From assembly GCA_012838035.1 (NCBI GenBank), contig DUQB01000081.1, positions 1-56,001 of the forward strand: a stretch of 56,001 nt of DNA, read 5' to 3'. The position numbers and the translations under genes were made by a program. This stretch comes from Bacillota bacterium (GTDB taxonomy: Bacteria > Bacillota > Limnochordia > DTU080). This document shows, one piece after another, positions 1 to 56,001 of the stretch (positions are counted from its first letter, which is position 1; every line of letters starts with the position of its first letter). The notes beneath the pieces were generated by a model. That model saw only the letters and a list, made by a program, of their open reading frames with translations. It searched no databases and was not told the DNA's origin.

Positions 1-1434
1 GGGGATTTCGTCGCCTTCATACAGCGGTTGATCATCGAGGGTCAACTCAATTCGTCGTATCGGAAAGTCGATGTTTTTCAGCTGCACGGCGAACTCCGGC
101 CGGTCGATGGGGTCGCTGCCCCTCGGCGCGGCGAAATAGCGTTTGCTCTCCAAGTAGTCGTCCCAGAATGCCAAGGCCTCTTCTACCGTTTCCACAACCG
201 GAGTAGTCACTACCGCATCGGTGATATCGACGGGGCTGCTCCAGCCGCGACCAGCGGCGCCATAAGAAGGAAAGGCGTAGTAGCTGACGTTGAACCCTAC
301 GTTACGGCCTTGGGCTATGTTGTCGTGGAAGAAAACGACATCGCCGTCGATGCCAAGATTTTCTTTGAGGAAGGTTTTCTTTTCTTCAACGTCACCGCGC
401 AGGAGCAGCATTGCTTGCTGAGCGGTCAGCAGATACTGGCGGCCGGGGATATCATAGCCTTGATTAAGGAAATAGAAGACCTGGCGCGAACCGCCCGAGT
501 TGTTGTCGGGATAGATGAACTTGTTGTGGGCAATCAGCACATGGGTGCCGAAGACCTCCCAGCGAGGATTCGGGCCCGGATTCTCCGGATCGTCGTCATT
601 GAACAACGGTACCGTAATGAAAGTCCTGTTGGTGTTGCGATAGGTTCCAGTCGATTTGAACGTATTACCGAATACGACTACATAATCGGTTCTGTCGCGG
701 AAACGGACATAGTCGCCTGAACAGTCCTCGAAATAGTTGTTTACAACATAGACATGCTGCGGCCCATAGGCGTTATACATCATATGGGCGTGGGAATCGA
801 AACCGATACGAATGAACACGGAGTCTCGCAGCGTGATATGGTGCGAATCTTCGTAATGCGTTCCGGAGGCCCCATAGATGACATGCGGCATGTCGATGAA
901 GGTACAGTCGGATAAAGTCACATAGGAACCATACAGCTTGGTGACGTAATTGATGTACTGTTCGCCGGTAAAATGGAAGTAGCGAATGAGGGTGTTGACG
1001 CCTTTGAAATAAAACATGTCAAATGCGAGAGACTCGTCAATGGGATCGTTCGGGTCGGTTCTGAATATCGTCCCTTCCTTATTGAGCCCTTGGATGATGA
1101 GTTGGTGCTTGGGATGACCAATGTTCTCCAGTCTGAACGTACCGCGATTCTGTCCATCTTTGGCTCTGCTGCTGAAGATGTACTCACCTGGCAGGAAGTT
1201 CACCGTTACCGGTGATTCCGCCAGAGCGTTTCTTACCCTGTTCCACAACCCGGTGTCTCTAAAGTGAGCTGCATCGGCCGGGCTGGAACCATCGGCCTTG
1301 CCGCTGCCTTCATATGCGACGTAAAACTGCCGTACGAATGGGGTTTCTGCAGCAATTGCTCCAAGGCTTGCGAAACTGCCTGCGCTGAGCAAAAGCACAG
1401 AAAAGATGATGCAGATTGTGATGAGCTTCTTCAA
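1..1434 (-). CDS. Secreted right-handed beta-helix-type protein, 5' part, cut by the window edge
   Basis: This gene is absent from the ORF track because it has no stop inside the window. The minus strand reads without interruption from TTG at 1434, with AGGGAG about five bases upstream. It starts with a signal peptide (KKLITICIIFSVLLLSAGSFASLGAIAAE), followed by FYVAYEGSGKADGSSPADA, the kind of opening seen in pectate-lyase-like and chondroitinase-like parallel beta-helix proteins (xVaxxGsdsnpGt). Repeated short strands such as VTLSDCTFIDM, ITLRDSVFIRIG and VYVVNNYFEDC are typical helix rungs. About 478 residues are visible. A role in binding or cleaving polysaccharide outside the cell is a family-level inference; no catalytic residues were identified. 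The plus-strand ORF at 28-720 is its antisense shadow. Confidence 0.8.
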   Translation of the reverse strand, partial: MKKLITICIIFSVLLLSAGSFASLGAIAAETPFVRQFYVAYEGSGKADGSSPADAAHFRDTGLWNRVRNALAESPVTVNFLPGEYIFSSRAKDGQNRGTFRLENIGHPKHQLIIQGLNKEGTIFRTDPNDPIDESLAFDMFYFKGVNTLIRYFHFTGEQYINYVTKLYGSYVTLSDCTFIDMPHVIYGASGTHYEDSHHITLRDSVFIRIGFDSHAHMMYNAYGPQHVYVVNNYFEDCSGDYVRFRDRTDYVVVFGNTFKSTGTYRNTNRTFITVPLFNDDDPENPGPNPRWEVFGTHVLIAHNKFIYPDNNSGGSRQVFYFLNQGYDIPGRQYLLTAQQAMLLLRGDVEEKKTFLKENLGIDGDVVFFHDNIAQGRNVGFNVSYYAFPSYGAAGRGWSSPVDITDAVVTTPVVETVEEALAFWDDYLESKRYFAAPRGSDPIDRPEFAVQLKNIDFPIRRIELTLDDQPLYEGDEIP

Positions 1435-1930
1435 AGCCTCTCCCTCTTTCTTTGAACCTGACGAATAGCAAAGGTGACAGAAGCCGGCGAAGTATAAGCT
1501 GTTCGTTGTAGGACAAACATCGTAGACCCTTTCGTCGCCGACTGTTGTTAAGATTGGTACATAAGTAGCGTTCAGCCCGCAAACGTTTCGTATGCCGGCC
1601 TACTCAAGCAAGCATATGCGCCGGCTTGGTTGTTTGAACCACAGGCAGCATTATACGAGGTGGAGCATACCTGTTGTTTTACACAAGGACAAGGGTAATT
1701 CCTTGTCCGATTTTGCAGTCGCGGAACATTGCCGTGTTGCAGGGGAACATCCGCACATGCGGAACTATAGTTGAGAAGTACCAAGATGAGATCTACCCGT
1801 GTCGCCGGAATTGCCGGGCCGGGTATATATTCCCCGATGAACACCGCCGGACTTTGTGTAGGCCGCAGAGATGAGCGATTAAGCGTAAGAAATGCCGCAA
1901 TTAGTTTCATAGGGGATAGGGGCGTCAGCA
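1435..1930. other. Intergenic region with two inverted repeats, no gene seen
   Basis: About 500 bases separate the divergent beta-helix gene and the ACT-domain gene. Two inverted repeats are visible. GGACAAGG/CCTTGTCC (1687-1708, six-base loop) is followed by GATTTTGC and could be a weak terminator. TCCGCA/TGCGGA (1750-1763, two-base spacer) is a compact palindrome of operator size. Short ORFs in the track here lack ribosome binding sites and family resemblance. Confidence 0.5.
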
Positions 1931-2530
1931 ATGCACACCATAGTTACACTTCATGATGTCCGACACTGGACCGCTTGTCGTAGTGTGATCTTACATCCGG
2001 GAACCGTGTTGACCTCGTCTGCACGGCAGTGGTTGGCGGAGCATCAAGTTGCCGTACAAATAGCGGAAGCCGACCAACATGCGACGGGAGAACGTGTGGG
2101 GCAGCCAATGCAAAAGAGTGAGCTTTCGAGTGGCGAAGTGACGCAGGACAAGGTTATAGACCGCGAGCCGGTATCGGTACCTCAAGGCGCAGCGCGGGAG
2201 ACCGACCTTTTGCGTGACGATTTGCAGGCAGATGCTTCTGGTGATGCGGCAGCCGGTATGCAGCGCGCCATCATTACGGTATTGGGCAAGGATCGCGTAG
2301 GTATTATTGCTCGAGTCACTTCTCTTCTAGCGGCGGCGCACGTAAACATCCTGGATATTAATCAGACGCTGTTCGGCGATCTTTTCTCCATGAACATGGC
2401 GGTGGATATCTCCGCAGCCGATGTGCCGTTCGCCGAGTTAAAGGCCGCGGTTGAAGACGCCGGGGTGGAGTTGCAGGTCAAGGTGTTGATGCAACGGCGA
2501 GCTGTCTTCGATTACATGCATCGGGTGTAG
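1931..2530 (+). CDS. ACT-domain regulatory protein with an added N-terminal domain
   Basis: The C-terminal ~90 residues (IITVLGKDRVGIIARVTSLLAAAHVNILDINQTLFGDLFSMNMAVDI) form an ACT domain of the UPF0237 type, which is normally a stand-alone ~90-residue protein encoded just before a UPF0210/DUF711 gene, as here. This copy is 199 residues because of an N-terminal segment. Its opening, TLHDVRHWTACRSVILHPGTVLTSSARQWLAEHQVAV, resembles the short motif (vxPGxixTPxArexlxexxi) at the start of some ethanolamine-utilisation and cobalamin adenosyltransferase proteins. A charged linker of ~50 residues joins the two parts. ACT domains usually bind small metabolites such as amino acids; the ligand is unknown. 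The start ATG has AGGGG eight bases upstream. The stop overlaps the next gene's ribosome binding site, so the pair is co-translated. Confidence 0.8.
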   Translation: MHTIVTLHDVRHWTACRSVILHPGTVLTSSARQWLAEHQVAVQIAEADQHATGERVGQPMQKSELSSGEVTQDKVIDREPVSVPQGAARETDLLRDDLQADASGDAAAGMQRAIITVLGKDRVGIIARVTSLLAAAHVNILDINQTLFGDLFSMNMAVDISAADVPFAELKAAVEDAGVELQVKVLMQRRAVFDYMHRV

Positions 2531-2542
2531 GAGGATGGGCCA

Positions 2543-3907
2543 TTGACCATTTCTGCGCAAGAGATCCTCGAAACCATCCGCATGATCGAAGTGGAAAACT
2601 TCGACATCCGCACCGTTACCTTGGGCATGAACTTGCTGGGTTGCGCTCGCCCGCGAGCGAACGAGGCGGCTGCGCTCATACGCGACCGGATTTTGGACCA
2701 TGCGGCACGTTTGGTCAAAGTGGTCGACGACATCCAGGCGGAATACGGCGTACCGATTATCAATCGTCGTATTGCGGTAACCCCCATAGCTTTACTGGCG
2801 AACGCGTTGGCGCCGGGGGAAGAATGCGCCGAGTTGGGACGTGCTTTGGACGAGTCGGCTCGTGCTGCAGGCATCAACTTCATTGGTGGTTACAGCGCTT
2901 TAGTGGAAAAAGGCTACACCTTAGGCGATCAACGGCTCATCGCCTCTATTCCCGAGGTGTTGGCACAGACGGAAACAGTGTGTTCCTCGGTGAATGTCGC
3001 CTCCAGCCGGGTGGGCATCAACATGGATGCGATCCGTGTAATGGGCGGCATAGTGAAGGAAACGGCTGAACTGACCCAAGACAAGAACGGCGCGGGTTGC
3101 GCCAAATTGGTGGTTTTCGCCAACGTCCCTGAAGACAACCCGTTTATGGCGGGAGCTATGCATGGCGTCGGTCAACCGGAACTGGTGATCAACATCGGCG
3201 TGAGCGGACCCGGTGTCGTGCTGGACACTGTGCGCAAACAAAGGTCTCGCGATCTTGGCGTCTTGGCGGAAGCCATTAAGCGCACAGCGTTCAAAATCAC
3301 GCGGGTCGGTCAATTGGTCGGTCAGGAAGCATCACAGCGCTTGGGCGTACAATTCGGCGTGGTCGATCTCTCGCTGGCGCCGACGCCGGCGGTTGGCGAC
3401 AGCGTAGCCGATATTCTGGAGGCTATGGGTTTGGAGAAGTGTGGCGCACCAGGTACTACGGCGGCATTAGCCATGCTCATCGATGCCGTGAAGAAAGGCG
3501 GGGCGATGGCCTCATCCTATGTAGGCGGACTAAGTGGAGCGTTTATACCTGTCAGCGAAGATGCCGGCATGGTACGCGCCGTGGAGCAAGGAGCGCTTAC
3601 CTTGGAAAAGCTGGAAGCGATGACCGCAGTCTGCTCTGTCGGTCTCGACATGGTGGTCATACCGGGTGATACGTCGGCCGATACCATCAGCGGTATTATT
3701 GCCGATGAAATCGCCATCGGCGTCATCAATCACAAAACCACGGGAGTACGTATTGTTCCTGCGCCGGGACGCCATGTGGGGGATGTGGTCGATTTCGGCG
3801 ACCTGCTGGGTTCAGGGCCGGTGATGCCGGTGAATCGATTCCAGTGTTCCGACTTCGTGAATCGGGGCGGACGTATTCCGGCTCCGTTGCACAGCTTACG
3901 CAACTGA
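2543..3907 (+). CDS. UPF0210/DUF711 (PFL-like) protein
   Basis: The 454-residue product begins [29 protein letters not shown] and continues with [16 protein letters not shown] and GADVSGPG-like stretches, the signature of UPF0210 (DUF711). This family is structurally related to pyruvate formate-lyase-type barrels but has no established reaction. The TTG start at 2543 is chosen because AGGAGG lies eight bases upstream, straddling the stop of the ACT gene. The ACT/UPF0210 pairing is widely conserved, which suggests that the ACT partner senses a metabolite for this protein. Length is normal for the family and I see no lesions. Function remains unknown. Confidence 0.85.
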
Positions 3908-3960
3908 ACCGTGTGGGTGCGGATATCGGGCCATGCGTCGATGTACATTGAGGTGAGTAT

Positions 3961-4596
3961 GTGAGTGGTTGGTTTATTACATTAGAAGGTATTGACGGTT
4001 CGGGGAAGAGCACCCAAGCTAAGCTTTTGTACGAACGCCTGCTTGCGTGCGGTATAGCGGCGCTACTCACGCGGGAGCCCGGCGGAACCGTAGTCGGTCA
4101 GGCGTTGCGAAAGCTTTGTTTGAACGGCGGCGAAACGCTCACTTGGGAGACGGAGATGCTGCTGATGGCCGCCGACCGCGCCCAGCATGTGCAGGAAGTG
4201 ATTCGCCCCGCGTTGGAGCAAGGTTGTTGTGTGATCTGCGATCGGTACATCGATTCTACCGTGGCTTATCAGGGATATGGCGCGCAAGCGTCTTTAGCCG
4301 CCATTAGGCAGGTCAATATGATTGCTACGCAAGGTTTGGAACCGCATCTTACTTTGTTGTTCGATATCAAGCCTACGGAACGTTATGTCCGTCAAGGTGA
4401 GGTCGACCGCATCGAAAAGCGGAGTCTGGAATACCATCAACGTGTGTATGAGGGTTTTATGCAGATTGCCAGGGAGAATGAGCGGGTGGTGGTGATCCCT
4501 GCTAAGCGAAAAACACCGGCAGAGGTGGCCGCAATGGTTTGGCAGGCCTGTGTGACAAAGCTGCCACATTTAGACAGGTCTGCCGAGTTGAATTGA
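3961..4596 (+). CDS. tmk: Thymidylate kinase
   Basis: Converts dTMP to dTDP with ATP in the cytoplasm. The 211-residue sequence shows the P-loop GIDGSGKSTQAKLL at residues ~9-22, the substrate-binding DRYIDSTVAYQGYG near residue 92, and REPGGT, all diagnostic for Tmk. The GTG start at 3961 follows GAGGTGAGTAT. It stands immediately before holB, a common arrangement in Bacillota (tmk-holB-ricT-rsmI). Length is typical. Confidence 0.95.
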   Translation: MSGWFITLEGIDGSGKSTQAKLLYERLLACGIAALLTREPGGTVVGQALRKLCLNGGETLTWETEMLLMAADRAQHVQEVIRPALEQGCCVICDRYIDSTVAYQGYGAQASLAAIRQVNMIATQGLEPHLTLLFDIKPTERYVRQGEVDRIEKRSLEYHQRVYEGFMQIARENERVVVIPAKRKTPAEVAAMVWQACVTKLPHLDRSAELN

Positions 4597-4705
4597 CACC
4601 CGCTTTTTGCTTCTGATATTGTGTGGTTAGCATAGGTAGGTTTCATATGCATATGGGTAGGTGCGGCGCAACCTAGTACCTACCTTTAAAAGGAGTTGTT
4701 AGGGC
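4597..4705 (+). repeat. Short intergenic with GGTAGGT/ACCTACC inverted repeats
   Basis: Between tmk and holB there are GGTAGGT near 4636 and again near 4657, with the complement ACCTACC near 4678, giving two alternative stem-loops. CATATGCATATG (4647-4658) is a perfect 12-base palindrome. No T tract follows, so a true terminator is doubtful; the alternative stems may modulate holB, which starts just after an AAAGGAG. Confidence 0.35.
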
Positions 4706-5683
4706 GTGCCCTGGGATATAGCCGGACATGACGCGGCTGTGCGCTCCCTGCAGGCGGCATTGATCAGCGGACAAATCGGACACGCCTATATGTTTGTCGG
4801 GCCTAAAGGGATAGGCAAGGGGCGTTTAGCTTTACAGACGGCAAAAGCGCTCATGTGCGAGCTCGATAAAACGCAGGCTCCTTGCGGCGCATGTCGCGGT
4901 TGCAGGCGAGTGGAGAGCAACAATCACCCCGATCTGCATCGGGTCATGCCTGAAGGGACCGGCGTGAAGATCGATCAGATGCGTCAACTTCAGGATACTT
5001 TGGCTTTGCGTCCTTACGAGGCTAAATACAAGGTAGTCATCATAGACGATGCGGACAGCCTGACGGTGCAGGCGCAGAATAGTATGCTGAAGTCGTTTGA
5101 AGAGCCGTCGGGCGATACGGTTTATATTTTAATCGTGCATAATCCCGATGCATTGCTGCCCACCATCCACTCCCGCTGCCAAATCATCCGCTTGCAACCC
5201 GTGGCGGACGAGGTTGTAGCGGCATTGCTGCAAAAAGAGCGCGGTATGGATATGGATCAGGCTACGCTATTGGCTGCGTTAAGCGATGGCCGGCCGGGAT
5301 TGGCGCTAACCCTTGATGCCGAACAAATGCTGGCTCAACGCAAGCGTGTTGTGGAGTGGTGCGGCGCATTACGGCAGGATGGTCTGAAAGCCGTTATCAG
5401 GATTGGCGATACATTGGAAAAAGACGCGGATCTGTCAGAGTCGTTAACAGCTTTGTCTGTATGGTTACGCGATTTATGGCACTATAACGTAGATCCTCAC
5501 CTGCAGCTCGTTAACCGGGACATGCGCGATACGATCGCTCAGGAAGCGCCGTTCTGGCGTTCCGGCGCGGTGCATGCGTTGAGTGCGGTTGCTGAGGCTA
5601 AGAACCAACTGGCACGCAATGTTAATCGCCGTTTGGTACTCGACTATATGTTGATTCGCATTCAAAGGGGCCTTACCTTATGA
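4706..5683 (+). CDS. holB: DNA polymerase III subunit delta'
   Basis: Clamp-loader subunit of the replicase. The 325-residue protein has the AAA+ opening IGHAYMFVGPKGIGKGRLALQTAKAL (residues ~26-50), a zinc-binding cluster C-x8-C-x2-C-x2-C (CELDKTQAPCGACRGC, ~52-67), the acidic box VVIIDDADSLTVQAQNSMLKSFEEPSG and the sensor SRCQIIRLQP. The P-loop is only partly canonical, as is usual for delta', which does not hydrolyse ATP. GTG start with AGGAG ten bases upstream. The last four bases (ATGA) overlap the start of ricT, indicating translational coupling. Confidence 0.93.
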   Translation: MPWDIAGHDAAVRSLQAALISGQIGHAYMFVGPKGIGKGRLALQTAKALMCELDKTQAPCGACRGCRRVESNNHPDLHRVMPEGTGVKIDQMRQLQDTLALRPYEAKYKVVIIDDADSLTVQAQNSMLKSFEEPSGDTVYILIVHNPDALLPTIHSRCQIIRLQPVADEVVAALLQKERGMDMDQATLLAALSDGRPGLALTLDAEQMLAQRKRVVEWCGALRQDGLKAVIRIGDTLEKDADLSESLTALSVWLRDLWHYNVDPHLQLVNRDMRDTIAQEAPFWRSGAVHALSAVAEAKNQLARNVNRRLVLDYMLIRIQRGLTL

Positions 5684-6906
5684 TAGTAGTTGGCGTACGC
5701 TTTAAGCGTGCCGGAAAAGTGTACTATTTCGATCCTAATGATGTTCCGGTAGAGTTGGGACAACCTGTTGTTGTGGAAACCGCACGCGGGCTGGAATTAG
5801 GCGAAGTCACGGTTTTACCTCATGAAGTATCGGAAGAAGAAGTGGTGCAACCTCTGCGCAAAGTGGTGCGAGCCGCTGAGAACGAGGATCTGGCACAAAC
5901 CGAGGATAATATAAGGCTGGAGCAAGAGGCATACGCCTATGCGCTGGAACGCATCGCAGCTTTGAATCTGGAAATGAAACTGGTTGATGTGGAACTGTCT
6001 TTCGACAGAAGTAAGTTGATCTTTAGCTTCACTGCCGATCAACGCATTGATTTCCGGGAATTGGTAAAAGAGCTGGTCAGCCGGTTCCACACACGCATAG
6101 AGCTGCGCCAGATAGGCGTGCGTGACGAGGCAAAGATGCTGGGCGGCCTTGGCGTCTGCGGGAATCCGCTGTGTTGCGCCACATGGATCGGCGACTTCGC
6201 TCCGGTTTCCATACGTCATGCCAAAGACCAGGATCTTTCGATGAATCCCAACAAGATCTCCGGTGTTTGCGGTCGTTTAAAGTGCTGCTTGCGTTTCGAG
6301 GCGGAAGCATATGAAGATGCAAGGGCACGCGCTCCAAAAAACGGCGTCTACTACATGACGCCGAATGGCGAAGCTAAGGTGGTTGCCGTAAACTTGCTGC
6401 GAGAGAACTGCACGATGCAGTTGAGCGATGCTACTCGCATCAAGGTGACCTGGGTCGACTTACAGAAAATGTCTGAGGTGAAAGAACCAGCTGCTGCAAC
6501 CTATGTAGCCAATGAGCCGGAAGTTGCGCCATTGGAAGCGGATGCGCCGCTGGAATTAACAGCGGAACAGGCATCGGCTGGTGAAACGAGCTTCGTCCCT
6601 GCTGATTGGGGCGCTGCCGAGCAAGACTTTGAAGAGCATAGTGCGCCCGGCCAAAACGCCGGCAGAAAGACGGCCAAAGGCAACCGCAAACAACGTCGTT
6701 CTCGTAAAAAAGGAAATCGCACGCAGAGCGGTAATGCATCTGAAGGGCGTCGCACGGATAAAGCGGCAGTTGAGCATGAAATCGCGGCAGGAGCGGATGA
6801 AACGAAGGAAGCTCCCAGGAAGAAACGCCGTTGGCGTAAACGCAAACCTAGCGGAAACCGCAACCACAAGGAGCAATTGAAACGTGAATCACCAAAACAA
6901 GAGTGA
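5680..6906 (+). CDS. ricT: PSP1-domain protein RicT (YaaT), with a long basic tail
   Basis: In Bacillus subtilis RicT works with RicA and RicF as an Fe-S complex influencing RNase Y-dependent mRNA maturation and the sporulation phosphorelay. The N-terminal ~270 residues match: GVRFKRAGKVYYFDP at the start and the cysteine-rich core MLGGLGVCGNPLCCATWIGDF ... SGVCGRLKCCLRFE, whose cysteines are the family's cluster ligands. The last ~130 residues are unusual: Ala/Glu-rich and then strongly basic (KGNRKQRRSRKKGNR, KKRRWRKRKPSGNRN). The usual protein is ~275 residues, so this is an extension that could bind RNA (inference). It overlaps rsmI by 23 bases. Confidence 0.92.
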   Translation: MIVVGVRFKRAGKVYYFDPNDVPVELGQPVVVETARGLELGEVTVLPHEVSEEEVVQPLRKVVRAAENEDLAQTEDNIRLEQEAYAYALERIAALNLEMKLVDVELSFDRSKLIFSFTADQRIDFRELVKELVSRFHTRIELRQIGVRDEAKMLGGLGVCGNPLCCATWIGDFAPVSIRHAKDQDLSMNPNKISGVCGRLKCCLRFEAEAYEDARARAPKNGVYYMTPNGEAKVVAVNLLRENCTMQLSDATRIKVTWVDLQKMSEVKEPAAATYVANEPEVAPLEADAPLELTAEQASAGETSFVPADWGAAEQDFEEHSAPGQNAGRKTAKGNRKQRRSRKKGNRTQSGNASEGRRTDKAAVEHEIAAGADETKEAPRKKRRWRKRKPSGNRNHKEQLKRESPKQE

Positions 6907-7792
6907 TCGCGCAGGTGCCGGAGGAAATTCCGGCGCCCTTTTTGTCGTAGGTACTCCCTTGGGTAACCTGGAAGATATGACGTTGCGAGCTATCCGGACG
7001 CTGCGCGAAGTGGACCTGGTTGCAGCTGAAGATACGCGTCGTACGGCTAAGTTGCTCGCTCATCTGCAAATTCAAAAGCCTACCGTGAGCTATTATCATC
7101 ATAACGAACAGGGACGTACCGAGGATCTGATCGCTCGTCTGACGGCAGGTACCCATATTGCTTTAGTAACGGATGCCGGTATGCCCGGCATATCTGATCC
7201 GGGTGCCATTCTCATCGCTGCGGCGTTAGCTGCAAACATCCCCGTGATACCTATTCCCGGACCGACTGCTGCCACCACTGCGCTCGTCATTTCCGGTTTG
7301 CCTACCGATCGTTATGTGTTCGAAGGTTTCTTGCCGCGCAGCGGTAAGCCGCGCAAGGCTCGCTTGGTGGAGTTGGCTGCCGAAACTCGGACCATCGTGC
7401 TCTATGAGGCGCCGCACAGACTAATCCGCACCTTGAACGATCTATACGATCAGTTAGGCGAGCGTCCGGTCGCCGTGGCCCGAGAACTGACCAAGGTGCA
7501 TGAAGAGTGTATACGCGGTACGTTGTGCGAAGTGATCGCACATTTTACGGCTCATCCGCCGCGCGGCGAATTTGTAGTGGTTCTAGCGGGCAAGAAGGCG
7601 CAAGGCGAGGAGCAGGAGTGGGGGGAAGACGGGGAGCGGCAACTGCCTGCGTTGCTACGAGCAGCCCTTCAAGCGGGATTATCGCGACCGGATGCCGTAA
7701 AGGCAGTAATGAAGCAGACGGGACTGCCGCGACGAGAGGTGTACCAAGCCTCCCTTTCTCTCGATGCGTCTAACGAAGATAGCGAAAAATGA
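6884..7792 (+). CDS. rsmI: 16S rRNA (cytidine1402-2'-O)-methyltransferase
   Basis: Methylates the 2'-OH of C1402 in the decoding centre of 16S rRNA using SAM. The tetrapyrrole-methylase fold is clear: FVVGTPLGNLEDMTLRAIRTLREVDLVAAEDTR near residues 20-50, SYYHHNEQ, LVTDAGMPGISDPG, and VPIPGPTAATTALVISGLPTDRYVFEGFLPR. The GTG start at 6884 lies inside the ricT reading frame with AAGGAG ten bases before it. Length 302 is slightly above average owing to an ~18-residue N-terminal stretch. The gene ends in a 23-base tail-to-tail overlap with the DUF441 gene. Confidence 0.94.
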   Translation: MNHQNKSDRAGAGGNSGALFVVGTPLGNLEDMTLRAIRTLREVDLVAAEDTRRTAKLLAHLQIQKPTVSYYHHNEQGRTEDLIARLTAGTHIALVTDAGMPGISDPGAILIAAALAANIPVIPIPGPTAATTALVISGLPTDRYVFEGFLPRSGKPRKARLVELAAETRTIVLYEAPHRLIRTLNDLYDQLGERPVAVARELTKVHEECIRGTLCEVIAHFTAHPPRGEFVVVLAGKKAQGEEQEWGEDGERQLPALLRAALQAGLSRPDAVKAVMKQTGLPRREVYQASLSLDASNEDSEK

Positions 7793-8213
7793 CCGCCGCT
7801 AGTCCCGATGCTACCAGAGGACCGGCGGGGATGCCGCCGAAGAAGGATACGCCCAGCACTGATCCGAGTACGATGCCGACCATAATTTCCGGTTGCGCTG
7901 TGAGTAGTTGAATCCCTTCAGCCGCCAGCCGCGCTCCAACGGCCCCGATGACTACCGCCACCAAGCCGTGCGTTGAGAATAACGATTTGATGGAAGCCAA
8001 CCCCATCTGCCCGTTGGCATAAGGAAGCAGCAGGCCGATAAGCAGGAATGTAATGCCCAGTTCGTTGGCGCTTGTCTGCAGAAATCTAAACATGCCTGGA
8101 AAAGCAGTCACTTGCAACAGCAACATGGAACCTGCAGCCACGGCGACCAAATCGTTCTTGCCGATGATGCCGGCGGCAAATACGACGGCCAGGATGATGG
8201 TGCCTTCCGTCAA
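7770..8213 (-). CDS. DUF441 (YeaL-type) membrane protein
   Basis: Small integral membrane protein of unknown function with four or five hydrophobic segments (IILAVVFAAGIIG, VAAGSMLLLQVTAF, LGITFLLIGLLLPYA, GLVAVVIGAVGARLAA, PEIMVGIVLGSVLGVSFFGGIPAGPLVASGLAAVIF). The segment FFGGIPAGPLVASGLAA near the C-terminus is the family hallmark. The ORF track starts too far upstream: TTG at 8213 has AAGGAG nine bases away and gives 147 residues, matching the family size of ~150, whereas the upstream extension lacks hydrophobic character. It is convergent with rsmI and overlaps its 3' end by 23 bases. Confidence 0.88.
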   Translation of the reverse strand: MTEGTIILAVVFAAGIIGKNDLVAVAAGSMLLLQVTAFPGMFRFLQTSANELGITFLLIGLLLPYANGQMGLASIKSLFSTHGLVAVVIGAVGARLAAEGIQLLTAQPEIMVGIVLGSVLGVSFFGGIPAGPLVASGLAAVIFRYLR

Positions 8214-8339
8214 CCTGCTCAACTCCTTGGACTCTGGGTAAGGATAACCAGAGTCGGGCGCTGATGGGATACCCCCTCGGCATACCCCTTTACTGGAGTG
8301 TATGACGCGGCAGCGGCGTTCTTGTTGCCGGATTGCGAC

Positions 8340-8369
8340 TTGACAGAGTATCCTGTGGAACACTATGAT
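8340..8369 (+). promoter_or_regulatory. SigA-type promoter for the metG T-box transcript
   Basis: TTGACA (8340-8345), an 18-base spacer and TATGAT (8364-8369) form a near-consensus housekeeping promoter. The predicted start point, around 8376, gives a leader long enough for the complete T-box that follows. Confidence 0.75.
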
Positions 8370-8439
8370 GTGGTCAAGAGCCGTTCTTCAAAGCACCCGC
8401 GCAATAACGCCGGTGCGTTTGTTAGAACGTGTTTTCGTC

Positions 8440-8725
8440 AGCGATGACGGGGAAGAGTAGGCTGCTGCATTGTGCTACAGAGAGCCGGAGCGGATGTATA
8501 TTCCAGGGTGAAATCCGGTGCACGATTCACTGCTGAACATGGCCCCTGAGCTCCCGTCTGAAGGATGTTCGCATCTGCGTAGGACCGGGCGGGCGTTCCC
8601 GTTACAGAACAGGAGTATATGAACCGCATACGCGGGAGTACTCTAAACTGAGACCTGTTTACAGGTGAATCAGGGTGGTACCACGAGATCCGACCTCTCG
8701 TCCCTGTGTGGGCGAGAGTTTTTTA
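8440..8725 (+). promoter_or_regulatory. T-box riboswitch with a Met (AUG) specifier, upstream of metG
   Basis: The leader has the standard T-box order: GATGACGGGGAAGAG at the base of stem I (8444-), AGAGAGCCGG and GGTGAAATCCGGTG in the AG-bulge/distal region, a specifier region GAACATGGCCCCTGAG, and the conserved antiterminator AGGGTGGTACCACGAG (8672-8686). The codon ATG at 8539-8541 sits where the specifier should be and is followed by a purine, matching the downstream methionyl-tRNA synthetase. The terminator is CTCTCG-tCCC/GGG-CGAGAG (8695-8718) followed by TTTTTT. Uncharged tRNA-Met should stabilise the antiterminator and turn metG on. Confidence 0.93.
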
Positions 8726-8869
8726 TTTGCGCAAATACGGCAGTGGTCCAGCCGTTGCGCAGTATGCGAGCAGTAACGTATAGCGATCTAAAGACAGGCT
8801 GATGATAGGCATACTTCAGAACAGCAAACACATCGGCGCCACAGGTCTGATTTCAGAGGGAGGAAGAGA

Positions 8870-10954
8870 ATGGCACAAAGGAAGTTTTACATCACGACGC
8901 CCATTTACTATCCAAGCAGTCATTTGCATATTGGGCATGCATATACAACGGTCTACTGCGATACCCTGGCTCGCTGGCATCGCTTGAAGGGTGAAGATGT
9001 GTTCTTTTTGACCGGTTCGGATGAACACGGACAAAAAATTGAGCGTGCGGCGCAGACAGCCGGCAAAACGCCGTTGGCCTACGTAGATGAGATCGTGGCC
9101 ACATTCCAGGCGCTATGGCAACGTCTGAATATCAGCTACGACGACTTCATCCGCACCTCGGAACCGCGGCATCACCGGGTGGTGCAGGCTATATTCAAAC
9201 AGCTATATGATCAAGGCGATATCTACAAGTCGGTATATAAAGGCTGGTATTGCACGCCCTGTGAGAGTTTTTGCCCGGAAACCCGCCTTGTAGACGGCAA
9301 TTGTCCCGACTGTGGTCGTCCGGTGGAAGAGGTCGAAGAAGAGAGCTACTTCTTCCGCATGTCCAAATATGCACCCGCCTTGTTGGCTCACATCGAGGCG
9401 CATCCGGAGTTCATACAACCTGGTACCCGACGCAACGAGATGGTGAGCTTCATCAAGCAGGGACTGGAGGATCTATGTGTTTCGCGGACCACGCATAGCT
9501 GGGGTATTCCCGTACCGATCGATGAGGGACATGTTATCTATGTATGGATCGACGCATTATCCAATTATCTCACGGCGATAGGCTATCTGTCGGATGAAGC
9601 AACCTATAGCAAGTGGTGGCCGGCGGATGTCCATGTGGTTGGTAAGGATATTCTGCGCTTCCACACCATTATTTGGCCGTGTATTCTCATGGCGTTAGGC
9701 GTAGATCTGCCTAAACAGGTATATGGTCACGGCTGGGTCGTGCTCGATTCGGGCAAAATGTCGAAGTCAAAAGGTAATGTGGTGGATCCCAATGTGTTGA
9801 TCGATGAGTTCGGCGCCGATGCCATCCGGTACTTCCTTCTGCGGGAAGTGGCCTACGGACAGGATGCCAAGTACTCCAAGCGGGGCCTGATCGAACGGAT
9901 CAATGCGGACTTGGCGAATGATTTGGGCAATGCCTATCATCGGAGTTTGTCGATGCTTGAGCGGTTTTGCGACGGCATAGTGCCCGCACCCGGTCAGCCG
10001 GAAGCGCAAGACTTAGAGTTGCGGCAATTGGCTGAAATGACTGTTGCGGCGGTTGATCAGCGTCTGGCGCAGTTGGAGGCAAACACCGCCCTCACTGAGT
10101 TGTGGCGTTTAGTAGGCGCCGTCAACAAATATATTGATACGAGCGAACCTTGGAGTCTGGCTAAGGATCCCGACAAGAAAGAGCGCCTGAATACCGTGAT
10201 GTACACAGTCATGGAGTGTCTGCGCATCGTAGCCCTTTTAGCGGGTGCTTTCCTGCCGGAAACCGGGGGAAAAGCCTGGCGGCAGTTAGGTTTAGAGAAC
10301 TATGCCGAAAAGACAGCTCAGGATCTGACCTGGGGTGGATTGCAGGCAGGAACGCGTTCAGCCAAGGGTGAGCCGCTCTTCCCGCGGATTGATGTCGCAG
10401 CATCATTGGCGGTAGAGGAGACGCAACCGGGCGATCAGGGACAAACACAGGCGCCAAGCGGAAAAGGAGCGCATAAGATGAGCGAACATGAAGGATCCAA
10501 GTCGTCGACAAAAGAAAACGAAGCAACTCTAAAACAACCGGCAGCGCCGCAGCAACCGGCGTCCCCCGGACAGCCCAGCGCGCCGCAAGCGCCAAAAACG
10601 GTGGAAAAACAGGATGACGCAGAGGTTAACCTGATCACCATCGACGATTTTGCTCAGGTGCAACTAAGGTTGGCTCAGGTAGAAGCGGCGGAAAAAGTCA
10701 AAGGTGCCGACAAACTGCTCAAGCTGCAGGTAAGTGTGGGCGAGGAGAAACGGCAGATTGTGGCCGGGATCGCCAAGCATTATGCGCCCGAAGATTTGGT
10801 AGGCAGGAAGATTGCCATTGTGTATAATCTCAAACCTGCCAAATTGCGCGGCGAGTGGTCACAGGGTATGTTGCTGGCTGCTAGTGATGATGCTGGTAAT
10901 TTGGCCTTGCTCACGGTGAACGAGGACGTGGCGTCTGGAGCGGAGATCAGGTGA
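8870..10954 (+). CDS. metG: Methionyl-tRNA synthetase
   Basis: Charges tRNA-Met. Class I motifs are present: PSSHLHIGHAYTTV (HIGH) at residues ~15-28 and GKMSKSKGNVV (KMSKS) near residue 299. The zinc knuckle is CTPCESFCPETRLVDGNCPDC near residues 127-147. Residues ~500-585 are a Gln/Pro/Ala-rich low-complexity linker (AAPQQPASPGQPSAPQAPK), and the last ~105 residues form the C-terminal EMAP-II/Trbp111-like tRNA-binding and dimerisation domain (VSVGEEKRQIVAGIAKHY, LRGEWSQGMLLAAS). ATG start with GGGAGG upstream. It is controlled by the T-box and co-transcribed with tatD, sharing a GTGA overlap. Confidence 0.97.
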   Translation: MAQRKFYITTPIYYPSSHLHIGHAYTTVYCDTLARWHRLKGEDVFFLTGSDEHGQKIERAAQTAGKTPLAYVDEIVATFQALWQRLNISYDDFIRTSEPRHHRVVQAIFKQLYDQGDIYKSVYKGWYCTPCESFCPETRLVDGNCPDCGRPVEEVEEESYFFRMSKYAPALLAHIEAHPEFIQPGTRRNEMVSFIKQGLEDLCVSRTTHSWGIPVPIDEGHVIYVWIDALSNYLTAIGYLSDEATYSKWWPADVHVVGKDILRFHTIIWPCILMALGVDLPKQVYGHGWVVLDSGKMSKSKGNVVDPNVLIDEFGADAIRYFLLREVAYGQDAKYSKRGLIERINADLANDLGNAYHRSLSMLERFCDGIVPAPGQPEAQDLELRQLAEMTVAAVDQRLAQLEANTALTELWRLVGAVNKYIDTSEPWSLAKDPDKKERLNTVMYTVMECLRIVALLAGAFLPETGGKAWRQLGLENYAEKTAQDLTWGGLQAGTRSAKGEPLFPRIDVAASLAVEETQPGDQGQTQAPSGKGAHKMSEHEGSKSSTKENEATLKQPAAPQQPASPGQPSAPQAPKTVEKQDDAEVNLITIDDFAQVQLRLAQVEAAEKVKGADKLLKLQVSVGEEKRQIVAGIAKHYAPEDLVGRKIAIVYNLKPAKLRGEWSQGMLLAASDDAGNLALLTVNEDVASGAEIR

Positions 10955-11724
10955 GCTTCTTAGTTGTCGACACACACGCGCACCTATGTAGCGACGATTT
11001 CGCTGCAGATAGGGAAGCTGTGCTGGCTGCGGCGCATGCCGCCGGAGTAACTTGGGTGTTGGATGTGGCGGATACTTTGACCACATCGCAACAAGCAGCG
11101 CTGTGGGCAGCCGGGCGGGAGGGCGTGTATGCCACAGTCGGCGTGCATCCCCACGACGCCGTCAGCTGGAACGAGCAAACGGCTGCGCAATTGCAGGAGT
11201 TGCTGGAGCAACCCCAGGTATTGGCCGTAGGCGAGACCGGACTCGATTATCACTACGAGTTTTCATCCCGGGATAAGCAAGTCGAGGCATTTCGAGCCCA
11301 ACTGCAGTTGAGCTTGGAATACGACAAACCGGTTGTGATCCACAATCGGGAGGCGGACGCCGATGTTTTGGCCGTGTTGGCAGAGTTTAAGACTAAGCCG
11401 GTGCGCGGCGTGTTTCACTGCTTCTGGAGCGACCGGCTCATGGCGGATGCGGTTCTGGCAGCAGGCTTTTACCTGGGTGTGGGAGGAGCGATCACCTTTT
11501 CCTCCGCCCGCGATTTGCGGGCCGTAATTAGTCAAGTGCCTTTGGAGCGTTTGTTACTGGAAACAGATGCGCCCTATCTGGCACCTACGCCATATCGCGG
11601 CAAGCGTAACGAACCGGCGTATGTAGTGCGTGTAGCCCAAGCTTTGGCGGAGTTGCACCAGACCTCCGTTGAGCATGTTGCGGAGGTTACCAGCGCCAAT
11701 GCCGCGCAGCTGTTCTTGCCGTAA
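10951..11724 (+). CDS. tatD: TatD-family metal-dependent hydrolase (DNase)
   Basis: The 257-residue protein has all metal ligands of the TatD/YcfH family: VDTHAHLCSDDF at the start, VGVHPHDA, VGETGLDYHYEFSSRDKQVEAFRAQLQLS, PVVIHNREADAD, VFHCFW and LLLETDAPYLAPTPYRGKRNEPAYV. Members are 3'-5' DNases or RNases active in DNA and RNA quality control. It starts with GTG overlapping the metG stop by four bases. The metG-tatD order is common in Bacillota. Confidence 0.95.
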   Translation: MSFLVVDTHAHLCSDDFAADREAVLAAAHAAGVTWVLDVADTLTTSQQAALWAAGREGVYATVGVHPHDAVSWNEQTAAQLQELLEQPQVLAVGETGLDYHYEFSSRDKQVEAFRAQLQLSLEYDKPVVIHNREADADVLAVLAEFKTKPVRGVFHCFWSDRLMADAVLAAGFYLGVGGAITFSSARDLRAVISQVPLERLLLETDAPYLAPTPYRGKRNEPAYVVRVAQALAELHQTSVEHVAEVTSANAAQLFLP

Positions 11725-11829
11725 GCTGCTCAATAATAGTGGCAGCGGTTGGAGAAGGGCGTTGTCTCAGGCTGATACGGCCGTTCTTAGCCATAGTAAC
11801 GATTGAAGATGCCACTGTATATGCAGGTG

Positions 11830-11927
11830 TTGTCACCGGAGTGGATTGATGGTAGACTATTAAGCACCAGCGTATGGTGGTTCAAGCCGGTCTGTGAGGA
11901 AGCATCTCCTCGGCAGACCGGCTTTTT
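11830..11927 (+). ncRNA. Possible short transcript ending in a strong terminator
   Basis: A plausible promoter (TTGTCA at 11830-11835, 17-base spacer, TAGACT at 11853-11858) lies just ahead of a small hairpin CACCA-gcgta-TGGTG and a very strong intrinsic terminator AAGCCGGTCTG/CAGACCGGCTT followed by TTTTTG (11884-11927). The terminator is clear and may simply end the metG-tatD transcript. The independent ~65-nt RNA is speculative. Confidence 0.4.
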
Positions 11928-11928
11928 G
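11884..11928 (+). terminator. Intrinsic terminator after tatD
   Basis: An 11-base-pair perfect stem AAGCCGGTCTG/CAGACCGGCTT with a 19-base loop, followed by a T tract. It separates metG-tatD from the endonuclease-like gene. Confidence 0.85.
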
Positions 11929-12013
11929 TCATCTAAATTGCTTGGCGATCATCAGCCGGTTGCTCAGGAGCTTAACTAAAAAATCCATGTGCAAAGAACG
12001 GGGGAGTTAAGCA

Positions 12014-12847
12014 ATGCTGGATCAACCGCAGAAGAATCTTGCGCGACTGGTATGGATGTGCACCGAAGCGTATGCTACGCCGGGGTCATATACGGGCATG
12101 AACATAACGATCGATCTGACTTCGCAACAAGGACGTTGGGAATTGGTCGTATTGGCGTTGCTGTTGGCGGCGCGGATTAGTGAATCGGTGGTCGAGCGCA
12201 CATTCCATTTATTGCGCGAAAGCGGCTTGCTCGAATTCGAGCGAGTGCTCAAACAGCGCTTGGCGGACGTTGCGCAAACACAGGACATATTACAAGCGGA
12301 GTACCGGGCTTTGATCAACCGTAATCGTAAAGTGATGGCGATATATGCCAATGCAAAGTGGTTGGCTGAACATCATCAGGGCGACATTCAGCATATCTAT
12401 GAAAGCTGTTTCAAGGTGACGTCTCAGGCTGGCGAAGAAGCGGCCGGCATGACTAAGGCGGAAATAGCCGCCGCCGCAGGCGAGTTAACGCAGCGTTTGC
12501 GCCAATTGCACCAAATAGACAGTCGAGCCAGATGGATGTGCCGGGTGATGCGGGAAGCAGAGGTGTGGCCGCTGGTACCGGTGCAAGCCACCGTCTATTT
12601 TGACCGTCATGTACGTTGCGTGCTGCAACGACAAGGTCTGATCACCACGGGTCAACTGCAGGACCAGCTGCAGGATGCTGAAGAGGTCATCGAGCGGCTC
12701 TTTGATGGCGATACGATCGGTCTGTCTCGGCTGGGTAGATTTGTGTGTCAGAAACACGATCCTCTTTTGTGCGAAGATAAGTGCGGTCTATATGAGTACT
12801 GCAGCTATCGGCAAACCGCGCCGGAGCAGAACGGTTTAGCTCCATAA
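12014..12847 (+). CDS. Divergent endonuclease III-like (HhH-GPD) Fe-S protein
   Basis: I read this 277-residue protein as a divergent member of the HhH-GPD base-excision superfamily. ELVVLALLLAARISESVVERTFHLLRESGLLEF resembles the endonuclease III opening (FELLVAVILSAQTTD). VYFDRHVRCVLQRQGLI aligns with the VDTHIFRVCNR motif, retaining Asp and His. The C-terminus FVCQKHDPLLCEDKCGLYEYCSY has four cysteines spaced C-x7-C-x3-C-x5-C, close to the C-x6-C-x2-C-x5-C Fe-S loop. The usual helix-hairpin-helix LPGVGRKTA with the catalytic Lys is not recognisable, so lyase activity is doubtful. ATG start with GGGGGAG upstream. It stands alone between a terminator and the purA promoter. Confidence 0.6.
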   Translation: MLDQPQKNLARLVWMCTEAYATPGSYTGMNITIDLTSQQGRWELVVLALLLAARISESVVERTFHLLRESGLLEFERVLKQRLADVAQTQDILQAEYRALINRNRKVMAIYANAKWLAEHHQGDIQHIYESCFKVTSQAGEEAAGMTKAEIAAAAGELTQRLRQLHQIDSRARWMCRVMREAEVWPLVPVQATVYFDRHVRCVLQRQGLITTGQLQDQLQDAEEVIERLFDGDTIGLSRLGRFVCQKHDPLLCEDKCGLYEYCSYRQTAPEQNGLAP

Positions 12848-12982
12848 GCGCCGAATCCGCCACAACTCGGATTGTTGTTCGTCCGGGCGCCGTAAGGTCC
12901 AGGTGTGCTGCCCTATGAGAGGTACAGCCGCACTGTAGATCGAAACGTTTATGCTACAATTGTGAATAATGTTCGTGTTTCG

Positions 12983-13012
12983 TTGACATGGCTTACCGCA
13001 ATCTGGTAAGAT
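12983..13012 (+). promoter_or_regulatory. Promoter for purA
   Basis: TTGACA (12983-12988), an 18-base spacer and TAAGAT (13007-13012). It leaves a leader of about 85 bases before the purA start. I recognise no purine riboswitch in this leader. Confidence 0.6.
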
Positions 13013-13105
13013 CAGTACGGCATAAGGGTGGAGTGATTTGCTCTGCTCTTTATTTGCGTGAATGCCAAACGTTCACTATAAGTTATTCCGGAGAGGGTGG
13101 CACCC

Positions 13106-14392
13106 ATGTCATCAGTAGTAGTAGTAGGTGCGCAGTGGGGAGACGAAGGAAAGGGCAAGGTTACGGACTACCTTGCAGCCCAGGCACGTACCGTCGTTCG
13201 CTACCAAGGTGGTAGCAACGCAGGTCATACGGTGGTTGTGAATGGGAAAACCTTCAAACTGCATCTGGTTCCCTCCGGTGCCATTCATGCCAATAAGCGG
13301 TGTGTCATCGGTAATGGCGTTGTGATTGATCCGGTCACATTGGTGCAAGAGTTGGAAGGGCTGAAAGAGTCGGGGATCGATGTCCCGCTTCATATAAGTG
13401 AGAGAGCACATGTCATTCTGCCCTATCATAGAGTGCTGGATCAATTAGAGGAACAACGACGCGACCCCGGCAGCAAAATCGGTACCACAGGCCGAGGGAT
13501 CGGTCCTTGTTATGTAGATAAAGCAGCACGTTGCGGCGTGCGGATGCTTGATTTACGGACGCCTGAAGCGTTTCGTGCTCGCTTGGCCGCCGTACTACCT
13601 GCCAAGAATGCGCTTCTAAAGGCTCTGTATGGCCACGAAGGTTTTACTGTGGATGAAATTATGGCGCAGTGCGGCCCGGCTGCGGAGAAGCTGGCACCCT
13701 ACGTAACAGATACTTCCTTGCTGGTGTACAACAGCATCCAAGCCGGCGAGAAAGTGCTTTTTGAAGGGGCGCAAGGGACCTTGCTCGATTTAGATCATGG
13801 CACATATCCCTTCGTCACCTCATCGTCGGCGACTGCCGGCGGAGCGGCTACGGGAAGCGGCGTGGGTCCAAATTTCCTCAATATGGTGGTCGGCGTAGTC
13901 AAGGCGTATACCACACGTGTGGGAGAAGGACCTTTCCCGTCGGAACTGCAGGATGCCATCGGTGAAAAGATCCGACAAAACGGCGCCGAGTTCGGCACCA
14001 CGACGGGCAGGCCGCGTCGTTGCGGTTGGTTTGATGCCGTAGTCGTACGTTACGCGGCCCGCATCAACGGGTTGCAGCAACTAGCGATTATGAAGTTGGA
14101 TGTGTTGAGCGGTATTCCGGAACTAAAGGTCTGTGTGGGGTACAGGCATCAAGGTGCGGTGTGCGAGCATTTTCCCGCAGATATCAATATTCTGGACCAA
14201 TGCGAACCGGTATATGAGACTATGCCCGGTTGGGACGAGGATATCACGGGTATTCGTAATTACGCCGATCTCCCCGCCAATGCTCGAGCGTATCTAGAAC
14301 GTATCGCGGCGCTAACAGGGGTACCGATCGCCTTGGTTTCCGTCGGTCCAGGCAGAGACCAAACCATCACCATAAAAGAGTTGTTTGGCTAA
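13106..14392 (+). CDS. purA: Adenylosuccinate synthetase
   Basis: Joins IMP and aspartate with GTP hydrolysis in AMP synthesis. Signatures are VVVGAQWGDEGKGKVTDYL at the N-terminus, GGSNAGHTV, TTGRGIGPCYVDKAARCGVRM, VGEGPFPSEL and GTTTGRPRRCGWFD. The ATG at 13106 is preferred over the track's GTG at 13097 because GGAGAGG then sits nine bases upstream and the protein begins MSSVVVVGAQWG, like other PurA proteins (428 residues). The bases GGGTGGCACCC between the ribosome binding site and ATG form a perfect inverted repeat that could partly hide the start site. Confidence 0.97.
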   Translation: MSSVVVVGAQWGDEGKGKVTDYLAAQARTVVRYQGGSNAGHTVVVNGKTFKLHLVPSGAIHANKRCVIGNGVVIDPVTLVQELEGLKESGIDVPLHISERAHVILPYHRVLDQLEEQRRDPGSKIGTTGRGIGPCYVDKAARCGVRMLDLRTPEAFRARLAAVLPAKNALLKALYGHEGFTVDEIMAQCGPAAEKLAPYVTDTSLLVYNSIQAGEKVLFEGAQGTLLDLDHGTYPFVTSSSATAGGAATGSGVGPNFLNMVVGVVKAYTTRVGEGPFPSELQDAIGEKIRQNGAEFGTTTGRPRRCGWFDAVVVRYAARINGLQQLAIMKLDVLSGIPELKVCVGYRHQGAVCEHFPADINILDQCEPVYETMPGWDEDITGIRNYADLPANARAYLERIAALTGVPIALVSVGPGRDQTITIKELFG

Positions 14393-14400
14393 ACCGAGAT

Positions 14401-14480
14401 AGCTGCCCAGCTTTTCCGGATGCGCTCGGATAGGATATCCGTTGCCGGAATCGAGCGTTATATCCGAGGGCTGGGCGGCT
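14401..14480 (+). repeat. 80-base nested stem-loop between purA and tRNA-Val
   Basis: Starting nine bases after the purA stop, AGCTGCCCAGC (14401-14411) pairs with GCTGGGCGGCT (14470-14480, one G-T pair), and inside it CTCGGATA (14425-14432) pairs with TATCCGAG (14461-14468). The loop also contains GGATATCC. There is no T tract, so it is not a standard terminator; it may be a 3' UTR structure or a DNA-level repeat. Confidence 0.6.
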
Positions 14481-14518
14481 CTACCTCAGGAACTTGCGGA
14501 AATGGCGTACTCTGGTTA

Positions 14519-14547
14519 TTGACATCAGCGCATCCGTAGGTTAAGAT
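14519..14547 (+). promoter_or_regulatory. Promoter for tRNA-Val
   Basis: Perfect -35 TTGACA (14519-14524), a 17-base spacer and TAAGAT (14542-14547), 13 bases before the tRNA 5' end. Confidence 0.65.
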
Positions 14548-14560
14548 TATGTGTACGAAC

Positions 14561-14637
14561 GGGCAGGTAGCTCAGCCGGTTAGAGCGCTACGCTCACATC
14601 GTAGAGGTCGGGGGTTCGAGCCCCTCTCTGCCCACCA
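14561..14637 (+). tRNA. tRNA-Val (anticodon CAC)
   Basis: The acceptor GGGCAGG pairs with TCTGCCC. The D arm is GCTC/GAGC and the anticodon arm is CTACG-CTCACAT-CGTAG with CAC in positions 34-36. The T arm is GGGGG-TTCGAGC-CCCTC, and CCA is encoded. The full cloverleaf folds. A decayed integrase tail abuts its 3' end on the opposite strand. Confidence 0.93.
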
Positions 14638-14820
14638 CGCAAAAACCCCGTCGGTATCGCATTTCCGTCGGGGTTGTTTTGTAGCATTGACCGGGAAATG
14701 TAGCAACGGTGTAGCAACTGGAGGCTGTTTCTGTGCAGCCTCTTTCGCATCGTCCAGAATATCCTCCACCACTTTAGCGACCTGTTGATCACGCCCGGGC
14801 ATCAGGTGGGTTTTCGTATG
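14572..14820 (-). pseudogene. C-terminal remnant of a tyrosine recombinase (integrase)
   Basis: The minus-strand frame reads HTKTHLMPGRDQQVAKVVEDILDDAKEAAQK, which matches the tail of phage and transposon integrases (consensus TYSHxxPGmqeeAaexledll). The catalytic Tyr would be where Lys is now seen, and the frame is closed by TGA just upstream, so only the tail survives. The frame continues into the tRNA-Val gene, as is usual when an integrase sits at a tRNA attachment site. I infer that an element once integrated at this tRNA and was later lost or eroded. No second attachment copy of the tRNA 3' end was seen in the window. Confidence 0.6.
14644..14680 (+). terminator. Terminator after tRNA-Val
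   Basis: AACCCCG (14644-14650) and CGGGGTT (14669-14675), with additional CGG/CCG pairing in the loop, followed by GTTTTG. Confidence 0.7.
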
Positions 14821-15148
14821 TCAAATATGCAGCAAACTAACCTGCCGTACCTGGCTCTTCCAGTGCGTCGATGATTCCAGGATGAAGAGCGGTACGGTTT
14901 CTTAAGTACAAGCTCAGATATTTCACCATGTTCCGTACGCTAGTTTCCATTCCGGCACATGTTAGCGGTTGGATATGTAGATCAATGATCTTTGCTATCT
15001 CCTGCACTTCCATGTGCACATAATCGAACCTTCCTTCGGCTCTCATGTCCATGCAAAAGACAGGCAGTAAGCACCTAACCCATTGAAGGCGATGCCTCCT
15101 TGGGGCCTCAGAGTTGTGCGGTTGTTGGGGGGAGTACCGCCTTAGTGG
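14821..15148. other. Low-coding relic region
   Basis: Between the integrase tail and the ABC fragment I see no intact gene. A minus-strand ORF of 71 residues (14837-15052, EVQEIAKIIDLHIQPLTCAGMETSVRNMVKYLSLYL) has a plausible helical composition but no convincing ribosome binding site or family; it may be another decayed fragment of the lost element. Confidence 0.4.
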
Positions 15149-15292
15149 GAGCTAGCTGATAAGGATGTAAGCTACACATACCCCGGTACCACAGAGCCTA
15201 TACTGAAGGATATCAACCTACTTATTTGCTCCGGAGAGCGAATATCATTAGTTCGAGGGAACGGTGCGGGGAAGTCGACATTGACGAAACTA
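15149..15292 (+). pseudogene. ABC transporter ATPase fragment
   Basis: The plus strand encodes ELADKDVSYTYPGTTEPILKDINLLICSGERISLVRGNGAGKSTLTKL, the start of an ABC exporter-type nucleotide-binding domain including the Walker A motif GNGAGKST. It is closed by TAG upstream (15143) and runs after TKL straight into the antisense of the SpoIID-like gene's end, so Q-loop, signature and Walker B are all missing. This is a deletion junction, not a gene. The expected Walker A lead-in VGxNG is VRGNG here, consistent with decay. Confidence 0.75.
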
Positions 15293-16549
15293 GATCCCCG
15301 GGTAGCCATAGGGTATCCGCATGCCTGTCAGGTTGTACCTCTCAATAGAGACGTCGGTGTAGTAGTACTTCAGAATTTTAGAGAAGCTCCAACCCTCTTC
15401 AGCCATGCTTTTAGCGCCGTATTGCGACATACCTACCCCGTGACCATAACCGCGGCCGTTCACTACGGTGAGTATGTTACCTGGATTCGTCGGATCGGTA
15501 ATGATCTTGCCGTTGGTCATCTTTAGGTCGAAGCTGGGGCTCGGGAGATTATACCACTTACGCAACTGCTCCTTGCTGAAGGTTTGACTGACTCCATCTC
15601 CTATGGCGATATAACCACGCACCTGATCGGATTGCATCACCGGAGCCAACGTGATGATCGTACGCATACCTAATAAGGCGGAGAGCTGAGTGATGGTGAT
15701 ACTCACTGAGCGTGTCCATGTATACCATGGCGATTTGCTCGAGAAGGCCGCATCGTCGCGTGATCTGAGATAGGGTCTGTATGATCCCCAGACGTCTTCG
15801 GAGTTTAATGTTCGCCCCGGACTGGTTGAATGATAGACCGCATCGATGAGTTTTCCCATATAAGAGCCGTCGTTGCCGACGTAAACCAATACGGCGCGAT
15901 CCGTATTACGGACGGCTTCATAAGTGGAGAGCGCTTCGTTTTTCGTACCGGAATATACTTGGCAGTCTTTCGTGTCGCAGATGTCCCACGGGGTGGCATC
16001 GGTGACTTCGCGGTACACGGCTTTGTTTAAGGCATATGTGCGTGCGGCGACCGCTTGCGCCTTCAGGCTTTCCAGCGGCCAGCCGGCCGGCATTTCGCTG
16101 CCGATCACACCGTATAGGTAGTCGTTCATCGGTACTACATTGATGAGATACGGCAGACCACCGTATACCACGGCTTCCATTCCGGCGCGATAGGTAGCGC
16201 CGCCGGTGACGGCAATGCCGTAAATATGCGTAGGCAAAGCGGCTGGAGGGAGTTCATTCGGTGTGAGCGCGAGCCATTGAGTGCTCCATGTTTGATCATC
16301 CAAGCGTACCGTCAAGTGGGGACTGGTAAAGTGTATCTCAACCGGTTGTCCGGCCTTAACAGGTATGGATTGCTTTTCTATACGCAGAGTAGCCGGCGTA
16401 TTTGGTACTAACCGGGCCGGGAAATCAGCCGTGAGGCGGACGCGTATATATAATGCGCCGTTGGAAGCGGCAAAAGCCGCCCAGGTGGAGAGAATTACGC
16501 AAAGAATTATGACAGCGATAAACGAGCAGAGGGTTGTTTTCCGCTTCAC
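15290..16549 (-). CDS. SpoIID/LytB-domain protein
   Basis: The 419-residue protein has an N-terminal signal anchor (KTTLCSFIAVIILCVILSTWAAFAAS) and a SpoIID core. The core contains VVPMNDYLYGVIGSEMPAGWPLESLKAQAVAARTYAL (~residues 140-175), CQVYSG, AVYHSTSPGRT and the terminal GRGYGHGVGMSQYGAKSMAEEGWSFSKILKYYYTDVSI. SpoIID is a lytic transglycosylase that cleaves denuded peptidoglycan during engulfment; LytB-type homologues enhance amidases. The family cannot be narrowed further without sporulation neighbours such as spoIIQ or spoIIIA. The GTG start has GGAG nine bases upstream. The end of the gene abuts the ABC fragment. Confidence 0.9.
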   Translation of the reverse strand: MKRKTTLCSFIAVIILCVILSTWAAFAASNGALYIRVRLTADFPARLVPNTPATLRIEKQSIPVKAGQPVEIHFTSPHLTVRLDDQTWSTQWLALTPNELPPAALPTHIYGIAVTGGATYRAGMEAVVYGGLPYLINVVPMNDYLYGVIGSEMPAGWPLESLKAQAVAARTYALNKAVYREVTDATPWDICDTKDCQVYSGTKNEALSTYEAVRNTDRAVLVYVGNDGSYMGKLIDAVYHSTSPGRTLNSEDVWGSYRPYLRSRDDAAFSSKSPWYTWTRSVSITITQLSALLGMRTIITLAPVMQSDQVRGYIAIGDGVSQTFSKEQLRKWYNLPSPSFDLKMTNGKIITDPTNPGNILTVVNGRGYGHGVGMSQYGAKSMAEEGWSFSKILKYYYTDVSIERYNLTGMRIPYGYPGI

Positions 16550-16626
16550 ATCACGTCACTCCTTGACATTGATGAGGAGCCGGGGTTCTATCTTATGCAG
16601 GAATGCAAAAAATGCACAGTGAGCGA

Positions 16627-16662
16627 CACTAGCTCTACTGTGCATTAAAAGTGGAGCTAGTG
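16627..16662. repeat. Nine-base inverted repeat across the 3' end of tRNA-Thr
   Basis: CACTAGCTC (16627-16635) and GAGCTAGTG (16654-16662) are exact complements. The second arm is the 3' acceptor strand of tRNA-Thr. In the minus-strand transcript the trailer GAGCTAGTG could compete with the tRNA's own 5' acceptor strand (GCTGGTG). Confidence 0.55.
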
Positions 16663-16727
16663 GAGGGACTCGAACCCTCGACCTGCCGCTTACGAGGCGG
16701 CTGCTCTACCAACTGAGCTACACCAGC
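16652..16727 (-). tRNA. tRNA-Thr (anticodon CGT)
   Basis: On the minus strand, acceptor GCTGGTG/CACTAGC, D arm GCTC/GAGC, anticodon arm GCCGC-CTCGTAA-GCGGC with CGT, T arm GAGGG-TTCGAGT-CCCTC, and encoded CCA. Cloverleaf complete. It follows tRNA-Gly by nine bases and is probably co-transcribed with it. Confidence 0.94.
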
Positions 16728-16736
16728 AGATATTAA

Positions 16737-16812
16737 TGGAGCGGATGACGAGTCTCGAACTCGCGACCCTCAGCTTGGGAAGCTGATGCTCTACCAACTG
16801 AGCTACATCCGC
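16737..16812 (-). tRNA. tRNA-Gly (anticodon CCC)
   Basis: Acceptor GCGGATG/CATCCGC, D arm GCTC/GAGC, anticodon arm TCAGC-TTCCCAA-GCTGA with CCC, T arm GCGAG-TTCGAGA-CTCGT, CCA encoded. First of a two-tRNA transcript on the minus strand. Confidence 0.94.
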
Positions 16813-16848
16813 CTGCACAATCGTGGCTATGAGTTTTGCAGCAAAGTA

Positions 16849-16877
16849 ATTATAGTATAGCGATGTAGCCTGCGAAA
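16849..16877 (-). promoter_or_regulatory. Likely promoter of the tRNA-Gly/tRNA-Thr pair
   Basis: On the minus strand a perfect TATAAT (16849-16854) lies 17 bases from a weak -35 TTTCGC (16872-16877). Confidence 0.45.
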
Positions 16878-17297
16878 AGCAAGAGCTTTATGCACGTACG
16901 GCAGATTATGTCAACCGCAGTATTAACGTTCTCTGCAGAGAAAGACAAGCAATATGGCAGCTCTGACCTCGACGGAAAGGCGCCGGTGTGGATCGGTCGA
17001 GTGCGGCTTGTACAGGACCTGCCATTCCGTTTAACACTTCCGATTGATCCCGGGATGCGGTTCATCGTACACTGATACGGCACATCAAACGGTGCGATCG
17101 CACTCATTTCCGGCGCACTGTTCGAGCTGCCGCCATGGTATGTCGACGCCAAGCGTATCATAGGCTACGGCCAGTGCGCTGAACCAATGCAATGCCGCGC
17201 CGAGTGAATGGTTGAGGTGCATTGCCCGATCGCCTTGCAGCAGCTTGAGCCACCGGTTTTGCCTCCGCATCACGGCCTGCCGCGGCTCTATCTCTTG
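16878..17297. other. Intergenic region with one orphan ORF
   Basis: No recognised gene. A minus-strand ORF (17085-17273, 62 residues, QNRWLKLLQGDRAMHLNHSLGAALHWFSALAVAYDTLGVDIPWRQLEQ) lies in the same frame as the preceding DUF1801 gene and begins eight codons after its stop. It has a globular-looking composition but no good ribosome binding site, so it may be a decayed gene tail. The plus-strand ORF at 16890-17075 has no support. Confidence 0.4.
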
Positions 17298-17720
17298 TCA
17301 GTGGTGATTGCCCGTAGCGTAGCACCAATGGGCAATCTCTGCTATGAGATCTAAGGGCAGCGGTTTATCAAAGGGCAGTTGCCAGGTACCCTTGCTGGTT
17401 TTGTAATCGATTAGGCGGTATGCAAAATGACGTATGGCTTCATCGCCGGGATAGATACTGATGTGGTCTTTGAACGCGGCAAAGTGGATGATGTTGTGTT
17501 TTTGCCAGTAAGTAGGCATGCGCCACGATATGCGCTCTTGGGCATCCGGAAGAGCAGCCCTGATGGCAGCGCGGATTTGCTCTAACAAAGGCTGAACCGC
17601 TTCGGGTTGCGCGGCGATATACTCGTCTAAGGTTTTGGGCGTTTCGCCGCAGAAGAGGCTCTGGTTGGTCTTCGCAAACTCACGCCCGCATTTTGGACAT
17701 TGCCACACTTTGGTGGTCAC
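17298..17720 (-). CDS. DUF1801 (YdhG-like) protein with N-terminal zinc ribbon
   Basis: 140 residues. The N-terminus WQCPKCGREFAKTNQSLFC is a short zinc-binding module. Residues ~30-135 form the DUF1801 fold: YIAAQPEAVQPLLEQIRAAIRAALPDAQERISWRMPTYW, HFAAFKDHISIYPG and KGTWQLPFDKPLPLDLIAEI. The fold is structurally related to frataxin-like and iron-handling proteins; its biochemical role is not settled. GTG start overlapping the stop of the DUF1905 gene by four bases (GTGA). Third gene of an AlkD-DUF1905-DUF1801 operon. Confidence 0.82.
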   Translation of the reverse strand: MTTKVWQCPKCGREFAKTNQSLFCGETPKTLDEYIAAQPEAVQPLLEQIRAAIRAALPDAQERISWRMPTYWQKHNIIHFAAFKDHISIYPGDEAIRHFAYRLIDYKTSKGTWQLPFDKPLPLDLIAEIAHWCYATGNHH

Positions 17721-17893
17721 CTCGCTACGACAGTGATGTGTACTTCGTCACCAAGTTGCTTGGTAATCTTTGCGCGGATATCTTTTCGCAACCCGATAAA
17801 ATTGCAAATCGAAAATGCGACATAGGCTTCGTCGATTTCCGGCACCTTTTGGATGACTGCGATAAAATCATAGGTTTTGGGCTTGGAGTTCAT
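17717..17893 (-). pseudogene. DUF1905 protein with an internal deletion
   Basis: The product NSKPKTYDFIAVIQKVPEIDEAYVAF...GLRKDIRAKITKQLGDEVHITVV matches both ends of DUF1905 proteins. The ~35 central residues (normally PYDVxxxFGKxRVxVxxTxDGxPYxGSxxxMG) are replaced by SICNF, leaving 58 residues instead of ~95. The deletion is in frame, so a short protein could still be made but would lack the central strands of the barrel. The true start is ATG 17893 with AGGT seven bases before; the track's longer start is an overextension. Overlaps DUF1801 by four bases and follows the AlkD-like gene by 11 bases. Confidence 0.65.
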
Positions 17894-17904
17894 GTCATTA
17901 CCTG

Positions 17905-18609
17905 CTAAGCCTGTTTGCGTGCCTTTTGCTGCTCCCGTGCAATTACTTTCTGAATAACCTGCGTGGCCTGCGGCACCTTGCATGCTGTTTCGCCCATGTT
18001 CACATGCACTTTGCCGATGGTCCGCGCGGCAGCTAGAGCTTCATTGCGCAAGGGGAGATAATAACTGCCTACTGCAATGACGAAGTTGTTCATCGAGTAA
18101 CGCGTGCGATCGGGTTGCTGGTGGATAGTCTCAACCACGCGGTTGAGCATACGCTTGATTTTCTGCTCGTCCCGGACGCTATTACTATTGCGCAACTTGA
18201 CGAGCAGCTCGCAATAACATGTCCAACCGGCAGCCATGACGAATTCTCTACCGCTTTTTATCCAACGGTCTGCTACCGGTTGGGCAAAACCGGTTTCAGC
18301 CAATGTGGTCCCGACTACGTAATCGGCCAGAGCATAGCAGTAGGCTTTGTCCACCCAATCATCAAGATCCGTTTCAGTCATCTTGTCCGGCTCGGCAATC
18401 ATGCCTGCGAAATACATGGCGTCATAATTACCGCCGGCGTAGAGCCGCATAGCCAGATCGTGGTTCTTCCCGATCCTTTTGGCCAACGGTTTCATATCAC
18501 CAGTGAGAACGCCGAAGAGAGGTTCGCGTGCACCGTGACGGATATAGATTTGTTTCGTTTGTTCGCGACCCAACGCCTCTAACGCTTGCATAACCTCCGT
18601 ATAAGTCAT
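17905..18609 (-). CDS. AlkD-like DNA alkylation repair protein
   Basis: The 234-residue, helix-rich protein (MQALEALGREQTKQIYIRHGAREPLFGVLTGDMKPLAKRIGKNHDLAMRLYAGGNYDAMYFAGMIAEP) belongs to the HEAT-repeat DNA alkylation repair family (PF08713). Conserved features include the opening LxxxG.eq.rk.y.rHG, the AxxLwxSGnyEAr-like LAMRLYAGGNYDAMYFAGMIA and a C-terminal basic tail. AlkD members excise N3- and N7-alkyl purines; whether this subgroup is a glycosylase is not certain. ATG at 18609 with GGAGG six bases upstream. It heads a three-gene operon. Confidence 0.85.
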   Translation of the reverse strand: MTYTEVMQALEALGREQTKQIYIRHGAREPLFGVLTGDMKPLAKRIGKNHDLAMRLYAGGNYDAMYFAGMIAEPDKMTETDLDDWVDKAYCYALADYVVGTTLAETGFAQPVADRWIKSGREFVMAAGWTCYCELLVKLRNSNSVRDEQKIKRMLNRVVETIHQQPDRTRYSMNNFVIAVGSYYLPLRNEALAAARTIGKVHVNMGETACKVPQATQVIQKVIAREQQKARKQA

Positions 18610-18656
18610 GACAATCCTCCGGCCCTTATCGGGTATAGTCTTTAGACGTGTTCGCC

Positions 18657-18763
18657 CTAGGGTTGTGCCACTAAGTACTTCGTACGTTCTTCAAAGCTGA
18701 CCGTATGGTACATTTGCCGGAGCACCTCAATGGGTCGGTGAAGATGTCGTCACCAATGCCCAT
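18657..18763 (-). pseudogene. Possible frameshifted micro-gene upstream of the AlkD-like gene
   Basis: From ATG at 18763 (GGAG nine bases upstream, a TATAAT-like box ~40 bases further) the frame reads MGIGDDIFTDP and then loses sense. A one-base shift gives IEVLRQMYHTVSFEERTKYLVAQP followed by TAG. Joined, they make a coherent ~35-residue peptide, suggesting loss of one C in the GACCCATTGAG stretch. No family recognised. Confidence 0.3.
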
Positions 18764-19041
18764 CTCGGTTATCTCCATAACTGGCATTCGCCTAGTGTGC
18801 CTAGATTATATACCATTTGCAGGGCTATTCATTGGAAAAATTATCGTCCCGGTCTGATCAGGACATACAACCTTGTTCTATCTTGGGGACCATGTTATCC
18901 TGGCAAAGGTGCATCAGCCTTTTTGTCCATCATCAATTGCGCGTTCCAAGTCCTGGGGACTATGGATACGATAGTTCCGTTGAGTGATGCGGAAACGAGT
19001 TTTGCCACGTAGAATGCGAGCTTTTTGCAGGGGTTAACAGT
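18764..19041. other. Intergenic region, nothing firm seen
   Basis: No supported gene. The plus-strand ORF 18797-19012 has no ribosome binding site or recognised domain. Confidence 0.4.
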
Positions 19042-19761
19042 ATGTGGGGTCTTCTGGCATCGACTATTGTGACCAGTGCTGTGGACAGCATCAATCCCAT
19101 CGGCATTGTACAGCAGTTTGTTTTACAGGGATTGGTAAAGAAACCGCAGCATATATGGTATTTCATCATGCCTACGGGTATTACGAACATGATAGTTGGT
19201 TACCTGGCGTATTACGGTTTTATGATATACGTTAAAGAGTATATCAATCAGCTGATGGCTCTGTATGGTAGGGCGTTGTATTTCACCGAATTAGGTTTTG
19301 GCATTGCCTGCCTGATTGCCGTAGCTTACTATGTGTGGCGCAAGAGAGGCACAACACGCACGGGGCAAAAGCTCACGGGCATAGAAGTCCAGCCGGAGGA
19401 AGTGCCCGTCGCCCACAACGTGTACTCAGTGACGCCTCCGGCTTTGGTTGGGATCGGCGTTGGCGTTACGTTGGCCGAATTGACCTCCGCTCTGCCGTAC
19501 TTCGCTTTTATGGCCATTCTCTTTAACTATCGGCTATCGCTTTTACAGTTGACCGCGATAATGGTGTTGTACAATCTCATCTACATGTCTCCGTTTATGC
19601 TCCTGTACTTTATCTATATGAGGGCGCAAGACAAGTTTGATCACCTGTATGCGCTGATCAGAGTACGGATGACTCGATGGAAAGCTATTGTTACGCCGCT
19701 TTTCGGTGGCGGCGTGGGACTTGCTTTGGTGCTTCACGCGGTCTCGCTTCTAACGACATAA
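19042..19761 (+). CDS. GAP/LysE-superfamily membrane protein
   Basis: 239 residues with about six transmembrane segments. The N-terminus LLASTIVTSAVDSINPIGIVQQFVLQ carries the duplicated AxxDsiNP motif typical of the GAP (Sap, PF11139) and LysE-like export families. The second half repeats it loosely (GIGVGVTLAELTSALPYFAFMAIL). A charged loop of ~35 residues (WRKRGTTRTGQKLTGIEVQPEEVP) divides the halves. Members are thought to export small molecules or lipids; the substrate is unknown. ATG start at 19042 after GCAGGGG. Confidence 0.7.
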   Translation: MWGLLASTIVTSAVDSINPIGIVQQFVLQGLVKKPQHIWYFIMPTGITNMIVGYLAYYGFMIYVKEYINQLMALYGRALYFTELGFGIACLIAVAYYVWRKRGTTRTGQKLTGIEVQPEEVPVAHNVYSVTPPALVGIGVGVTLAELTSALPYFAFMAILFNYRLSLLQLTAIMVLYNLIYMSPFMLLYFIYMRAQDKFDHLYALIRVRMTRWKAIVTPLFGGGVGLALVLHAVSLLTT

Positions 19762-19822
19762 CTGGATTTCCGGGGATATAAACGTAATGCCCAAGTCGTG
19801 GGTTAATCGGACCAACGGCAAG

Positions 19823-20476
19823 TTACCGTCGGTCCCCACGCCGTTCGTAGTCGATTTGAATATCAGCATTCCAATCGTCCGGCATAGCGGCATTTTCCCG
19901 GAATGCGGTTAAGGCATCGCTTAAGGCCCTAAAGTTGAGTTCTACTCCTGCAGCGTCGGCATGGTAGTTCTGCGCGCGATTGGAAGCAATGCCAAGATTG
20001 GTTGCAGTTGCGACAGCATCAATATTCGCTCCGAGGAAGACAAACTCCCAACCGTCCTTTGTTTGGTGATGCTCAATCATTTGCCTAATCTGTGCGGCGG
20101 AATACTCACGGCTGGCATTTTCCTCACCATCCGTAATGATCACAAATAGGACCTTATGGGCTTTGGAATCCACAGCCGTTTCCTCTTGCCGTCGCGTGAC
20201 TTTGTGGATGGTTTGGCCAATGGCATCAAGCAAAGCCGTCGTGCCACCGACATAGTACTCCGTTTCGGTAAGAGGGCTCACGGCGTTAATATCTTGACGA
20301 TCGTGAAGTAGTACGTAGTCATGCGCAAATATGACGGTAGTGATAGAGCATTTGGCTGCAAGCCGCCGTTGCTTCTCGAGCATGGCATTGTACCCGCCTA
20401 TGGTATCGCGTTCCAAACCAGCCATCGATCCGCTCTTATCAAGAATAAATACCAGTTCAGTCAATTTGTCCGCCAT
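19823..20476 (-). CDS. VWA-domain protein
   Basis: 217 residues from ATG 20476, chosen because GGGGAG lies six bases upstream and the product then begins MADKLTELVFILDKSGSMAGLE; the 32 upstream codons in the track are not needed. It is a single von Willebrand factor A domain with a full MIDAS: DKSGS, a Thr in YVGGTTALLDAIG, and ITDGEEN. It has no signal peptide, so it is cytoplasmic. Single-domain VWA proteins of this kind often partner AAA+ ATPases, but none is adjacent here. The 3' end lies within a GGACC..GGTCC hairpin (19809-19835). Confidence 0.85.
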   Translation of the reverse strand: MADKLTELVFILDKSGSMAGLERDTIGGYNAMLEKQRRLAAKCSITTVIFAHDYVLLHDRQDINAVSPLTETEYYVGGTTALLDAIGQTIHKVTRRQEETAVDSKAHKVLFVIITDGEENASREYSAAQIRQMIEHHQTKDGWEFVFLGANIDAVATATNLGIASNRAQNYHADAAGVELNFRALSDALTAFRENAAMPDDWNADIQIDYERRGDRR

Positions 20477-20534
20477 TGCTGTCTCCCCCATAAGTAGTAT
20501 CCGACCTAAGAATAGCATGGCGATATGAACCGGC

Positions 20535-20638
20535 TGTCGCTTGTAAAGCGACATTGTATGCCGAGGAGGCATAGGAGCAGGTCCATGGGAGATGCTTTTA
20601 TGCTGTTGTGCGCCGTGAATGGCGCAGGAGTAGCATAA
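20535..20638. repeat. Three consecutive inverted repeats upstream of the VWA gene
   Basis: TGTCGCTT-gta-AAGCGACA (20535-20553), TATGCC-gagga-GGCATA (20557-20573) and a longer TTATGCT...GCGCC-gtgaat-GGCGC...AGCATAA (20598-20638) follow one another within 105 bases. The region between the VWA and macro genes (20477-20807) otherwise holds no gene that I can see. Confidence 0.6.
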
Positions 20639-20807
20639 CTGAGCGGGCTAAGATGGCTTAAGAAAGAATGAGGCATTTTTGTTGGAAAATAGAGCACATG
20701 AGATTGGAGAGTTGTTCAGCAGGCTCAATGAGCAATGCCGGTATGTCGCACAGGTCGTGCAAGTTGCATGCACGAGGGAGTGACTTGGACTAGATATCCG
20801 CTGAGTT

Positions 20808-21747
20808 TCAACCACCTAAAAGCGGTTGGTCATAGTGGAACAGCATCTCATTGATGGTGAACAGGTCATACTGCCCTGTTCTAATAAAGTACTCTACGAT
20901 CACATCAAACTTCTGACTGGGGGAAAGCGCGTAACCTGCCCTTTGCAGCAGATCTCGCGTTTCTTCAAGCGACAACTCTAAGGCTATGGCTAGCGCAACA
21001 GCCGTACGCTTGCCGGGCTTGTAACCTTTGTTGCTTCTGATCTTAGAGAAGAGCCTGCGATCTATGTTGGCGCGTTTATAGACTTCCACATCCGTGAGGC
21101 CTTTGGCGTCAATCAAGTGTAAAAGCATGGTGGCGAAAGGCTCATCCAGGCTTTCAACCAATTGGTCCAGCCCCGTAAATTGCTCCGCGGCATCATAATG
21201 AATCGATGCGCATACCGAGTCGCTTTCCCGCACACTCCAGGAAAGCGCGGTAGATTCAGCGAGAATCTCGGTGTTATAATGCTTTGCTACGTAGCGTGCT
21301 ACAGCTTTCAGCACTTGGGGCTCAACAGCCAACGCGCTATTCTCGGGAACGACCAGGAACACGTCGATGTCATACGTTTTTAAGAAGTGAGAGATCGCCG
21401 TGGTGGCCGCATGCAGAATGAGATTATCAGGGTAACCGGGGACGCAATCAGTAAAAAGCGGCAGGGCGACGCTCAGGCAGTGGTTTTCCGCAGCTAGGCT
21501 CAAGCCGTTAAGGTAGCAGGCGAAGCTGTGCTGCTGCTTGGTTCAGGTCATCGGCATAGGTGGGGTAGGCAATGTGAATAATATGCTTGGCTGGAAGCTG
21601 GGAACCAGGTGTTATCACGGCTGCGTCCGTAGCTTTGCAGATGGCTTTGCTCTCCGAGTCGTCCACTTGTAACAGGTTGTTTGTGAAGTGGATGACGGCA
21701 TCGACATTCAAGGTGCTGATCTCTTGGCGCACAATATGGTATGGCAT
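20808..21747 (-). pseudogene. Macro-domain protein gene split by a frameshift
   Basis: Two track ORFs form one gene. 21747-21511 encodes the start of a macro domain (MPYHIVRQEISTLNVDAVIHFTNNLL ... LPAKHIIHIAYPTYADDLNQAAAQL). The rest (CYLNGLSLAAENHCLSVALPLFTDCVPGYPDNLILHAATTAISHFLKTYDIDVFLVV) continues in another frame, followed by the C-terminal module LTDVEVYKRANIDRRLFSKIRSNKGYKPGKRTAVALAIALEL ... FTINEMLFHYDQPLLG known from Bacillota macro proteins. One extra base near 21519 (CGC-c-TGC) explains the break. The ADP-ribose loop GGGVDGAIH is also missing, so the gene was probably already degenerate. ATG 21747 with GGGGAGG upstream. Confidence 0.8.
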
Positions 21748-21864
21748 GCGACTACCTCCCCGACTTTCCAGGTAAGACGTTAGTTCGCACTAGCCTGTTG
21801 CAGGTCCTTCTGAGTGCCTGCATGGTCATGAAAGCGAGGGCGGATGAACATCGTCCGCTCGGCA

Positions 21865-21904
21865 AGAAAAAATAAAGACCACCTCACAATGAGGTGATCT
21901 TTAT
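21865..21904 (-). terminator. Terminator after tRNA-Asp
   Basis: On the minus strand AAAGATCACCTCA-ttg-TGAGGTGGTCTTT followed by ATTTTTT, a 12-13 bp stem directly downstream of the tRNA. Confidence 0.85.
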
Positions 21905-21907
21905 GCT

Positions 21908-21985
21908 TGGCGGAACCGACGGGACTCGAACCCGCGATCTCCGGCGTGACAGGCCGGCGTGTTAGACCAACTACACCACGGTTCC
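21908..21985 (-). tRNA. tRNA-Asp (anticodon GTC)
   Basis: Acceptor GGAACCG/CGGTTCC with discriminator G and encoded CCA, anticodon arm CCGGC-CTGTCAC-GCCGG with GTC, T arm GCGGG-TTCGAGT-CCCGT. Two further bases upstream (GC) extend the acceptor complementarity but belong to the leader. Confidence 0.93.
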
Positions 21986-22137
21986 GCAGCAATGAACCAA
22001 CAGCGAATTATATCTTAACATGGAATGAAGGCCGACGTCAATACTTTTTGTCGGCATGTCTGGTTGGTACAGGCATGTGGGATATCATCACAGCTACTTC
22101 ACTCAGGTGAGTATCGGCATGATAGGGACGTGTGTTG

Positions 22138-22797
22138 ATGATTCTGCTCAGCTTTCTACGCACCCTCTTCTTCTACTTCTTCCTTTTAGCCGTATTACGG
22201 ATTATGGGGAAACGCGAGCTTGGCAGCTTAGGTCCGCTGGATTTGGTTGTGACCATTATTATGGCCGAGGTAGCCACTCTACCTATAGAAAACCCGGAGC
22301 GGCCGATGATTTTGGCCATCGTACCCATTCTAACCATCCTTACGCTGGAAATACTGCTTTCCTATTTGTGTTTGAAGATCCCCCGGTTGCGAGGTCTCGT
22401 CATGGGCAGACCCTCGGTGGTGATACGCCATGGTAAACTGGAACGCAAGGAGATGAGAAGGTTGCGCTTCAGCGTTTATGACCTGTTGGAACAGTTGCGA
22501 GTGCGTGGATATTATAATCCGGCCGATGTGGAGATGGCTATTCTCGAGTGCGATGGCGAGTTATCGGTGCTGCCGAAGGCTGACGCAGGATACAGGCGGT
22601 ATGGAGCGCGTGTTCGCCCGGCCTACGCGGTGATCGTTGACGGTATAGTGAACAAATCAGCCTTACAAGCAACCGGTATGACTGAGGAAGATTTATCTAC
22701 GGAACTGGCAAAACATGGGATCGATGAAATAGGAAAGGTCTTTGTGGCGACCACACAACCTGACGGTAGCCTATTTGTGCAGGTAAAGCAGACATGA
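22138..22797 (+). CDS. DUF421 (YetF/YcaP-type) membrane protein
   Basis: 219 residues. The first ~85 contain three hydrophobic helices including the family motif LRIMGKRELGSLGPLDLVVTIIMAEVATLPIENPERP. The soluble C-terminal part has GRPSVVIRHGKLERKEMRRLRFSVYDLLEQLRVRGYYNPADVEMAILECDGELSVLPK, typical of DUF421. Function is unknown, though members are linked to envelope and spore traits in Bacillus. ATG 22138 is preferred over GTG 22132 because AGGGA sits nine bases upstream of ATG. Confidence 0.92.
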   Translation: MILLSFLRTLFFYFFLLAVLRIMGKRELGSLGPLDLVVTIIMAEVATLPIENPERPMILAIVPILTILTLEILLSYLCLKIPRLRGLVMGRPSVVIRHGKLERKEMRRLRFSVYDLLEQLRVRGYYNPADVEMAILECDGELSVLPKADAGYRRYGARVRPAYAVIVDGIVNKSALQATGMTEEDLSTELAKHGIDEIGKVFVATTQPDGSLFVQVKQT

Positions 22798-22846
22798 GCA
22801 GATGGTAACGCATGGGGGCCGTCGTACTGGTGATCAAAGTCGCTTC

Positions 22847-22875
22847 TTGCCAGGAGTATGGTGCGGTGATATAAT
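22847..22875 (+). promoter_or_regulatory. Promoter for tRNA-Arg
   Basis: TTGCCA (22847-22852), 17-base spacer, perfect TATAAT (22870-22875), 27 bases before the tRNA. Confidence 0.8.
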
Positions 22876-22902
22876 GTCTAAGCAGTGCATCATCTTTGCC
22901 AT

Positions 22903-22978
22903 GCGCCTATAGCTCAGCGGATCAGAGCACCGGCCTCCGGAGCCGGGTGCGCAGGTTCGAGTCCTGCTAGGCGCACCA
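22903..22978 (+). tRNA. tRNA-Arg (anticodon CCG)
   Basis: Acceptor GCGCCTA/TAGGCGC, D arm GCTC/GAGC, anticodon arm CCGGC-CTCCGGA-GCCGG with CCG, T arm GCAGG-TTCGAGT-CCTGC, CCA encoded. Own promoter and terminator. Confidence 0.94.
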
Positions 22979-22982
22979 AGCT

Positions 22983-23020
22983 AGTCCGTACCCGTTCCAG
23001 CGGTGCGGGCTATTTTTTTT
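22983..23020 (+). terminator. Terminator after tRNA-Arg
   Basis: AGTCCGTACC (22983-22992) pairs with GGTGCGGGCT (23002-23011) over ten base pairs, followed by ATTTTTTTT. Confidence 0.88.
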
Positions 23021-23129
23021 ACCCATTGCCGACCACGGCTTTAACAATGGACACCTCCCCCTAACCGCCGTCAGCAGGTCACCAAGTTCCAACACAGCCA
23101 TATTGCGGCGTCTTAACCGGAAATTGTGG

Positions 23130-23158
23130 TTGTGAGACAAGTCGACACGCAGTATAAT
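23130..23158 (+). promoter_or_regulatory. Promoter ahead of a 43-codon ORF
   Basis: TTGTGA (23130-23135), 17-base spacer, perfect TATAAT (23153-23158), 66 bases before the ATG of the small ORF. Confidence 0.65.
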
Positions 23159-23224
23159 TCCTAGGCAGTAGCATAACTCAACCGTAACAAAGGAGCGCAT
23201 TCTAATTCTTTAGGGAGCGGATCT

Positions 23225-23356
23225 ATGGTCGTCCGGATGACCGAGCAAGCCACAGAGCGCAAAGTAACCAAACGTGAAGGACTCCGACTCGTTTGGCAAG
23301 GAACTCGAATCGCAAAAATCATCTTCGCTACGGGGAAGGTAGTTGAGTTCCATTAA
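23225..23356 (+). CDS. Small 43-residue protein, unknown function
   Basis: Too short for the ORF track. The ATG at 23225 has GGGAG seven bases upstream and a good promoter ahead; an inverted repeat lies after the stop. The product MVVRMTEQATERKVTKREG...LVWQGTRIAKIIFATGKVVEFH is basic, ends in two beta-strand-like stretches and contains no cysteines or membrane segment. No family recognised. The complete promoter-RBS-ORF-hairpin arrangement is the reason for calling it. Confidence 0.5.
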   Translation: MVVRMTEQATERKVTKREGLRLVWQGTRIAKIIFATGKVVEFH

Positions 23357-23389
23357 TTAAAGGTCGTCTATACCAACCAAGCCAGTCAA

Positions 23390-23420
23390 GGCTGCCTTAA
23401 CAGAATGGGGCAGCCGTTTC
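23390..23420 (+). terminator. Hairpin after the 43-codon ORF
   Basis: GGCTGCC (23390-23396) and GGCAGCC (23409-23415) with a 12-base loop, followed by a broken T tract (GTTTCAGTTTGTT). Confidence 0.5.
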
Positions 23421-23426
23421 AGTTTG

Positions 23427-23456
23427 TTGACCTGTTACTGCAGGGAAAGCTAGAAT
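23427..23456 (+). promoter_or_regulatory. Promoter for glycerate kinase
   Basis: TTGACC (23427-23432), 18-base spacer, TAGAAT (23451-23456), 60 bases before the start codon. Confidence 0.6.
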
Positions 23457-23516
23457 AAACAGGAATTAGGCACAGGGGATTATGACCCACAGTACATACA
23501 CCTTGGAGGTCCTTCC

Positions 23517-24665
23517 ATGCACATACTGATCGCGCCGGATAAGTTCAAAGGCTCGCTAACGGCCAAACAGGCAGCTCACCATATCGCCGCAGGTATACGG
23601 CGTGTTTTAGATTCAGTCACTATTACGCAAATCCCTATGGCTGACGGAGGCGAGGGTACGGTCCAGTCACTGGTCGATGCTACCGGGGGGCAGTTGGTAT
23701 CCATTGAGGTTACCGGTCCTCTCGGCACTCCGGTTTCAGCCTCATTCGGCATTTTGGGCGATGGACAGACGGCAGTGATTGAGATGGCTGCCGCCTCCGG
23801 CTTAGCTTTGATTACATCAGCAGAGCGAGATCCGGAAAACGCCACAACCTACGGTACCGGCGAACTGTTGTTGGCCGCCGCTAAAAGAGGTTGCCGCAAA
23901 GTAGTGATCGGCATTGGCGGCAGCGCTACCAACGATGGAGGCGCAGGGATGGCCCAGGCTTTGGGCGCCAGGTTGCTGGATGCAAGTGGTCGAGAACTGC
24001 CTCCGGGCGGGATCCACTTAGCTCGCTTGGCCAAAATCGATATCTCCGGTATCGATCCACAAGTAAAACGGATGTCGGTCGTTGTAGCGTGCGATGTCAC
24101 CAATCCGCTTTGCGGCGTCACCGGAGCAAGTACGGTATATGGCCCGCAAAAAGGCGCGACGCCTGAGATGGTGGTCCGCTTGGATCAGGCGTTATCTCAT
24201 TATGCGGATATTATTGCCCGCGACTTGGATAAGGACGTGCGCAATGTTCCAGGTGCCGGCGCTGCCGGCGGGTTGGGCGCCGGACTAATGGCTTTCCTGG
24301 ATGCTGAGTTGGAGCGCGGTGTGGATATCATCATCGATGTTGTAGGACTGGATGCCGCGATGCAAAACTGCGATCTGGTGATCACAGGTGAAGGCGGCGT
24401 GGATGCCCAAACCGCCTTTGGAAAAGCGCCTGCCGGAGTAGCGCAGGTGGCGGAGCGCTACAAGAAACCTGTCATCGTACTTGCCGGATCGGTCGCCGAC
24501 GATGCGCGTAGTCTGCACGACCATGGGTTGCATGCCATCTTCAGCCTCTGCCGCAAGCCGATGAGCTTAGGTGATGCCATCGCGCATGGCGCCAAATACC
24601 TTGAGGACACCGCTGAGGAAGTAGCTCGTCTGTTGGTAATCGGTCAGCAACTGTCAAAAAGCTAG
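23517..24665 (+). CDS. Glycerate kinase (GarK/GlxK family)
   Basis: Phosphorylates D-glycerate, feeding it to glycolysis. The 382-residue sequence shows the family opening HILIAPDKFKGSLTAKQAAHHIAAGI, MADGGEGTVQSL, GIGGSATNDGGAGMAQALGARL, CDVTNPLCGVTGAS, PGAGAAGGLGAGLMAF and ITGEGGVDAQTAFGKAPAGVA. The ATG start has GGAGG seven bases upstream. Which product (2- or 3-phosphoglycerate) is formed cannot be read from sequence here. Monocistronic; its 3' end overlaps the convergent EEP gene by 12 bases. Confidence 0.95.
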   Translation: MHILIAPDKFKGSLTAKQAAHHIAAGIRRVLDSVTITQIPMADGGEGTVQSLVDATGGQLVSIEVTGPLGTPVSASFGILGDGQTAVIEMAAASGLALITSAERDPENATTYGTGELLLAAAKRGCRKVVIGIGGSATNDGGAGMAQALGARLLDASGRELPPGGIHLARLAKIDISGIDPQVKRMSVVVACDVTNPLCGVTGASTVYGPQKGATPEMVVRLDQALSHYADIIARDLDKDVRNVPGAGAAGGLGAGLMAFLDAELERGVDIIIDVVGLDAAMQNCDLVITGEGGVDAQTAFGKAPAGVAQVAERYKKPVIVLAGSVADDARSLHDHGLHAIFSLCRKPMSLGDAIAHGAKYLEDTAEEVARLLVIGQQLSKS

Positions 24666-25640
24666 CTCAACCCATACGGGCAGATGGTCGGATGCAGGTG
24701 AATAAGGGGTTACGTAGTTCACCACACGTTCCGCCAAATCTTCCGTTACTAAGATGAAATCGATGCGACTTTTTGGGTCACTGGAGGGAAACGTCGGCGG
24801 AGCAGTATGGTCGGCCGTATCCACCCAGGTGCGATAAGGTAAGACATTTGCTGTTCCGTCGGGACTGACTTCACTTTCATCAACCGCAAGGTGCGGTAAC
24901 AGCTGCATACCGGTCAAGCGAGCCAGCTCGGGCGATTGCGGGAGCGCATTCATGTCGCCCAATAAAATACTTGGCCCTTCCCATTCCTGCAGTAGCGTCA
25001 GGAACAGCTCGACGTTCTCTAAACGCGTAGTCTGATCCAGCCCCAGATGGGTGCCGATAATCCGCACATGTTCATCATCCGTAAGGCGAATCTCCGCGAC
25101 AATGGCTGCTCGCGGCTCTTGCCCAGGCTTGCTTTGTATGGGCACTACTTCCACTCTACTTAGCGGAAATTTGCTGAGAAGAGCAAGCCCGTAGCGAGCC
25201 ACACCGAACAAGCCGGCATCATAGGGGTTGCGTCGCAGCACCGTATCGGCGGCCACAGCGTACGGCATACTCAAAAGTTCCGCTAGCATGCGTCCCTGAT
25301 CTGTGAAGCCACTGCGTCGCCAGTGGCTGTCCACCTCATTGAGCAGTACGACATCGGGTTGAGCCGCGCTAATGACATCGGCAATACGCTGTAAATCCAC
25401 TACGCCGTCAATACCTGCCGCATGATGGATGTTGTACGTCATGATACGGAACGATCCGTGCGGCTGCGGTGTGAGCACGGCGCCGACGGTCTCCTGCTCA
25501 GGCGCCACCTGGGGGTTCAGTTGGCGTAAGGTGGGCGTATAGGGTCGTGTAAGAGCCCACACGCCGTTACTCGCATAGAGAAAAGCCAGTAGAGCTAATA
25601 GCAATAGGAATGCGTTTCTAGGTGAAAAAACCGGCTGCAA
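24654..25640 (-). CDS. Exported endonuclease/exonuclease/phosphatase (EEP) family hydrolase
   Basis: An N-terminal hydrophobic helix (NAFLLLLALLAFLYASNGVWAL) acts as signal or anchor, followed by a DNase I-like EEP domain. Its motifs are FRIMTYNIHHAAGIDG, VVLLNEVDSHWRRSG, GTHLGLDQTTR, SILLGDMNALPQSPEL, RIDFILVTED and the final SDHLPVWVEL with the catalytic Asp-His. The domain hydrolyses phosphodiester bonds in nucleic acids, phospholipids or inositol phosphates; the substrate is unknown. TTG at 25640 is chosen because GGAGAGG lies eight bases upstream; the track's GTG at 25649 is only two bases from it. Confidence 0.88.
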   Translation of the reverse strand: MQPVFSPRNAFLLLLALLAFLYASNGVWALTRPYTPTLRQLNPQVAPEQETVGAVLTPQPHGSFRIMTYNIHHAAGIDGVVDLQRIADVISAAQPDVVLLNEVDSHWRRSGFTDQGRMLAELLSMPYAVAADTVLRRNPYDAGLFGVARYGLALLSKFPLSRVEVVPIQSKPGQEPRAAIVAEIRLTDDEHVRIIGTHLGLDQTTRLENVELFLTLLQEWEGPSILLGDMNALPQSPELARLTGMQLLPHLAVDESEVSPDGTANVLPYRTWVDTADHTAPPTFPSSDPKSRIDFILVTEDLAERVVNYVTPYSPASDHLPVWVELAF

Positions 25641-25903
25641 GCAAATCACCTCTCCTACCGGCGCGCAGGTTAACTTGTAAAGACGCTTTATCGACTACAT
25701 GAGAAAAACATGAGGGAACGAACATAATAACAAAATGCGCACGGCATGCAGCGTTTCTGTTGGTGCGAATACAAGCGGAATGACCGCCTTGAGGCAACAG
25801 TTCACCATGATGATACGGTTACCCTGCATTGTCAGATCATGCCGCTATATGGTGCTTTATGCCATTTCCAAACAGGTAATGTCGTGGCGTCAGCAGATAT
25901 AGC

Positions 25904-26635
25904 CTATAGGCTTTGTAGAAGAAACTCGGCAAACTGCAGCGCCGGTTCAGAAGGTTGTGTGGTGCGGGGCATTACCAGTACTTGTGAGCGCGCCCACGGA
26001 GTCGGCGGCGCGAGGAAGCCGAAGTAGGCATGGCTAGGAGACGTGCCTTCGGTTGTCATGTGCGCTTTATTAAATGGTGTTAACGCTTGAGAGGCGAGCA
26101 ACCGCCGTGCCGACTCTTCAGAGACGATAGCCAAGTCGGGTGGTTTCTGGAGAACAACTGCGCGGATCAACTCACCCCATAGATCAGTTTTCACCTCTAT
26201 AATAACCGATATCTCCTTAATGCTGCCGAACACCTGACTGAGTTCAACGAGTTGCCGGTGTTCCCAATTGTTGCCGTCATGCCATAAAATGAGCGACTCG
26301 CTTTGCGCTAGCGCCACTGTTTGGCTCTGGGGAAACCAGCGCAGGATCCAGAATGCTATGATAAACGCCACTGCAGTAACCGCGACCATGCCGGAAGCTA
26401 CGGCAAAACGTCTGCCTCTCGCGTTTGCCCCAAGATGGTGTTCAGCATGCGCTTCTCTATCTTCTGCTAGTCTGCTCCGTCCTGAGCCGCCGGTGTCAAG
26501 ATGGTCATGCTGTTTATGCCGCAGTGTCCGACGTGCTATGGCGGCATCCAGCTGATGCTGAAAATCATTCCGAAAGACGTTTACCGCCTTTTTCGGTAAG
26601 CCTGTTTGTTTTGACTTCGATCTTTCATTTTGCAC
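25904..26635 (-). CDS. Membrane-anchored protein with a short binding-protein-like outer domain
   Basis: Residues 1-~75 are polar and His/Arg-rich (RRTLRHKQHDHLDTGGSGRSRLAEDREAHAEHHLG). A single transmembrane helix follows (VASGMVAVTAVAFIIAFWILRWF). The ~150-residue outer part (ILWHDGNNWEHRQLVELSQVFGSIKEISVIIEVKTDLWGELIRAVVLQKPPDLAIVSEESARRLLASQALTPFN) resembles the first lobe of a family 1 extracellular solute-binding protein, but is far shorter than the usual ~400 residues. GTG 26635 is preferred because GGAGG stands eight bases upstream. Divergent from the HtrA gene, so a shared envelope-stress role is possible (inference). Function unknown. Confidence 0.65.
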   Translation of the reverse strand: MQNERSKSKQTGLPKKAVNVFRNDFQHQLDAAIARRTLRHKQHDHLDTGGSGRSRLAEDREAHAEHHLGANARGRRFAVASGMVAVTAVAFIIAFWILRWFPQSQTVALAQSESLILWHDGNNWEHRQLVELSQVFGSIKEISVIIEVKTDLWGELIRAVVLQKPPDLAIVSEESARRLLASQALTPFNKAHMTTEGTSPSHAYFGFLAPPTPWARSQVLVMPRTTQPSEPALQFAEFLLQSL

Positions 26636-26771
26636 AGGCAGAACCTCCATACGCTCGCCTACGACGGGTGTTTAAGACTAGGTTGCCCTGTAATGACAAA
26701 ACCTATGGCAAATACTACGTACAACATCATGCATCCCTAAGTAAACGAGAAGTGGAGGGGCATCTCAGCTG

Positions 26772-27881
26772 ATGAAGTCAAATTCAGTCCGTTCCATTGC
26801 GATGGGCGTAATTTTGTTGTGTATCGGCATAGGAATTTGGGCGTACGATCATTGGACCGAAAGTAGGGCTCCCGGGAGCGGCGTTCCCCAGGGCACTCAG
26901 GTTACGCAGCGGGGAACATTGGAGGATACGCAGCAAGCTATTGTCGCTGCGGTACGCAAAGTGGGAAACAGTGTGGTAAAGATATCGGTAACCGCCGAGG
27001 TAGCTATCGACTCGCTCTTTGGTCAGGTATTCACTCAGGAGCACGGCGTTGGTTCAGGAGTTATCATAGATCCTGAGGGTTATATCCTGACGAATTTTCA
27101 TGTGGTAACGGATGCTGCCGTTATTGATGTTGCGTTGCCGGATGGGCGTAGTTTTTCAGGCAGGGTGGTTGGTACCGACCCTTACAGCGACTTGGCCGTG
27201 ATAAAAATAGACGGTACGAACTTGCCGGCTGCGCCATTGGGCGATTCTAACAGCTTGGCTGTAGGGCAGCAGGTTATTGCCATCGGCAATCCCTTTGGCT
27301 TTGACTACACTGTGACCACCGGGATCGTCAGCGCTTTAGGTCGTGAACTGCTGGTAAACCCGCAGATAGACCAACCATTACAAAATCTGATTCAAACCGA
27401 TGCCGCCATCAATCCGGGTAACAGCGGCGGTCCGCTGCTCGATTTACAGGGGCGCGTAGTCGGCATAAACACGGCTGTGGTCCGACAAGTAGAAGGATTT
27501 GAAGCCCAAGGGTTAGGCTTTGCCATTCCCATCACGGATGCACGTCAAATTACGCAGCAAATATTAGAACATGGTAAACCGCTGCGTTTGGGCATCCTGG
27601 GAGGCACACTTACACCGGCCATTGCGCGTGCTGTTCGAGAACGCACGCAGATGGAACTGCCGGTAGACCGCGGCGCCTTTGTCACCAAGGTGATACCGGA
27701 TACGCCTGCGGCCCATGCTCGCCTACAACCTGCGGATGTCATCGTAGAAGCGAACAACCGACCTATCACCTCGCTGGAGGAGTTGCAGCAAGCTGTACAG
27801 GATGCGGGTTATGGCCAACGCCTGCGCTTGCAAGTGTGGCGTGTGGGTGAACCGGTCCGGATAGACGTTATTTTACAATAG
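26772..27881 (+). CDS. HtrA/DegP-type serine protease with one PDZ domain
   Basis: 369 residues: membrane anchor at ~9-25 (IAMGVILLCIGIGIWAY), S1C trypsin-like domain ~50-270 with triad His110 (LTNFHVV), Asp140 (DPYSDLAVI) and Ser218 (INPGNSGGPLL), then a C-terminal PDZ domain (~275-369, GAFVTKVIPDTPAAHARLQPADVIVEANNRPITSLEELQQAVQ). Such proteases act outside the membrane on misfolded proteins. ATG start with GGAGGGG eleven bases upstream. rlmH follows downstream, the same htrA-rlmH order seen in many Bacillota. Confidence 0.95.
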   Translation: MKSNSVRSIAMGVILLCIGIGIWAYDHWTESRAPGSGVPQGTQVTQRGTLEDTQQAIVAAVRKVGNSVVKISVTAEVAIDSLFGQVFTQEHGVGSGVIIDPEGYILTNFHVVTDAAVIDVALPDGRSFSGRVVGTDPYSDLAVIKIDGTNLPAAPLGDSNSLAVGQQVIAIGNPFGFDYTVTTGIVSALGRELLVNPQIDQPLQNLIQTDAAINPGNSGGPLLDLQGRVVGINTAVVRQVEGFEAQGLGFAIPITDARQITQQILEHGKPLRLGILGGTLTPAIARAVRERTQMELPVDRGAFVTKVIPDTPAAHARLQPADVIVEANNRPITSLEELQQAVQDAGYGQRLRLQVWRVGEPVRIDVILQ

Positions 27882-27983
27882 GTTGCCAGTATACTGACGC
27901 TCCCGGCAGGTACTTGGAAGGTGGATGGTAAATACTATCCTACACCGCTGATCACCTGAGGTACCGGAACGGGAGTGCTGTTC

Positions 27984-28463
27984 TTGCTGCACATAAAAAT
28001 TATTGCTGTCGGAAAGCTGCGAGAGCGTTACCTGCGGGAAGGTTGTGTTGAATATCTGCGTCGCCTGAATTCCTACGCCCAGGTAGAAGTGGTTGAGATA
28101 AAAGAAGAAACGCATGGAACGCCAAGTGCGCGTACCGATGCGGAAGCCAAACGGATTACAGCGGCGTTGCCCGCCCGATGTCACCTCATAGTCCTAGACG
28201 AACGAGGTAAACAGTTCACCTCACCGAAATTTGCGCGGTATTTAGAGCAGGTAGCTGCCGGTGGACAGAGTGCGGTCTGTTTCGTCATCGGCGGTGCTGA
28301 CGGCGTAGCCCCGCATTTCCGAGAGCAGGCGCAGTTGCTCCTGTCGTTTTCACAACTTACCTTTCCACACCAGCTCTTCCGTGTGCTGTTATTGGAACAG
28401 ATCTATCGCGTTTTCACCATTCAACGCGGTGAGCCATACCATCGAGCCGGATTGGACATTTGA
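27984..28463 (+). CDS. rlmH: 23S rRNA (pseudouridine1915-N3)-methyltransferase
   Basis: Methylates pseudouridine 1915 of helix 69 in 70S ribosomes. The sequence HIKIIAVGKLRERYLREGCVEYLRRL, LVILDERGKQFTSPKFARYL-like LIVLDERGKQFTSPKFARYLEQ, FVIGGADGV and the trefoil-knot end LTFPHQLFRVLLLEQIYRVFTIQRGEPYHR are diagnostic. TTG at 27984 (GGGAG eight bases upstream) gives 159 residues, the standard RlmH length; the track's GTG adds three residues. The rex promoter overlaps its stop codon. Confidence 0.96.
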   Translation: MLHIKIIAVGKLRERYLREGCVEYLRRLNSYAQVEVVEIKEETHGTPSARTDAEAKRITAALPARCHLIVLDERGKQFTSPKFARYLEQVAAGGQSAVCFVIGGADGVAPHFREQAQLLLSFSQLTFPHQLFRVLLLEQIYRVFTIQRGEPYHRAGLDI

Positions 28464-28489
28464 CGATCAGGCAACACGCTGTTTATAAT
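28460..28489 (+). promoter_or_regulatory. Promoter for rex
   Basis: TTGACG (28460-28465), 18-base spacer, perfect TATAAT (28484-28489). The -35 box includes the rlmH stop codon. No clear TTGTGAA-type Rex operator is visible at this promoter. Confidence 0.75.
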
Positions 28490-28542
28490 ATCCCTAACTT
28501 TTATGCACGCTGTAATTCGCGTTGGTGACGGGAGGTCGCGGT

Positions 28543-29187
28543 ATGCGTTGGAAGAAGATATCTGACGCCGTTGTACGGCGCTTGCCACTTTATTTGCGAG
28601 TACTGAACGAATTGATCCAAGACGCGCCTGAAAAGCGCTCTATTTCATCACAAGAATTGGGAGATAGAGCAGGTTTCAGTCCGGCATTGGTGCGCAAAGA
28701 CCTGGCTTGGTTCGGCGAGTTCGGCAAGCAAGGCGTCGGCTATGAAGTAGCTTATCTGCAGCAGGAGTTGCGTCATATTCTGAATCTTGATCAAGACATC
28801 GGTGTTGGGTTAGTCGGTGTCGGACAATTGGGTAGAGCCCTAACGCGCTATCATCACGAGCGGATGGTACAGGAGAAAGACTTTCGCTTGAACCTACGCG
28901 CCCTGTTCGATAACGATCCGAGTAAAGTCGGACAAGAGTTCGACGGCCTGCCGATCATGCCTTTGGCCGCTCTGCCGGAACAAGTAGAGAGACAGCGTTT
29001 GGAGATGATGATCATCACCGTACCTGCATCTCAAGCTCAGGAGGTAACCGATGTAGTGACTTCCTGCGGTATTAAGGCCATTCTGAATTTCGCCCCTACC
29101 AAGCTCAATGTACCTCTCGACGTCAACTTGTCGAATGCGGACGTGATGTTGGAACTACAGCGTCTTGCCTATTATCTGCAAAACTAA
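28543..29187 (+). CDS. rex: Redox-sensing transcriptional repressor Rex
   Basis: Senses the NADH/NAD+ ratio and represses fermentation and respiration genes when NADH is low. The N-terminal winged helix (SISSQELGDRAGFSPALVRKDLAWFGEFGKQGVGYEV) and the Rossmann domain (IGVGLVGVGQLGRAL, NLRALFDNDPSKVG) are clear. ATG 28543 is chosen over the track's TTG because GGGAGG lies seven bases before it and the 214-residue length fits the family. Confidence 0.95.
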   Translation: MRWKKISDAVVRRLPLYLRVLNELIQDAPEKRSISSQELGDRAGFSPALVRKDLAWFGEFGKQGVGYEVAYLQQELRHILNLDQDIGVGLVGVGQLGRALTRYHHERMVQEKDFRLNLRALFDNDPSKVGQEFDGLPIMPLAALPEQVERQRLEMMIITVPASQAQEVTDVVTSCGIKAILNFAPTKLNVPLDVNLSNADVMLELQRLAYYLQN

Positions 29188-29343
29188 AATTCTCGTGTGA
29201 GACCTATGGTTCCTTACTCCTGCGGTACTCCTTGGGCTTAACGGATACTCGCCCGGCTTCCTGGATACCCTATCCCATAGTCGATCAGATCCGCACAACC
29301 ATCCGGATAACGCTGAACTCAGCTTTAGGCCGACGGAGGTGCA

Positions 29344-30081
29344 ATGCCTCTTTTGCCCAAGCCGCATGTATCACTCTATGCCTCGGATAAAGCGCAATAC
29401 ATTCAAGCGCTGTTTAGCCAAATCGCGCCGCGATACGACGGCATCAACCGAGTGCTGTCGTTGGGCAGGGACTTGGCATGGCGGCGTCGCGCAGCCGCAC
29501 AGTGCGCATTGCAGCCCGGCCGGCAGGTTCTCGATGTTGCTACGGGAACAGGAGATTTGGCTTTTTCTCTCGCGTGTCATGTCGCCCCTCACGGTCAGGT
29601 GATAGGTTTAGACCTCAATGCCGAGATGCTGGCCATAGCCCGTAAGAAAGCCGGCAAACGCGATCCTTACCGGGTCTGTCGCTTTATACAGGGCGATGCT
29701 CTGCAACTTCCCTTTCCCGATCATGCTTTTCATGCAGTGACCATTGGTTTTGCCTTGCGCAATGTAACAGACATCTCAACGTGTTTGGCACAAATGTACA
29801 GGGTCCTTAAACCTGATGGGCGCATGGTCTGTTTAGAGCTGGCTCGACCGGAAAAGCGCGTGTGGCGGCAATTACATGCCGTCTATCTCCGGTTGATCAT
29901 TCCCGGTATCGGCCGCCTCGGACACGGAGTTGCGGCGCCCTATCAGTATCTCGCTAATTCGTTAACCGATTTTCCCGGCCGCAAACAACTGGTGCAGCTG
30001 ATGCTAGGTGTAGGGTTTAAGCAGGTGCATTATGTGAACCTGTTGGGCGGAGTGGCGACCATCCATGTGGGTATTGCATAA
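29344..30081 (+). CDS. menG: Demethylmenaquinone methyltransferase
   Basis: Last step of menaquinone synthesis: SAM-dependent methylation of demethylmenaquinone at the membrane. The 245-residue protein contains FSQIAPRYDGINRVLSLGRDLAWRR, the SAM loop VLDVATGTGDLAFSLA, GLDLNAEMLAIARKKA and the UbiE/MenG signature VTIGFALRNVTDISTCLAQMYRVLKPDGRMVCLELARP. GGAGG lies four bases before the ATG. Its downstream neighbour makes the polyprenyl side chain, so the two form a quinone locus. Confidence 0.93.
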   Translation: MPLLPKPHVSLYASDKAQYIQALFSQIAPRYDGINRVLSLGRDLAWRRRAAAQCALQPGRQVLDVATGTGDLAFSLACHVAPHGQVIGLDLNAEMLAIARKKAGKRDPYRVCRFIQGDALQLPFPDHAFHAVTIGFALRNVTDISTCLAQMYRVLKPDGRMVCLELARPEKRVWRQLHAVYLRLIIPGIGRLGHGVAAPYQYLANSLTDFPGRKQLVQLMLGVGFKQVHYVNLLGGVATIHVGIA

Positions 30082-30157
30082 CGCTCTCTTTGTGTTGATA
30101 CATGGTATCTCACCGTATGGTATGCGACTGTAATACGCACCCTGAGATTAAGACGCG

Positions 30158-30262
30158 ATGATGCGCAATTCGACTCCACATTGCAGACACTGCGGCGGTA
30201 CGGAAGGTTGATGCGGCTCGCATTGCTCCAAGTGTAGAGAACTCCGTGCACGTGAGAGGTGA
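30158..30262 (+). pseudogene. Cysteine-rich mini-ORF interrupted by an in-frame TGA
   Basis: Reading from ATG 30158 gives MMRNSTPHCRHCGGTEG, then TGA (30209-30211), then CGSHCSKCRELRARER and a TGA stop four bases before the next gene's ATG. The two halves together make a CxxC...CxxC zinc-ribbon pattern in one frame. The TGA may be a nonsense mutation, or (less likely) a recoded codon. No good ribosome binding site is visible at the first ATG. Confidence 0.35.
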
Positions 30263-30265
30263 GTC

Positions 30266-31285
30266 ATGGTGCAATTAGCAGATGCTTGTTTATCCCAAGA
30301 GACGGCGCTGTTGGCAATCGTAGAACAGAGTCTGCAGAATGAACTGCGTCGGACTTTGACGCCGGTGGGCGCCATTTATCTGCACATGACGCAAGGTGGC
30401 GGCAAGCGGATTCGGCCTGGACTCATATTAGCTTGTAATCGACTTTACTCACCTGACTGCGGCTCTGCCATTCCGGTTGCTGTAGCTGCAGAATTGATCC
30501 ACATGGCCAGTATGGCGCACGATGATGTAATTGATCAGGCTGATATGCGGCGGGGTTTGCCTACAGTCAATCACCACTGGGATAGCTGGACTGCGGTTTT
30601 GGTTGGTGACGCTTTGCTGGCCCGTGCCCTGGGCTTATTGGTTGAAACGCGGCAACCTGGCATTCTTAGATTGATGGCGGATATGCTCAAGGAGATGTGC
30701 GAGGGTGAGATCAGCCAAAACAGGGCCTTACTGAAGATGGATCTGAGCGAGGCGGAGTATCTGAATTGTATTCAGAAGAAGACAGCCCTTTTCTTTGCGG
30801 TTTGTTGCCAAAGCGGCGCCTTGCTTGGTGGTTGCCCGTCGCCGGATGCCCAGGCGCTATGGCAGTATGGCTACCGGCTGGGGATGGCGTTCCAGATGAT
30901 CGACGACTTGCTGGATGTAAACGCCAAGCCGGAAACCTGGGGCAAGCCTATCGGCGCCGATGTAGCCGCCGGGGTGATGACCTTACCGCTCATTCGGGCT
31001 ATGCAGGACCCAAAATACGGCAAGGAGATTCGCAAGCAAGTACTGACGTGGCGAAGCATTTTGCGCAGGGCAAAAAGGGGTCGGAGGTCTACAGCGCGCC
31101 GGAACAGTCGACACGTTCAGCAATTGCTGGCGCTGATTCAGGCTACCGATGCTTTAGAATACACTCGTAGGCGAGCGCAGGAGTATGCGCGGTCCGCTAT
31201 AGGCTGCATTCCTGCAAATACTGATCCGGCAGCCAAAGCAAGACTGACGGAGTTGGTCGATAGCGTTGTACATCGGCAAAGCTAG
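30266..31285 (+). CDS. Long-chain polyprenyl diphosphate synthase (HepT/IspB type)
   Basis: Extends farnesyl or geranylgeranyl diphosphate with isopentenyl units to make the menaquinone side chain. Motifs: GGGKRIRPGLIL, the first Asp-rich motif MAHDDVIDQADMRRGLPTVNHHW, GDALLARAL, KKTALFFAVCCQSGALLGG and the second Asp-rich motif GMAFQMIDDLLDV. The last ~90 residues include a very basic stretch (RRAKRGRRSTARRNSR) longer than normal. Chain length cannot be read with certainty. GAGAGGTGAGTC precedes the ATG. Confidence 0.92.
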   Translation: MVQLADACLSQETALLAIVEQSLQNELRRTLTPVGAIYLHMTQGGGKRIRPGLILACNRLYSPDCGSAIPVAVAAELIHMASMAHDDVIDQADMRRGLPTVNHHWDSWTAVLVGDALLARALGLLVETRQPGILRLMADMLKEMCEGEISQNRALLKMDLSEAEYLNCIQKKTALFFAVCCQSGALLGGCPSPDAQALWQYGYRLGMAFQMIDDLLDVNAKPETWGKPIGADVAAGVMTLPLIRAMQDPKYGKEIRKQVLTWRSILRRAKRGRRSTARRNSRHVQQLLALIQATDALEYTRRRAQEYARSAIGCIPANTDPAAKARLTELVDSVVHRQS

Positions 31286-31384
31286 CCGTGAATTTAGCTG
31301 TGCTGCCGTATGCCGTAAGTCATGAAGGGACAAAACGTGTTATACTCACCCAGGAGAGTGAATACTTGCAGGAGGTCATCGTTC

Positions 31385-31792
31385 ATGGAGCGCACATTCA
31401 TTATTGTGAAACCCGAGGCGGTTAAGCGCGGTCTGGTGGGTGAGATTCTTAAGCGTTTTGAACAGAAAGGTTTGCAGATTAAGCGCTTGCAGATGAGCAC
31501 CATCTCTGAGGATACGGCAAAGGTACACTATGGGCATCATGCGGACAAACCGTTCTTTCCGGATTTGCTTGCAGCCATTACGGCGGGTCCGGTTGTAATG
31601 GCCGTTTTGGAAGGACCGAATGCAATCGGCCATGTGCGGAATCTTATCGGCGCCACCAATCCCCTGGAGGCCAAACCGGGCAGCATCCGCGGCGACTTCG
31701 CCGTGGCTAACCCGTACAACATGGTCCATGCATCCGATTCACCTGAAACCGCTGCGGCGGAGATCGCCCGTTTCTTTGGCCCGGACGCTTAA
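31385..31792 (+). CDS. ndk: Nucleoside diphosphate kinase
   Basis: Balances NTP pools by ping-pong phosphotransfer. From ATG 31385 (GGAGG nine bases upstream) the 135-residue product begins MERTFIIVKPEAVKRGLVGEILKRFE. It contains GPVVMAVLEGPNAIGHVRNLIGATNPLEAKPGSIRGDFAV and the catalytic-His motif NMVHASDSPETAAAEI. The track's start adds 21 residues with no support. A TATACT -10 box lies about 40 bases upstream. Confidence 0.96.
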   Translation: MERTFIIVKPEAVKRGLVGEILKRFEQKGLQIKRLQMSTISEDTAKVHYGHHADKPFFPDLLAAITAGPVVMAVLEGPNAIGHVRNLIGATNPLEAKPGSIRGDFAVANPYNMVHASDSPETAAAEIARFFGPDA

Positions 31793-31834
31793 CATACTCA
31801 ATATTACCGGTTGCAGCAAGCGAAAAGACTTAAT

Positions 31835-31872
31835 AGAGGGCGCTCTCTGTCGAGAGAACGCCCTCTGTTTAC
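31835..31872. terminator. Strong hairpin between ndk and the convergent secreted-protein gene
   Basis: AGAGGGCG (31835-31842) and CGCCCTCT (31859-31866) enclose TCTC/GAGA, giving a long nested stem. The T tracts are weak on both sides (GTTTAC, and ATTAAGTCTTTT on the minus strand), so it may serve both transcripts. Confidence 0.7.
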
Positions 31873-31906
31873 TTACACGGCTGTTGTCCGGACATGGTAG
31901 TTATAG

Positions 31907-32503
31907 TTATAGACCACTGGTGATGCGTACGTCGGAGAATTCCGCCACCGTACCGCCGGCCCGCAGGCTCACGATGTTGCCGGTGAGCGGGTCGCTGTCG
32001 GTCCAAGAGCCGATGAGTTCGCCGTCACGATAGATGGTGAGGACACCGGTATTCGTGTCGAAGGTAACTTTGTAGCTGTGGACGTCGCCCACGCTTACCT
32101 CGGGGGTCGGGAAGTCGCCCACCTTACCTAAAGCTGAACCGGTGGTTCTGTAAAGGCGGATGAAGGTTCTATCTTGGAACACGCAATAAGAGACGCCGCG
32201 GAATGAGTTGGTGGCGTCATTGCCCAGGAAGTGCATTCCTGCCGCCGGACCGAAGGCTACGGAGGTTTCACCGAACTTGATCGTCCACTCATAGGTCATG
32301 ATGGGACCGATTTGAGCCAGTTCCATATAGGCGTTGGTGTTGGTGTTGCTGGGGGATTCCGAAATGATACTGCCGTCTTCAATGCGCCAATCCCCTGAGT
32401 AAACGATCCACTGGCCCGGAGAAATGGTGGCGGCGAATGCAACGCTTGATGATACTAACATGACCAATAATGTAAGACCTAGGAACAGCTTGTTAATTTT
32501 CAT
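31907..32503 (-). CDS. Secreted beta-sandwich protein, paralogue 2
   Basis: 198 residues with a clear signal peptide (KINKLFLGLTLLVMLVSSSVAFAA). The mature part, ISPGQWIVYSGDWRIEDGSIISES ... EWTIKFGETSVAFGPAAGMHFLGND ... NSFRGVSYCVFQDRTFIRLYR ... YKVTFDTNTGVLTIYRDGELIGSW ... SDVRI, has the strand pattern of concanavalin-like (DUF1080/LamG-type) sandwiches. These usually bind sugars, but no catalytic residues are evident. AGGAGG stands eight bases upstream of ATG. It is the downstream member of a tandem pair; both members have exactly 198 residues. Confidence 0.8.
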   Translation of the reverse strand: MKINKLFLGLTLLVMLVSSSVAFAATISPGQWIVYSGDWRIEDGSIISESPSNTNTNAYMELAQIGPIMTYEWTIKFGETSVAFGPAAGMHFLGNDATNSFRGVSYCVFQDRTFIRLYRTTGSALGKVGDFPTPEVSVGDVHSYKVTFDTNTGVLTIYRDGELIGSWTDSDPLTGNIVSLRAGGTVAEFSDVRITSGL

Positions 32504-32651
32504 ACTGTTAATTCCTCCTTACTGTTCATTGCGGAACGACAACCTTGATCTGGTTTTGTCGGTTGCCGCTCAGCGTCCGTACCATTCGTTCACTTGGATA
32601 GTACCGTGCTCCCGCAAAACAGCTGCATTCAGGAACAGATCGACTTCCGTC

Positions 32652-33248
32652 TTACTTGACGGATACCGATACATCCTTGAACTCTGCGACCGAACCGTTG
32701 GTGCGCAGAGAAATATAGCCGCCGCTTTGGATGGGCGATGCGTCGAGGTAGGTGCCCATCTCCTGACCGTCACGATAAACGGTCATCAAACCGGTTTCGG
32801 TATTGAAAACCACTTTATAGGTGAAAGTTTGACCAGGCTCCACCGGCGGGGTCGGCAGGTCGCCCGTTTTCATCAGAGAGCCGAAGGCCTTGTAGAGGCG
32901 AATGAAATTCTGATCCTGGAATACCAGGTAGGAAACGCCGCGCAGCGGGCTGTCCGCTTCGCTGGCCAGGAAGTGCACGCCTGCAGCCGGACCCATGGAA
33001 AAATCCGTCGGGCCGAAAGTACAGGTCCACTGAATGGTGATTTCCTTGCCGGACTGCTCCACGGCTGCCGAGGCTATGGTGTTGTTGGATGTAGTGTCGG
33101 TATTCTTATACGCGTTGCCACTTATTTCCCAGGCGCCGACTACCGGAGTCCAATCGCCGGGGCTGATTATGCTATCCGCTGCTGCCGCAAAACCTTGGGC
33201 AAAAACCAAACCGAGCATGAGAACGACAAACCACAGACTGCGATTCAT
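32652..33248 (-). CDS. Secreted beta-sandwich protein, paralogue 1
   Basis: 198 residues from ATG 33248 (GGGGGAG upstream); the track's longer start precedes this ribosome binding site. Signal peptide NRSLWFVVLMLGLVFAQGFAAAAD. It shares with its neighbour ISPGDWTPVVGAWEISG, FSMGPAAGVHFLASEADSPLRGVSYLVFQDQNFIRLYK, YKVVFNTETGLMTVYRDGQEMGTY and SLRTNGSVAEFKDV, so the two arose by duplication. It lies 254 bases downstream of the MoxR/VWA operon in the same orientation; a separate promoter is likely but only weakly visible. Confidence 0.8.
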   Translation of the reverse strand: MNRSLWFVVLMLGLVFAQGFAAAADSIISPGDWTPVVGAWEISGNAYKNTDTTSNNTIASAAVEQSGKEITIQWTCTFGPTDFSMGPAAGVHFLASEADSPLRGVSYLVFQDQNFIRLYKAFGSLMKTGDLPTPPVEPGQTFTYKVVFNTETGLMTVYRDGQEMGTYLDASPIQSGGYISLRTNGSVAEFKDVSVSVK

Positions 33249-33502
33249 TAAATCTCCCCCTTGTAGGATTCTGGTTGGCATGTAGCCTTGAAAAGCCACA
33301 GCCCCGACCCGCTGCAATTGCTGTAATTTGGCGTAATTTCCGGGTCAAGGTAATATATACGGCCTAACAGGTACAAACACCTGCCCGAAAGAGCACGAAA
33401 AGTATTCCCAACCGCCGCGTTTTACTTCCTTTGAGGCTATTGTAATAGGCTTCTGCTCATACATTGTTTTCGCTATGTGTGGAAGGTTCAACACAACCCG
33501 CA
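33249..33502. other. Intergenic region between the VWA operon and the secreted pair
   Basis: Holds two short hairpins on the minus strand (CTATT-ac-AATAG near 33440 and CAGGT-gtttgt-ACCTG near 33380) and a TTGACC -35-like element near 33345, but no T-rich terminator or gene. Confidence 0.4.
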
Positions 33503-36430
33503 TCAAGCGTCCCGGTCATGCTCTTGGCCGGCTTCCTGCCGCGCTTTCGCACGGGCTTGACGCCTTTGGGCCAAATAGCGGGCGGCTGCTTTAGCCGGGT
33601 CTACTTTACTGAAATCGTAGCGGGTGCTATGTTGTGTTTCCGCTGCACGCTGTTGCGCGATCAACTGATCCAATCGGAGGATCGGTTTGCGTGGCGCTTT
33701 CTGAGTCGGATTGATCTCAGACGCATCGGTCGTATCGTCACTCGTGAAGTCTTCCTCCGGCATAACCGTTGGTTCGGGTTGTTGTTCAGGTTTGAACCAG
33801 CGGTTTAGAATGGGATATTTGGTGCGCAGACGCTTTTCCACCTGTTGCAAGGCGCCGTCGGGCAGATACCGGATGCAGATATCGAGGAAAAAGAGGAAAA
33901 ACGCCATCACGAGCAAAGGTGTTACAAGCGAACGGCCGGTGCGCACCGGACTGGGGTGACGCCACAACGCGCTCAGCTCCCGTGGCGGGGGGATTTGCTC
34001 ACCGGAAAACAACACGCCGCCGGTTTGTCGGGTAAGGCGCTCCAAAGCGCCGCCATCGATGCCGCTCAGCCGGTACTCAGCCGAATAGGGCAGGGTTGCG
34101 CCTATCAGCACCGGTTGCTCATATCGGCTGTCGCCGGTGTCGGCGATGGCCGCCAGCCAAGCGCCTTGTTCATCGATGGGGAAGGCGGCTTGGTACTGCC
34201 CGGGCGCCGTTTGGATCAACCGGACGACTCGGCGTTGTCCGCTAGGGGAGACTACATCTGCCGTTAAGTTCAGGAAGTTAATGAACTCGCCGTTTTCATC
34301 AACTGCATCCACCACCAGATTTCCCATGCCGTCATGGATATCAAAGTAAGGCTGAAGGTTCTGCGCCGCTTCCGGGCGTGTAGTCCAACGTATGGTTTGA
34401 CTCCAAAACGCAGCGAATTCAGGCCAATTGAGCCAAGCGGAAGCCCATTTAGCCGTGGTCGACGAAGTAAATGCGACCACCCGGCCGAGGCCGTGACGCC
34501 AGGAAGCGAGTAGTGCATGACCTTCTTCGGACCCTAGGTGTACTGCTGCGGTAGCCTTCGGTGTGGTCAGTATATAACCGTCCAAGGGCGGTGTCTGCTG
34601 TTGGTTGATTCCCGTCAGAAACGGCGCAGGTTGCATCAACTGCGGTTGGAAACGTCCTTCTACAGCCAATGGCCGCGACACCATCAACGCTTCCGTAGTA
34701 AATATCTGCGGAATGGTACGAATATCATCGGTGTAGTAGGAACGTCCGCCGCCCCAAGCGGCAATCCTCTCCATAAGGATGCGGTCTGAATCTGCTCCTA
34801 TGGCTACGGTGCTCACGGTCACGCCGATTCCACGGAGCTTGGCTGTAACAAAAGCAAAATCGTAATCGACCGACTGGCCGTCGGACAAGACGACGGCATG
34901 CTTAACCATGGCGGGCGTATTGCTGAGCACTTCGTAAGCCTCTAGAAGAGCAGGTCCCATATCCGTGCCGCCGTCGGCGGTTAAAGAAGCGATCTGTTGC
35001 GCCATCAGCACCCGTTCAGTCACCGATTGTACGGGCACTATCCAGCGGTGCTCCGAGTCAAAAGCTAAAAAACCGAATAGGTCGCGGTCCGTCATCACGT
35101 CCAATACGCCTAAGGCGGCTTCCTTCGCCAGGTTGATCTTACTGAACCGACCTTGGGTACCGGCCATACTGCCTGACTTGTCCATAACCAGAACCAACGC
35201 GATGGAAGGCATGATCAAATGATCGGGAATATCCATGGTAACCGGCATGATCTCTTCTAGAGGCGTTTGATAATAACCGCCTAAGCCGTAGCTGTTGTAG
35301 CCGCCCAGTACTACCAGTCCGCCGCCCAGGTTGCGCACGTAGGCGGCCAAGGCCGCTTGTTGCGTCTGACTCAACTTCAGGGCGGAAACGTCATGTAACA
35401 CTAAGGTTCCATAAGATGACAGCGTAACGGCGTTCGCGGGCAAACCGGCCGTATTGGTGAGGTCAACGTACAGGTTCTGGCTCAGCAAAGCGCGATACAA
35501 GCCTTCAGACGCTGCGTAATCGTCGCTAACCAACAGCACGCGGCTGGGGCCGGCTACGGAAACCGTCGCATACGCCACGTTGTTTTGCGGATAAGTATCG
35601 TCAGCAGCCTGTAGACGAACTTCGTAACTGCTGACGCCGGCGCTCTCTTGTAACCCGCTGAAGGTGAACACATTTTGACCAATCTCCAGCTCTACCGTCG
35701 CGCTAGCCACCGGCGCGCCGTTGCGAATCAACAGCAAATCAACCTGGGTGGGGAACGTGGCGGACATCACGACCTGTATGGAAAAAGGTTGGTGTTCGCG
35801 CACCTGCAGCGGTGCATACGCTTGCTCAAGCGAAACTTCCCCTGCGGGCGGCGAAATGAGGTTAAAAGCATCGATGGGGATACCTCGGGCGCTAAACTGC
35901 GCGATCAGCGACTCTGCATCTCCGCGTGTACTTAAACCGTCTCCGACTAGAATCACCCGCATGTTGCGATTAGCCTCGGCTTGGCTGAGCGCCAACTCTA
36001 AAGCGGCTTGCAGATTGGTTTCGCTGCGGCTCGGAGCCGATTCTATGCGATGTAGCTTACTCAGATCGGCGCCCAAAGGTTGATCGACGTAGGCTTCGCT
36101 GCCAAAGGCGATGAGCCCGGCTCGATCGGCTTTGCCCAACTGTTCGGCCACCGTGCGGATGAATGCCAACCCTTGGGCTTGTTTAGCCGGCGTTACGCTT
36201 TCGGATATGTCGGTGAGGAAGAGCAGATCTACGCCGCTTTGCCGGGTCATCCAATGCATTCCTGCCAACGCGGCGATGATGCAGAGTAGAGCGGCGGCGC
36301 GGATGTAGGTTACTGTGCGCAAAAGACGGGGAACGCCGGGTGAGTGGAAGTAGCGGTACCACCCCCACACGATCGGGACGCACGCCGCGATGAAAAGCAA
36401 CGCCAAGGGGTTCTCGAATCGCAACGGCAT
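33503..36430 (-). CDS. Large membrane protein with two VWA domains flanking a GATase1-like domain
   Basis: 975 residues from ATG 36430, four bases after the preceding stop; the track's 65 extra residues lie inside the upstream gene's sequence. Order: two membrane helices at ~5-50, a first VWA-like domain (LLFLTDISESVTP; SETNLQAALELAL; LVGDGLST), a beta-sandwich stretch, a class I glutamine amidotransferase-like domain (RVLLVSDDY ... GTLVLHDVSALKLSQTQQAALAAYVRNLGGGLVVLGG) without a visible catalytic triad, a second VWA with full MIDAS (LVLVMDKSGSMAGTQGRFSKINLAKEAA; LSDGQSVD), a further domain, a membrane helix (LVTPLLVMAFFLFFLDICI) and a basic cytoplasmic tail. It resembles the large membrane VWA proteins found with MoxR/DUF58; function is unknown. 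Confidence 0.85.
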   Translation of the reverse strand: MPLRFENPLALLFIAACVPIVWGWYRYFHSPGVPRLLRTVTYIRAAALLCIIAALAGMHWMTRQSGVDLLFLTDISESVTPAKQAQGLAFIRTVAEQLGKADRAGLIAFGSEAYVDQPLGADLSKLHRIESAPSRSETNLQAALELALSQAEANRNMRVILVGDGLSTRGDAESLIAQFSARGIPIDAFNLISPPAGEVSLEQAYAPLQVREHQPFSIQVVMSATFPTQVDLLLIRNGAPVASATVELEIGQNVFTFSGLQESAGVSSYEVRLQAADDTYPQNNVAYATVSVAGPSRVLLVSDDYAASEGLYRALLSQNLYVDLTNTAGLPANAVTLSSYGTLVLHDVSALKLSQTQQAALAAYVRNLGGGLVVLGGYNSYGLGGYYQTPLEEIMPVTMDIPDHLIMPSIALVLVMDKSGSMAGTQGRFSKINLAKEAALGVLDVMTDRDLFGFLAFDSEHRWIVPVQSVTERVLMAQQIASLTADGGTDMGPALLEAYEVLSNTPAMVKHAVVLSDGQSVDYDFAFVTAKLRGIGVTVSTVAIGADSDRILMERIAAWGGGRSYYTDDIRTIPQIFTTEALMVSRPLAVEGRFQPQLMQPAPFLTGINQQQTPPLDGYILTTPKATAAVHLGSEEGHALLASWRHGLGRVVAFTSSTTAKWASAWLNWPEFAAFWSQTIRWTTRPEAAQNLQPYFDIHDGMGNLVVDAVDENGEFINFLNLTADVVSPSGQRRVVRLIQTAPGQYQAAFPIDEQGAWLAAIADTGDSRYEQPVLIGATLPYSAEYRLSGIDGGALERLTRQTGGVLFSGEQIPPPRELSALWRHPSPVRTGRSLVTPLLVMAFFLFFLDICIRYLPDGALQQVEKRLRTKYPILNRWFKPEQQPEPTVMPEEDFTSDDTTDASEINPTQKAPRKPILRLDQLIAQQRAAETQHSTRYDFSKVDPAKAAARYLAQRRQARAKARQEAGQEHDRDA

Positions 36431-36434
36431 CCTT

Positions 36435-38330
36435 CTACCCCCTCTTTGCGCGTATACGCCGCCATTGGTTCCACAGCTCGGTCCTAAGCGGCATATCCGT
36501 ATGGACCGGACGGCGAACTCTGTGCGTATACAGCCAGCTTTCCAGCAGGATGAGGAACAAAGCGAGAAGCGCAAAGATCCAACTGAGTGTAGCCGGAGCG
36601 CCTTGGGTCTCTGCACCGTCGACAAATGAACCGGTAGGCATGTGCAAGCGTGTGCGGATGTCCGATTCAGTCACGCCGCCCGCGTTCACAGCAAAGTAAA
36701 ACTCGTTGTCTTCGGCAACTACCGTATACACCCCGGCTTGTCGGGTATCTCTGAATGTCGGACCGTCTTCTTTAGCCACCTGCACGAGGGATCCGTCAGG
36801 TAAGCGCACGGTCCAACCCCGATCTTGCGCGAATGCGGCGGGCAAGGTCAGGCTGTCGCCTACCGTAAGCGGATTCCGCACGAACTCCCAACCCTCAGGA
36901 TGCGCCCACCGCAACAGATGGCTTAAAAAGATGGGAAAGGATACTTTCAGCGGCCAGTCGCTCTCTTCCAACGCAAAGGACAGCGTAATGACGCGTTGAT
37001 CGTTGTTCCGCACGAGTTGCAGCAGCGGTCCGGCTTCGGATTCTACCAGAATCCGCGCTCCTTCCAGCCGCGGCATATTAAATGCCTGTTGCAGGTACAG
37101 ATCGTTCCACGCGATGAAGCGTGTGAGGGGATGAGTGCGATCATACCAAGTGACCTGCGGCGTTCGACGCGCTCCCAGAGCGCGATCGGCAGGCGCGCCG
37201 GCCAGGTAAAGGGCGGTCCCGGTGAAGTCCTCCGGTATTGGTATGCGATCGAAGACTACAAGAGGATAATCGCTTTGTTCAGGGTACAGCAGGCGGCGCT
37301 CCAAACGTACTTGGGGGAATACGCTGAGCCCGGTTTCCAAGAAATAGTTGCCTGGACCTACCAAAAGCACACGGGTCGGCGTCGGCGGATACGCGGTAAG
37401 GTGAGCCGTATTGTCTATAGCCAAAGCGTCTTGGCTGTCGATGACAGCCTGCAACACGTCTTGCGTTTGGAATTGATAGGGGATGATGACACTTTGGACG
37501 CTATCGGCGGCCAGAGATACGATGCGCTCGGCAATTAGCCCGGAGCGTCCGGACAAGGTGAGAGGTACCTCCACGGCTTGCGCGCCATAGTTGGCCAGCG
37601 TGACCAACACTTCGTATTCTGAAAGGGAAGCGCCGCGTTGGCGCGCCTCAAACGCAATGATACCGACGTTATTGCCGTTGCCGGAGACGCGCTCCAGGCG
37701 CAGGGGAGTGTCGCCTACGGCTGTGACCAAATCAGTCACTACATGAGAATCCATCGCTCCATCGCTGATGAACGTCACTTGTACGGTCTGTTCGGTCAGT
37801 TGAGCATGAACCCGTGCGACTACTCCAGGCCAATAAATGTCACCTGCGCCGGGGGTGATGCGGAGGAGAGCGGCGTTAATCAACGCGGCCGATCCTCTTC
37901 CTGCGTATATGAGCTCCGGCTGTGGGCCCGCCGTGACGATGCTGACCTGACGGGGTCGATCCGAGCGAATGAGATCCAGCAGCCGTTCCTTTGCAACCTG
38001 CAGACGGTTGGGCTCCAAATCGACGGCGGACATACTGGCCGAAACATCGACGATGTAGATATCGTGCCGTTGCTTGATCAATGCATAGAGAAAGGCCGGA
38101 CGTGTCAGGGCGAGTATGAGTGCAAGCAGCGCGGCCAACTGAACCAGAAGCAACAGATTGGCGACCAGCCGATGCCAGCGTGCGTCCGCCTCCAATTCTC
38201 GCAGCACTCGTTCCCACAGGAGCGTACTGGGCACCAATACGCGGTGCCGTTGGGGATGCATGGTATGTAGAAGAATGACGCCGTATAACAGCGGGATCAA
38301 AAGCAGCCACCAAGGCGAAAGCAGGGTCAT
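36435..38330 (-). CDS. BatA-type membrane VWA protein
   Basis: 631 residues from ATG 38330, which overlaps the DUF58 stop by four bases (ATGA). The N-terminus TLLSPWWLLLIPLLYGVILL...VPSTLLWERVLRELEADARWHRLVANLLLLVQLAALLALILALTRPAF is the BatA/aerotolerance N-terminal module with two helices. A VWA domain follows (DIYIVDVSASMSAVDLEPNRLQVAKERL), then beta-rich periplasmic-type regions with CARDB-like sequence (LANYGAQAVEVPLTLSGR), and a C-terminal helix (FALLALFLILLESWLY). Its MIDAS is degenerate in the third motif (FISDGAMDS). Part of the seven-gene operon. Confidence 0.85.
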   Translation of the reverse strand: MTLLSPWWLLLIPLLYGVILLHTMHPQRHRVLVPSTLLWERVLRELEADARWHRLVANLLLLVQLAALLALILALTRPAFLYALIKQRHDIYIVDVSASMSAVDLEPNRLQVAKERLLDLIRSDRPRQVSIVTAGPQPELIYAGRGSAALINAALLRITPGAGDIYWPGVVARVHAQLTEQTVQVTFISDGAMDSHVVTDLVTAVGDTPLRLERVSGNGNNVGIIAFEARQRGASLSEYEVLVTLANYGAQAVEVPLTLSGRSGLIAERIVSLAADSVQSVIIPYQFQTQDVLQAVIDSQDALAIDNTAHLTAYPPTPTRVLLVGPGNYFLETGLSVFPQVRLERRLLYPEQSDYPLVVFDRIPIPEDFTGTALYLAGAPADRALGARRTPQVTWYDRTHPLTRFIAWNDLYLQQAFNMPRLEGARILVESEAGPLLQLVRNNDQRVITLSFALEESDWPLKVSFPIFLSHLLRWAHPEGWEFVRNPLTVGDSLTLPAAFAQDRGWTVRLPDGSLVQVAKEDGPTFRDTRQAGVYTVVAEDNEFYFAVNAGGVTESDIRTRLHMPTGSFVDGAETQGAPATLSWIFALLALFLILLESWLYTHRVRRPVHTDMPLRTELWNQWRRIRAKRG

Positions 38331-39220
38331 GCCAAAAGACCCCCTTTGCGCAGGTGGCGTAGTACCAACTGGTCCACAGGAGTAGCAGTGTCTACTTGGA
38401 AGTAACTGATGCGTCGGCGATGACAATAGGACCGAATTTCGGTCAACCATGCGGTCAAGGTTTCCCGGTAGACGGCCAGCGTCTCCGTATTCACGGCCAG
38501 CTCTACGCTCTCTTTGGTTTCACTGTCGATCCACTCGAAGTCCCCGATGGTCGCCGGGTTCAGCTCTGCGGGAGAAAGCAGGTGAATGAGTGCCACCTGT
38601 CGACCGGAGCGCAGTAGAGCGTCAAGACCGGCTGCATATCCGTTGCTGTCCAATAGATCGCTGATGACGACGGCAATACCGCTGCCGACTCCTTCTTTGG
38701 CTAACCGGCCCAAAGCGGCATTAATGTCGGTACCACCGCTATTTTGTGTTTCGGTTAGGAACCTGAATAACCGGACTATCGCCTGACGTCCTCGAGCGGG
38801 GGCGAAGCGTTGTTGCGGTTGTCGTCCAAAGACGCTTGCGCTGACGACATCGCCGTGATGCAGCGCGATAAAGCCTAAGGCGGCTGCTAATTGGACGGCA
38901 TACGCCAATTTGGTGGGCGAGCCGAACTCCATTGAGATGCTGGCGTCGATATGCAGCTCCAGCTGCAGGTTTTCGTCGGCGCGGAATAACCGGACGAACA
39001 GTTTATCTAGGCGCGCTAATGAAGCCCAATCTATAGTGCGAAAATCATCACCGGGCTGATACTCTCTAAAGTCGGTGAACTCCACGCTTGTACCCAAGCG
39101 GCGGCTGGCAACATCGCCCATGTCGGTGCGTGTCGCGGCTCGTCCGGGTACTAAACGCAGATGCTCCAACTGACGTAAAAATCGGTTGTCGAGAAGCTCC
39201 CCGAGGGGCTTGTTCGCCAA
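38327..39220 (-). CDS. DUF58 domain protein
   Basis: 297 residues. The signature RRLGTSVEFTDFREYQPGDDFRTIDWASLARLDKLFVRLF is fully conserved, followed by a VWA-like fold (LELHIDASISMEFGSPTKLAYAVQLAAALGFIAL, GGTDINAALGRLA, VVISDLLD). DUF58 proteins are standard partners of MoxR ATPases and VWA membrane proteins. TTG start with AAAGGAG eight bases upstream. Confidence 0.93.
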   Translation of the reverse strand: MANKPLGELLDNRFLRQLEHLRLVPGRAATRTDMGDVASRRLGTSVEFTDFREYQPGDDFRTIDWASLARLDKLFVRLFRADENLQLELHIDASISMEFGSPTKLAYAVQLAAALGFIALHHGDVVSASVFGRQPQQRFAPARGRQAIVRLFRFLTETQNSGGTDINAALGRLAKEGVGSGIAVVISDLLDSNGYAAGLDALLRSGRQVALIHLLSPAELNPATIGDFEWIDSETKESVELAVNTETLAVYRETLTAWLTEIRSYCHRRRISYFQVDTATPVDQLVLRHLRKGGLLA

Positions 39221-39271
39221 TTGGCGCTCTCCTTTTCCGATGTTGAATGGTATGGGAGCGATAGGCCGTCG

Positions 39272-40261
39272 TTATTCCGCCGCCGCAGATGCCATTACTT
39301 CCGCCAGTATGTTCTCGACCCGGATTTCATCGGCTTCGGCGGCGAAGTTGAGCAGGACACGGTGCCGCAGCGCGGCAGGGGCTACCTCTCGGATATCCTC
39401 CATACTTACATTAAAGCGGCCGTGCATGAGCGCCCTGGCTTTAGCAGCCAGAACGATGCTTTGCGCGCCTCGCGGACTGGCGCCTAAACGCACGTACTGC
39501 CGTACTAACGGAGTAGCTTGCGAGGTGTCGGGATGCGTAGCCAACACCATTTCCAGCGCCGCGTCACGCACATGAGCGGCAAGGGGCACCTCGCGCACCA
39601 GCATCTGCAGTTCCAACAGCCTATTGGCGCTGAGTACAGGTCCGGCTTCCGGGACGGTATCTCCTGTGGTCCTGTTGATGATCGTGCGCAGATCCTCCAG
39701 GTTGGGTGAGTGGACGTACAATTTGAACATGAAGCGGTCGACCTGAGCTTCAGGTAATGGATAGGTACCTTCCATTTCAATGGGATTCTGGGTGGCCAGC
39801 ACGAAGAAAGGTTGCGGTAACGGATACGTGTTACCACTTATCGTAACCCGCATTTCTTGCATAGCTTCCAACAAAGCAGATTGAGTTTTCGGGGTGGCGC
39901 GGTTAATCTCGTCAGCCAACAACAAGTGGGTAAATACAGGCCCTTTCTGGAATTGGAACGATCGTTCACCGTCCGGCGTAGACAATAAGACGTTGGTGCC
40001 GATGATGTCCGCCGGCATTAAATCCGGCGTAAACTGGATGCGTGAGAAGCTTAACTCCAGCACCTGGCCGATGGTGCGCACCAACAGGGTTTTGCCCAAC
40101 CCGGGTACGCCTTCGAGTAGAACATGCCCGCCGCACATGAGGGCGATGATCATCTGATCGACCAGATCGGTTTGTCCGACAAACGCCTTACCGATCTCCG
40201 CTCGCACTTTGTCCAGCGTACGACGAACTTCCACACTCTCAGGAACTGAATCCAAGGCCAT
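39272..40261 (-). CDS. MoxR-family AAA+ ATPase
   Basis: 329 residues from ATG 40261 (GGGAAGG eight bases before); the track's start adds 128 residues with no family match. Walker A GVPGLGKT, Walker B LLLADEINRATPKTQSALLEAMQE, sensor 1 FVLATQNPIEMEGTYPLPEAQVDRFMFKL and the C-terminal SPRGAQSIVLAAKARALMHGR lid are all typical. MoxR ATPases act as chaperones with VWA partners, here most likely the DUF58 and BatA-like products encoded next to it. Confidence 0.95.
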   Translation of the reverse strand: MALDSVPESVEVRRTLDKVRAEIGKAFVGQTDLVDQMIIALMCGGHVLLEGVPGLGKTLLVRTIGQVLELSFSRIQFTPDLMPADIIGTNVLLSTPDGERSFQFQKGPVFTHLLLADEINRATPKTQSALLEAMQEMRVTISGNTYPLPQPFFVLATQNPIEMEGTYPLPEAQVDRFMFKLYVHSPNLEDLRTIINRTTGDTVPEAGPVLSANRLLELQMLVREVPLAAHVRDAALEMVLATHPDTSQATPLVRQYVRLGASPRGAQSIVLAAKARALMHGRFNVSMEDIREVAPAALRHRVLLNFAAEADEIRVENILAEVMASAAAE

Positions 40262-40310
40262 GCGCTTCACCTTCCCATAGTTGTCCAAGCGGTACGTCCG
40301 TTTCGGCTGT

Positions 40311-41747
40311 CTACCGATCGGCGCCGGGTTCGATTTTAGTAAAATAATCTCTGATCCATCGTTGATAAGCCGACGGGATGTTTTCCTGCTGAATGGCGTT
40401 CTCGACGCCGCCGGGCAGAGAGAAAAAACTGCTGTCGGCTGTTGGAAAGCGGAGCTGGTTGCCGGGTATGGATGTAGTGGATGTGGGGCTGCTGTAATAT
40501 TGGCCGGAGTCGGTAATCTGTCCGCTAAGTCGTTCCGTACCCGGGTTAAGGTCGGATTGCCGTTCATAATCCGTCGTGCCCTGGCTTCCGCCTTCCGTGC
40601 CCGCCATGCTGCCTCCTTCTGCTCCATAACCCATTTCATCATCAAAATCGTCGGAGGCCCCGGCTAAACCAAAGCCGCCATAGGGATCAAATCCGTCTTC
40701 CCCTGCTCCGGCCTCTTCAGATCCTTGTTTTCCGGTATCGCCCGGTTGGCTGCCGCTACCTGTCGATCCGACGTCAGACTCGTTTTCTTCCGCATTTCCA
40801 GACGCCCCCGCATGGGCTTCAGGTTGCCGATCGTCACCCCGCGTGCCGCGGTTAGCACCGGGGTAACCATCCGCATCGGTCGTATTGCGTTGCGCTTGGC
40901 TTAGCGCAACCTGCTCTTGCGGACTCAGTTGGGAGTACATGCCGCTGTTGATAGAGCGGATGCTTTGCGTTAACTCCTGCACGCGGGCGAGATCAAGGCC
41001 CAAGCTGTTGCCGGCGATGTTGCCGCCGTCGCCGCTTTGTTGTAGCTCCTGCTCTAACTGACGCAGCAGCTGATTCGCCTGACTGTGAGGCAACTGTTTT
41101 TCCCGGATGAGTTCGCCTACGCGTCGGAGTTCGTGCGCCAATTGCCCAAGATGGGGGTTTTGCGGGTCGATGCGTTCCAACTGGTCTGCTAGAGCGAGCA
41201 GTTCATCGGCACGTTTGGAGATGTGCTGCAGCTGTGAGCCGCCCAACTGCCAGGTGAATCCTTGCGGATAAGGGATCAGGGTCAATAAGACGCACAAGCC
41301 CAGTAGAGGCAACGACCAGCGGGCGTAGGCAGGGGACCTAAGCGGAACCAAGGCTACCGGATCGATGAGGTGGGTATGGTTCGCTGCATCCATGAAGAGC
41401 CACGCTTCCACGCGGTTTCTAGCCGCATGATCCAGTGTGGCGTGTTCGACGGCGGTGGCTATGCGATCTTGCAGCTTCAACTGCTTATCGATATAACGTG
41501 CGGCTGTCAGGCGGGTATGCTTTCGGCGCGGCGTCGTGAGGATGAAGGTTACTCCTGCCGCCGGCGCGGCTAAAAGGGCGATGAAGCCGCCTTGGCCGCC
41601 GGTGAGCAAACCTAAAAGCACACGCACGCAGGCGAAGGTGACGCATGCTGCAAACAATCCCCTTGAGAGTGCATCCAGCAGGTCGGACGCCTTCTGCCGC
41701 CTCAGCACCATATCAATTTGATTGCGCAGTACTTCGTCGAGCACCAT
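40311..41747 (-). CDS. DUF4175-like membrane protein with Gly/Ser/Asp-rich tail
   Basis: 478 residues from ATG 41747, with GGAGG eight bases upstream. The first ~180 residues hold three hydrophobic segments (GLFAACVTFACVRVLLGLL, FIALLAAPAAGVTFIL, WSLPLLGLCVLLTLIPY) and the stretch AARYIDKQLKLQDRIATAVE. A coiled-coil region (~190-280, ADELLALADQLERIDPQNPHLGQLAHELRRVGELIREK) follows. From ~290 the sequence is low complexity (GSTGSGSQPGDTGKQGSEEAGAGEDGFDPYGG). A short conserved C-terminus (IPSAYQRWIRDYFTKI) resembles the end of DUF4175-type proteins in MoxR operons. Confidence 0.75.
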   Translation of the reverse strand: MVLDEVLRNQIDMVLRRQKASDLLDALSRGLFAACVTFACVRVLLGLLTGGQGGFIALLAAPAAGVTFILTTPRRKHTRLTAARYIDKQLKLQDRIATAVEHATLDHAARNRVEAWLFMDAANHTHLIDPVALVPLRSPAYARWSLPLLGLCVLLTLIPYPQGFTWQLGGSQLQHISKRADELLALADQLERIDPQNPHLGQLAHELRRVGELIREKQLPHSQANQLLRQLEQELQQSGDGGNIAGNSLGLDLARVQELTQSIRSINSGMYSQLSPQEQVALSQAQRNTTDADGYPGANRGTRGDDRQPEAHAGASGNAEENESDVGSTGSGSQPGDTGKQGSEEAGAGEDGFDPYGGFGLAGASDDFDDEMGYGAEGGSMAGTEGGSQGTTDYERQSDLNPGTERLSGQITDSGQYYSSPTSTTSIPGNQLRFPTADSSFFSLPGGVENAIQQENIPSAYQRWIRDYFTKIEPGADR

Positions 41748-41778
41748 GGCTGTCACCTCCTGCGGCGCAGGTTGAGCA

Positions 41779-42603
41779 TCAGGCTTGTTTATTTCGCCAT
41801 TGCCGCAGCATCACAAATGAGAGTAAACCGGCTATTACCAGAATAGTACCATAGACCAGGCAGAGTGAAAACCAAGGTAGCGTTTGAGGCTCACTGGCGG
41901 CGGTCGTTTGCGGTAAGGCGGATTGCACCAAAGTACCAACTGCTGAGCCGCCCAAGACCTCTTGCGGTGTAATATGCAAAATGCGCGCCGCTACTTCCAG
42001 CGGTTGTATGAGCAGTTGCGATCGTTCACCGCCGGGAAGGCGTTGGAGTACCAGACTCCCCAACATCAAGGCGCTATAAGCAATGTCTATGGCAGCTATG
42101 CGCCACGGACGAGACTCTACGGCGGCGCTCATCCACATGCCTACTTGGGTGAGGGTGGTGAGAAGAAGCGCGCCGAAAAAGGCCAGATTGCGCAATTGCT
42201 CCGCAGTAATCGGCGTTAGAGCCTTGGCCAGGAAGAACACGGGCAGACTGGTGAACAACCATAATAACAGCGTTATTAAAGTGGCGACGGTTTGCCCGAA
42301 CAACACCGTGATGGGAGTGGCGACGCCGTAGACGACCCATTCGCCTGGACGGATTTTGTCGCTCAGCTCAAATACGTCGCCGGAAATGGCTAAAGCGAGA
42401 TACGAGAGGACGAGAATCTCGGCATAGACCCACCAAGCAAAAGCAGGGGCCCAATGCGCCTGACCCAGCATATATGAGACCGGCCAGCCCAGCAGCAAGG
42501 CGATTAATGCGACTCCTAAGTGCACCAACGTAATCTTGTGTCCTAAGGGAGATCCTAAAACTGTAGCCAGCTCTTTACGGACTATGGCAAAAAAAACAAG
42601 CAT
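41779..42603 (-). CDS. ABC-2-type permease-like membrane protein
   Basis: 274 residues from ATG 42603 (GGGAG six bases upstream). About six transmembrane helices; the N-terminus FFAIVRKELATVLGSPLGHKITLVHLGVALIALLLGWPVSYML is like ABC-2 permeases (xxxiakkElxxxl.sp..). No ABC ATPase is encoded beside it, unlike the usual gliding- or export-type clusters. It may work with an ATPase elsewhere or be a structural part of the membrane complex. Confidence 0.7.
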   Translation of the reverse strand: MLVFFAIVRKELATVLGSPLGHKITLVHLGVALIALLLGWPVSYMLGQAHWAPAFAWWVYAEILVLSYLALAISGDVFELSDKIRPGEWVVYGVATPITVLFGQTVATLITLLLWLFTSLPVFFLAKALTPITAEQLRNLAFFGALLLTTLTQVGMWMSAAVESRPWRIAAIDIAYSALMLGSLVLQRLPGGERSQLLIQPLEVAARILHITPQEVLGGSAVGTLVQSALPQTTAASEPQTLPWFSLCLVYGTILVIAGLLSFVMLRQWRNKQA

Positions 42604-42679
42604 GTCGATCTCCCTTCCCGTCAGTTTCGTACGCGGCAATCTCATACATTGCTGAGATTCGCTGCAAACCTAATTCCTC

Positions 42680-44644
42680 TTATATAAGGCTCGAGAGCGG
42701 AATAACGATAAAGTGCAGTCCTATGCCGGTGCTTGCGTTGCTGAGCAGCTGTTTGACCGGAGTGTCTATCAGCGCCACGATGAAAGGTCTGCCCCATGGC
42801 AAATCAAGGCGCTCATTGCTGGGTGTTAGGGCGTAGTCCACAATATGTCGGAGCGCTTCAAGGGCCCATTTCGGGGTATTGGGAGCTTGGTTGCGCGCCA
42901 CCGTCACTACGCTTGCCGCAATCCAGCTCGCAGACAGAGTTGCTGAGGAAACAATGAAACGATCAGCCGCAAACACAACTTCGCTGGTTTTGTCCGGCAC
43001 CATCGAACCTAAAGCGACATACCTGTCTTGATCCACATAGAAGGCATGGCGAATTGTCCAAGGCGTATTGTTCATCACGCTGAGACGATAATTGGCGCCC
43101 TCCCTTGTGATTTTAACCTGAATCGGTAGATGCTCCAACGACTGACTGGTGACGGCCAACGGGCGGCGTGGGGCCACCGGCCCGATGGAAATCCGGTCGT
43201 CGTTTTGTTCCACTATTAGTTGTGAGCTCGCTTCCACGTGGTTGATGTTTGCCGGAGCGATGTGTTCTCCCGGCGCCCGCTCAATGAGCCAGAATTCATC
43301 CAACAAATTCACCATCTGCACCAGGGCGAAACTATAGGCGTCATCCGCATGCGGCGGCACTTGGGTGATTCTGATCTCTCCATAACCGCGCAGGCTGCGG
43401 TGGATTTGCGGCTGCAGCACCATCTGGGTAAAGGCGACGGCAATCGCCACGCATACGCCCAACAAAAGCCAGTTCAAAGGGTGTTTGTTGGTAAGATGCA
43501 GTGCGCCGGCTATGGCTGCGACGTAACTGATGGCGAAGAGGACGACTACGCCATGGTTAGGATAGGGAATGCGTTGGGTAGAAATAAGAGGGAGCAGACC
43601 ACTCTCCAAGGATCCGGTACCCCTGCGCACCATACGCTGGGGAAACACGAGATTGCGGCTATAATAATCCAGGCCGATCCAGTTGCGCAGAGGCTGAGCG
43701 GACAGATCGAAGCCTAAGTATGTGACGCGACCGACGCCTACCCATTGATGCGCTTGGAGCGGGATGTCATTCACGGCGTAATCGACCTTGCCGGTACCGG
43801 ACGTCGCGTTCCACACGAGAATGCTATAAGGCTCCGGAAAGGGGGAGAGGCCGAGTCCTATACGGTCCAAGGTTACGATTTGTGATCCTATTCCCAACTT
43901 AACCGGCAAAATGTGCGCCAATTGGTGGACCCGCGCCAGACTCTGCGCTGATCCGCCGACAACCAAGAGATGACCTCCGGCTTTTATCCAGTGCAGCAAA
44001 GCGGCGATCTGTTCGTCGGATAATTGCGTAATAGGATAATTGTCGGTGAGGATGATGGTGCGGACGGATTCATAAGCCACCCAGTCGGTGGGGAGCTCGG
44101 GAGCCGTGCGAACATGGGCTACAAGAACGCGTGCGCGGCTCATAAAGCCTTGCGCTTGCTGAGCGACGTCCTGCAGCCAAGTCCAGCGCTCACCTGTTGC
44201 GTCGAGCACCAGAATGATGTCGGCGGTAACACCTGAACCGAGCAACGGAATCTGTTGGGAGCGCAGCACGTTGCCGTTTGATTCCACCAGACGAACGTTG
44301 AGCGGGCGCTGGGTGTTGCTTATAGGCAGGATGACGAGCAGCTGCTTTTTGGTTCCTGTGGGCATAACCAGGGGACGCCGGTACGTTACTTGTCCCGGCG
44401 AAGTCGTAAATGACGTGCCTAGGGTGGTGACGACTTCCACAGCGGCTGAGAACGGCACGCCTTCATTAATAACAGTAATTTGTAACGGTACCCAAGAGCG
44501 AGGACGAAAATACCCGGCAAAACCCAAATCGACCTCAAAGCCGATACCGCCTACGTCGACATCGGCGCTGAGGACAGGCATGCCGGGGGGCAATGCAAGG
44601 GCAGAGCATATGGCAATAATCGTTATGATTAAGCTGATGCGCAC
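42680..44644 (-). CDS. Exported membrane protein with GATase1-like domain, first gene of the MoxR/VWA operon
   Basis: 654 residues from GTG 44644, chosen because AGGAG is eight bases upstream; the track's GTG at 44653 is one base from it. Signal peptide RISLIITIIAICSALALPPGMPVLSA, a beta-rich domain (GFAGYFRPRSWVPLQITVINEG), an amidotransferase-like fold (RTIILTDNYPITQLSDEQIAALLHWIKAGGHLLVVGG) with no catalytic Cys visible, two helices near ~370-420 (VVVLFAISYVAAIAGAL, WLLLGVCVAIAVAFTQMV), and an outer C-terminal region. Similar proteins accompany ABC-2 permeases in DUF58/MoxR clusters. Function unknown. Confidence 0.8.
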   Translation of the reverse strand: MRISLIITIIAICSALALPPGMPVLSADVDVGGIGFEVDLGFAGYFRPRSWVPLQITVINEGVPFSAAVEVVTTLGTSFTTSPGQVTYRRPLVMPTGTKKQLLVILPISNTQRPLNVRLVESNGNVLRSQQIPLLGSGVTADIILVLDATGERWTWLQDVAQQAQGFMSRARVLVAHVRTAPELPTDWVAYESVRTIILTDNYPITQLSDEQIAALLHWIKAGGHLLVVGGSAQSLARVHQLAHILPVKLGIGSQIVTLDRIGLGLSPFPEPYSILVWNATSGTGKVDYAVNDIPLQAHQWVGVGRVTYLGFDLSAQPLRNWIGLDYYSRNLVFPQRMVRRGTGSLESGLLPLISTQRIPYPNHGVVVLFAISYVAAIAGALHLTNKHPLNWLLLGVCVAIAVAFTQMVLQPQIHRSLRGYGEIRITQVPPHADDAYSFALVQMVNLLDEFWLIERAPGEHIAPANINHVEASSQLIVEQNDDRISIGPVAPRRPLAVTSQSLEHLPIQVKITREGANYRLSVMNNTPWTIRHAFYVDQDRYVALGSMVPDKTSEVVFAADRFIVSSATLSASWIAASVVTVARNQAPNTPKWALEALRHIVDYALTPSNERLDLPWGRPFIVALIDTPVKQLLSNASTGIGLHFIVIPLSSLI

Positions 44645-44665
44645 ATGATTCACTCCTGCCTTCTT

Positions 44666-44694
44666 ATATTAAAACACGAGATATAGGTTGTCAG
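44666..44694 (-). promoter_or_regulatory. Promoter of the seven-gene MoxR/VWA operon
   Basis: On the minus strand CTGACA (44689-44694), 17-base spacer, TAATAT (44666-44671), about 22 bases before the GTG of the first gene. No other good promoter is visible between the seven genes, whose gaps are at most 76 bases. Confidence 0.55.
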
Positions 44695-44750
44695 CAACAC
44701 GAGCGCACGCACGTAAAGGAGAACGTCGTACGCCGCGCTGACCCTTATCC

Positions 44751-44779
44751 TTGTGCAACGGGAAGAGATGGCTTATTCT
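44751..44779 (+). promoter_or_regulatory. Promoter for speE-speB
   Basis: TTGTGC (44751-44756), 17-base spacer, TATTCT (44774-44779), 45 bases before the speE start. Confidence 0.45.
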
Positions 44780-44824
44780 AAGGTAAACGGGGAGGTACCA
44801 TACATCTGAGGAGGAGCGTCAACT

Positions 44825-45655
44825 ATGGATCTTTGGTTTACTGAAAAACAGACAAATACTCTCGGCCTGTCACTTAAGGTGCTGCGCACGTTGGTAACCG
44901 AGCATACGCAGTTTCAGGACTTGGCCGTGCTGGAAACCGAGCAGTATGGACGTATGTTGGTGTTGGACGGTATAATTCAGACGACCACGGCGGATGAGTT
45001 CGTCTACCACGAGATGATCACCCATGTTGCCCTGTTCACTCATAAGGATCCGAAAACCGTAGCAATCATCGGCGGTGGTGACGGCGGAGCCGTACGTGAA
45101 GTCGTTAAGCATCCCGGCGTAGAGCGGGTCGTTTTGGTGGAGATCGATGAGCGCGTGGTGGCGGCATCTCGGCAGTATTTACCGGAAATCGCCGCAGGGT
45201 TGAGCGATGAGCGGGTAGAAGTTCGATTCGAGGACGGCATACGTCACATCAGGGAGAACAAAGGCGTCTACGATGTCGTTATTGTCGATTCAACCGACCC
45301 GATCGGCGCAGCCGTCGGTTTGTTCTCGGCCGAATTTTATGCCGACATTTACGAAAGCCTGAAGGATGACGGCATCATGGTAGCGCAAACCGAATCGCCG
45401 TTCCATAATCAAGATTTGATTCGCAAGAGCTTTTCGGCCATACGCGATCTATTCCCGATCACGCGCCTTTATTTAGCCTATGTCCCTACATATCCCAGCG
45501 GCATGTGGAGCTTCACGATCGCGTCAAAAGAAAACGATCCGTTGTCGGTTCCTATGGATAGGTTCATCAACATTCCTACCAAGTACTATACGCCGCAGAT
45601 ACATTTCGCCGCCTTTACGCTGCCGCAACTTGTAGGTCAGATGCTGCAGGGATGA
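44825..45655 (+). CDS. speE: Spermidine synthase (polyamine aminopropyltransferase)
   Basis: Transfers aminopropyl from decarboxylated SAM to putrescine. Motifs: LWFTEKQTNTLGLSLKV at the start, LETEQYGRMLVLDGIIQTTTADEFVYHEMITHV, the SAM-like loop VAIIGGGDGGAVREVVKHPGVERVVLVEIDERVV, and DVVIVDSTDPIGAAVGLFSAEFY with the catalytic Asp. 276 residues is normal. GGAGGAG eight bases before ATG. Co-directional with speB. A GGTGGG/CCCACC hairpin without T tract lies just after the stop (45661-45677). Confidence 0.96.
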   Translation: MDLWFTEKQTNTLGLSLKVLRTLVTEHTQFQDLAVLETEQYGRMLVLDGIIQTTTADEFVYHEMITHVALFTHKDPKTVAIIGGGDGGAVREVVKHPGVERVVLVEIDERVVAASRQYLPEIAAGLSDERVEVRFEDGIRHIRENKGVYDVVIVDSTDPIGAAVGLFSAEFYADIYESLKDDGIMVAQTESPFHNQDLIRKSFSAIRDLFPITRLYLAYVPTYPSGMWSFTIASKENDPLSVPMDRFINIPTKYYTPQIHFAAFTLPQLVGQMLQG

Positions 45656-45746
45656 TTATTGGTGGGCTCATCCCACCTATCTCTGCAATAAGCGCCGGAA
45701 GTAAAGGATCGGCGGAAGCCCGATCATAAAAGGAGATGTGCGAAGC

Positions 45747-46628
45747 ATGGACATGGAGCGGACCTTCATCGATCCGGTGTTCCATCAGGATGGCAGATAC
45801 TTGGGCAGCTTGGCATCGCCGCAGGAAGCCAAGGCGGTAATGTTGGGCGCTCCTTTGGACGGTACCGTGAGTTACTGGCCGGGCGCTCGCTTTGGTCCGG
45901 CTCGAATTCGCAGCGCATCGAACGCCTTGGAAGAGTACAGCCCCATGCTTGATCGCAGCTTAGCGGAAACAGCGTTCTACGACGCCGGCGACGTCGATAT
46001 TCCGTTGGGGAACGTAGCGGGCGCACTGCGGGCCATAAGCGAAGCGACGCACGATCATGCAGTAAGCAAAGGCAAGATGCCCATCGTGTTAGGTGGTGAA
46101 CACCTCATCTCCTTGCCGGTAATTGAGGCCGTGCATGCCGTGTACCCCGATTTGGTCGTTCTACAATTTGATGCCCATACCGATCTGCGAGAAACCTATC
46201 TGGGGGAGACGCATTCTCATGCTACGGTGATCAAACGTGTCTGCGACATTGTGGGTCCTCAGAACGTCTATCAGTTCGGCATTCGCTCCGGAACCCGCGA
46301 GGAGTTTATTTATGGCCGCGAGCACACGCGTTTTTACCCGTTTGAGGTCTTGGCACCGGTGAGGAGCGTTTTACCGGAATTGCACGGGCGACCCATTTAC
46401 ATTACAGTAGACATAGATGTTATAGATCCGGGTTTTGCGCCAGGCACAGGTACTCCTGAACCAGGCGGATGTACGCCGCACGATTTGCTGGCCGCTTTGC
46501 ACTCCCTAAACCAACAGCAGGTAGTAGGTTTTGATTTAGTCGAGCTGTGTCCCCTAGCGGAATCCGGCGTGGTTACATCAGTCTTGGCAGCCAAAATCGT
46601 ACGAGAAGCCATCCTTAGTTTCGTTTAA
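45747..46628 (+). CDS. speB: Agmatinase/ureohydrolase
   Basis: Hydrolyses agmatine to putrescine and urea, supplying speE. Manganese ligands lie in VLGGEHLISLP, LQFDAHTDLRETYLGE and VDIDVIDPGFAPGTGTPEPGG; the family signature is complete. ATG 45747 is preferred (AAGGAG eleven bases upstream) over the track's GTG at 45738, which is too close to that site. 293 residues. The speE-speB pair is a standard Bacillota arrangement. Confidence 0.93.
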   Translation: MDMERTFIDPVFHQDGRYLGSLASPQEAKAVMLGAPLDGTVSYWPGARFGPARIRSASNALEEYSPMLDRSLAETAFYDAGDVDIPLGNVAGALRAISEATHDHAVSKGKMPIVLGGEHLISLPVIEAVHAVYPDLVVLQFDAHTDLRETYLGETHSHATVIKRVCDIVGPQNVYQFGIRSGTREEFIYGREHTRFYPFEVLAPVRSVLPELHGRPIYITVDIDVIDPGFAPGTGTPEPGGCTPHDLLAALHSLNQQQVVGFDLVELCPLAESGVVTSVLAAKIVREAILSFV

Positions 46629-46661
46629 GCTGTAGAGCGCATTTTTTGGAGGGGGACGAAC

Positions 46662-47390
46662 ATGGCAGGCGGATTCATCAGCCGAAACAGTACCGTTTTA
46701 CGTCAAGCCTTTCGCAGCTCATACGAGCAGTTGGGATTAACGATTACGATCAGCGTCATCTGGTTCTTGGCGGCCGCCATACCGGCCGCTTATATGCTAT
46801 ACTTCATACTCGTGGTCATGGCAGGCGGCAAGCTGAACATTTTATTACCGCTCATACTGTTTTGGTTGACGGTCACCTTTTTGTACGGACCGGTAACGGC
46901 CATGGCCTATGCAATAGCCGGGGACATGATCAATGCGGCTGAAATAGCTCCGTCTTCCTTGTGGAGAGCATTTACCAGACACTATAAAGCGGCTGCCGCG
47001 GTGACCGGAGCCATGGCGATCATCTTGATCATTCTTGCCGTCGACGTGGTCGTCTACCTGCAGAATCCCACCACCCTAAACGTGTTTTTAACGATATTTT
47101 TACTCTACCTGATGGTGTTCTGGTTTTTGATGTCCGCGTACATCTATCCCTTGATCACGTATAAGTACGGCAGTGTTTTGCAGACACTGAAGCAGGCCGC
47201 TCTACTCACGTTGGACAATATGGCGCTGACTTTATTGGTGGCGGTGGAAGTGCTTGTCGTCGGTCTTGCCTGTATCTTCTTCATATTACCGGTGCCGGCC
47301 TATTTGGGCGGGACCGTCGCGTTGTTACATACTGCCGCATTCAAGGCTATCCTGACGAAGTACGAGAAAAAACCGCAGCCTGCCGATTAG
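46662..47390 (+). CDS. DUF624/YesL-like multi-spanning membrane protein
   Basis: 242 residues with about six hydrophobic helices (ITISVIWFLAAAIPAAYMLYFI, LLPLILFWLTVTFLYGPVTAMAYAIAGD, AAAVTGAMAIILIILAVDVVVYL, VFLTIFLLYLMVFWFLMSAYIYPL, MALTLLVAVEVLVVGLACIFFILPVPAYLG). The motif GPVTAMAYAIAGDM...AFTRHYKAA resembles YesL/DUF624 proteins. GGAGG stands ten bases upstream. The gene sits 33 bases after speB and may share its transcript. No biochemical role is known. Confidence 0.7.
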   Translation: MAGGFISRNSTVLRQAFRSSYEQLGLTITISVIWFLAAAIPAAYMLYFILVVMAGGKLNILLPLILFWLTVTFLYGPVTAMAYAIAGDMINAAEIAPSSLWRAFTRHYKAAAAVTGAMAIILIILAVDVVVYLQNPTTLNVFLTIFLLYLMVFWFLMSAYIYPLITYKYGSVLQTLKQAALLTLDNMALTLLVAVEVLVVGLACIFFILPVPAYLGGTVALLHTAAFKAILTKYEKKPQPAD

Positions 47391-47525
47391 GGCGAGCCGG
47401 CAGTAGTAGGCGACGCTTCGGAGAACGCCGATTCCCACAGAGATACATACAATAGGAGCACCATCCTATTCCGGTAAATAGGCGCTCGGTTCGGTTGCGG
47501 GCAAGGTCGCGTCGGTCGCTGTTAC

Positions 47526-47554
47526 TGGCAAGGGCGGTGCTGATCTGTTATAAT
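47526..47554 (+). promoter_or_regulatory. Promoter for the bifunctional nuclease gene
   Basis: Perfect TATAAT (47549-47554) with a weak -35 TGGCAA (47526-47531) at 17 bases. Confidence 0.5.
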
Positions 47555-47597
47555 ACGAGTATAGTGCGGGGCCAATCGATCCCAAGGGGGGATACAG

Positions 47598-48107
47598 ATG
47601 GTCAAAATGAAAGTGAAGGTAGTCGGACTCGATCAAAGCACAATGGTACCGGTGGTTGTCATTACCGACCTGGAAGAACGTGGTTTTATCCCTATCATGA
47701 TTGGGGCTGCCGAGGCGAATGCCATCAATCAGGGTTTAGACGGTCAGAAACCGGTGCGGCCGTTGACACACGATTTGCTGCTGAACATGCTGACGGCATT
47801 GAATGCTCGACTCGATCGTGTCGTGATCAGCGATCTACGAGAAGACACTTACTACGCACATATCTATGTAAAAACAGATGCGCAAGAGCACGAAATCGAC
47901 TGCCGCCCTTCTGACGCATTGGCCTTGGCGATTCGTGCCGGATGCCCCATCTATATCTCTGAAGTTGTGGCTAAGAAAGCTTTGATCACCAATAAAGCGC
48001 CTGAGGCGGATAGTCCAAAGCCGATTGATGATGACGAGATCGCAGCGTTCCGGCGCTTTCTGGATGACGCTACGCCGGATGATTTTCTCAAGAACCTGCA
48101 AGGTTAG
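47598..48107 (+). CDS. Bifunctional nuclease (BFN, DUF151) family protein
   Basis: 169 residues. KVKVVGLDQSTMVPVVVITDLEERGFIPIMIGAAEANAI, RPLTHDLLLNMLTALNARLDRVVISDLREDTYYAHIYV and IDCRPSDALALAIRAGCPIYISEVV are the conserved blocks of this family, known in plants and Thermotoga for RNase/DNase activity. AGGGGGG precedes the ATG. The last ~45 residues contain the family's UVR-like acidic tail (DDDEIAAFRRFLDDATPDDF). Monocistronic, ending in a terminator. Confidence 0.94.
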   Translation: MVKMKVKVVGLDQSTMVPVVVITDLEERGFIPIMIGAAEANAINQGLDGQKPVRPLTHDLLLNMLTALNARLDRVVISDLREDTYYAHIYVKTDAQEHEIDCRPSDALALAIRAGCPIYISEVVAKKALITNKAPEADSPKPIDDDEIAAFRRFLDDATPDDFLKNLQG

Positions 48108-48131
48108 CGCTAAAGAGTATACTGCGACGCC

Positions 48132-48158
48132 AAGCCCCGGTTGTTGCCGGGGCTTTCA
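48132..48158 (+). terminator. Terminator after the bifunctional nuclease gene
   Basis: AAGCCCCGG-ttgttg-CCGGGGCTT (48132-48155), a nine-base perfect stem followed by a short TCAAC; the T tract is poor. Confidence 0.65.
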
Positions 48159-48682
48159 ACTGTACTCCCGACTAAACGTTTATCTGCGACTTTCCGACAA
48201 ATAGTCCGACATAGGACTAAACAAACAAGGATAGGCTGTTGTGATTTTGGGGCATACTATGACGGATTTGACTCACTCCTCCCGTCTAGGAGGTCTTTCG
48301 GCGCTGCCGTTCACATCGTTTTTAGACAACCTTTGCCCGATTTTATCACCTTGCATGCATAACGGTTGAAGGAGAATCAGTTATAGAAGCCGAATTGATG
48401 TTGTGCACGCGCAGTCTTCGTGATATACATATACCGGATGCGCATACGGCGCGAGAATTCACATGTCAAGCCATGTATGGTTCAAAGCCGCCCTTGCTTA
48501 AGATAGTTTTCGGTTTGCCGGCATTAAGCGTGCCGCGTCATCCCTCTTTTCACAAGCCTTAATCGATATCAATATCCTACATTAGCCAATACCACGCATA
48601 CCGGATGTCATCATGTGCGTTATCCCATCGATAAACACTCTGAGACAACCTACGCAATTACCCGCGGGAGGCATATACGTAC
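48159..48682. other. Long leader/intergenic region before rho
   Basis: About 520 bases without a convincing gene. One frame from 48387 reads IEAELMLCTRSLRDIHIPDAHTAREF... for 59 codons with AAGGAG eight bases upstream, but its first codon is ATA, so it is either a decayed start or chance. A long untranslated leader is common upstream of rho, where Rho can regulate itself by attenuation; I see no clear terminator hairpin here. Confidence 0.4.
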
Positions 48683-49954
48683 GTGAATATTGCTGATTTA
48701 CAAGACAAAACCAACTCGGAGTTACACGAAATAGCCAAAGAGATGAGCATCGGCGGATACTCCAAGTTGCGGAAAAAAGAACTGATTTTGCGGATATTGG
48801 AGGCGGAGTGCGAGCGTGAAGGTTTCATGCTGGCGCAAGGCGTGTTGGAGATTCTGCCTGAAGGGTATGGATTCCTCAGACGTCGTAACTACACCCCCAG
48901 CAATGAAGATGTATATGTTTCGCCTTCACAAATCCGGCGGTTCAACTTACGCACCGGAGACCTCGTGCTCGGTCAGGTGCGTCCTCCCAAAGATAGTGAA
49001 CGGTATCATGCACTGTTGCGGGTTAAAGGCGTCAACATGCAGAACCCTGAATCTGCTACCCATCGCCCCAACTTCGACGATCTCACGCCGATCTATCCCA
49101 ATCAGCGCTTGCGCTTGGAAATGACCGACCATAAGGATGTGGCCACGCGTCTCATCGATGTTGTGGCTCCTTTAGGGAAAGGGCAGCGGGGCATGATTGT
49201 GGCTCCTCCCAAGGCCGGCAAAACTACGGTGTTAAAAAAACTAGCCAACAGCATCAGTACCAACTATCCCGAGGTGGAGCTGTTGGTGCTGCTTATTGAT
49301 GAGCGCCCTGAGGAAGTGACGGATATGGAGCGCTCCGTAGTAGGCGAAGTCATCAGTTCCACGTTTGATATGCCGCCGGACAACCATGTGCGGGTTGCCG
49401 ACATTGTTTTGGAGCGTGCGAAACGTTTGGTGGAACATGGGAATGATGTCGTGATTTTACTCGATTCCATCACTCGTCTGGCCAGAGCGCATAACCTGAT
49501 AGTACCCCCATCGGGTCGAACCTTGTCGGGCGGCGTAGATCCTGCCGCCTTACACAGACCTAAGCGATTCTTCGGCGCGGCTCGCAACATCGAAGAAGGC
49601 GGTAGTCTTACCATCTTGGCCACGGCCTTAGTGGAAACAGGCAGCCGGATGGACGAGGTTATTTACGAAGAGTTCAAGGGAACAGGCAATATGGAGTTGC
49701 ACCTTGACCGCCGTTTAGCCGAGCGTCGCATATTCCCCGCAATTGAGATTTATAAGTCCGGTACACGCAAAGAGGAGCTGCTTTTCTCCGAGCAAGAGCT
49801 GGAGATGGCGTTCATTTTGCGTAAGACGCTGGCATCGCTGGGGACGGCTGAAACGACTGATCTACTTATCGATCGGCTGACTCATACGAAGTCAAATGCG
49901 GAGTTCATGAAAATAGTCTTGGAGTCGCCCCTTGCCGAAAGCGTGCGCTCATAA
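48683..49954 (+). CDS. rho: Transcription termination factor Rho
   Basis: Hexameric RNA helicase for termination. Domain order: N-terminal helix bundle ([34 protein letters not shown]), cold-shock-like RNA-binding domain ([41 protein letters not shown]), then the RecA-type motor with Walker [12 protein letters not shown] (~residue 174), Walker [17 protein letters not shown], the Q-loop region and [20 protein letters not shown]. 423 residues, no extra insertion in the N-terminal domain. GTG start with GGGAGG eleven bases upstream. Confidence 0.97.
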
Positions 49955-50122
49955 CGTTTTAGTTGGGTTTAAACGTGAAAAAGATGCGTCATAGGCATGA
50001 CATGAAGATGAAATAATGCGCCGCAGCCATTCTAAGTTGCACGCGGGAAGGAAAAAACGATAGCGTGTAGAAAGAGTCGTGGATTAGGTCCGTATTGGAC
50101 TCCGGATAGCGGAGGATGATAG

Positions 50123-51244
50123 ATGCGTGTTAGGTTCAGTAGTCCCGCTGTTTTGCTTATAGGTCTTTGCATGATCAGTGCGCTCACGTTGGGCGGTACG
50201 CCGCCGTCGAGCGGAACATATAATGATGATGAAATAAATGAAACATATCCGGAACCATCCGGTGGACAAGGTGTGGGAGATGCCGCTCCAACAGGGCACA
50301 AGGCCGGGATGGTATTCGGCCTTCCCTCTATGATGGCAAGCGTAGGCCCCGTTCCCTTGCAAATACAGTTGCTGAGCGTCAGCTCCAACGCACTGGAAAG
50401 CGGCAAGTCTTTATTTAAGATGCTGGGCGAAAAGAAGTCCATCAGTGCTGCGGTTACGTCAAAAGACGGCAATGGGGCGGTCGGACAGGCAAAGCAAGAT
50501 TCTAAACCTGTCTATTTGGTGCACACGGTACAAAGCGGAGAAACACTCTCCAGTATCGCTAAGAAATATGGTATCTCCACTCAAACGTTGATTAATGTCA
50601 ACACCTTGGCCAGCGCCAACAAGCTGAAAGTTGGGCAAAAGCTTAATGTAATCACCGTGGACGGTTTGCTTTATACGGTTAAGCAAGGTGAAAGCTTATG
50701 GGATATCGCCAGACGCTATAAGGTCGATATCGACAAGGTTATTGAGGTCAACGGATTAACGAGTCCTGAGAAATTACAACCCAAACAGATGATCGTGCTG
50801 CCGGGCGCGAAGCCGCCGGCGACGACGACTGCCGGTTCCAGCGCTCCTGCTCTCGTATCGGCGAAAGGTGCTCTGCAAAAGGCCTTCGACTGGCCTGTCC
50901 AAGGGCGTATTTCCAGCGGTTACGGTTCGCGTTGGGGAAGCATGCACTATGGTATCGATATTGCGGTCGGCACGGGTACGCCCGTACGTGCGGCAGCCGC
51001 CGGCAAAGTCACCTTTGCGGGTTGGAATGGCTCATACGGTTATTTGGTTAAAATAGACCACGGGAACGGCGTGGAGACTCGTTACGCGCACAACAGCACA
51101 TTGTTGGTGAAGGCCGGACAACAGGTGAACCGAGGTTCTGTAATCGCTCGTAGCGGTAATACAGGTAGATCCACCGGTCCGCATGTTCACTTTGAAATTC
51201 GCCTGAACGGTAAAGCATACAACCCGCTGTCATACTTGCGGTAA
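50123..51244 (+). CDS. Secreted LysM-LysM-M23 peptidase
   Basis: 373 residues: signal peptide (AVLLIGLCMISALTLGG), a ~100-residue linker, two LysM modules (HTVQSGETLSSIAKKYGISTQTLINVNTL, ~133-177; YTVKQGESLWDIARRYKVDIDKVIEVNGL, ~183-227), a Pro/Thr linker, and an M23 (LytM-type) domain. That domain has the zinc ligands HYGIDI and HVHFEI and the conserved GRISSGYGSRWGSMHYGIDIAVGTGTPVRAAAAGKV. It should bind and cut peptidoglycan cross-links; in spore formers similar proteins act in morphogenesis. GGAGG is seven bases before the ATG. Confidence 0.94.
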   Translation: MRVRFSSPAVLLIGLCMISALTLGGTPPSSGTYNDDEINETYPEPSGGQGVGDAAPTGHKAGMVFGLPSMMASVGPVPLQIQLLSVSSNALESGKSLFKMLGEKKSISAAVTSKDGNGAVGQAKQDSKPVYLVHTVQSGETLSSIAKKYGISTQTLINVNTLASANKLKVGQKLNVITVDGLLYTVKQGESLWDIARRYKVDIDKVIEVNGLTSPEKLQPKQMIVLPGAKPPATTTAGSSAPALVSAKGALQKAFDWPVQGRISSGYGSRWGSMHYGIDIAVGTGTPVRAAAAGKVTFAGWNGSYGYLVKIDHGNGVETRYAHNSTLLVKAGQQVNRGSVIARSGNTGRSTGPHVHFEIRLNGKAYNPLSYLR

Positions 51245-51255
51245 TGCAAATGGTG

Positions 51256-51284
51256 TTGTTGAATCCTGACTAACGTGGTATGAT
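51256..51284 (+). promoter_or_regulatory. Promoter for rpmE
   Basis: TTGTTG (51256-51261), 17-base spacer, TATGAT (51279-51284), 59 bases before the start codon. Confidence 0.55.
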
Positions 51285-51343
51285 CTTGTGGTGTGATCCT
51301 AAAGAGTATTCTGCCTAAACGGTGTAACGAGAGGTGAACTGCC

Positions 51344-51547
51344 TTGAAAGAGGGCATCCATCCCAAGTATCAGAGGACGACGGTAACGTGCGCTTGTGGG
51401 GAATCCTTCGAGACCGGTTCTACTGTCGAGAATCTGCGTGTGGAAATTTGCTCCAAGTGCCACCCTTTCTTTACGGGAGCACGCCAAAAGCTCGTCGACA
51501 CAACTGGTCGCGTAGAGCGCTTCCGCAGGAAGTATTCATTGGAGTAA
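51344..51547 (+). CDS. rpmE: Ribosomal protein bL31
   Basis: 67 residues, [66 protein letters not shown]. The zinc-binding C-x-C and CSKC pairs show the C+ form. TTG start with GAGAGGTG nine bases upstream. Position after rho and before prfA/dusB-type genes is common. Confidence 0.97.
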
Positions 51548-51598
51548 AAATACGGACACTCCGGAACTTAAAAGGGAACGGATTTTCATTGACGATGG

Positions 51599-51625
51599 AG
51601 ACAGGCTAAACCGACCTGTCTTTTT
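51599..51625 (+). terminator. Terminator after rpmE
   Basis: AGACAGG-ctaaaccga-CCTGTCT with a run of five T (51599-51625). Confidence 0.85.
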
Positions 51626-51667
51626 CGTCGTTCGGCTTGTGGCGCCGCTGTGAGGTAATGAATAGCG

Positions 51668-52648
51668 ATGTGGTCTATTGGCGATATACAAATGAAGTAT
51701 CCTGTGGTGTTGGCTCCAATGGCCGGAGTTACCGATCTGCCCTTTCGCTTGATCGTGAAGGAGTTCGGCTGCGCTTTGGTCTTCGGCCAGTTGGTAAGCG
51801 CTAATGCCATACGATATGGGAACAAGAAAACCGATGTACTGTTACAGATTGCGGAACAGGAGCGTCCGGTAGGGTTGCAGCTATTCGGCTCCGATCCTGC
51901 GGCGATGGCTGCGGCGGCTCGCTATGTGGCGGATTTCCATCCCGATATCATCGATGTGAACTTAGGGTGTCCGGCGCCAAAGGTCGTAGATAACGGTGAC
52001 GGATGCGCGCTGATGCGAGACCCGGTCAAAGCGGCAGAAGTAGTCCGAGCTGTTGTAAAAGCCGTAGATATTCCCGTAACGGTCAAAATCCGCAAGGGGT
52101 GGGATGATCAAAGCGTTACGGCAGTGGAGATCGCCCAGCGTGTGGAGCAGGTAGGCGTCTGCGCCGTTACGATTCACGGCCGAACGCGGCAACAGTTTTA
52201 CGGCGGCAACGCCGACTGGGACATTATAGCCGCAGTACGAGAAGCCGTGAGTATTCCGGTCATCGGCAACGGCGACGTTCGCACGCCTGAGGATGTGACG
52301 GCGATGATGCGACGGACCGGTTGCACGGCCGTTATGGTCGGTCGCGCCGCTTTGGGCAATCCATGGCTGTTTCGTCGGATCGTGCAGTATCTTGAACATG
52401 GCGTCTATGACGCCGACCCCACGGATACGGAAAAAGTAGCCATGGCCATTCGTCATCTGCGGATGGCGTTGGAGATGAAGGGCGATCATGCGGTATATGA
52501 GATGCGTAAGCATCTGGCTTGGTATCTGAAGGGAGTGCCGAACGCAAATAAGGTGAAGCAGGTCATCATGAGTATTGACGCTGCAGACGCGGTTTTTCAG
52601 GTGTTATATGAGCTGTTGGAACAGTTGGCGACTGTGGAAGAAGCATAA
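51668..52648 (+). CDS. dusB: tRNA-dihydrouridine synthase (DusB type)
   Basis: FMN-dependent reduction of uridines in tRNA. Motifs: VVLAPMAGVTDLPFRLIVKEFG, GLQLFGSDPAAMAAAARYV, IDVNLGCPAPKVVDNGDGCALMRDP with the catalytic Cys of GCPAPK, ITIHGRTRQQFYGGNADWDII-like TIHGRTRQQFYGGNADWD, and VIGNGDVRTPEDVTAMMRRTGCTAVMVGRAALGNPWLF. 326 residues. ATG 51668 has GAGG about twelve bases upstream. Confidence 0.94.
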   Translation: MWSIGDIQMKYPVVLAPMAGVTDLPFRLIVKEFGCALVFGQLVSANAIRYGNKKTDVLLQIAEQERPVGLQLFGSDPAAMAAAARYVADFHPDIIDVNLGCPAPKVVDNGDGCALMRDPVKAAEVVRAVVKAVDIPVTVKIRKGWDDQSVTAVEIAQRVEQVGVCAVTIHGRTRQQFYGGNADWDIIAAVREAVSIPVIGNGDVRTPEDVTAMMRRTGCTAVMVGRAALGNPWLFRRIVQYLEHGVYDADPTDTEKVAMAIRHLRMALEMKGDHAVYEMRKHLAWYLKGVPNANKVKQVIMSIDAADAVFQVLYELLEQLATVEEA

Positions 52649-52796
52649 TTTCAGGCAGTTGACGGCTCGGATGCTCCGTTGCCATTGCGTGTAATCGTCT
52701 GGCGCGCTCTGCTTGCATGAGCGCATACACCAAGCTCTTGCCTATGGCGGTCGTGGCTTATTCGGAAGTCTGTCGGATTCAGCAAACAAAGGATGC

Positions 52797-52825
52797 TTGC
52801 TGATGTTGGGGGGACCTGTTACAAT
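52797..52825 (+). promoter_or_regulatory. Promoter of the HTH / unknown / AAR-like operon
   Basis: TTGCTG (52797-52802), 17-base spacer, TACAAT (52820-52825). The start point should fall near 52832, inside the tandem palindromes. Confidence 0.65.
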
Positions 52826-52826
52826 A

Positions 52827-52851
52827 AGTTGTGCACAGAGTTGTGCACAAC
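52827..52851 (+). promoter_or_regulatory. Tandem palindromic operator TTGTGCACA x2
   Basis: AGTTGTGCACA occurs twice, at 52827-52837 and 52839-52849, with a 12-base period; the second forms a perfect GTTGTGCACAAC palindrome. The sites begin one base after the -10 box, the position expected for a repressor that blocks initiation. The likely ligand is the helix-turn-helix protein encoded 34 bases downstream (inference). Confidence 0.7.
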
Positions 52852-52884
52852 CCGGTCGCCGGCGTTATATAGGAGGGATAAAAG

Positions 52885-53427
52885 ATGGATCTGCTGCGTA
52901 TCGGCGATAAACTGATCAGTCGTAGCAAGATCGCACGTTTCATCGATGCCATCCTTCAGTTGCGCATTCAGGGCGCATCGCAACAGGAAGTCGCGAATGA
53001 GTTGCGTGTCGACCGTGCGTTCGTATCGCGGTTGGAAACCTTGGGAGAGGTGCGCAAGGGCGGTCGCATAGCCATCGTAGGTTTTCCTATCGGGAACAGA
53101 GACGAGATTCTGCAAGTCGCCCAGGAGGAAGGCGTTGATTACTGCCTGATACTGACGGATAAAGAACGTTGGGATTGGCCGAATCGCCTGAGCGGCGCCG
53201 AGGTGGTGAACCAATTGTTCGATCTCATCTCGGAGATTAAGGAGTACGATAATGTCATTTTTATCGGCTCAGATAAGCGGATTCGGTTGGTGGAGACCAT
53301 TTTGGGGCGAGACATGGTTGTAGCCGTTCAGATTGGCACATCTCCCATTAAAGCGGACGTAACGCTTGATCCTGACTACATGCGGGAAGTGATACACCGT
53401 CTGAAGACCGAGTCCGAGTCGGTATGA
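52885..53427 (+). CDS. Helix-turn-helix transcriptional regulator with a small C-terminal domain
   Basis: 180 residues. The N-terminal ~60 contain a helix-turn-helix (IQGASQQEVANELRVDRAFVSRLETLGE). The C-terminal ~115 form an alpha/beta domain (GRIAIVGFPIGNRDEILQVAQEEGVDYCLILTDKERWDW, VIFIGSDKRIRLVETILGRDMVVAVQIG) that I do not recognise but which could bind a ligand. AGGAGGG seven bases before ATG. It is the first gene of the operon and probably binds the tandem palindromes in its own promoter region. Confidence 0.8.
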   Translation: MDLLRIGDKLISRSKIARFIDAILQLRIQGASQQEVANELRVDRAFVSRLETLGEVRKGGRIAIVGFPIGNRDEILQVAQEEGVDYCLILTDKERWDWPNRLSGAEVVNQLFDLISEIKEYDNVIFIGSDKRIRLVETILGRDMVVAVQIGTSPIKADVTLDPDYMREVIHRLKTESESV

Positions 53428-53477
53428 ACCAAACCAATCGCATCTAGGCAACAGCATTCTGATGGGGGGGACATCCT

Positions 53478-54392
53478 CTGAAACACGTAGTGAGCGTAAG
53501 TATCGGTTCATCAAGCCGGAACCATCGGTATGAGGCGGAGATCCTCGGAGAACCTGTTCTCATAGAACGCATCGGCACCGATGGTGACATTGACAAAGCC
53601 ATCAAGCTGATGCAGGAGCTGGACGGCAAGGTGGACGCTTTTGGTATGGGCGGCATCGATATATGGCTGTTTTCCGGCACACGGCGGTACGCATTTCGCG
53701 ATGCCAAGCGCATATTGGCTGCAGTGCGCCATACGCCCATCCTTGACGGCAGCGGCTTAAAGAATTCATTGGAGGCTTGGGTGGTAAACTACATCGATAG
53801 CGACGGTGGTATCCCGCTGAAGGGAAAGCGTGTAATGATGACCGCCTCGGTCGATCGTAACGGCATGACCAAAGCTCTTAACGCTTTAGGTTGCCAAATG
53901 CTCTACGGCGACCTTGGATTCGGCGTAGGACTACCGATCAAAATCCAAAGCCCTAAAGTGATGGATGTCGTGGCCGGCATGCTGTTGCCGTTATTTGTAC
54001 AGCTGCCCTTTAAATGGTTATATCCCACAGGCGAGAAACAACTGGATTCGACCCCGCGCTATGGCGGCTGGTTCGCATGGGCGGACGTCATTGCCGGCGA
54101 TTTCCTGTATATTTGGCGCTATATGCCGGAGCGTCTGGACGGCAAGATCATCATTACCAATACCGTTACGCCGGAAAACGTCAGCGAGCTTAAGAAACGC
54201 GGAGTAGCCTACCTGGTTACCACAACGCCCAACTTGGGCGGCCGCTCGTTCGGTACCAACGTCATTGAGGCCGTGTTAGTGGCTGTTTCCGGTAAGCGAC
54301 CTGAGGAACTGAACGGTGATGATTATCTTAGATTAATGCGCGATGTTGGTTTTACTCCGCGCATTGAGCAGCTAAACGGCAGGACGGCTTAA
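53478..54392 (+). CDS. Conserved protein of unknown function, between the regulator and the AAR-like enzyme
   Basis: About 304 residues. The opening KHVVSVSIGSSSRNHRYEAEILGEPVLIERIGTDGDIDKAIKLMQELDGKVDAFGMGGIDIWLFSGTRRYAFRDA suggests an enzyme core. PLKGKRVMMTASVDRNGMTKALNALGCQMLYGDLGFGVGLPI looks like a Rossmann-type strand-loop-helix. Homologues are, as I recall, sometimes named quinate 5-dehydrogenase, but I see no basis for that activity. CTG 53478 is my preferred start: a run of seven G ends seven bases upstream and it gives the natural KHVVSVSIGS beginning. GTG 53490 is the conservative alternative but has no ribosome binding site at normal distance. Confidence 0.75.
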   Translation: MKHVVSVSIGSSSRNHRYEAEILGEPVLIERIGTDGDIDKAIKLMQELDGKVDAFGMGGIDIWLFSGTRRYAFRDAKRILAAVRHTPILDGSGLKNSLEAWVVNYIDSDGGIPLKGKRVMMTASVDRNGMTKALNALGCQMLYGDLGFGVGLPIKIQSPKVMDVVAGMLLPLFVQLPFKWLYPTGEKQLDSTPRYGGWFAWADVIAGDFLYIWRYMPERLDGKIIITNTVTPENVSELKKRGVAYLVTTTPNLGGRSFGTNVIEAVLVAVSGKRPEELNGDDYLRLMRDVGFTPRIEQLNGRTA

Positions 54393-54499
54393 GACCTACG
54401 GTCGGAAGCATTGTGCGGCGCGAGTTGAGCCGAACACGATGGTGCCTTTCGGCAGGCATGTTGATAAGGAGTACTCACATCCATTCAGGAGGTCCCAGG

Positions 54500-55636
54500 T
54501 TGCAAAAATTCGGATTTATTATCCACCCCATTGATGTAAAGGACGTAGCACGCAAATTTGCGGTGGCCAGTCGCTTTCCCGATCATGTGATTGAGAGAGT
54601 TCTGCCGTTGGTCCCTGCGTTGACTACTTCACATATCACAGGTGTACAGTCGCTTAACGGCGCCAAGGCGGAGGGTTGGTTCGTCAGCGTCCCGCTTACA
54701 CCTAGGCTCATGATGGAGAAACTGCCGGAAGCCAAGGTCATCAAGCGCATCATTTCAGCCGGTCGCAAGGCGGCCGACCAGGGGGCTAAGATCGTCGGTC
54801 TCGGCGCGTTTACGTCTGTGGTCGGCGATGCCGGGATTACGGTGGCGAACAACCTGGATATTGCGGTCACCACCGGTAATACCTTTACGGCCGCTACGGC
54901 GTTGATGGGTATCGAGTACGCGGCGCAGCGGTTGGAGATCGATTTAAGCAGGCAAACTATTGCCGTTCTGGGCGCTTCAGGTTCCATAGGAAAGGCCTGT
55001 GCGCGCATCCTTGCACAAAAGGGCATGCAGGTGACGATTGTGGCCAGAGACCGTAGCCGATTGGAAGAGCTGGCCCGTTTGATTCATGAGGAATCAGGCG
55101 CGGATGTACGCATCGAAACCGATTTGTCTGCTGCCGTGCGTTCTGCAGGCGTAGTCGTCGCCGTCACCAGTGCGATGGAAGCAGTGATCGATGCAGGCGA
55201 TATTCGTCCGGGAGCCATCGTGTGTGATGTAAGCCGTCCTCGCAACGTATCGAAGGCCGTCGCCCAGCAACGGCAGGATGTACTGGTATTTGAGGGCGGC
55301 GTTGTTTCGGTGCCGGGTCAAGTTGATTTCGGCCTGAACTTCGGATTTCCCCCGGGAACCTCCTATGCCTGTATGGCCGAGACAATGATTCTGGCGCTGG
55401 AGGGCAGATATGAGAACTATAGCTTGGGACGGGATTTGGATGTGGCTAAGGTAAGGGAGATTTCGGCGTTGGCCGAGAAGCACGGTTTTAAACTGGCCGG
55501 CTTACGCAGTTTCGAAGCTGCGGTTACCAATGCCGCGTTCGAAAAGGTGAAGGCGCAACTGCATCTGCAGAAACGTAAAACGCCCTTCCTGGAAGAAAGA
55601 CCCGTTGGTACGGCATACGGCGGCAAAACGCCGTAA
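54500..55636 (+). CDS. Homologue of cyanobacterial acyl-ACP reductase (AAR)
   Basis: 378 residues from TTG 54500 (AGGAGG seven bases upstream); the track's 29 extra residues are unsupported. Blocks match AAR of cyanobacteria: QKFGFIIHP at the N-terminus, KIVGLGAFTSVV (AAR: ISALGGFTSII), VTTGNTFTAATA (FTTGNTHTAY), the NADPH loop IAVLGASGSIGKACARIL (~residue 158), GGVVSVPG, and SYACMAETMILALEGRYENYSLGRD with Cys291 (AAR: [25 protein letters not shown], whose Cys carries the acyl thioester). AAR reduces acyl-ACP to fatty aldehyde. A similar reaction here is inferred; the acyl donor may differ. A shikimate-dehydrogenase-type label would reflect only the Rossmann fold. Confidence 0.85.
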   Translation: MQKFGFIIHPIDVKDVARKFAVASRFPDHVIERVLPLVPALTTSHITGVQSLNGAKAEGWFVSVPLTPRLMMEKLPEAKVIKRIISAGRKAADQGAKIVGLGAFTSVVGDAGITVANNLDIAVTTGNTFTAATALMGIEYAAQRLEIDLSRQTIAVLGASGSIGKACARILAQKGMQVTIVARDRSRLEELARLIHEESGADVRIETDLSAAVRSAGVVVAVTSAMEAVIDAGDIRPGAIVCDVSRPRNVSKAVAQQRQDVLVFEGGVVSVPGQVDFGLNFGFPPGTSYACMAETMILALEGRYENYSLGRDLDVAKVREISALAEKHGFKLAGLRSFEAAVTNAAFEKVKAQLHLQKRKTPFLEERPVGTAYGGKTP

Positions 55637-55959
55637 TTGTCGTGTTAGACCGGCTCTGTTGCTTAAGAACGATGAATCTGTTTGGCTCTTGGGAATTATT
55701 GCATCATAATTCGTAACGTCCCACCAGGACTTCCGGAAGGATGGGCGATAGATCGACTGCAATGATGCTTGTAGAGCAAGTTTGCATGATGTGAACTTAT
55801 TGCGAGTTTATTCGAAAATTATGTCAGACAATTTTCGCGTAATAACGCGATTCGCGGTTTTACGCATGATATAGGCTTTTTCCGGGGTAAGAAGAAAAAC
55901 CCCACACCCGTCGAAGGTAGTAATTGTCCAAAAAATTACAGGACGGAGTGTGAGGAAAC
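55637..55959. other. Intergenic region with palindromes before the last gene
   Basis: No gene seen in ~320 bases. It contains the paired inverted repeats at 55813-55865 and a GGGGT/ACCCC hairpin near 55886-55906. Near 55928 TGTCC is mirrored by GGACG across an A/T-rich loop just ahead of the final start codon. Confidence 0.45.
55813..55865. repeat. Two adjacent stem-loops
   Basis: CGAAAATT (55813-55820) pairs with AATTTTCG (55830-55837) over a nine-base loop. GCGTAA (55837-55842) pairs with TTACGC (55860-55865) around an inner CGCG-att-CGCG. The two share a G, so they form back-to-back hairpins. Confidence 0.6.
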
Positions 55960-56001
55960 ATGTTGAATTTGGCGACTCGCTTCATCAATTATTGTAACAA
56001 A
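55960..56001 (+). CDS. Start of a gene cut by the window's right edge
   Basis: ATG at 55960 preceded by GTGAGGAAAC; 14 codons visible (MLNLATRFINYCNK). Too short to identify. Confidence 0.35.
   Translation, partial: MLNLATRFINYCNK

Follow-up and report, generated by a model that had tools for sequence, protein, structure and literature searches.

An operator-bearing operon encoding an AAR/PigE-type thioester reductase in Bacillota and its possible place in an acyl-thioester-to-amine regulon

The window, which is the whole 56,001-nucleotide stretch of DNA analysed here, carries near its end what we take to be an autorepressed three-gene operon with an acyl-thioester reductase, and on balance we favour the reading in which the regulon as a whole makes a primary amine via an aldehyde. 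The gene set speaks for a route from aldehyde to amine and not for the cyanobacterial alkane pathway. Because the same operator controls a class III transaminase in relatives, the regulon would most likely lead from acyl-ACP through an aldehyde to a primary amine. The co-regulated set, comprising a repressor, an uncharacterised protein and often a transaminase, is widely conserved and apparently undescribed; a search of open-licence papers for work on the operator, on its regulator or on clostridial AAR returned nothing on a regulon of this composition.

The three genes lie on the forward strand in the order HTH regulator (52885–53427, 180 aa), a conserved gene of unassigned function, here called the middle gene (53478–54392, about 304 aa), and an AAR/PigE-type thioester reductase gene (P0003; 54500–55636, 378 aa, TTG start), with intergenic gaps of about 50 and 107 bases. 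All three genes named in the preliminary description, a regulator, a conserved unassigned protein and a 378-residue AAR-like protein, are present. The middle gene probably starts at the CTG at 53478, replacing the in-frame GTG at 53490, since the translation LKHVVSVSIG in the window matches the opening MKHVVSVSIG of relatives. On the strand of the operon a single terminator-like pattern was seen, within the middle gene; such patterns were not commoner than in shuffled sequences. The window ends where the contig ends, within a repeat that has a second, 99% identical copy elsewhere. The assembly of this organism is 94% complete.

Sequence comparison and a predicted structure support the assignment of the P0003 product as an AAR-type thioester reductase. 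The AAR blocks previously quoted for it (LGAFTSV, TTGNT, GASGSIG and YACMAETM) were all found in the protein. The NAD(P)H-binding motif GASGSIG (residues 158–164) is encoded at 54971–54991 on the forward strand, and the codon of Cys291, the presumed acyl-accepting residue within YACMAETM, occupies 55370–55372 of the same strand. In a 35-row alignment of the window protein with relatives from Bacillota, Actinomycetota, Armatimonadota and Sumerlaeota, Cys291 was invariant, as were G158, G161, I163 and G164 of the glycine motif. Cys291 aligned with the cysteine of the Synechococcus motif FACFAEAM, which is the catalytic residue named C294 in the literature (PMC9594044). The expected placement of Cys291 in the active site was borne out by the alignment and the predicted fold alike. 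An AlphaFold model of the reductase (pLDDT 92) returned Synechococcus AAR as all of its top seven Foldseek matches (E 9e-24 to 8e-20), and the four AAR entries 6jzu, 6jzy, 6jzz and 6jzq were matched with TM values of about 0.72 / 0.79–0.80.

Homology to AAR spans the whole length of the protein and was far above chance. The AAR model TIGR04058 gave E 3.5e-37 and about 128.5 bits, below its cutoff of 449.7, which one control genome exceeded; Synechococcus elongatus was among the matching control genomes. Scores with the NCBIfam PigE model NF053554 were higher (E 5e-72, 243.5 bits), although the match covered the reductase half only and lay under the equivalog cutoff of 850 bits. PDB searches also favoured the PigE reductase domain over cyanobacterial AAR, both with the single sequence (5.7e-40 versus 2.9e-26 for Synechococcus AAR) and with the family profile (4.7e-61 versus 1.7e-44). 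The earlier AAR-like label holds for sequence, motifs and predicted fold; the protein falls short of the TIGR04058 equivalog and scores higher with PigE. A tree placed the window protein with its own family and grouped the Bacillota fusion proteins apart from the standalone ones; it came from a quick search, its sole cyanobacterial member sat on a very long branch, and its deep order was not used.

Two characterised relatives come from pigment clusters. PigE (prodigiosin; PDB 4ppm), the top family model and the top PDB sequence relative, is a single protein with the reductase domain followed by the transaminase, whereas the window protein corresponds to the reductase half only; the PigE reductase domain carries a conserved Cys296 (PMC8341465). 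TamH, from the tambjamine YP1 pathway of Pseudoalteromonas tunicata, is a transaminase–thioester reductase fusion with the same type of reductase, GxxGxxG motif and catalytic cysteine as the window protein (PMC9594044). Both TamH and PigE pair the same reductase domain with a class III transaminase and conserve this cysteine (PMC9594044, PMC8341465). Relatives of the window gene within its class, which we take to be Limnochordia, show the transaminase-then-reductase order of TamH. The cluster of TamH has its own acyl-loading enzyme, TamA; the window reductase differs in being a standalone protein, encoded in a conserved chromosomal operon alongside a dedicated HTH regulator and an unassigned protein.

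A promoter-like element was tentatively read directly from the sequence at 52797–52825 (forward strand), with a weak −35 hexamer TTGCTG (52797–52802), a 17-nt spacer and an extended −10 TGtTACAAT (52817–52825, hexamer 52820–52825). The single promoter claimed earlier for the operon thus appears, by eye, as this extended −10 with a poor −35; a consensus promoter scanner made no call at the element. Downstream lies the operator TGTGCACA-GAGT-TGTGCACA (52830–52849, unstranded, 20 bp), with two palindromic half-sites 12 bp apart, which is expected to overlap the transcription start. Scoring 29.5 bits, it was by far the top site of the window (runner-up 10.6), in line with the operator control originally proposed. 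A 22-base form of the operator had one perfect match in the organism's own genome and none in a backwards-read control. Paired TGTGCACA palindromes 12 bp apart were found upstream of most HTH genes. In 61 genomes of the class, a degenerate exact pattern occurred at 24 places, with none in the backwards-read control. Going by their positions relative to known gene loci, and by such gene maps as were drawn, 23 of these 24 sites stand ahead of either an HTH–middle operon or a fusion gene; the remaining one is within an unrelated gene of the organism's own genome.

Operators of HTH genes, taken from the genome-collection loci and from the window, served to train a matrix, which was then applied at a threshold of at least 15 bits to genes left out of training. 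It matched 18 of 20 HTH genes of the class, 10 of 19 transaminase–reductase fusion genes, 7 of 22 separate PigE-type transaminase genes and 1 of 593 control genes; some class genomes are present twice under different locus names (e.g. L053 and L071), so that full independence cannot be assumed for the class sets, either among themselves or from the genes used for training. The seven operator-bearing transaminases comprised three from one family of the class (L191, L194, L197) and four from other lineages (L219, L223, L225, L227). The sole control match (L126) opens a fabH/fabK-like/fabD/fabG/fabF operon that adjoins HTH–middle–AAR on its upstream side; this single case of a fatty-acid-synthesis operon under the operator fits an acyl-ACP substrate. 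Other operator-like sites (C32, C150 and C166 of the organism's own genome, G000; L206, L208–L211 and L242) lay within genes or beside unrelated ones, did not recur and were set aside.

The HTH protein is presumed to be the autorepressor of its own operon, because the operator begins four bases past the −10 element. It combines an N-terminal HTH with a C-terminal domain and is remotely Tfx-like: a weak profile match extends over both parts, with TIGR00721 (Tfx family) giving 17.1 bits, and its profile matched the archaeal transcription regulator 8hnp (E 1.3e-4, profile positions 23–143). Unlike the archaeal Tfx family, the window protein is bacterial, scores far under the family cutoff of 60.25 and would be autoregulatory by the position of its operator.

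The order dusB–[HTH–middle–AAR]–greA–lysS recurs across Bacillota and other phyla. A middle-protein search of GTDB species genomes found at least 523 encoding loci, including ones in Thermoanaerobacter, Thermoanaerobacterium, Tepidanaerobacter, Caldicoprobacter, Pelosinus, Armatimonadota, Aquicultor and Sumerlaeota. Among the best 80 of these, HTH adjoined the middle gene in 60 and AAR in 61, in agreement with the suggested conservation of the three-gene order across Bacillota and extending it further; greA lay shortly downstream in 57 and dusB shortly upstream in 43. Several lineages retain HTH and the middle gene at a locus where AAR either is missing or no longer has its Cys and Gly motifs, so the reductase is not an invariable output of the regulon. 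Many fusion genomes still have the HTH–middle operon between dusB and greA, with AAR gone. The reductase was found elsewhere or nearby, in many cases as a fusion, in 17 of 24 genomes that had been picked largely for an AAR missing or altered at the locus.

The partner of the reductase is likely a class III transaminase, not the middle gene. The 61 class genomes divide into 23 with a standalone reductase, 34 with a fusion and 4 with neither; the two forms never occur together. The fusion proteins (about 840–970 aa) carry an N-terminal class III transaminase; other lineages encode this enzyme on its own, with the same operator in front. When the transaminase half of a fusion was searched against the first 41 class genomes, a separate homologue scoring at least 300 bits was present in 16 of 21 standalone genomes versus 1 of 19 fusion genomes; the standalone/fusion split and the transaminase associations follow families and do not count as independent events, so that a Fisher value computed from the transaminase counts does not represent a real probability. 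Separate transaminases from three families scored 501–511 bits with PigE versus 409–426 bits with putrescine aminotransferase. Orthologues of the separate transaminase, at 51–59% identity, occur in Thermoanaerobacter, Thermoanaerobacterium, Tepidanaerobacteraceae, Pelosinus and others.

In the proposed mechanism, P0003 would act as an NAD(P)H-dependent acyl-thioester reductase, most likely on acyl-ACP. The acyl group would be transferred to Cys291, and hydride transfer would then release the aldehyde. The HTH protein would bind TGTGCACA-N4-TGTGCACA over the promoter and repress its own operon, and in relatives this operator would also control the class III transaminase, fused or separate. In many of these relatives the aldehyde would be transaminated to a primary amine, as by TamH and PigE. 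Homology, fold, active-site residues, gene order, the shared operator and the standalone-or-fusion pattern come directly from the computations; catalysis, substrate, direction and repression in this scheme are what we infer. One observation against the scheme is that TamH failed to reduce free acyl-CoA in vitro (PMC9594044).

Within the organism's own genome, the best class III transaminase homologue (C99) scored higher with putrescine aminotransferase (479.5 bits) than with PigE (359.5 bits), and no operator was found for it; its gene order is the same as that around the PigE-like transaminase of a sister genus. Since C99 prefers putrescine aminotransferase and lacks the operator, the amine step is not directly supported in this genome. 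In a rival reading the aldehyde ends up in another reduced lipid, such as a fatty alcohol, an ether lipid or a wax, and the transaminase link seen in relatives does not extend to genomes with a standalone reductase. We consider this unlikely, though it deserves weight: the genome has no PigE-type transaminase partner at the threshold of at least 300 bits, 5 of the 21 standalone class genomes lack such a partner, and over half of the separate transaminases tested have no recognisable operator. Against it, the operator also precedes separate PigE-like transaminase genes in about five lineages, and no alternative enzyme recurs beside AAR.

NAD(P)H-driven thioester reduction is reversible, and the set could accordingly run the other way, the transaminase converting amine to aldehyde and the AAR-type enzyme serving as an acylating aldehyde dehydrogenase in a catabolic or protective regulon induced by amine or aldehyde. 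Such a role would suit the dedicated presumed repressor of the operon and the relationship of the separate transaminases to putrescine aminotransferase. It is at odds with the operator preceding a fatty-acid biosynthesis operon in one genome and with the characterised homologues AAR, PigE and TamH, which work in the reductive direction (PMC9594044, PMC8341465), and we regard it as distinctly improbable.

The gene of the middle protein was found in 60 of the 61 class genomes, and it is kept more strictly than AAR, even where AAR is absent. The suggestion that the middle gene supplies the next or previous enzymatic step needs qualifying: it is not simply such a step, because it is present where AAR is relocated, degenerate or missing. 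Its stricter retention would suit one of two roles, that of a core enzyme of the route or that of a sensor working with the regulator. A catalytic or ligand-binding function would be favoured by its invariant polar residues, which with numbering from Lys 53481 include R13, R30, D48, D89, K94, E98, D125, R126, D144, D207 and N260. The protein had no sequence relative in Pfam, NCBIfam or PDB, and nothing convincing in plasmids. Quinate 5-dehydrogenase, which we take to be its annotation name, was not adopted; no relevant paper turned up for it in the open-licence literature.

Fold comparison of the middle-protein model (pLDDT 92) yielded AAR, a carmabin-pathway domain, malic enzymes and periplasmic binding proteins, all of them weak matches with high rmsd. 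When its profile was aligned with that of AAR, hhalign returned a probability of 1.8% (p 0.028); a diverged AAR paralogue is only a lead. The weak resemblance of this fold to AAR and related two-domain dehydrogenases, together with the degenerate AAR copies without Cys or Gly motif that are retained in place in several lineages, could suggest that the AAR-like protein serves the middle protein chiefly in a structural or regulatory capacity, with catalysis secondary. We hold this to be very improbable, because selection for structure alone would not retain the catalytic residues, which are invariant in 35 aligned rows from several phyla.

Cyanobacterial AAR (TIGR04058; 6jzq, 6jzu, 6jzy, 6jzz) shares with the window protein the predicted fold, the NAD(P)H motif and the cysteine (Cys294, equivalent to Cys291), but the operon and regulation of the window gene differ. 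The comparison with cyanobacterial alkane synthesis made at the outset does not carry over, and a route in which AAR feeds an aldehyde-deformylating oxygenase is extremely improbable in spite of the AAR homology and fold, given the missed TIGR04058 cutoff, the higher PigE scores and the lack of the oxygenase family PF11266 in all 41 class genomes searched, the organism's own included (Synechococcus elongatus was among the control genomes that matched).

The known settings of AAR-type chemistry are cyanobacterial alkane synthesis and two pigment pathways; in the window it lies within a chromosomal regulon retained in many anaerobic lineages. The adjoining middle-protein family is undescribed in the libraries searched, yet it is present in nearly every class genome. 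More tentatively, and with more doubt than confidence, we suggest that anaerobic Bacillota and allied phyla possess a widespread primary-metabolic route from acyl-ACP to a long-chain primary amine or aminolipid precursor, with its own repressor and TGTGCACA operator, and that the middle protein represents a new family acting on, carrying or sensing the aldehyde or amine. The operator, regulator, reductase and transaminase are defined well enough for direct testing. If the reading is true, many anaerobes would own a regulated acyl-ACP-to-aldehyde-to-amine route, leading to a lipid or signalling product that has not yet been sought.

The middle gene of the operon probably starts at a CTG codon at position 53478, with a G-rich stretch resembling a ribosome-binding site just 5' of it. 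Downstream of the AAR gene, the last stretch of the contig (55860-56001) recurs at 99% identity close to the end of C72, another contig of the same genome, and this repeat is probably an insertion element. In relatives, the AAR gene is followed by greA and lysS in place of the terminal repeat. In several lineages, the place of the AAR, flanked by the middle gene and greA, is taken by degenerate AAR-like or unrecognisable proteins (L082:8891-9886, L105:3654-4391, L114:8830-9900, and at loci L093, L131 and L134), which lack the Cys and Gly motifs.

Transaminase-reductase fusions were found on alphaproteobacterial plasmids (L185:2621-5326; L188:2660-5248), close to VPLPA-CTERM sorting-domain genes; no pigment cluster was seen nearby within the stretches shown. 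In one family of the class, a second class III transaminase gene directly adjoins the fusion gene (L051:5906-7546; L053:9006-10724). At matching gene order beside a probable arginyl-tRNA synthetase (L195:3428-4714; L192:3494-4912), the transaminase is putrescine-type in the window's own genome but PigE-type in a sister genus.

At locus L126, a fabH/fabK-like/fabD/fabG/fabF operon (2218-7346) adjoins the HTH regulator-middle gene-AAR operon directly upstream, and its fabH is preceded by the regulon's operator (27.3 bits).

What the first reader, a model, noticed from the sequence alone, without database searches (positions are those of the whole stretch)
52820..52851. Tandem TTGTGCACA palindromes immediately after the -10 box
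Two copies of AGTTGTGCACA with a 12-base period start one base after TACAAT and cover the expected transcription start. This geometry is typical of autorepression. The period is close to one helical turn, so two dimers could bind side by side.
Basis: partly seen in the sequence, partly recalled or inferred. Interest (0 to 1): 0.6.

Follow-up and report, generated by a model that had tools for sequence, protein, structure and literature searches.

The report
Conserved operator for fatty-aldehyde/amine genes
Two side-by-side TGTGCACA palindromes on the start of transcription are a real control site, kept across a large group of anaerobic bacteria, where an unstudied 180-residue protein probably shuts off itself and the genes that turn fatty acids into aldehydes and amines.

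Summary
It far exceeds chance and is unique in the host genome. The tandem site follows the -10 in 71 of 75 regulator promoters in the class and in 18 of 20 sampled across the phylum. Where it is missing there, it usually sits before the co-regulated metabolic genes. A second conserved target was found: genes for an aminotransferase::acyl-ACP-reductase fusion (TamH/PigE-like); in a gene-first sample 17 of 18 carry the site after their -10. Relatives that kept the metabolic genes but lost the regulator lack the site (9 of 10). Changes in one box are never compensated in the other (0 of 72): a DNA operator, not an RNA hairpin. Best explanation: the 180-aa HTH protein is a repressor whose dimers bind adjacent palindromes and block RNA polymerase, controlling itself, an unknown 300-aa protein, the reductase and, in relatives, the transaminase. 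Binding, sign and ligand are inferred. It is a new regulon of an ordinary kind; no description of the motif turned up in the searched literature.

The parts
52797..52802 (+). weak -35-like hexamer TTGCTG, 17 bp before the -10
   Evidence: sequence; 3 of 6 matches, not called by the consensus scan
52817..52825 (+). extended -10: TGtTACAAT
   Evidence: sequence; TGn before the -10 in 64 of 71 orthologous promoters
52830..52837 (.). operator box 1, TGTGCACA (the variable box in orthologs: TGWGNACA)
52842..52849 (.). operator box 2, TGTGCACA (near-invariant box; core GTGCA 71 of 71)
52827..52851 (.). whole tandem operator, overlapping the expected transcription start (about 52832)
   Evidence: phylogenetic footprint; absent in regulator-less relatives
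52871..52877 (+). ribosome-binding site AGGAGGG
   Evidence: sequence
52885..53427 (+). 180-aa regulator: N-terminal HTH plus C-terminal alpha/beta domain; presumed binder of the operator
   Evidence: ortholog in 70 of 73 class genomes
53490..54392 (+). 300-aa protein of unknown function (g300), two-domain Rossmann-like model with weak structural similarity to acyl-ACP reductase
   Evidence: no Pfam or NCBIfam hit
54413..55636 (+). acyl-ACP reductase (AAR)-like reductase; true start probably near codon 30
   Evidence: TIGR04058 128 bits, below the equivalog cut-off; 4ppm PigE 140 bits and 6jzq AAR 95 bits, Cys conserved

Best explanation
The element is the operator of a small regulon. The 180-residue HTH protein encoded just downstream binds as a dimer to each TGTGCACA palindrome. 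Two dimers sit side by side, 11-12 bp apart, from about -4 to +18 around the transcription start of an extended -10 promoter, and block RNA polymerase. This represses the operon regulator - g300 - acyl-ACP-reductase-like gene. In related genomes the same site also represses the gene for an aminotransferase fused to, or working with, that reductase, so the regulon likely serves conversion of an acyl thioester to an aldehyde and, where the transaminase is present, to an amine. Release is presumably by a small molecule of that pathway bound by the C-terminal domain. Shown here: the site, its position, its conservation, its second target, and its loss together with the regulator. Inferred: that the 180-aa protein is the binder, that the effect is repression, the dimer stoichiometry, the ligand and the product.
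For: (1) Footprint: 71 of 75 distinct promoters (class genomes plus a few named contigs) carry two TGTGCACA-like boxes (at most 3 mismatches of 16) right after the -10, against 0.2% of shuffles. (2) 18 of 20 phylum loci, picked before their upstream DNA was seen, have it; so do orthologs only 43% identical (L008-L012). (3) Second target: the aminotransferase::AAR fusion gene. In loci fetched by gene rather than by motif, 17 of 18 testable have the tandem site upstream, and the 18th (G007) has it before the g300 gene that opens its operon. (4) The site tracks the regulator: relatives with g300/AAR/transaminase genes but no regulator lack it in 9 of 10, including loci that read dusB-g300-AAR (L328, L331, L333) (Fisher p = 3.5e-5 against the phylum sample). 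(5) Position on the start site of a conserved extended -10 promoter (64 of 71) fits occlusion. (6) Seven genomes use period 11 at the regulator promoter and 12 at the second target, so each palindrome is a unit. (7) The HTH residues D43, R44, S48, E51 are invariant, matching the conserved core.
Against: No binding or expression data. G106 has a perfect tandem site before its fusion gene but only generic HTH hits and no clear regulator ortholog. In G007, G022 and G048 the regulator promoter has no site, so autorepression is not universal. G018 has the regulator and operator but no AAR or transaminase. In the window's own genome no transaminase gene with the operator was found, so the amine step is not shown here. 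The AAR score is below the equivalog threshold.
Confidence: 0.82

Rival explanations
1. Another, unlinked transcription factor (for example a GntR-type or global regulator with a TGTnnACA-type site) binds the palindromes, and the 180-aa protein does something else.
For: TGTNNACA-like palindromes are bound by several families (own knowledge); G106 and G032 have the site without a detected regulator.
Against: Relatives that keep g300/AAR/fusion genes but lack the 180-aa gene have no site in 9 of 10. The site is limited to one or two promoters per genome, both in this pathway. G032 is a draft whose congeners have the regulator.
Confidence: 0.1
2. The element acts as RNA: the two boxes pair into a hairpin in the 5' leader that controls translation or stability.
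For: The window's own copies can pair (leader folds with a 6-bp stem).
Against: The fold is not better than shuffles (z = -0.74). Across 71 promoters only 21 pairs of boxes are fully pairable and 0 of 72 box-1 changes are compensated in box 2. Part of box 1 lies at or before the expected start.
Confidence: 0.03
3. The 180-aa protein binds the site but activates the operon, or is an architectural factor.
For: The sign of regulation cannot be read from sequence; -35 elements are weak.
Against: The site lies downstream of the -10 over the start, where bound protein normally blocks polymerase; the promoters have near-consensus extended -10 elements.
Confidence: 0.08
4. The repeat is a chance or structural feature, such as a DnaA-box cluster.
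For: TTGTGCACA is two changes from TTATCCACA; single boxes are not enriched in the window.
Against: Expected tandem pairs about 0.007 per genome; fixed position across a phylum.
Confidence: 0.01

Closest known systems
One-component HTH autorepressors with operators over the start site (general class; HTH_3/HTH_31-like hits)
   Same: Short HTH protein upstream of the genes it controls, palindromic operator overlapping the promoter, own operon as first target.
   Different: N-terminal HTH only weakly matches Pfam HTH models; the C-terminal alpha/beta domain has no Pfam family and no confident structural match. Tandem 8-bp palindromes at 11-12 bp, usable in both orientations.
Archaeal Tfx-type regulators (NF003056/PRK03975; PDB 8hno/8hnp 'archaeal transcription regulator'; the Tfx name is from own knowledge)
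   Same: Profile match to 8hnp over most of the length (E = 2e-4) and 22 bits to NF003056 in the HTH.
   Different: NF003056 score is far below its cut-off of 115; the match is mostly the HTH; different domain of life.
TamH (Pseudoalteromonas tunicata) and PigE (Serratia): transaminase/thioester-reductase fusions
   Same: The second target has the TamH domain order (class III aminotransferase then AAR-like reductase). The TamH transaminase domain accepts C7-C14 fatty aldehydes, and TamA plus TamH convert fatty acids to amines (PMC9594044). Best NCBIfam hit is PigE, 538 bits.
   Different: Below PigE's 850-bit cut-off; here it lies in a lineage-wide regulon rather than a pigment gene cluster. 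In the window only the reductase is present.
FapR and other lipid-gene repressors of Firmicutes
   Same: Repressor tied to acyl metabolism (own knowledge).
   Different: FapR has a hot-dog malonyl-CoA domain and an AT-rich site of another sequence (own knowledge); neither is seen here.

Membership tests
Autorepressor operator | palindromic site overlapping the promoter or start of the regulator's own gene | tested here: met
   conserved in 71 of 75 orthologs
Autorepressor operator | site co-occurs with the regulator gene and is lost when the regulator is lost | tested here: met
   9 of 10 regulator-less relatives lack it; exception G106
Autorepressor operator | regulator binds the site and lowers transcription | not testable with these tools
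   needs EMSA, footprinting and a deletion mutant
Regulatory RNA leader | compensatory base changes between the two arms | tested here: not met
   0 of 72 changes compensated; z = -0.74
Acyl-ACP reductase (AAR, TIGR04058) | score above the curated cut-off (449.7 bits) | tested here: not met
   128 bits: AAR-like, not a member of the equivalog
Acyl-ACP reductase (AAR, TIGR04058) | catalytic cysteine and Rossmann glycine motif | tested here: met
   Cys320 in YACMAETMILALE conserved in at least 90% of 32 homologs and aligned with the Cys of PigE 4ppm; G187/G190/G193 conserved
TamH-type transaminase::thioester reductase (second target in relatives) | N-terminal class III aminotransferase plus C-terminal AAR-like domain in one chain | tested here: met
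   PF00202 335 bits plus Shikimate_DH/AAR-like region
TamH-type transaminase::thioester reductase (second target in relatives) | makes long-chain amines | not testable with these tools
   biochemistry needed
Tfx-type regulator (NF003056) | score above 115 bits | tested here: not met
   22 bits

The most novel reading that the evidence does not exclude
The 180-aa protein founds a new regulator family, spread through a whole phylum of mostly anaerobic bacteria, that senses an acyl-derived aldehyde, amine or acyl-carrier and controls an undescribed fatty aldehyde/amine pathway made of g300, an AAR-like reductase and a TamH-like transaminase.
Probability: 0.4. Interest if true: 0.68.

Novelty: new member of a known kind. 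Interest (0 to 1): 0.52.

Why it matters
It gives a precise DNA site and a named candidate regulator for a conserved gene set whose product is unknown. The second target points to acyl-thioester reduction followed by transamination, so it predicts long-chain aldehydes or amines in a large group of anaerobic Bacillota, where such lipids are not commonly reported (own knowledge). The site is short and highly conserved, so one binding assay and one deletion would settle the regulon, and the inducer would name the pathway's metabolite.

Tried and rejected
RNA hairpin: rejected by lack of compensation and z-score. DnaA box or global factor: rejected by restriction to one or two promoters and by the regulator-less controls. 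Single-box genome search: 174 hits per strand against 161 in the reversed control at two mismatches, so single boxes are not informative; the three exact GTTGTGCACA sites elsewhere in the genome (C95, C107, C166) are not tandem, and the C95 one lies inside coding sequence. A conserved-looking hit in G047/G068 lies inside an oxidoreductase-like gene and is coincidence. Operator near class III aminotransferases of the window's own family and of f8: none found. Fold search of the regulator: no confident match. g300 against AAR profiles: not significant (E 0.46) although Foldseek finds AAR-type structures (E about 1e-5 to 1e-4, TM about 0.45). Literature searches for the motif and operon: nothing relevant.

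Full report
OBSERVATION. The window reads TTGCTG-N17-TACAAT-A-AGTTGTGCACA-G-AGTTGTGCACA-AC at 52797-52851. Two perfect 8-bp palindromes TGTGCACA (52830-52837, 52842-52849) stand 12 bp apart. About 1e-4 such pairs are expected in the window and 0.007 in the 3.72-Mb genome; one exists. Single boxes are not enriched, so the tandem arrangement and its place matter, not the 9-mer. The -35 is weak; the promoter is recognisable by its extended -10.

SETTING. The site lies between dusB (51668-52648) and an operon of three genes: a 180-aa HTH protein, a 300-aa protein without a Pfam or NCBIfam family ('g300'), and an acyl-ACP-reductase-like enzyme. The last matches PigE (PDB 4ppm) and cyanobacterial AAR (6jzq) and keeps the cysteine of the ACMAET motif. 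It scores 128 bits against a cut-off of 449.7 for the AAR equivalog, so it is AAR-like, not a certified AAR.

CONSERVATION IN THE CLASS. The regulator has an ortholog in 70 of 73 genomes of the class, with g300 in 71 of 73. Of 75 distinct upstream sequences (class genomes plus a few named contigs), 71 have two TGTGCACA-like boxes with at most 3 mismatches of 16 (68 have at most 2), against 0.2% of shuffled sequences at 3 and none lower. Box 2 is almost invariant; box 1 is TGWGNACA. The gap from the -10 to box 1 is mostly 3-5 bp. The period is 12 (43 cases), 11 (27) or 14 (1). TGn precedes the -10 in 64 of 71.

CONSERVATION IN THE PHYLUM. A profile search of 399 genomes gave two groups, strong orthologs and generic HTH hits near E = 1e-4. 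From the strong group 20 loci were picked by family before their upstream DNA was seen; 18 carry the tandem site and usually the same gene order, in two cases regulator-AAR without g300 (L289, L303). Orthologs of only 43% identity on named contigs (Dethiobacter and other Bacillota MAGs, L008-L012) have it too.

A SECOND TARGET. Genome-wide tandem scans gave the regulator promoter plus, in many genomes, one other promoter, with reversed-pattern controls near zero. That second gene encodes about 880 residues: a class III aminotransferase followed by an AAR-like domain. This is the TamH architecture; TamA and TamH together convert fatty acids to amines (PMC9594044). The nearest NCBIfam model is PigE (538 bits, cut-off 850). 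To avoid circularity, fusion genes without a prior motif hit were fetched by gene: 17 of 18 testable have the tandem site just upstream, and the 18th has it before g300 at the head of its operon. At this target the perfect box usually comes first and the variant box second, the reverse of the regulator promoter. Three stand-alone transaminases of one family have the site as well.

NATURAL EXPERIMENTS. In G007, G022 and G048 the regulator gene follows dusB without an operator, while the site stands before g300 or the fusion gene. The site therefore belongs to the pathway and autorepression is optional. Conversely, ten genomes keep AAR, g300 or fusion genes but have no regulator ortholog and could be tested; nine have no tandem site there, including loci that read dusB-g300-AAR with the regulator absent (L328, L331, L332, L333). 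Against 18 of 20 regulator-bearing phylum loci this gives p = 3.5e-5 (related genomes are not independent, G076 and G122 being of one genus). The exception, G106, has three boxes before its fusion gene and no clear regulator.

MECHANISM. The site covers about -4 to +18 relative to the expected start, so a bound protein would exclude polymerase. Seven genomes use period 11 at one target and 12 at the other; a single rigid dimer spanning both boxes would not tolerate that easily, whereas two dimers on two palindromes would. Changes in box 1 are never compensated in box 2 (0 of 72) and the leader does not fold better than shuffles, so an RNA element is disfavoured. The regulator model (pLDDT 89) shows a beta-hairpin, a three-helix HTH and an alpha/beta domain without a confident relative in the PDB. 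By inference that domain binds the inducer. g300 folds as a two-domain Rossmann-like protein whose best structural neighbours include AAR-type reductases, but profile comparison with AAR is not significant and no cysteine is invariant; its role is open.

WHAT IS SHOWN AND WHAT IS INFERRED. Shown: the site, its promoter position, conservation, second target, and co-loss with the regulator. Inferred: the binder, repression, two dimers, the ligand, and an acyl-to-aldehyde-to-amine pathway. In the window's own genome only the reductase step is seen; no operator-bearing transaminase was found.

VERDICT. A real operator and a new regulon of an ordinary mechanistic kind. No prior description of this motif was found in the literature library, which lacks most subscription papers, so novelty of the regulon is likely but not certain.

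Noticed in passing
53490-54392: 300-aa protein family closely linked to the regulator, no Pfam/NCBIfam model, about 49 invariant residues, two-domain Rossmann-like model with weak structural similarity to acyl-ACP reductases.
   Followed up: partly
L165:3079-5727 and about 40 other genomes: TamH-like aminotransferase::AAR fusion genes occur throughout this class of Bacillota and carry the same operator, mostly in reversed orientation.
   Followed up: yes
L337:3435-3465 (G106): Three boxes (TGTGTACA-TT-TGTGCACA-TACT-TGTGCACA) before a fusion gene in a genome with no clear regulator ortholog.
   Followed up: partly
L275 (G018): Regulator, operator and g300 present but no AAR or transaminase homolog in a 96%-complete genome; suggests g300 has a role of its own.
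   Followed up: no
L057 (G050:C114:2503-4356): Tandem duplication of the g300 gene.
   Followed up: no
51668-52648: dusB (nifR3) sits just upstream of the regulator in most genomes of the phylum that were looked at, an unusually stable neighbourhood.
   Followed up: partly
44825-46628: Spermidine synthase-like and agmatinase-like genes side by side earlier in the window (read from the translations only).
   Followed up: no
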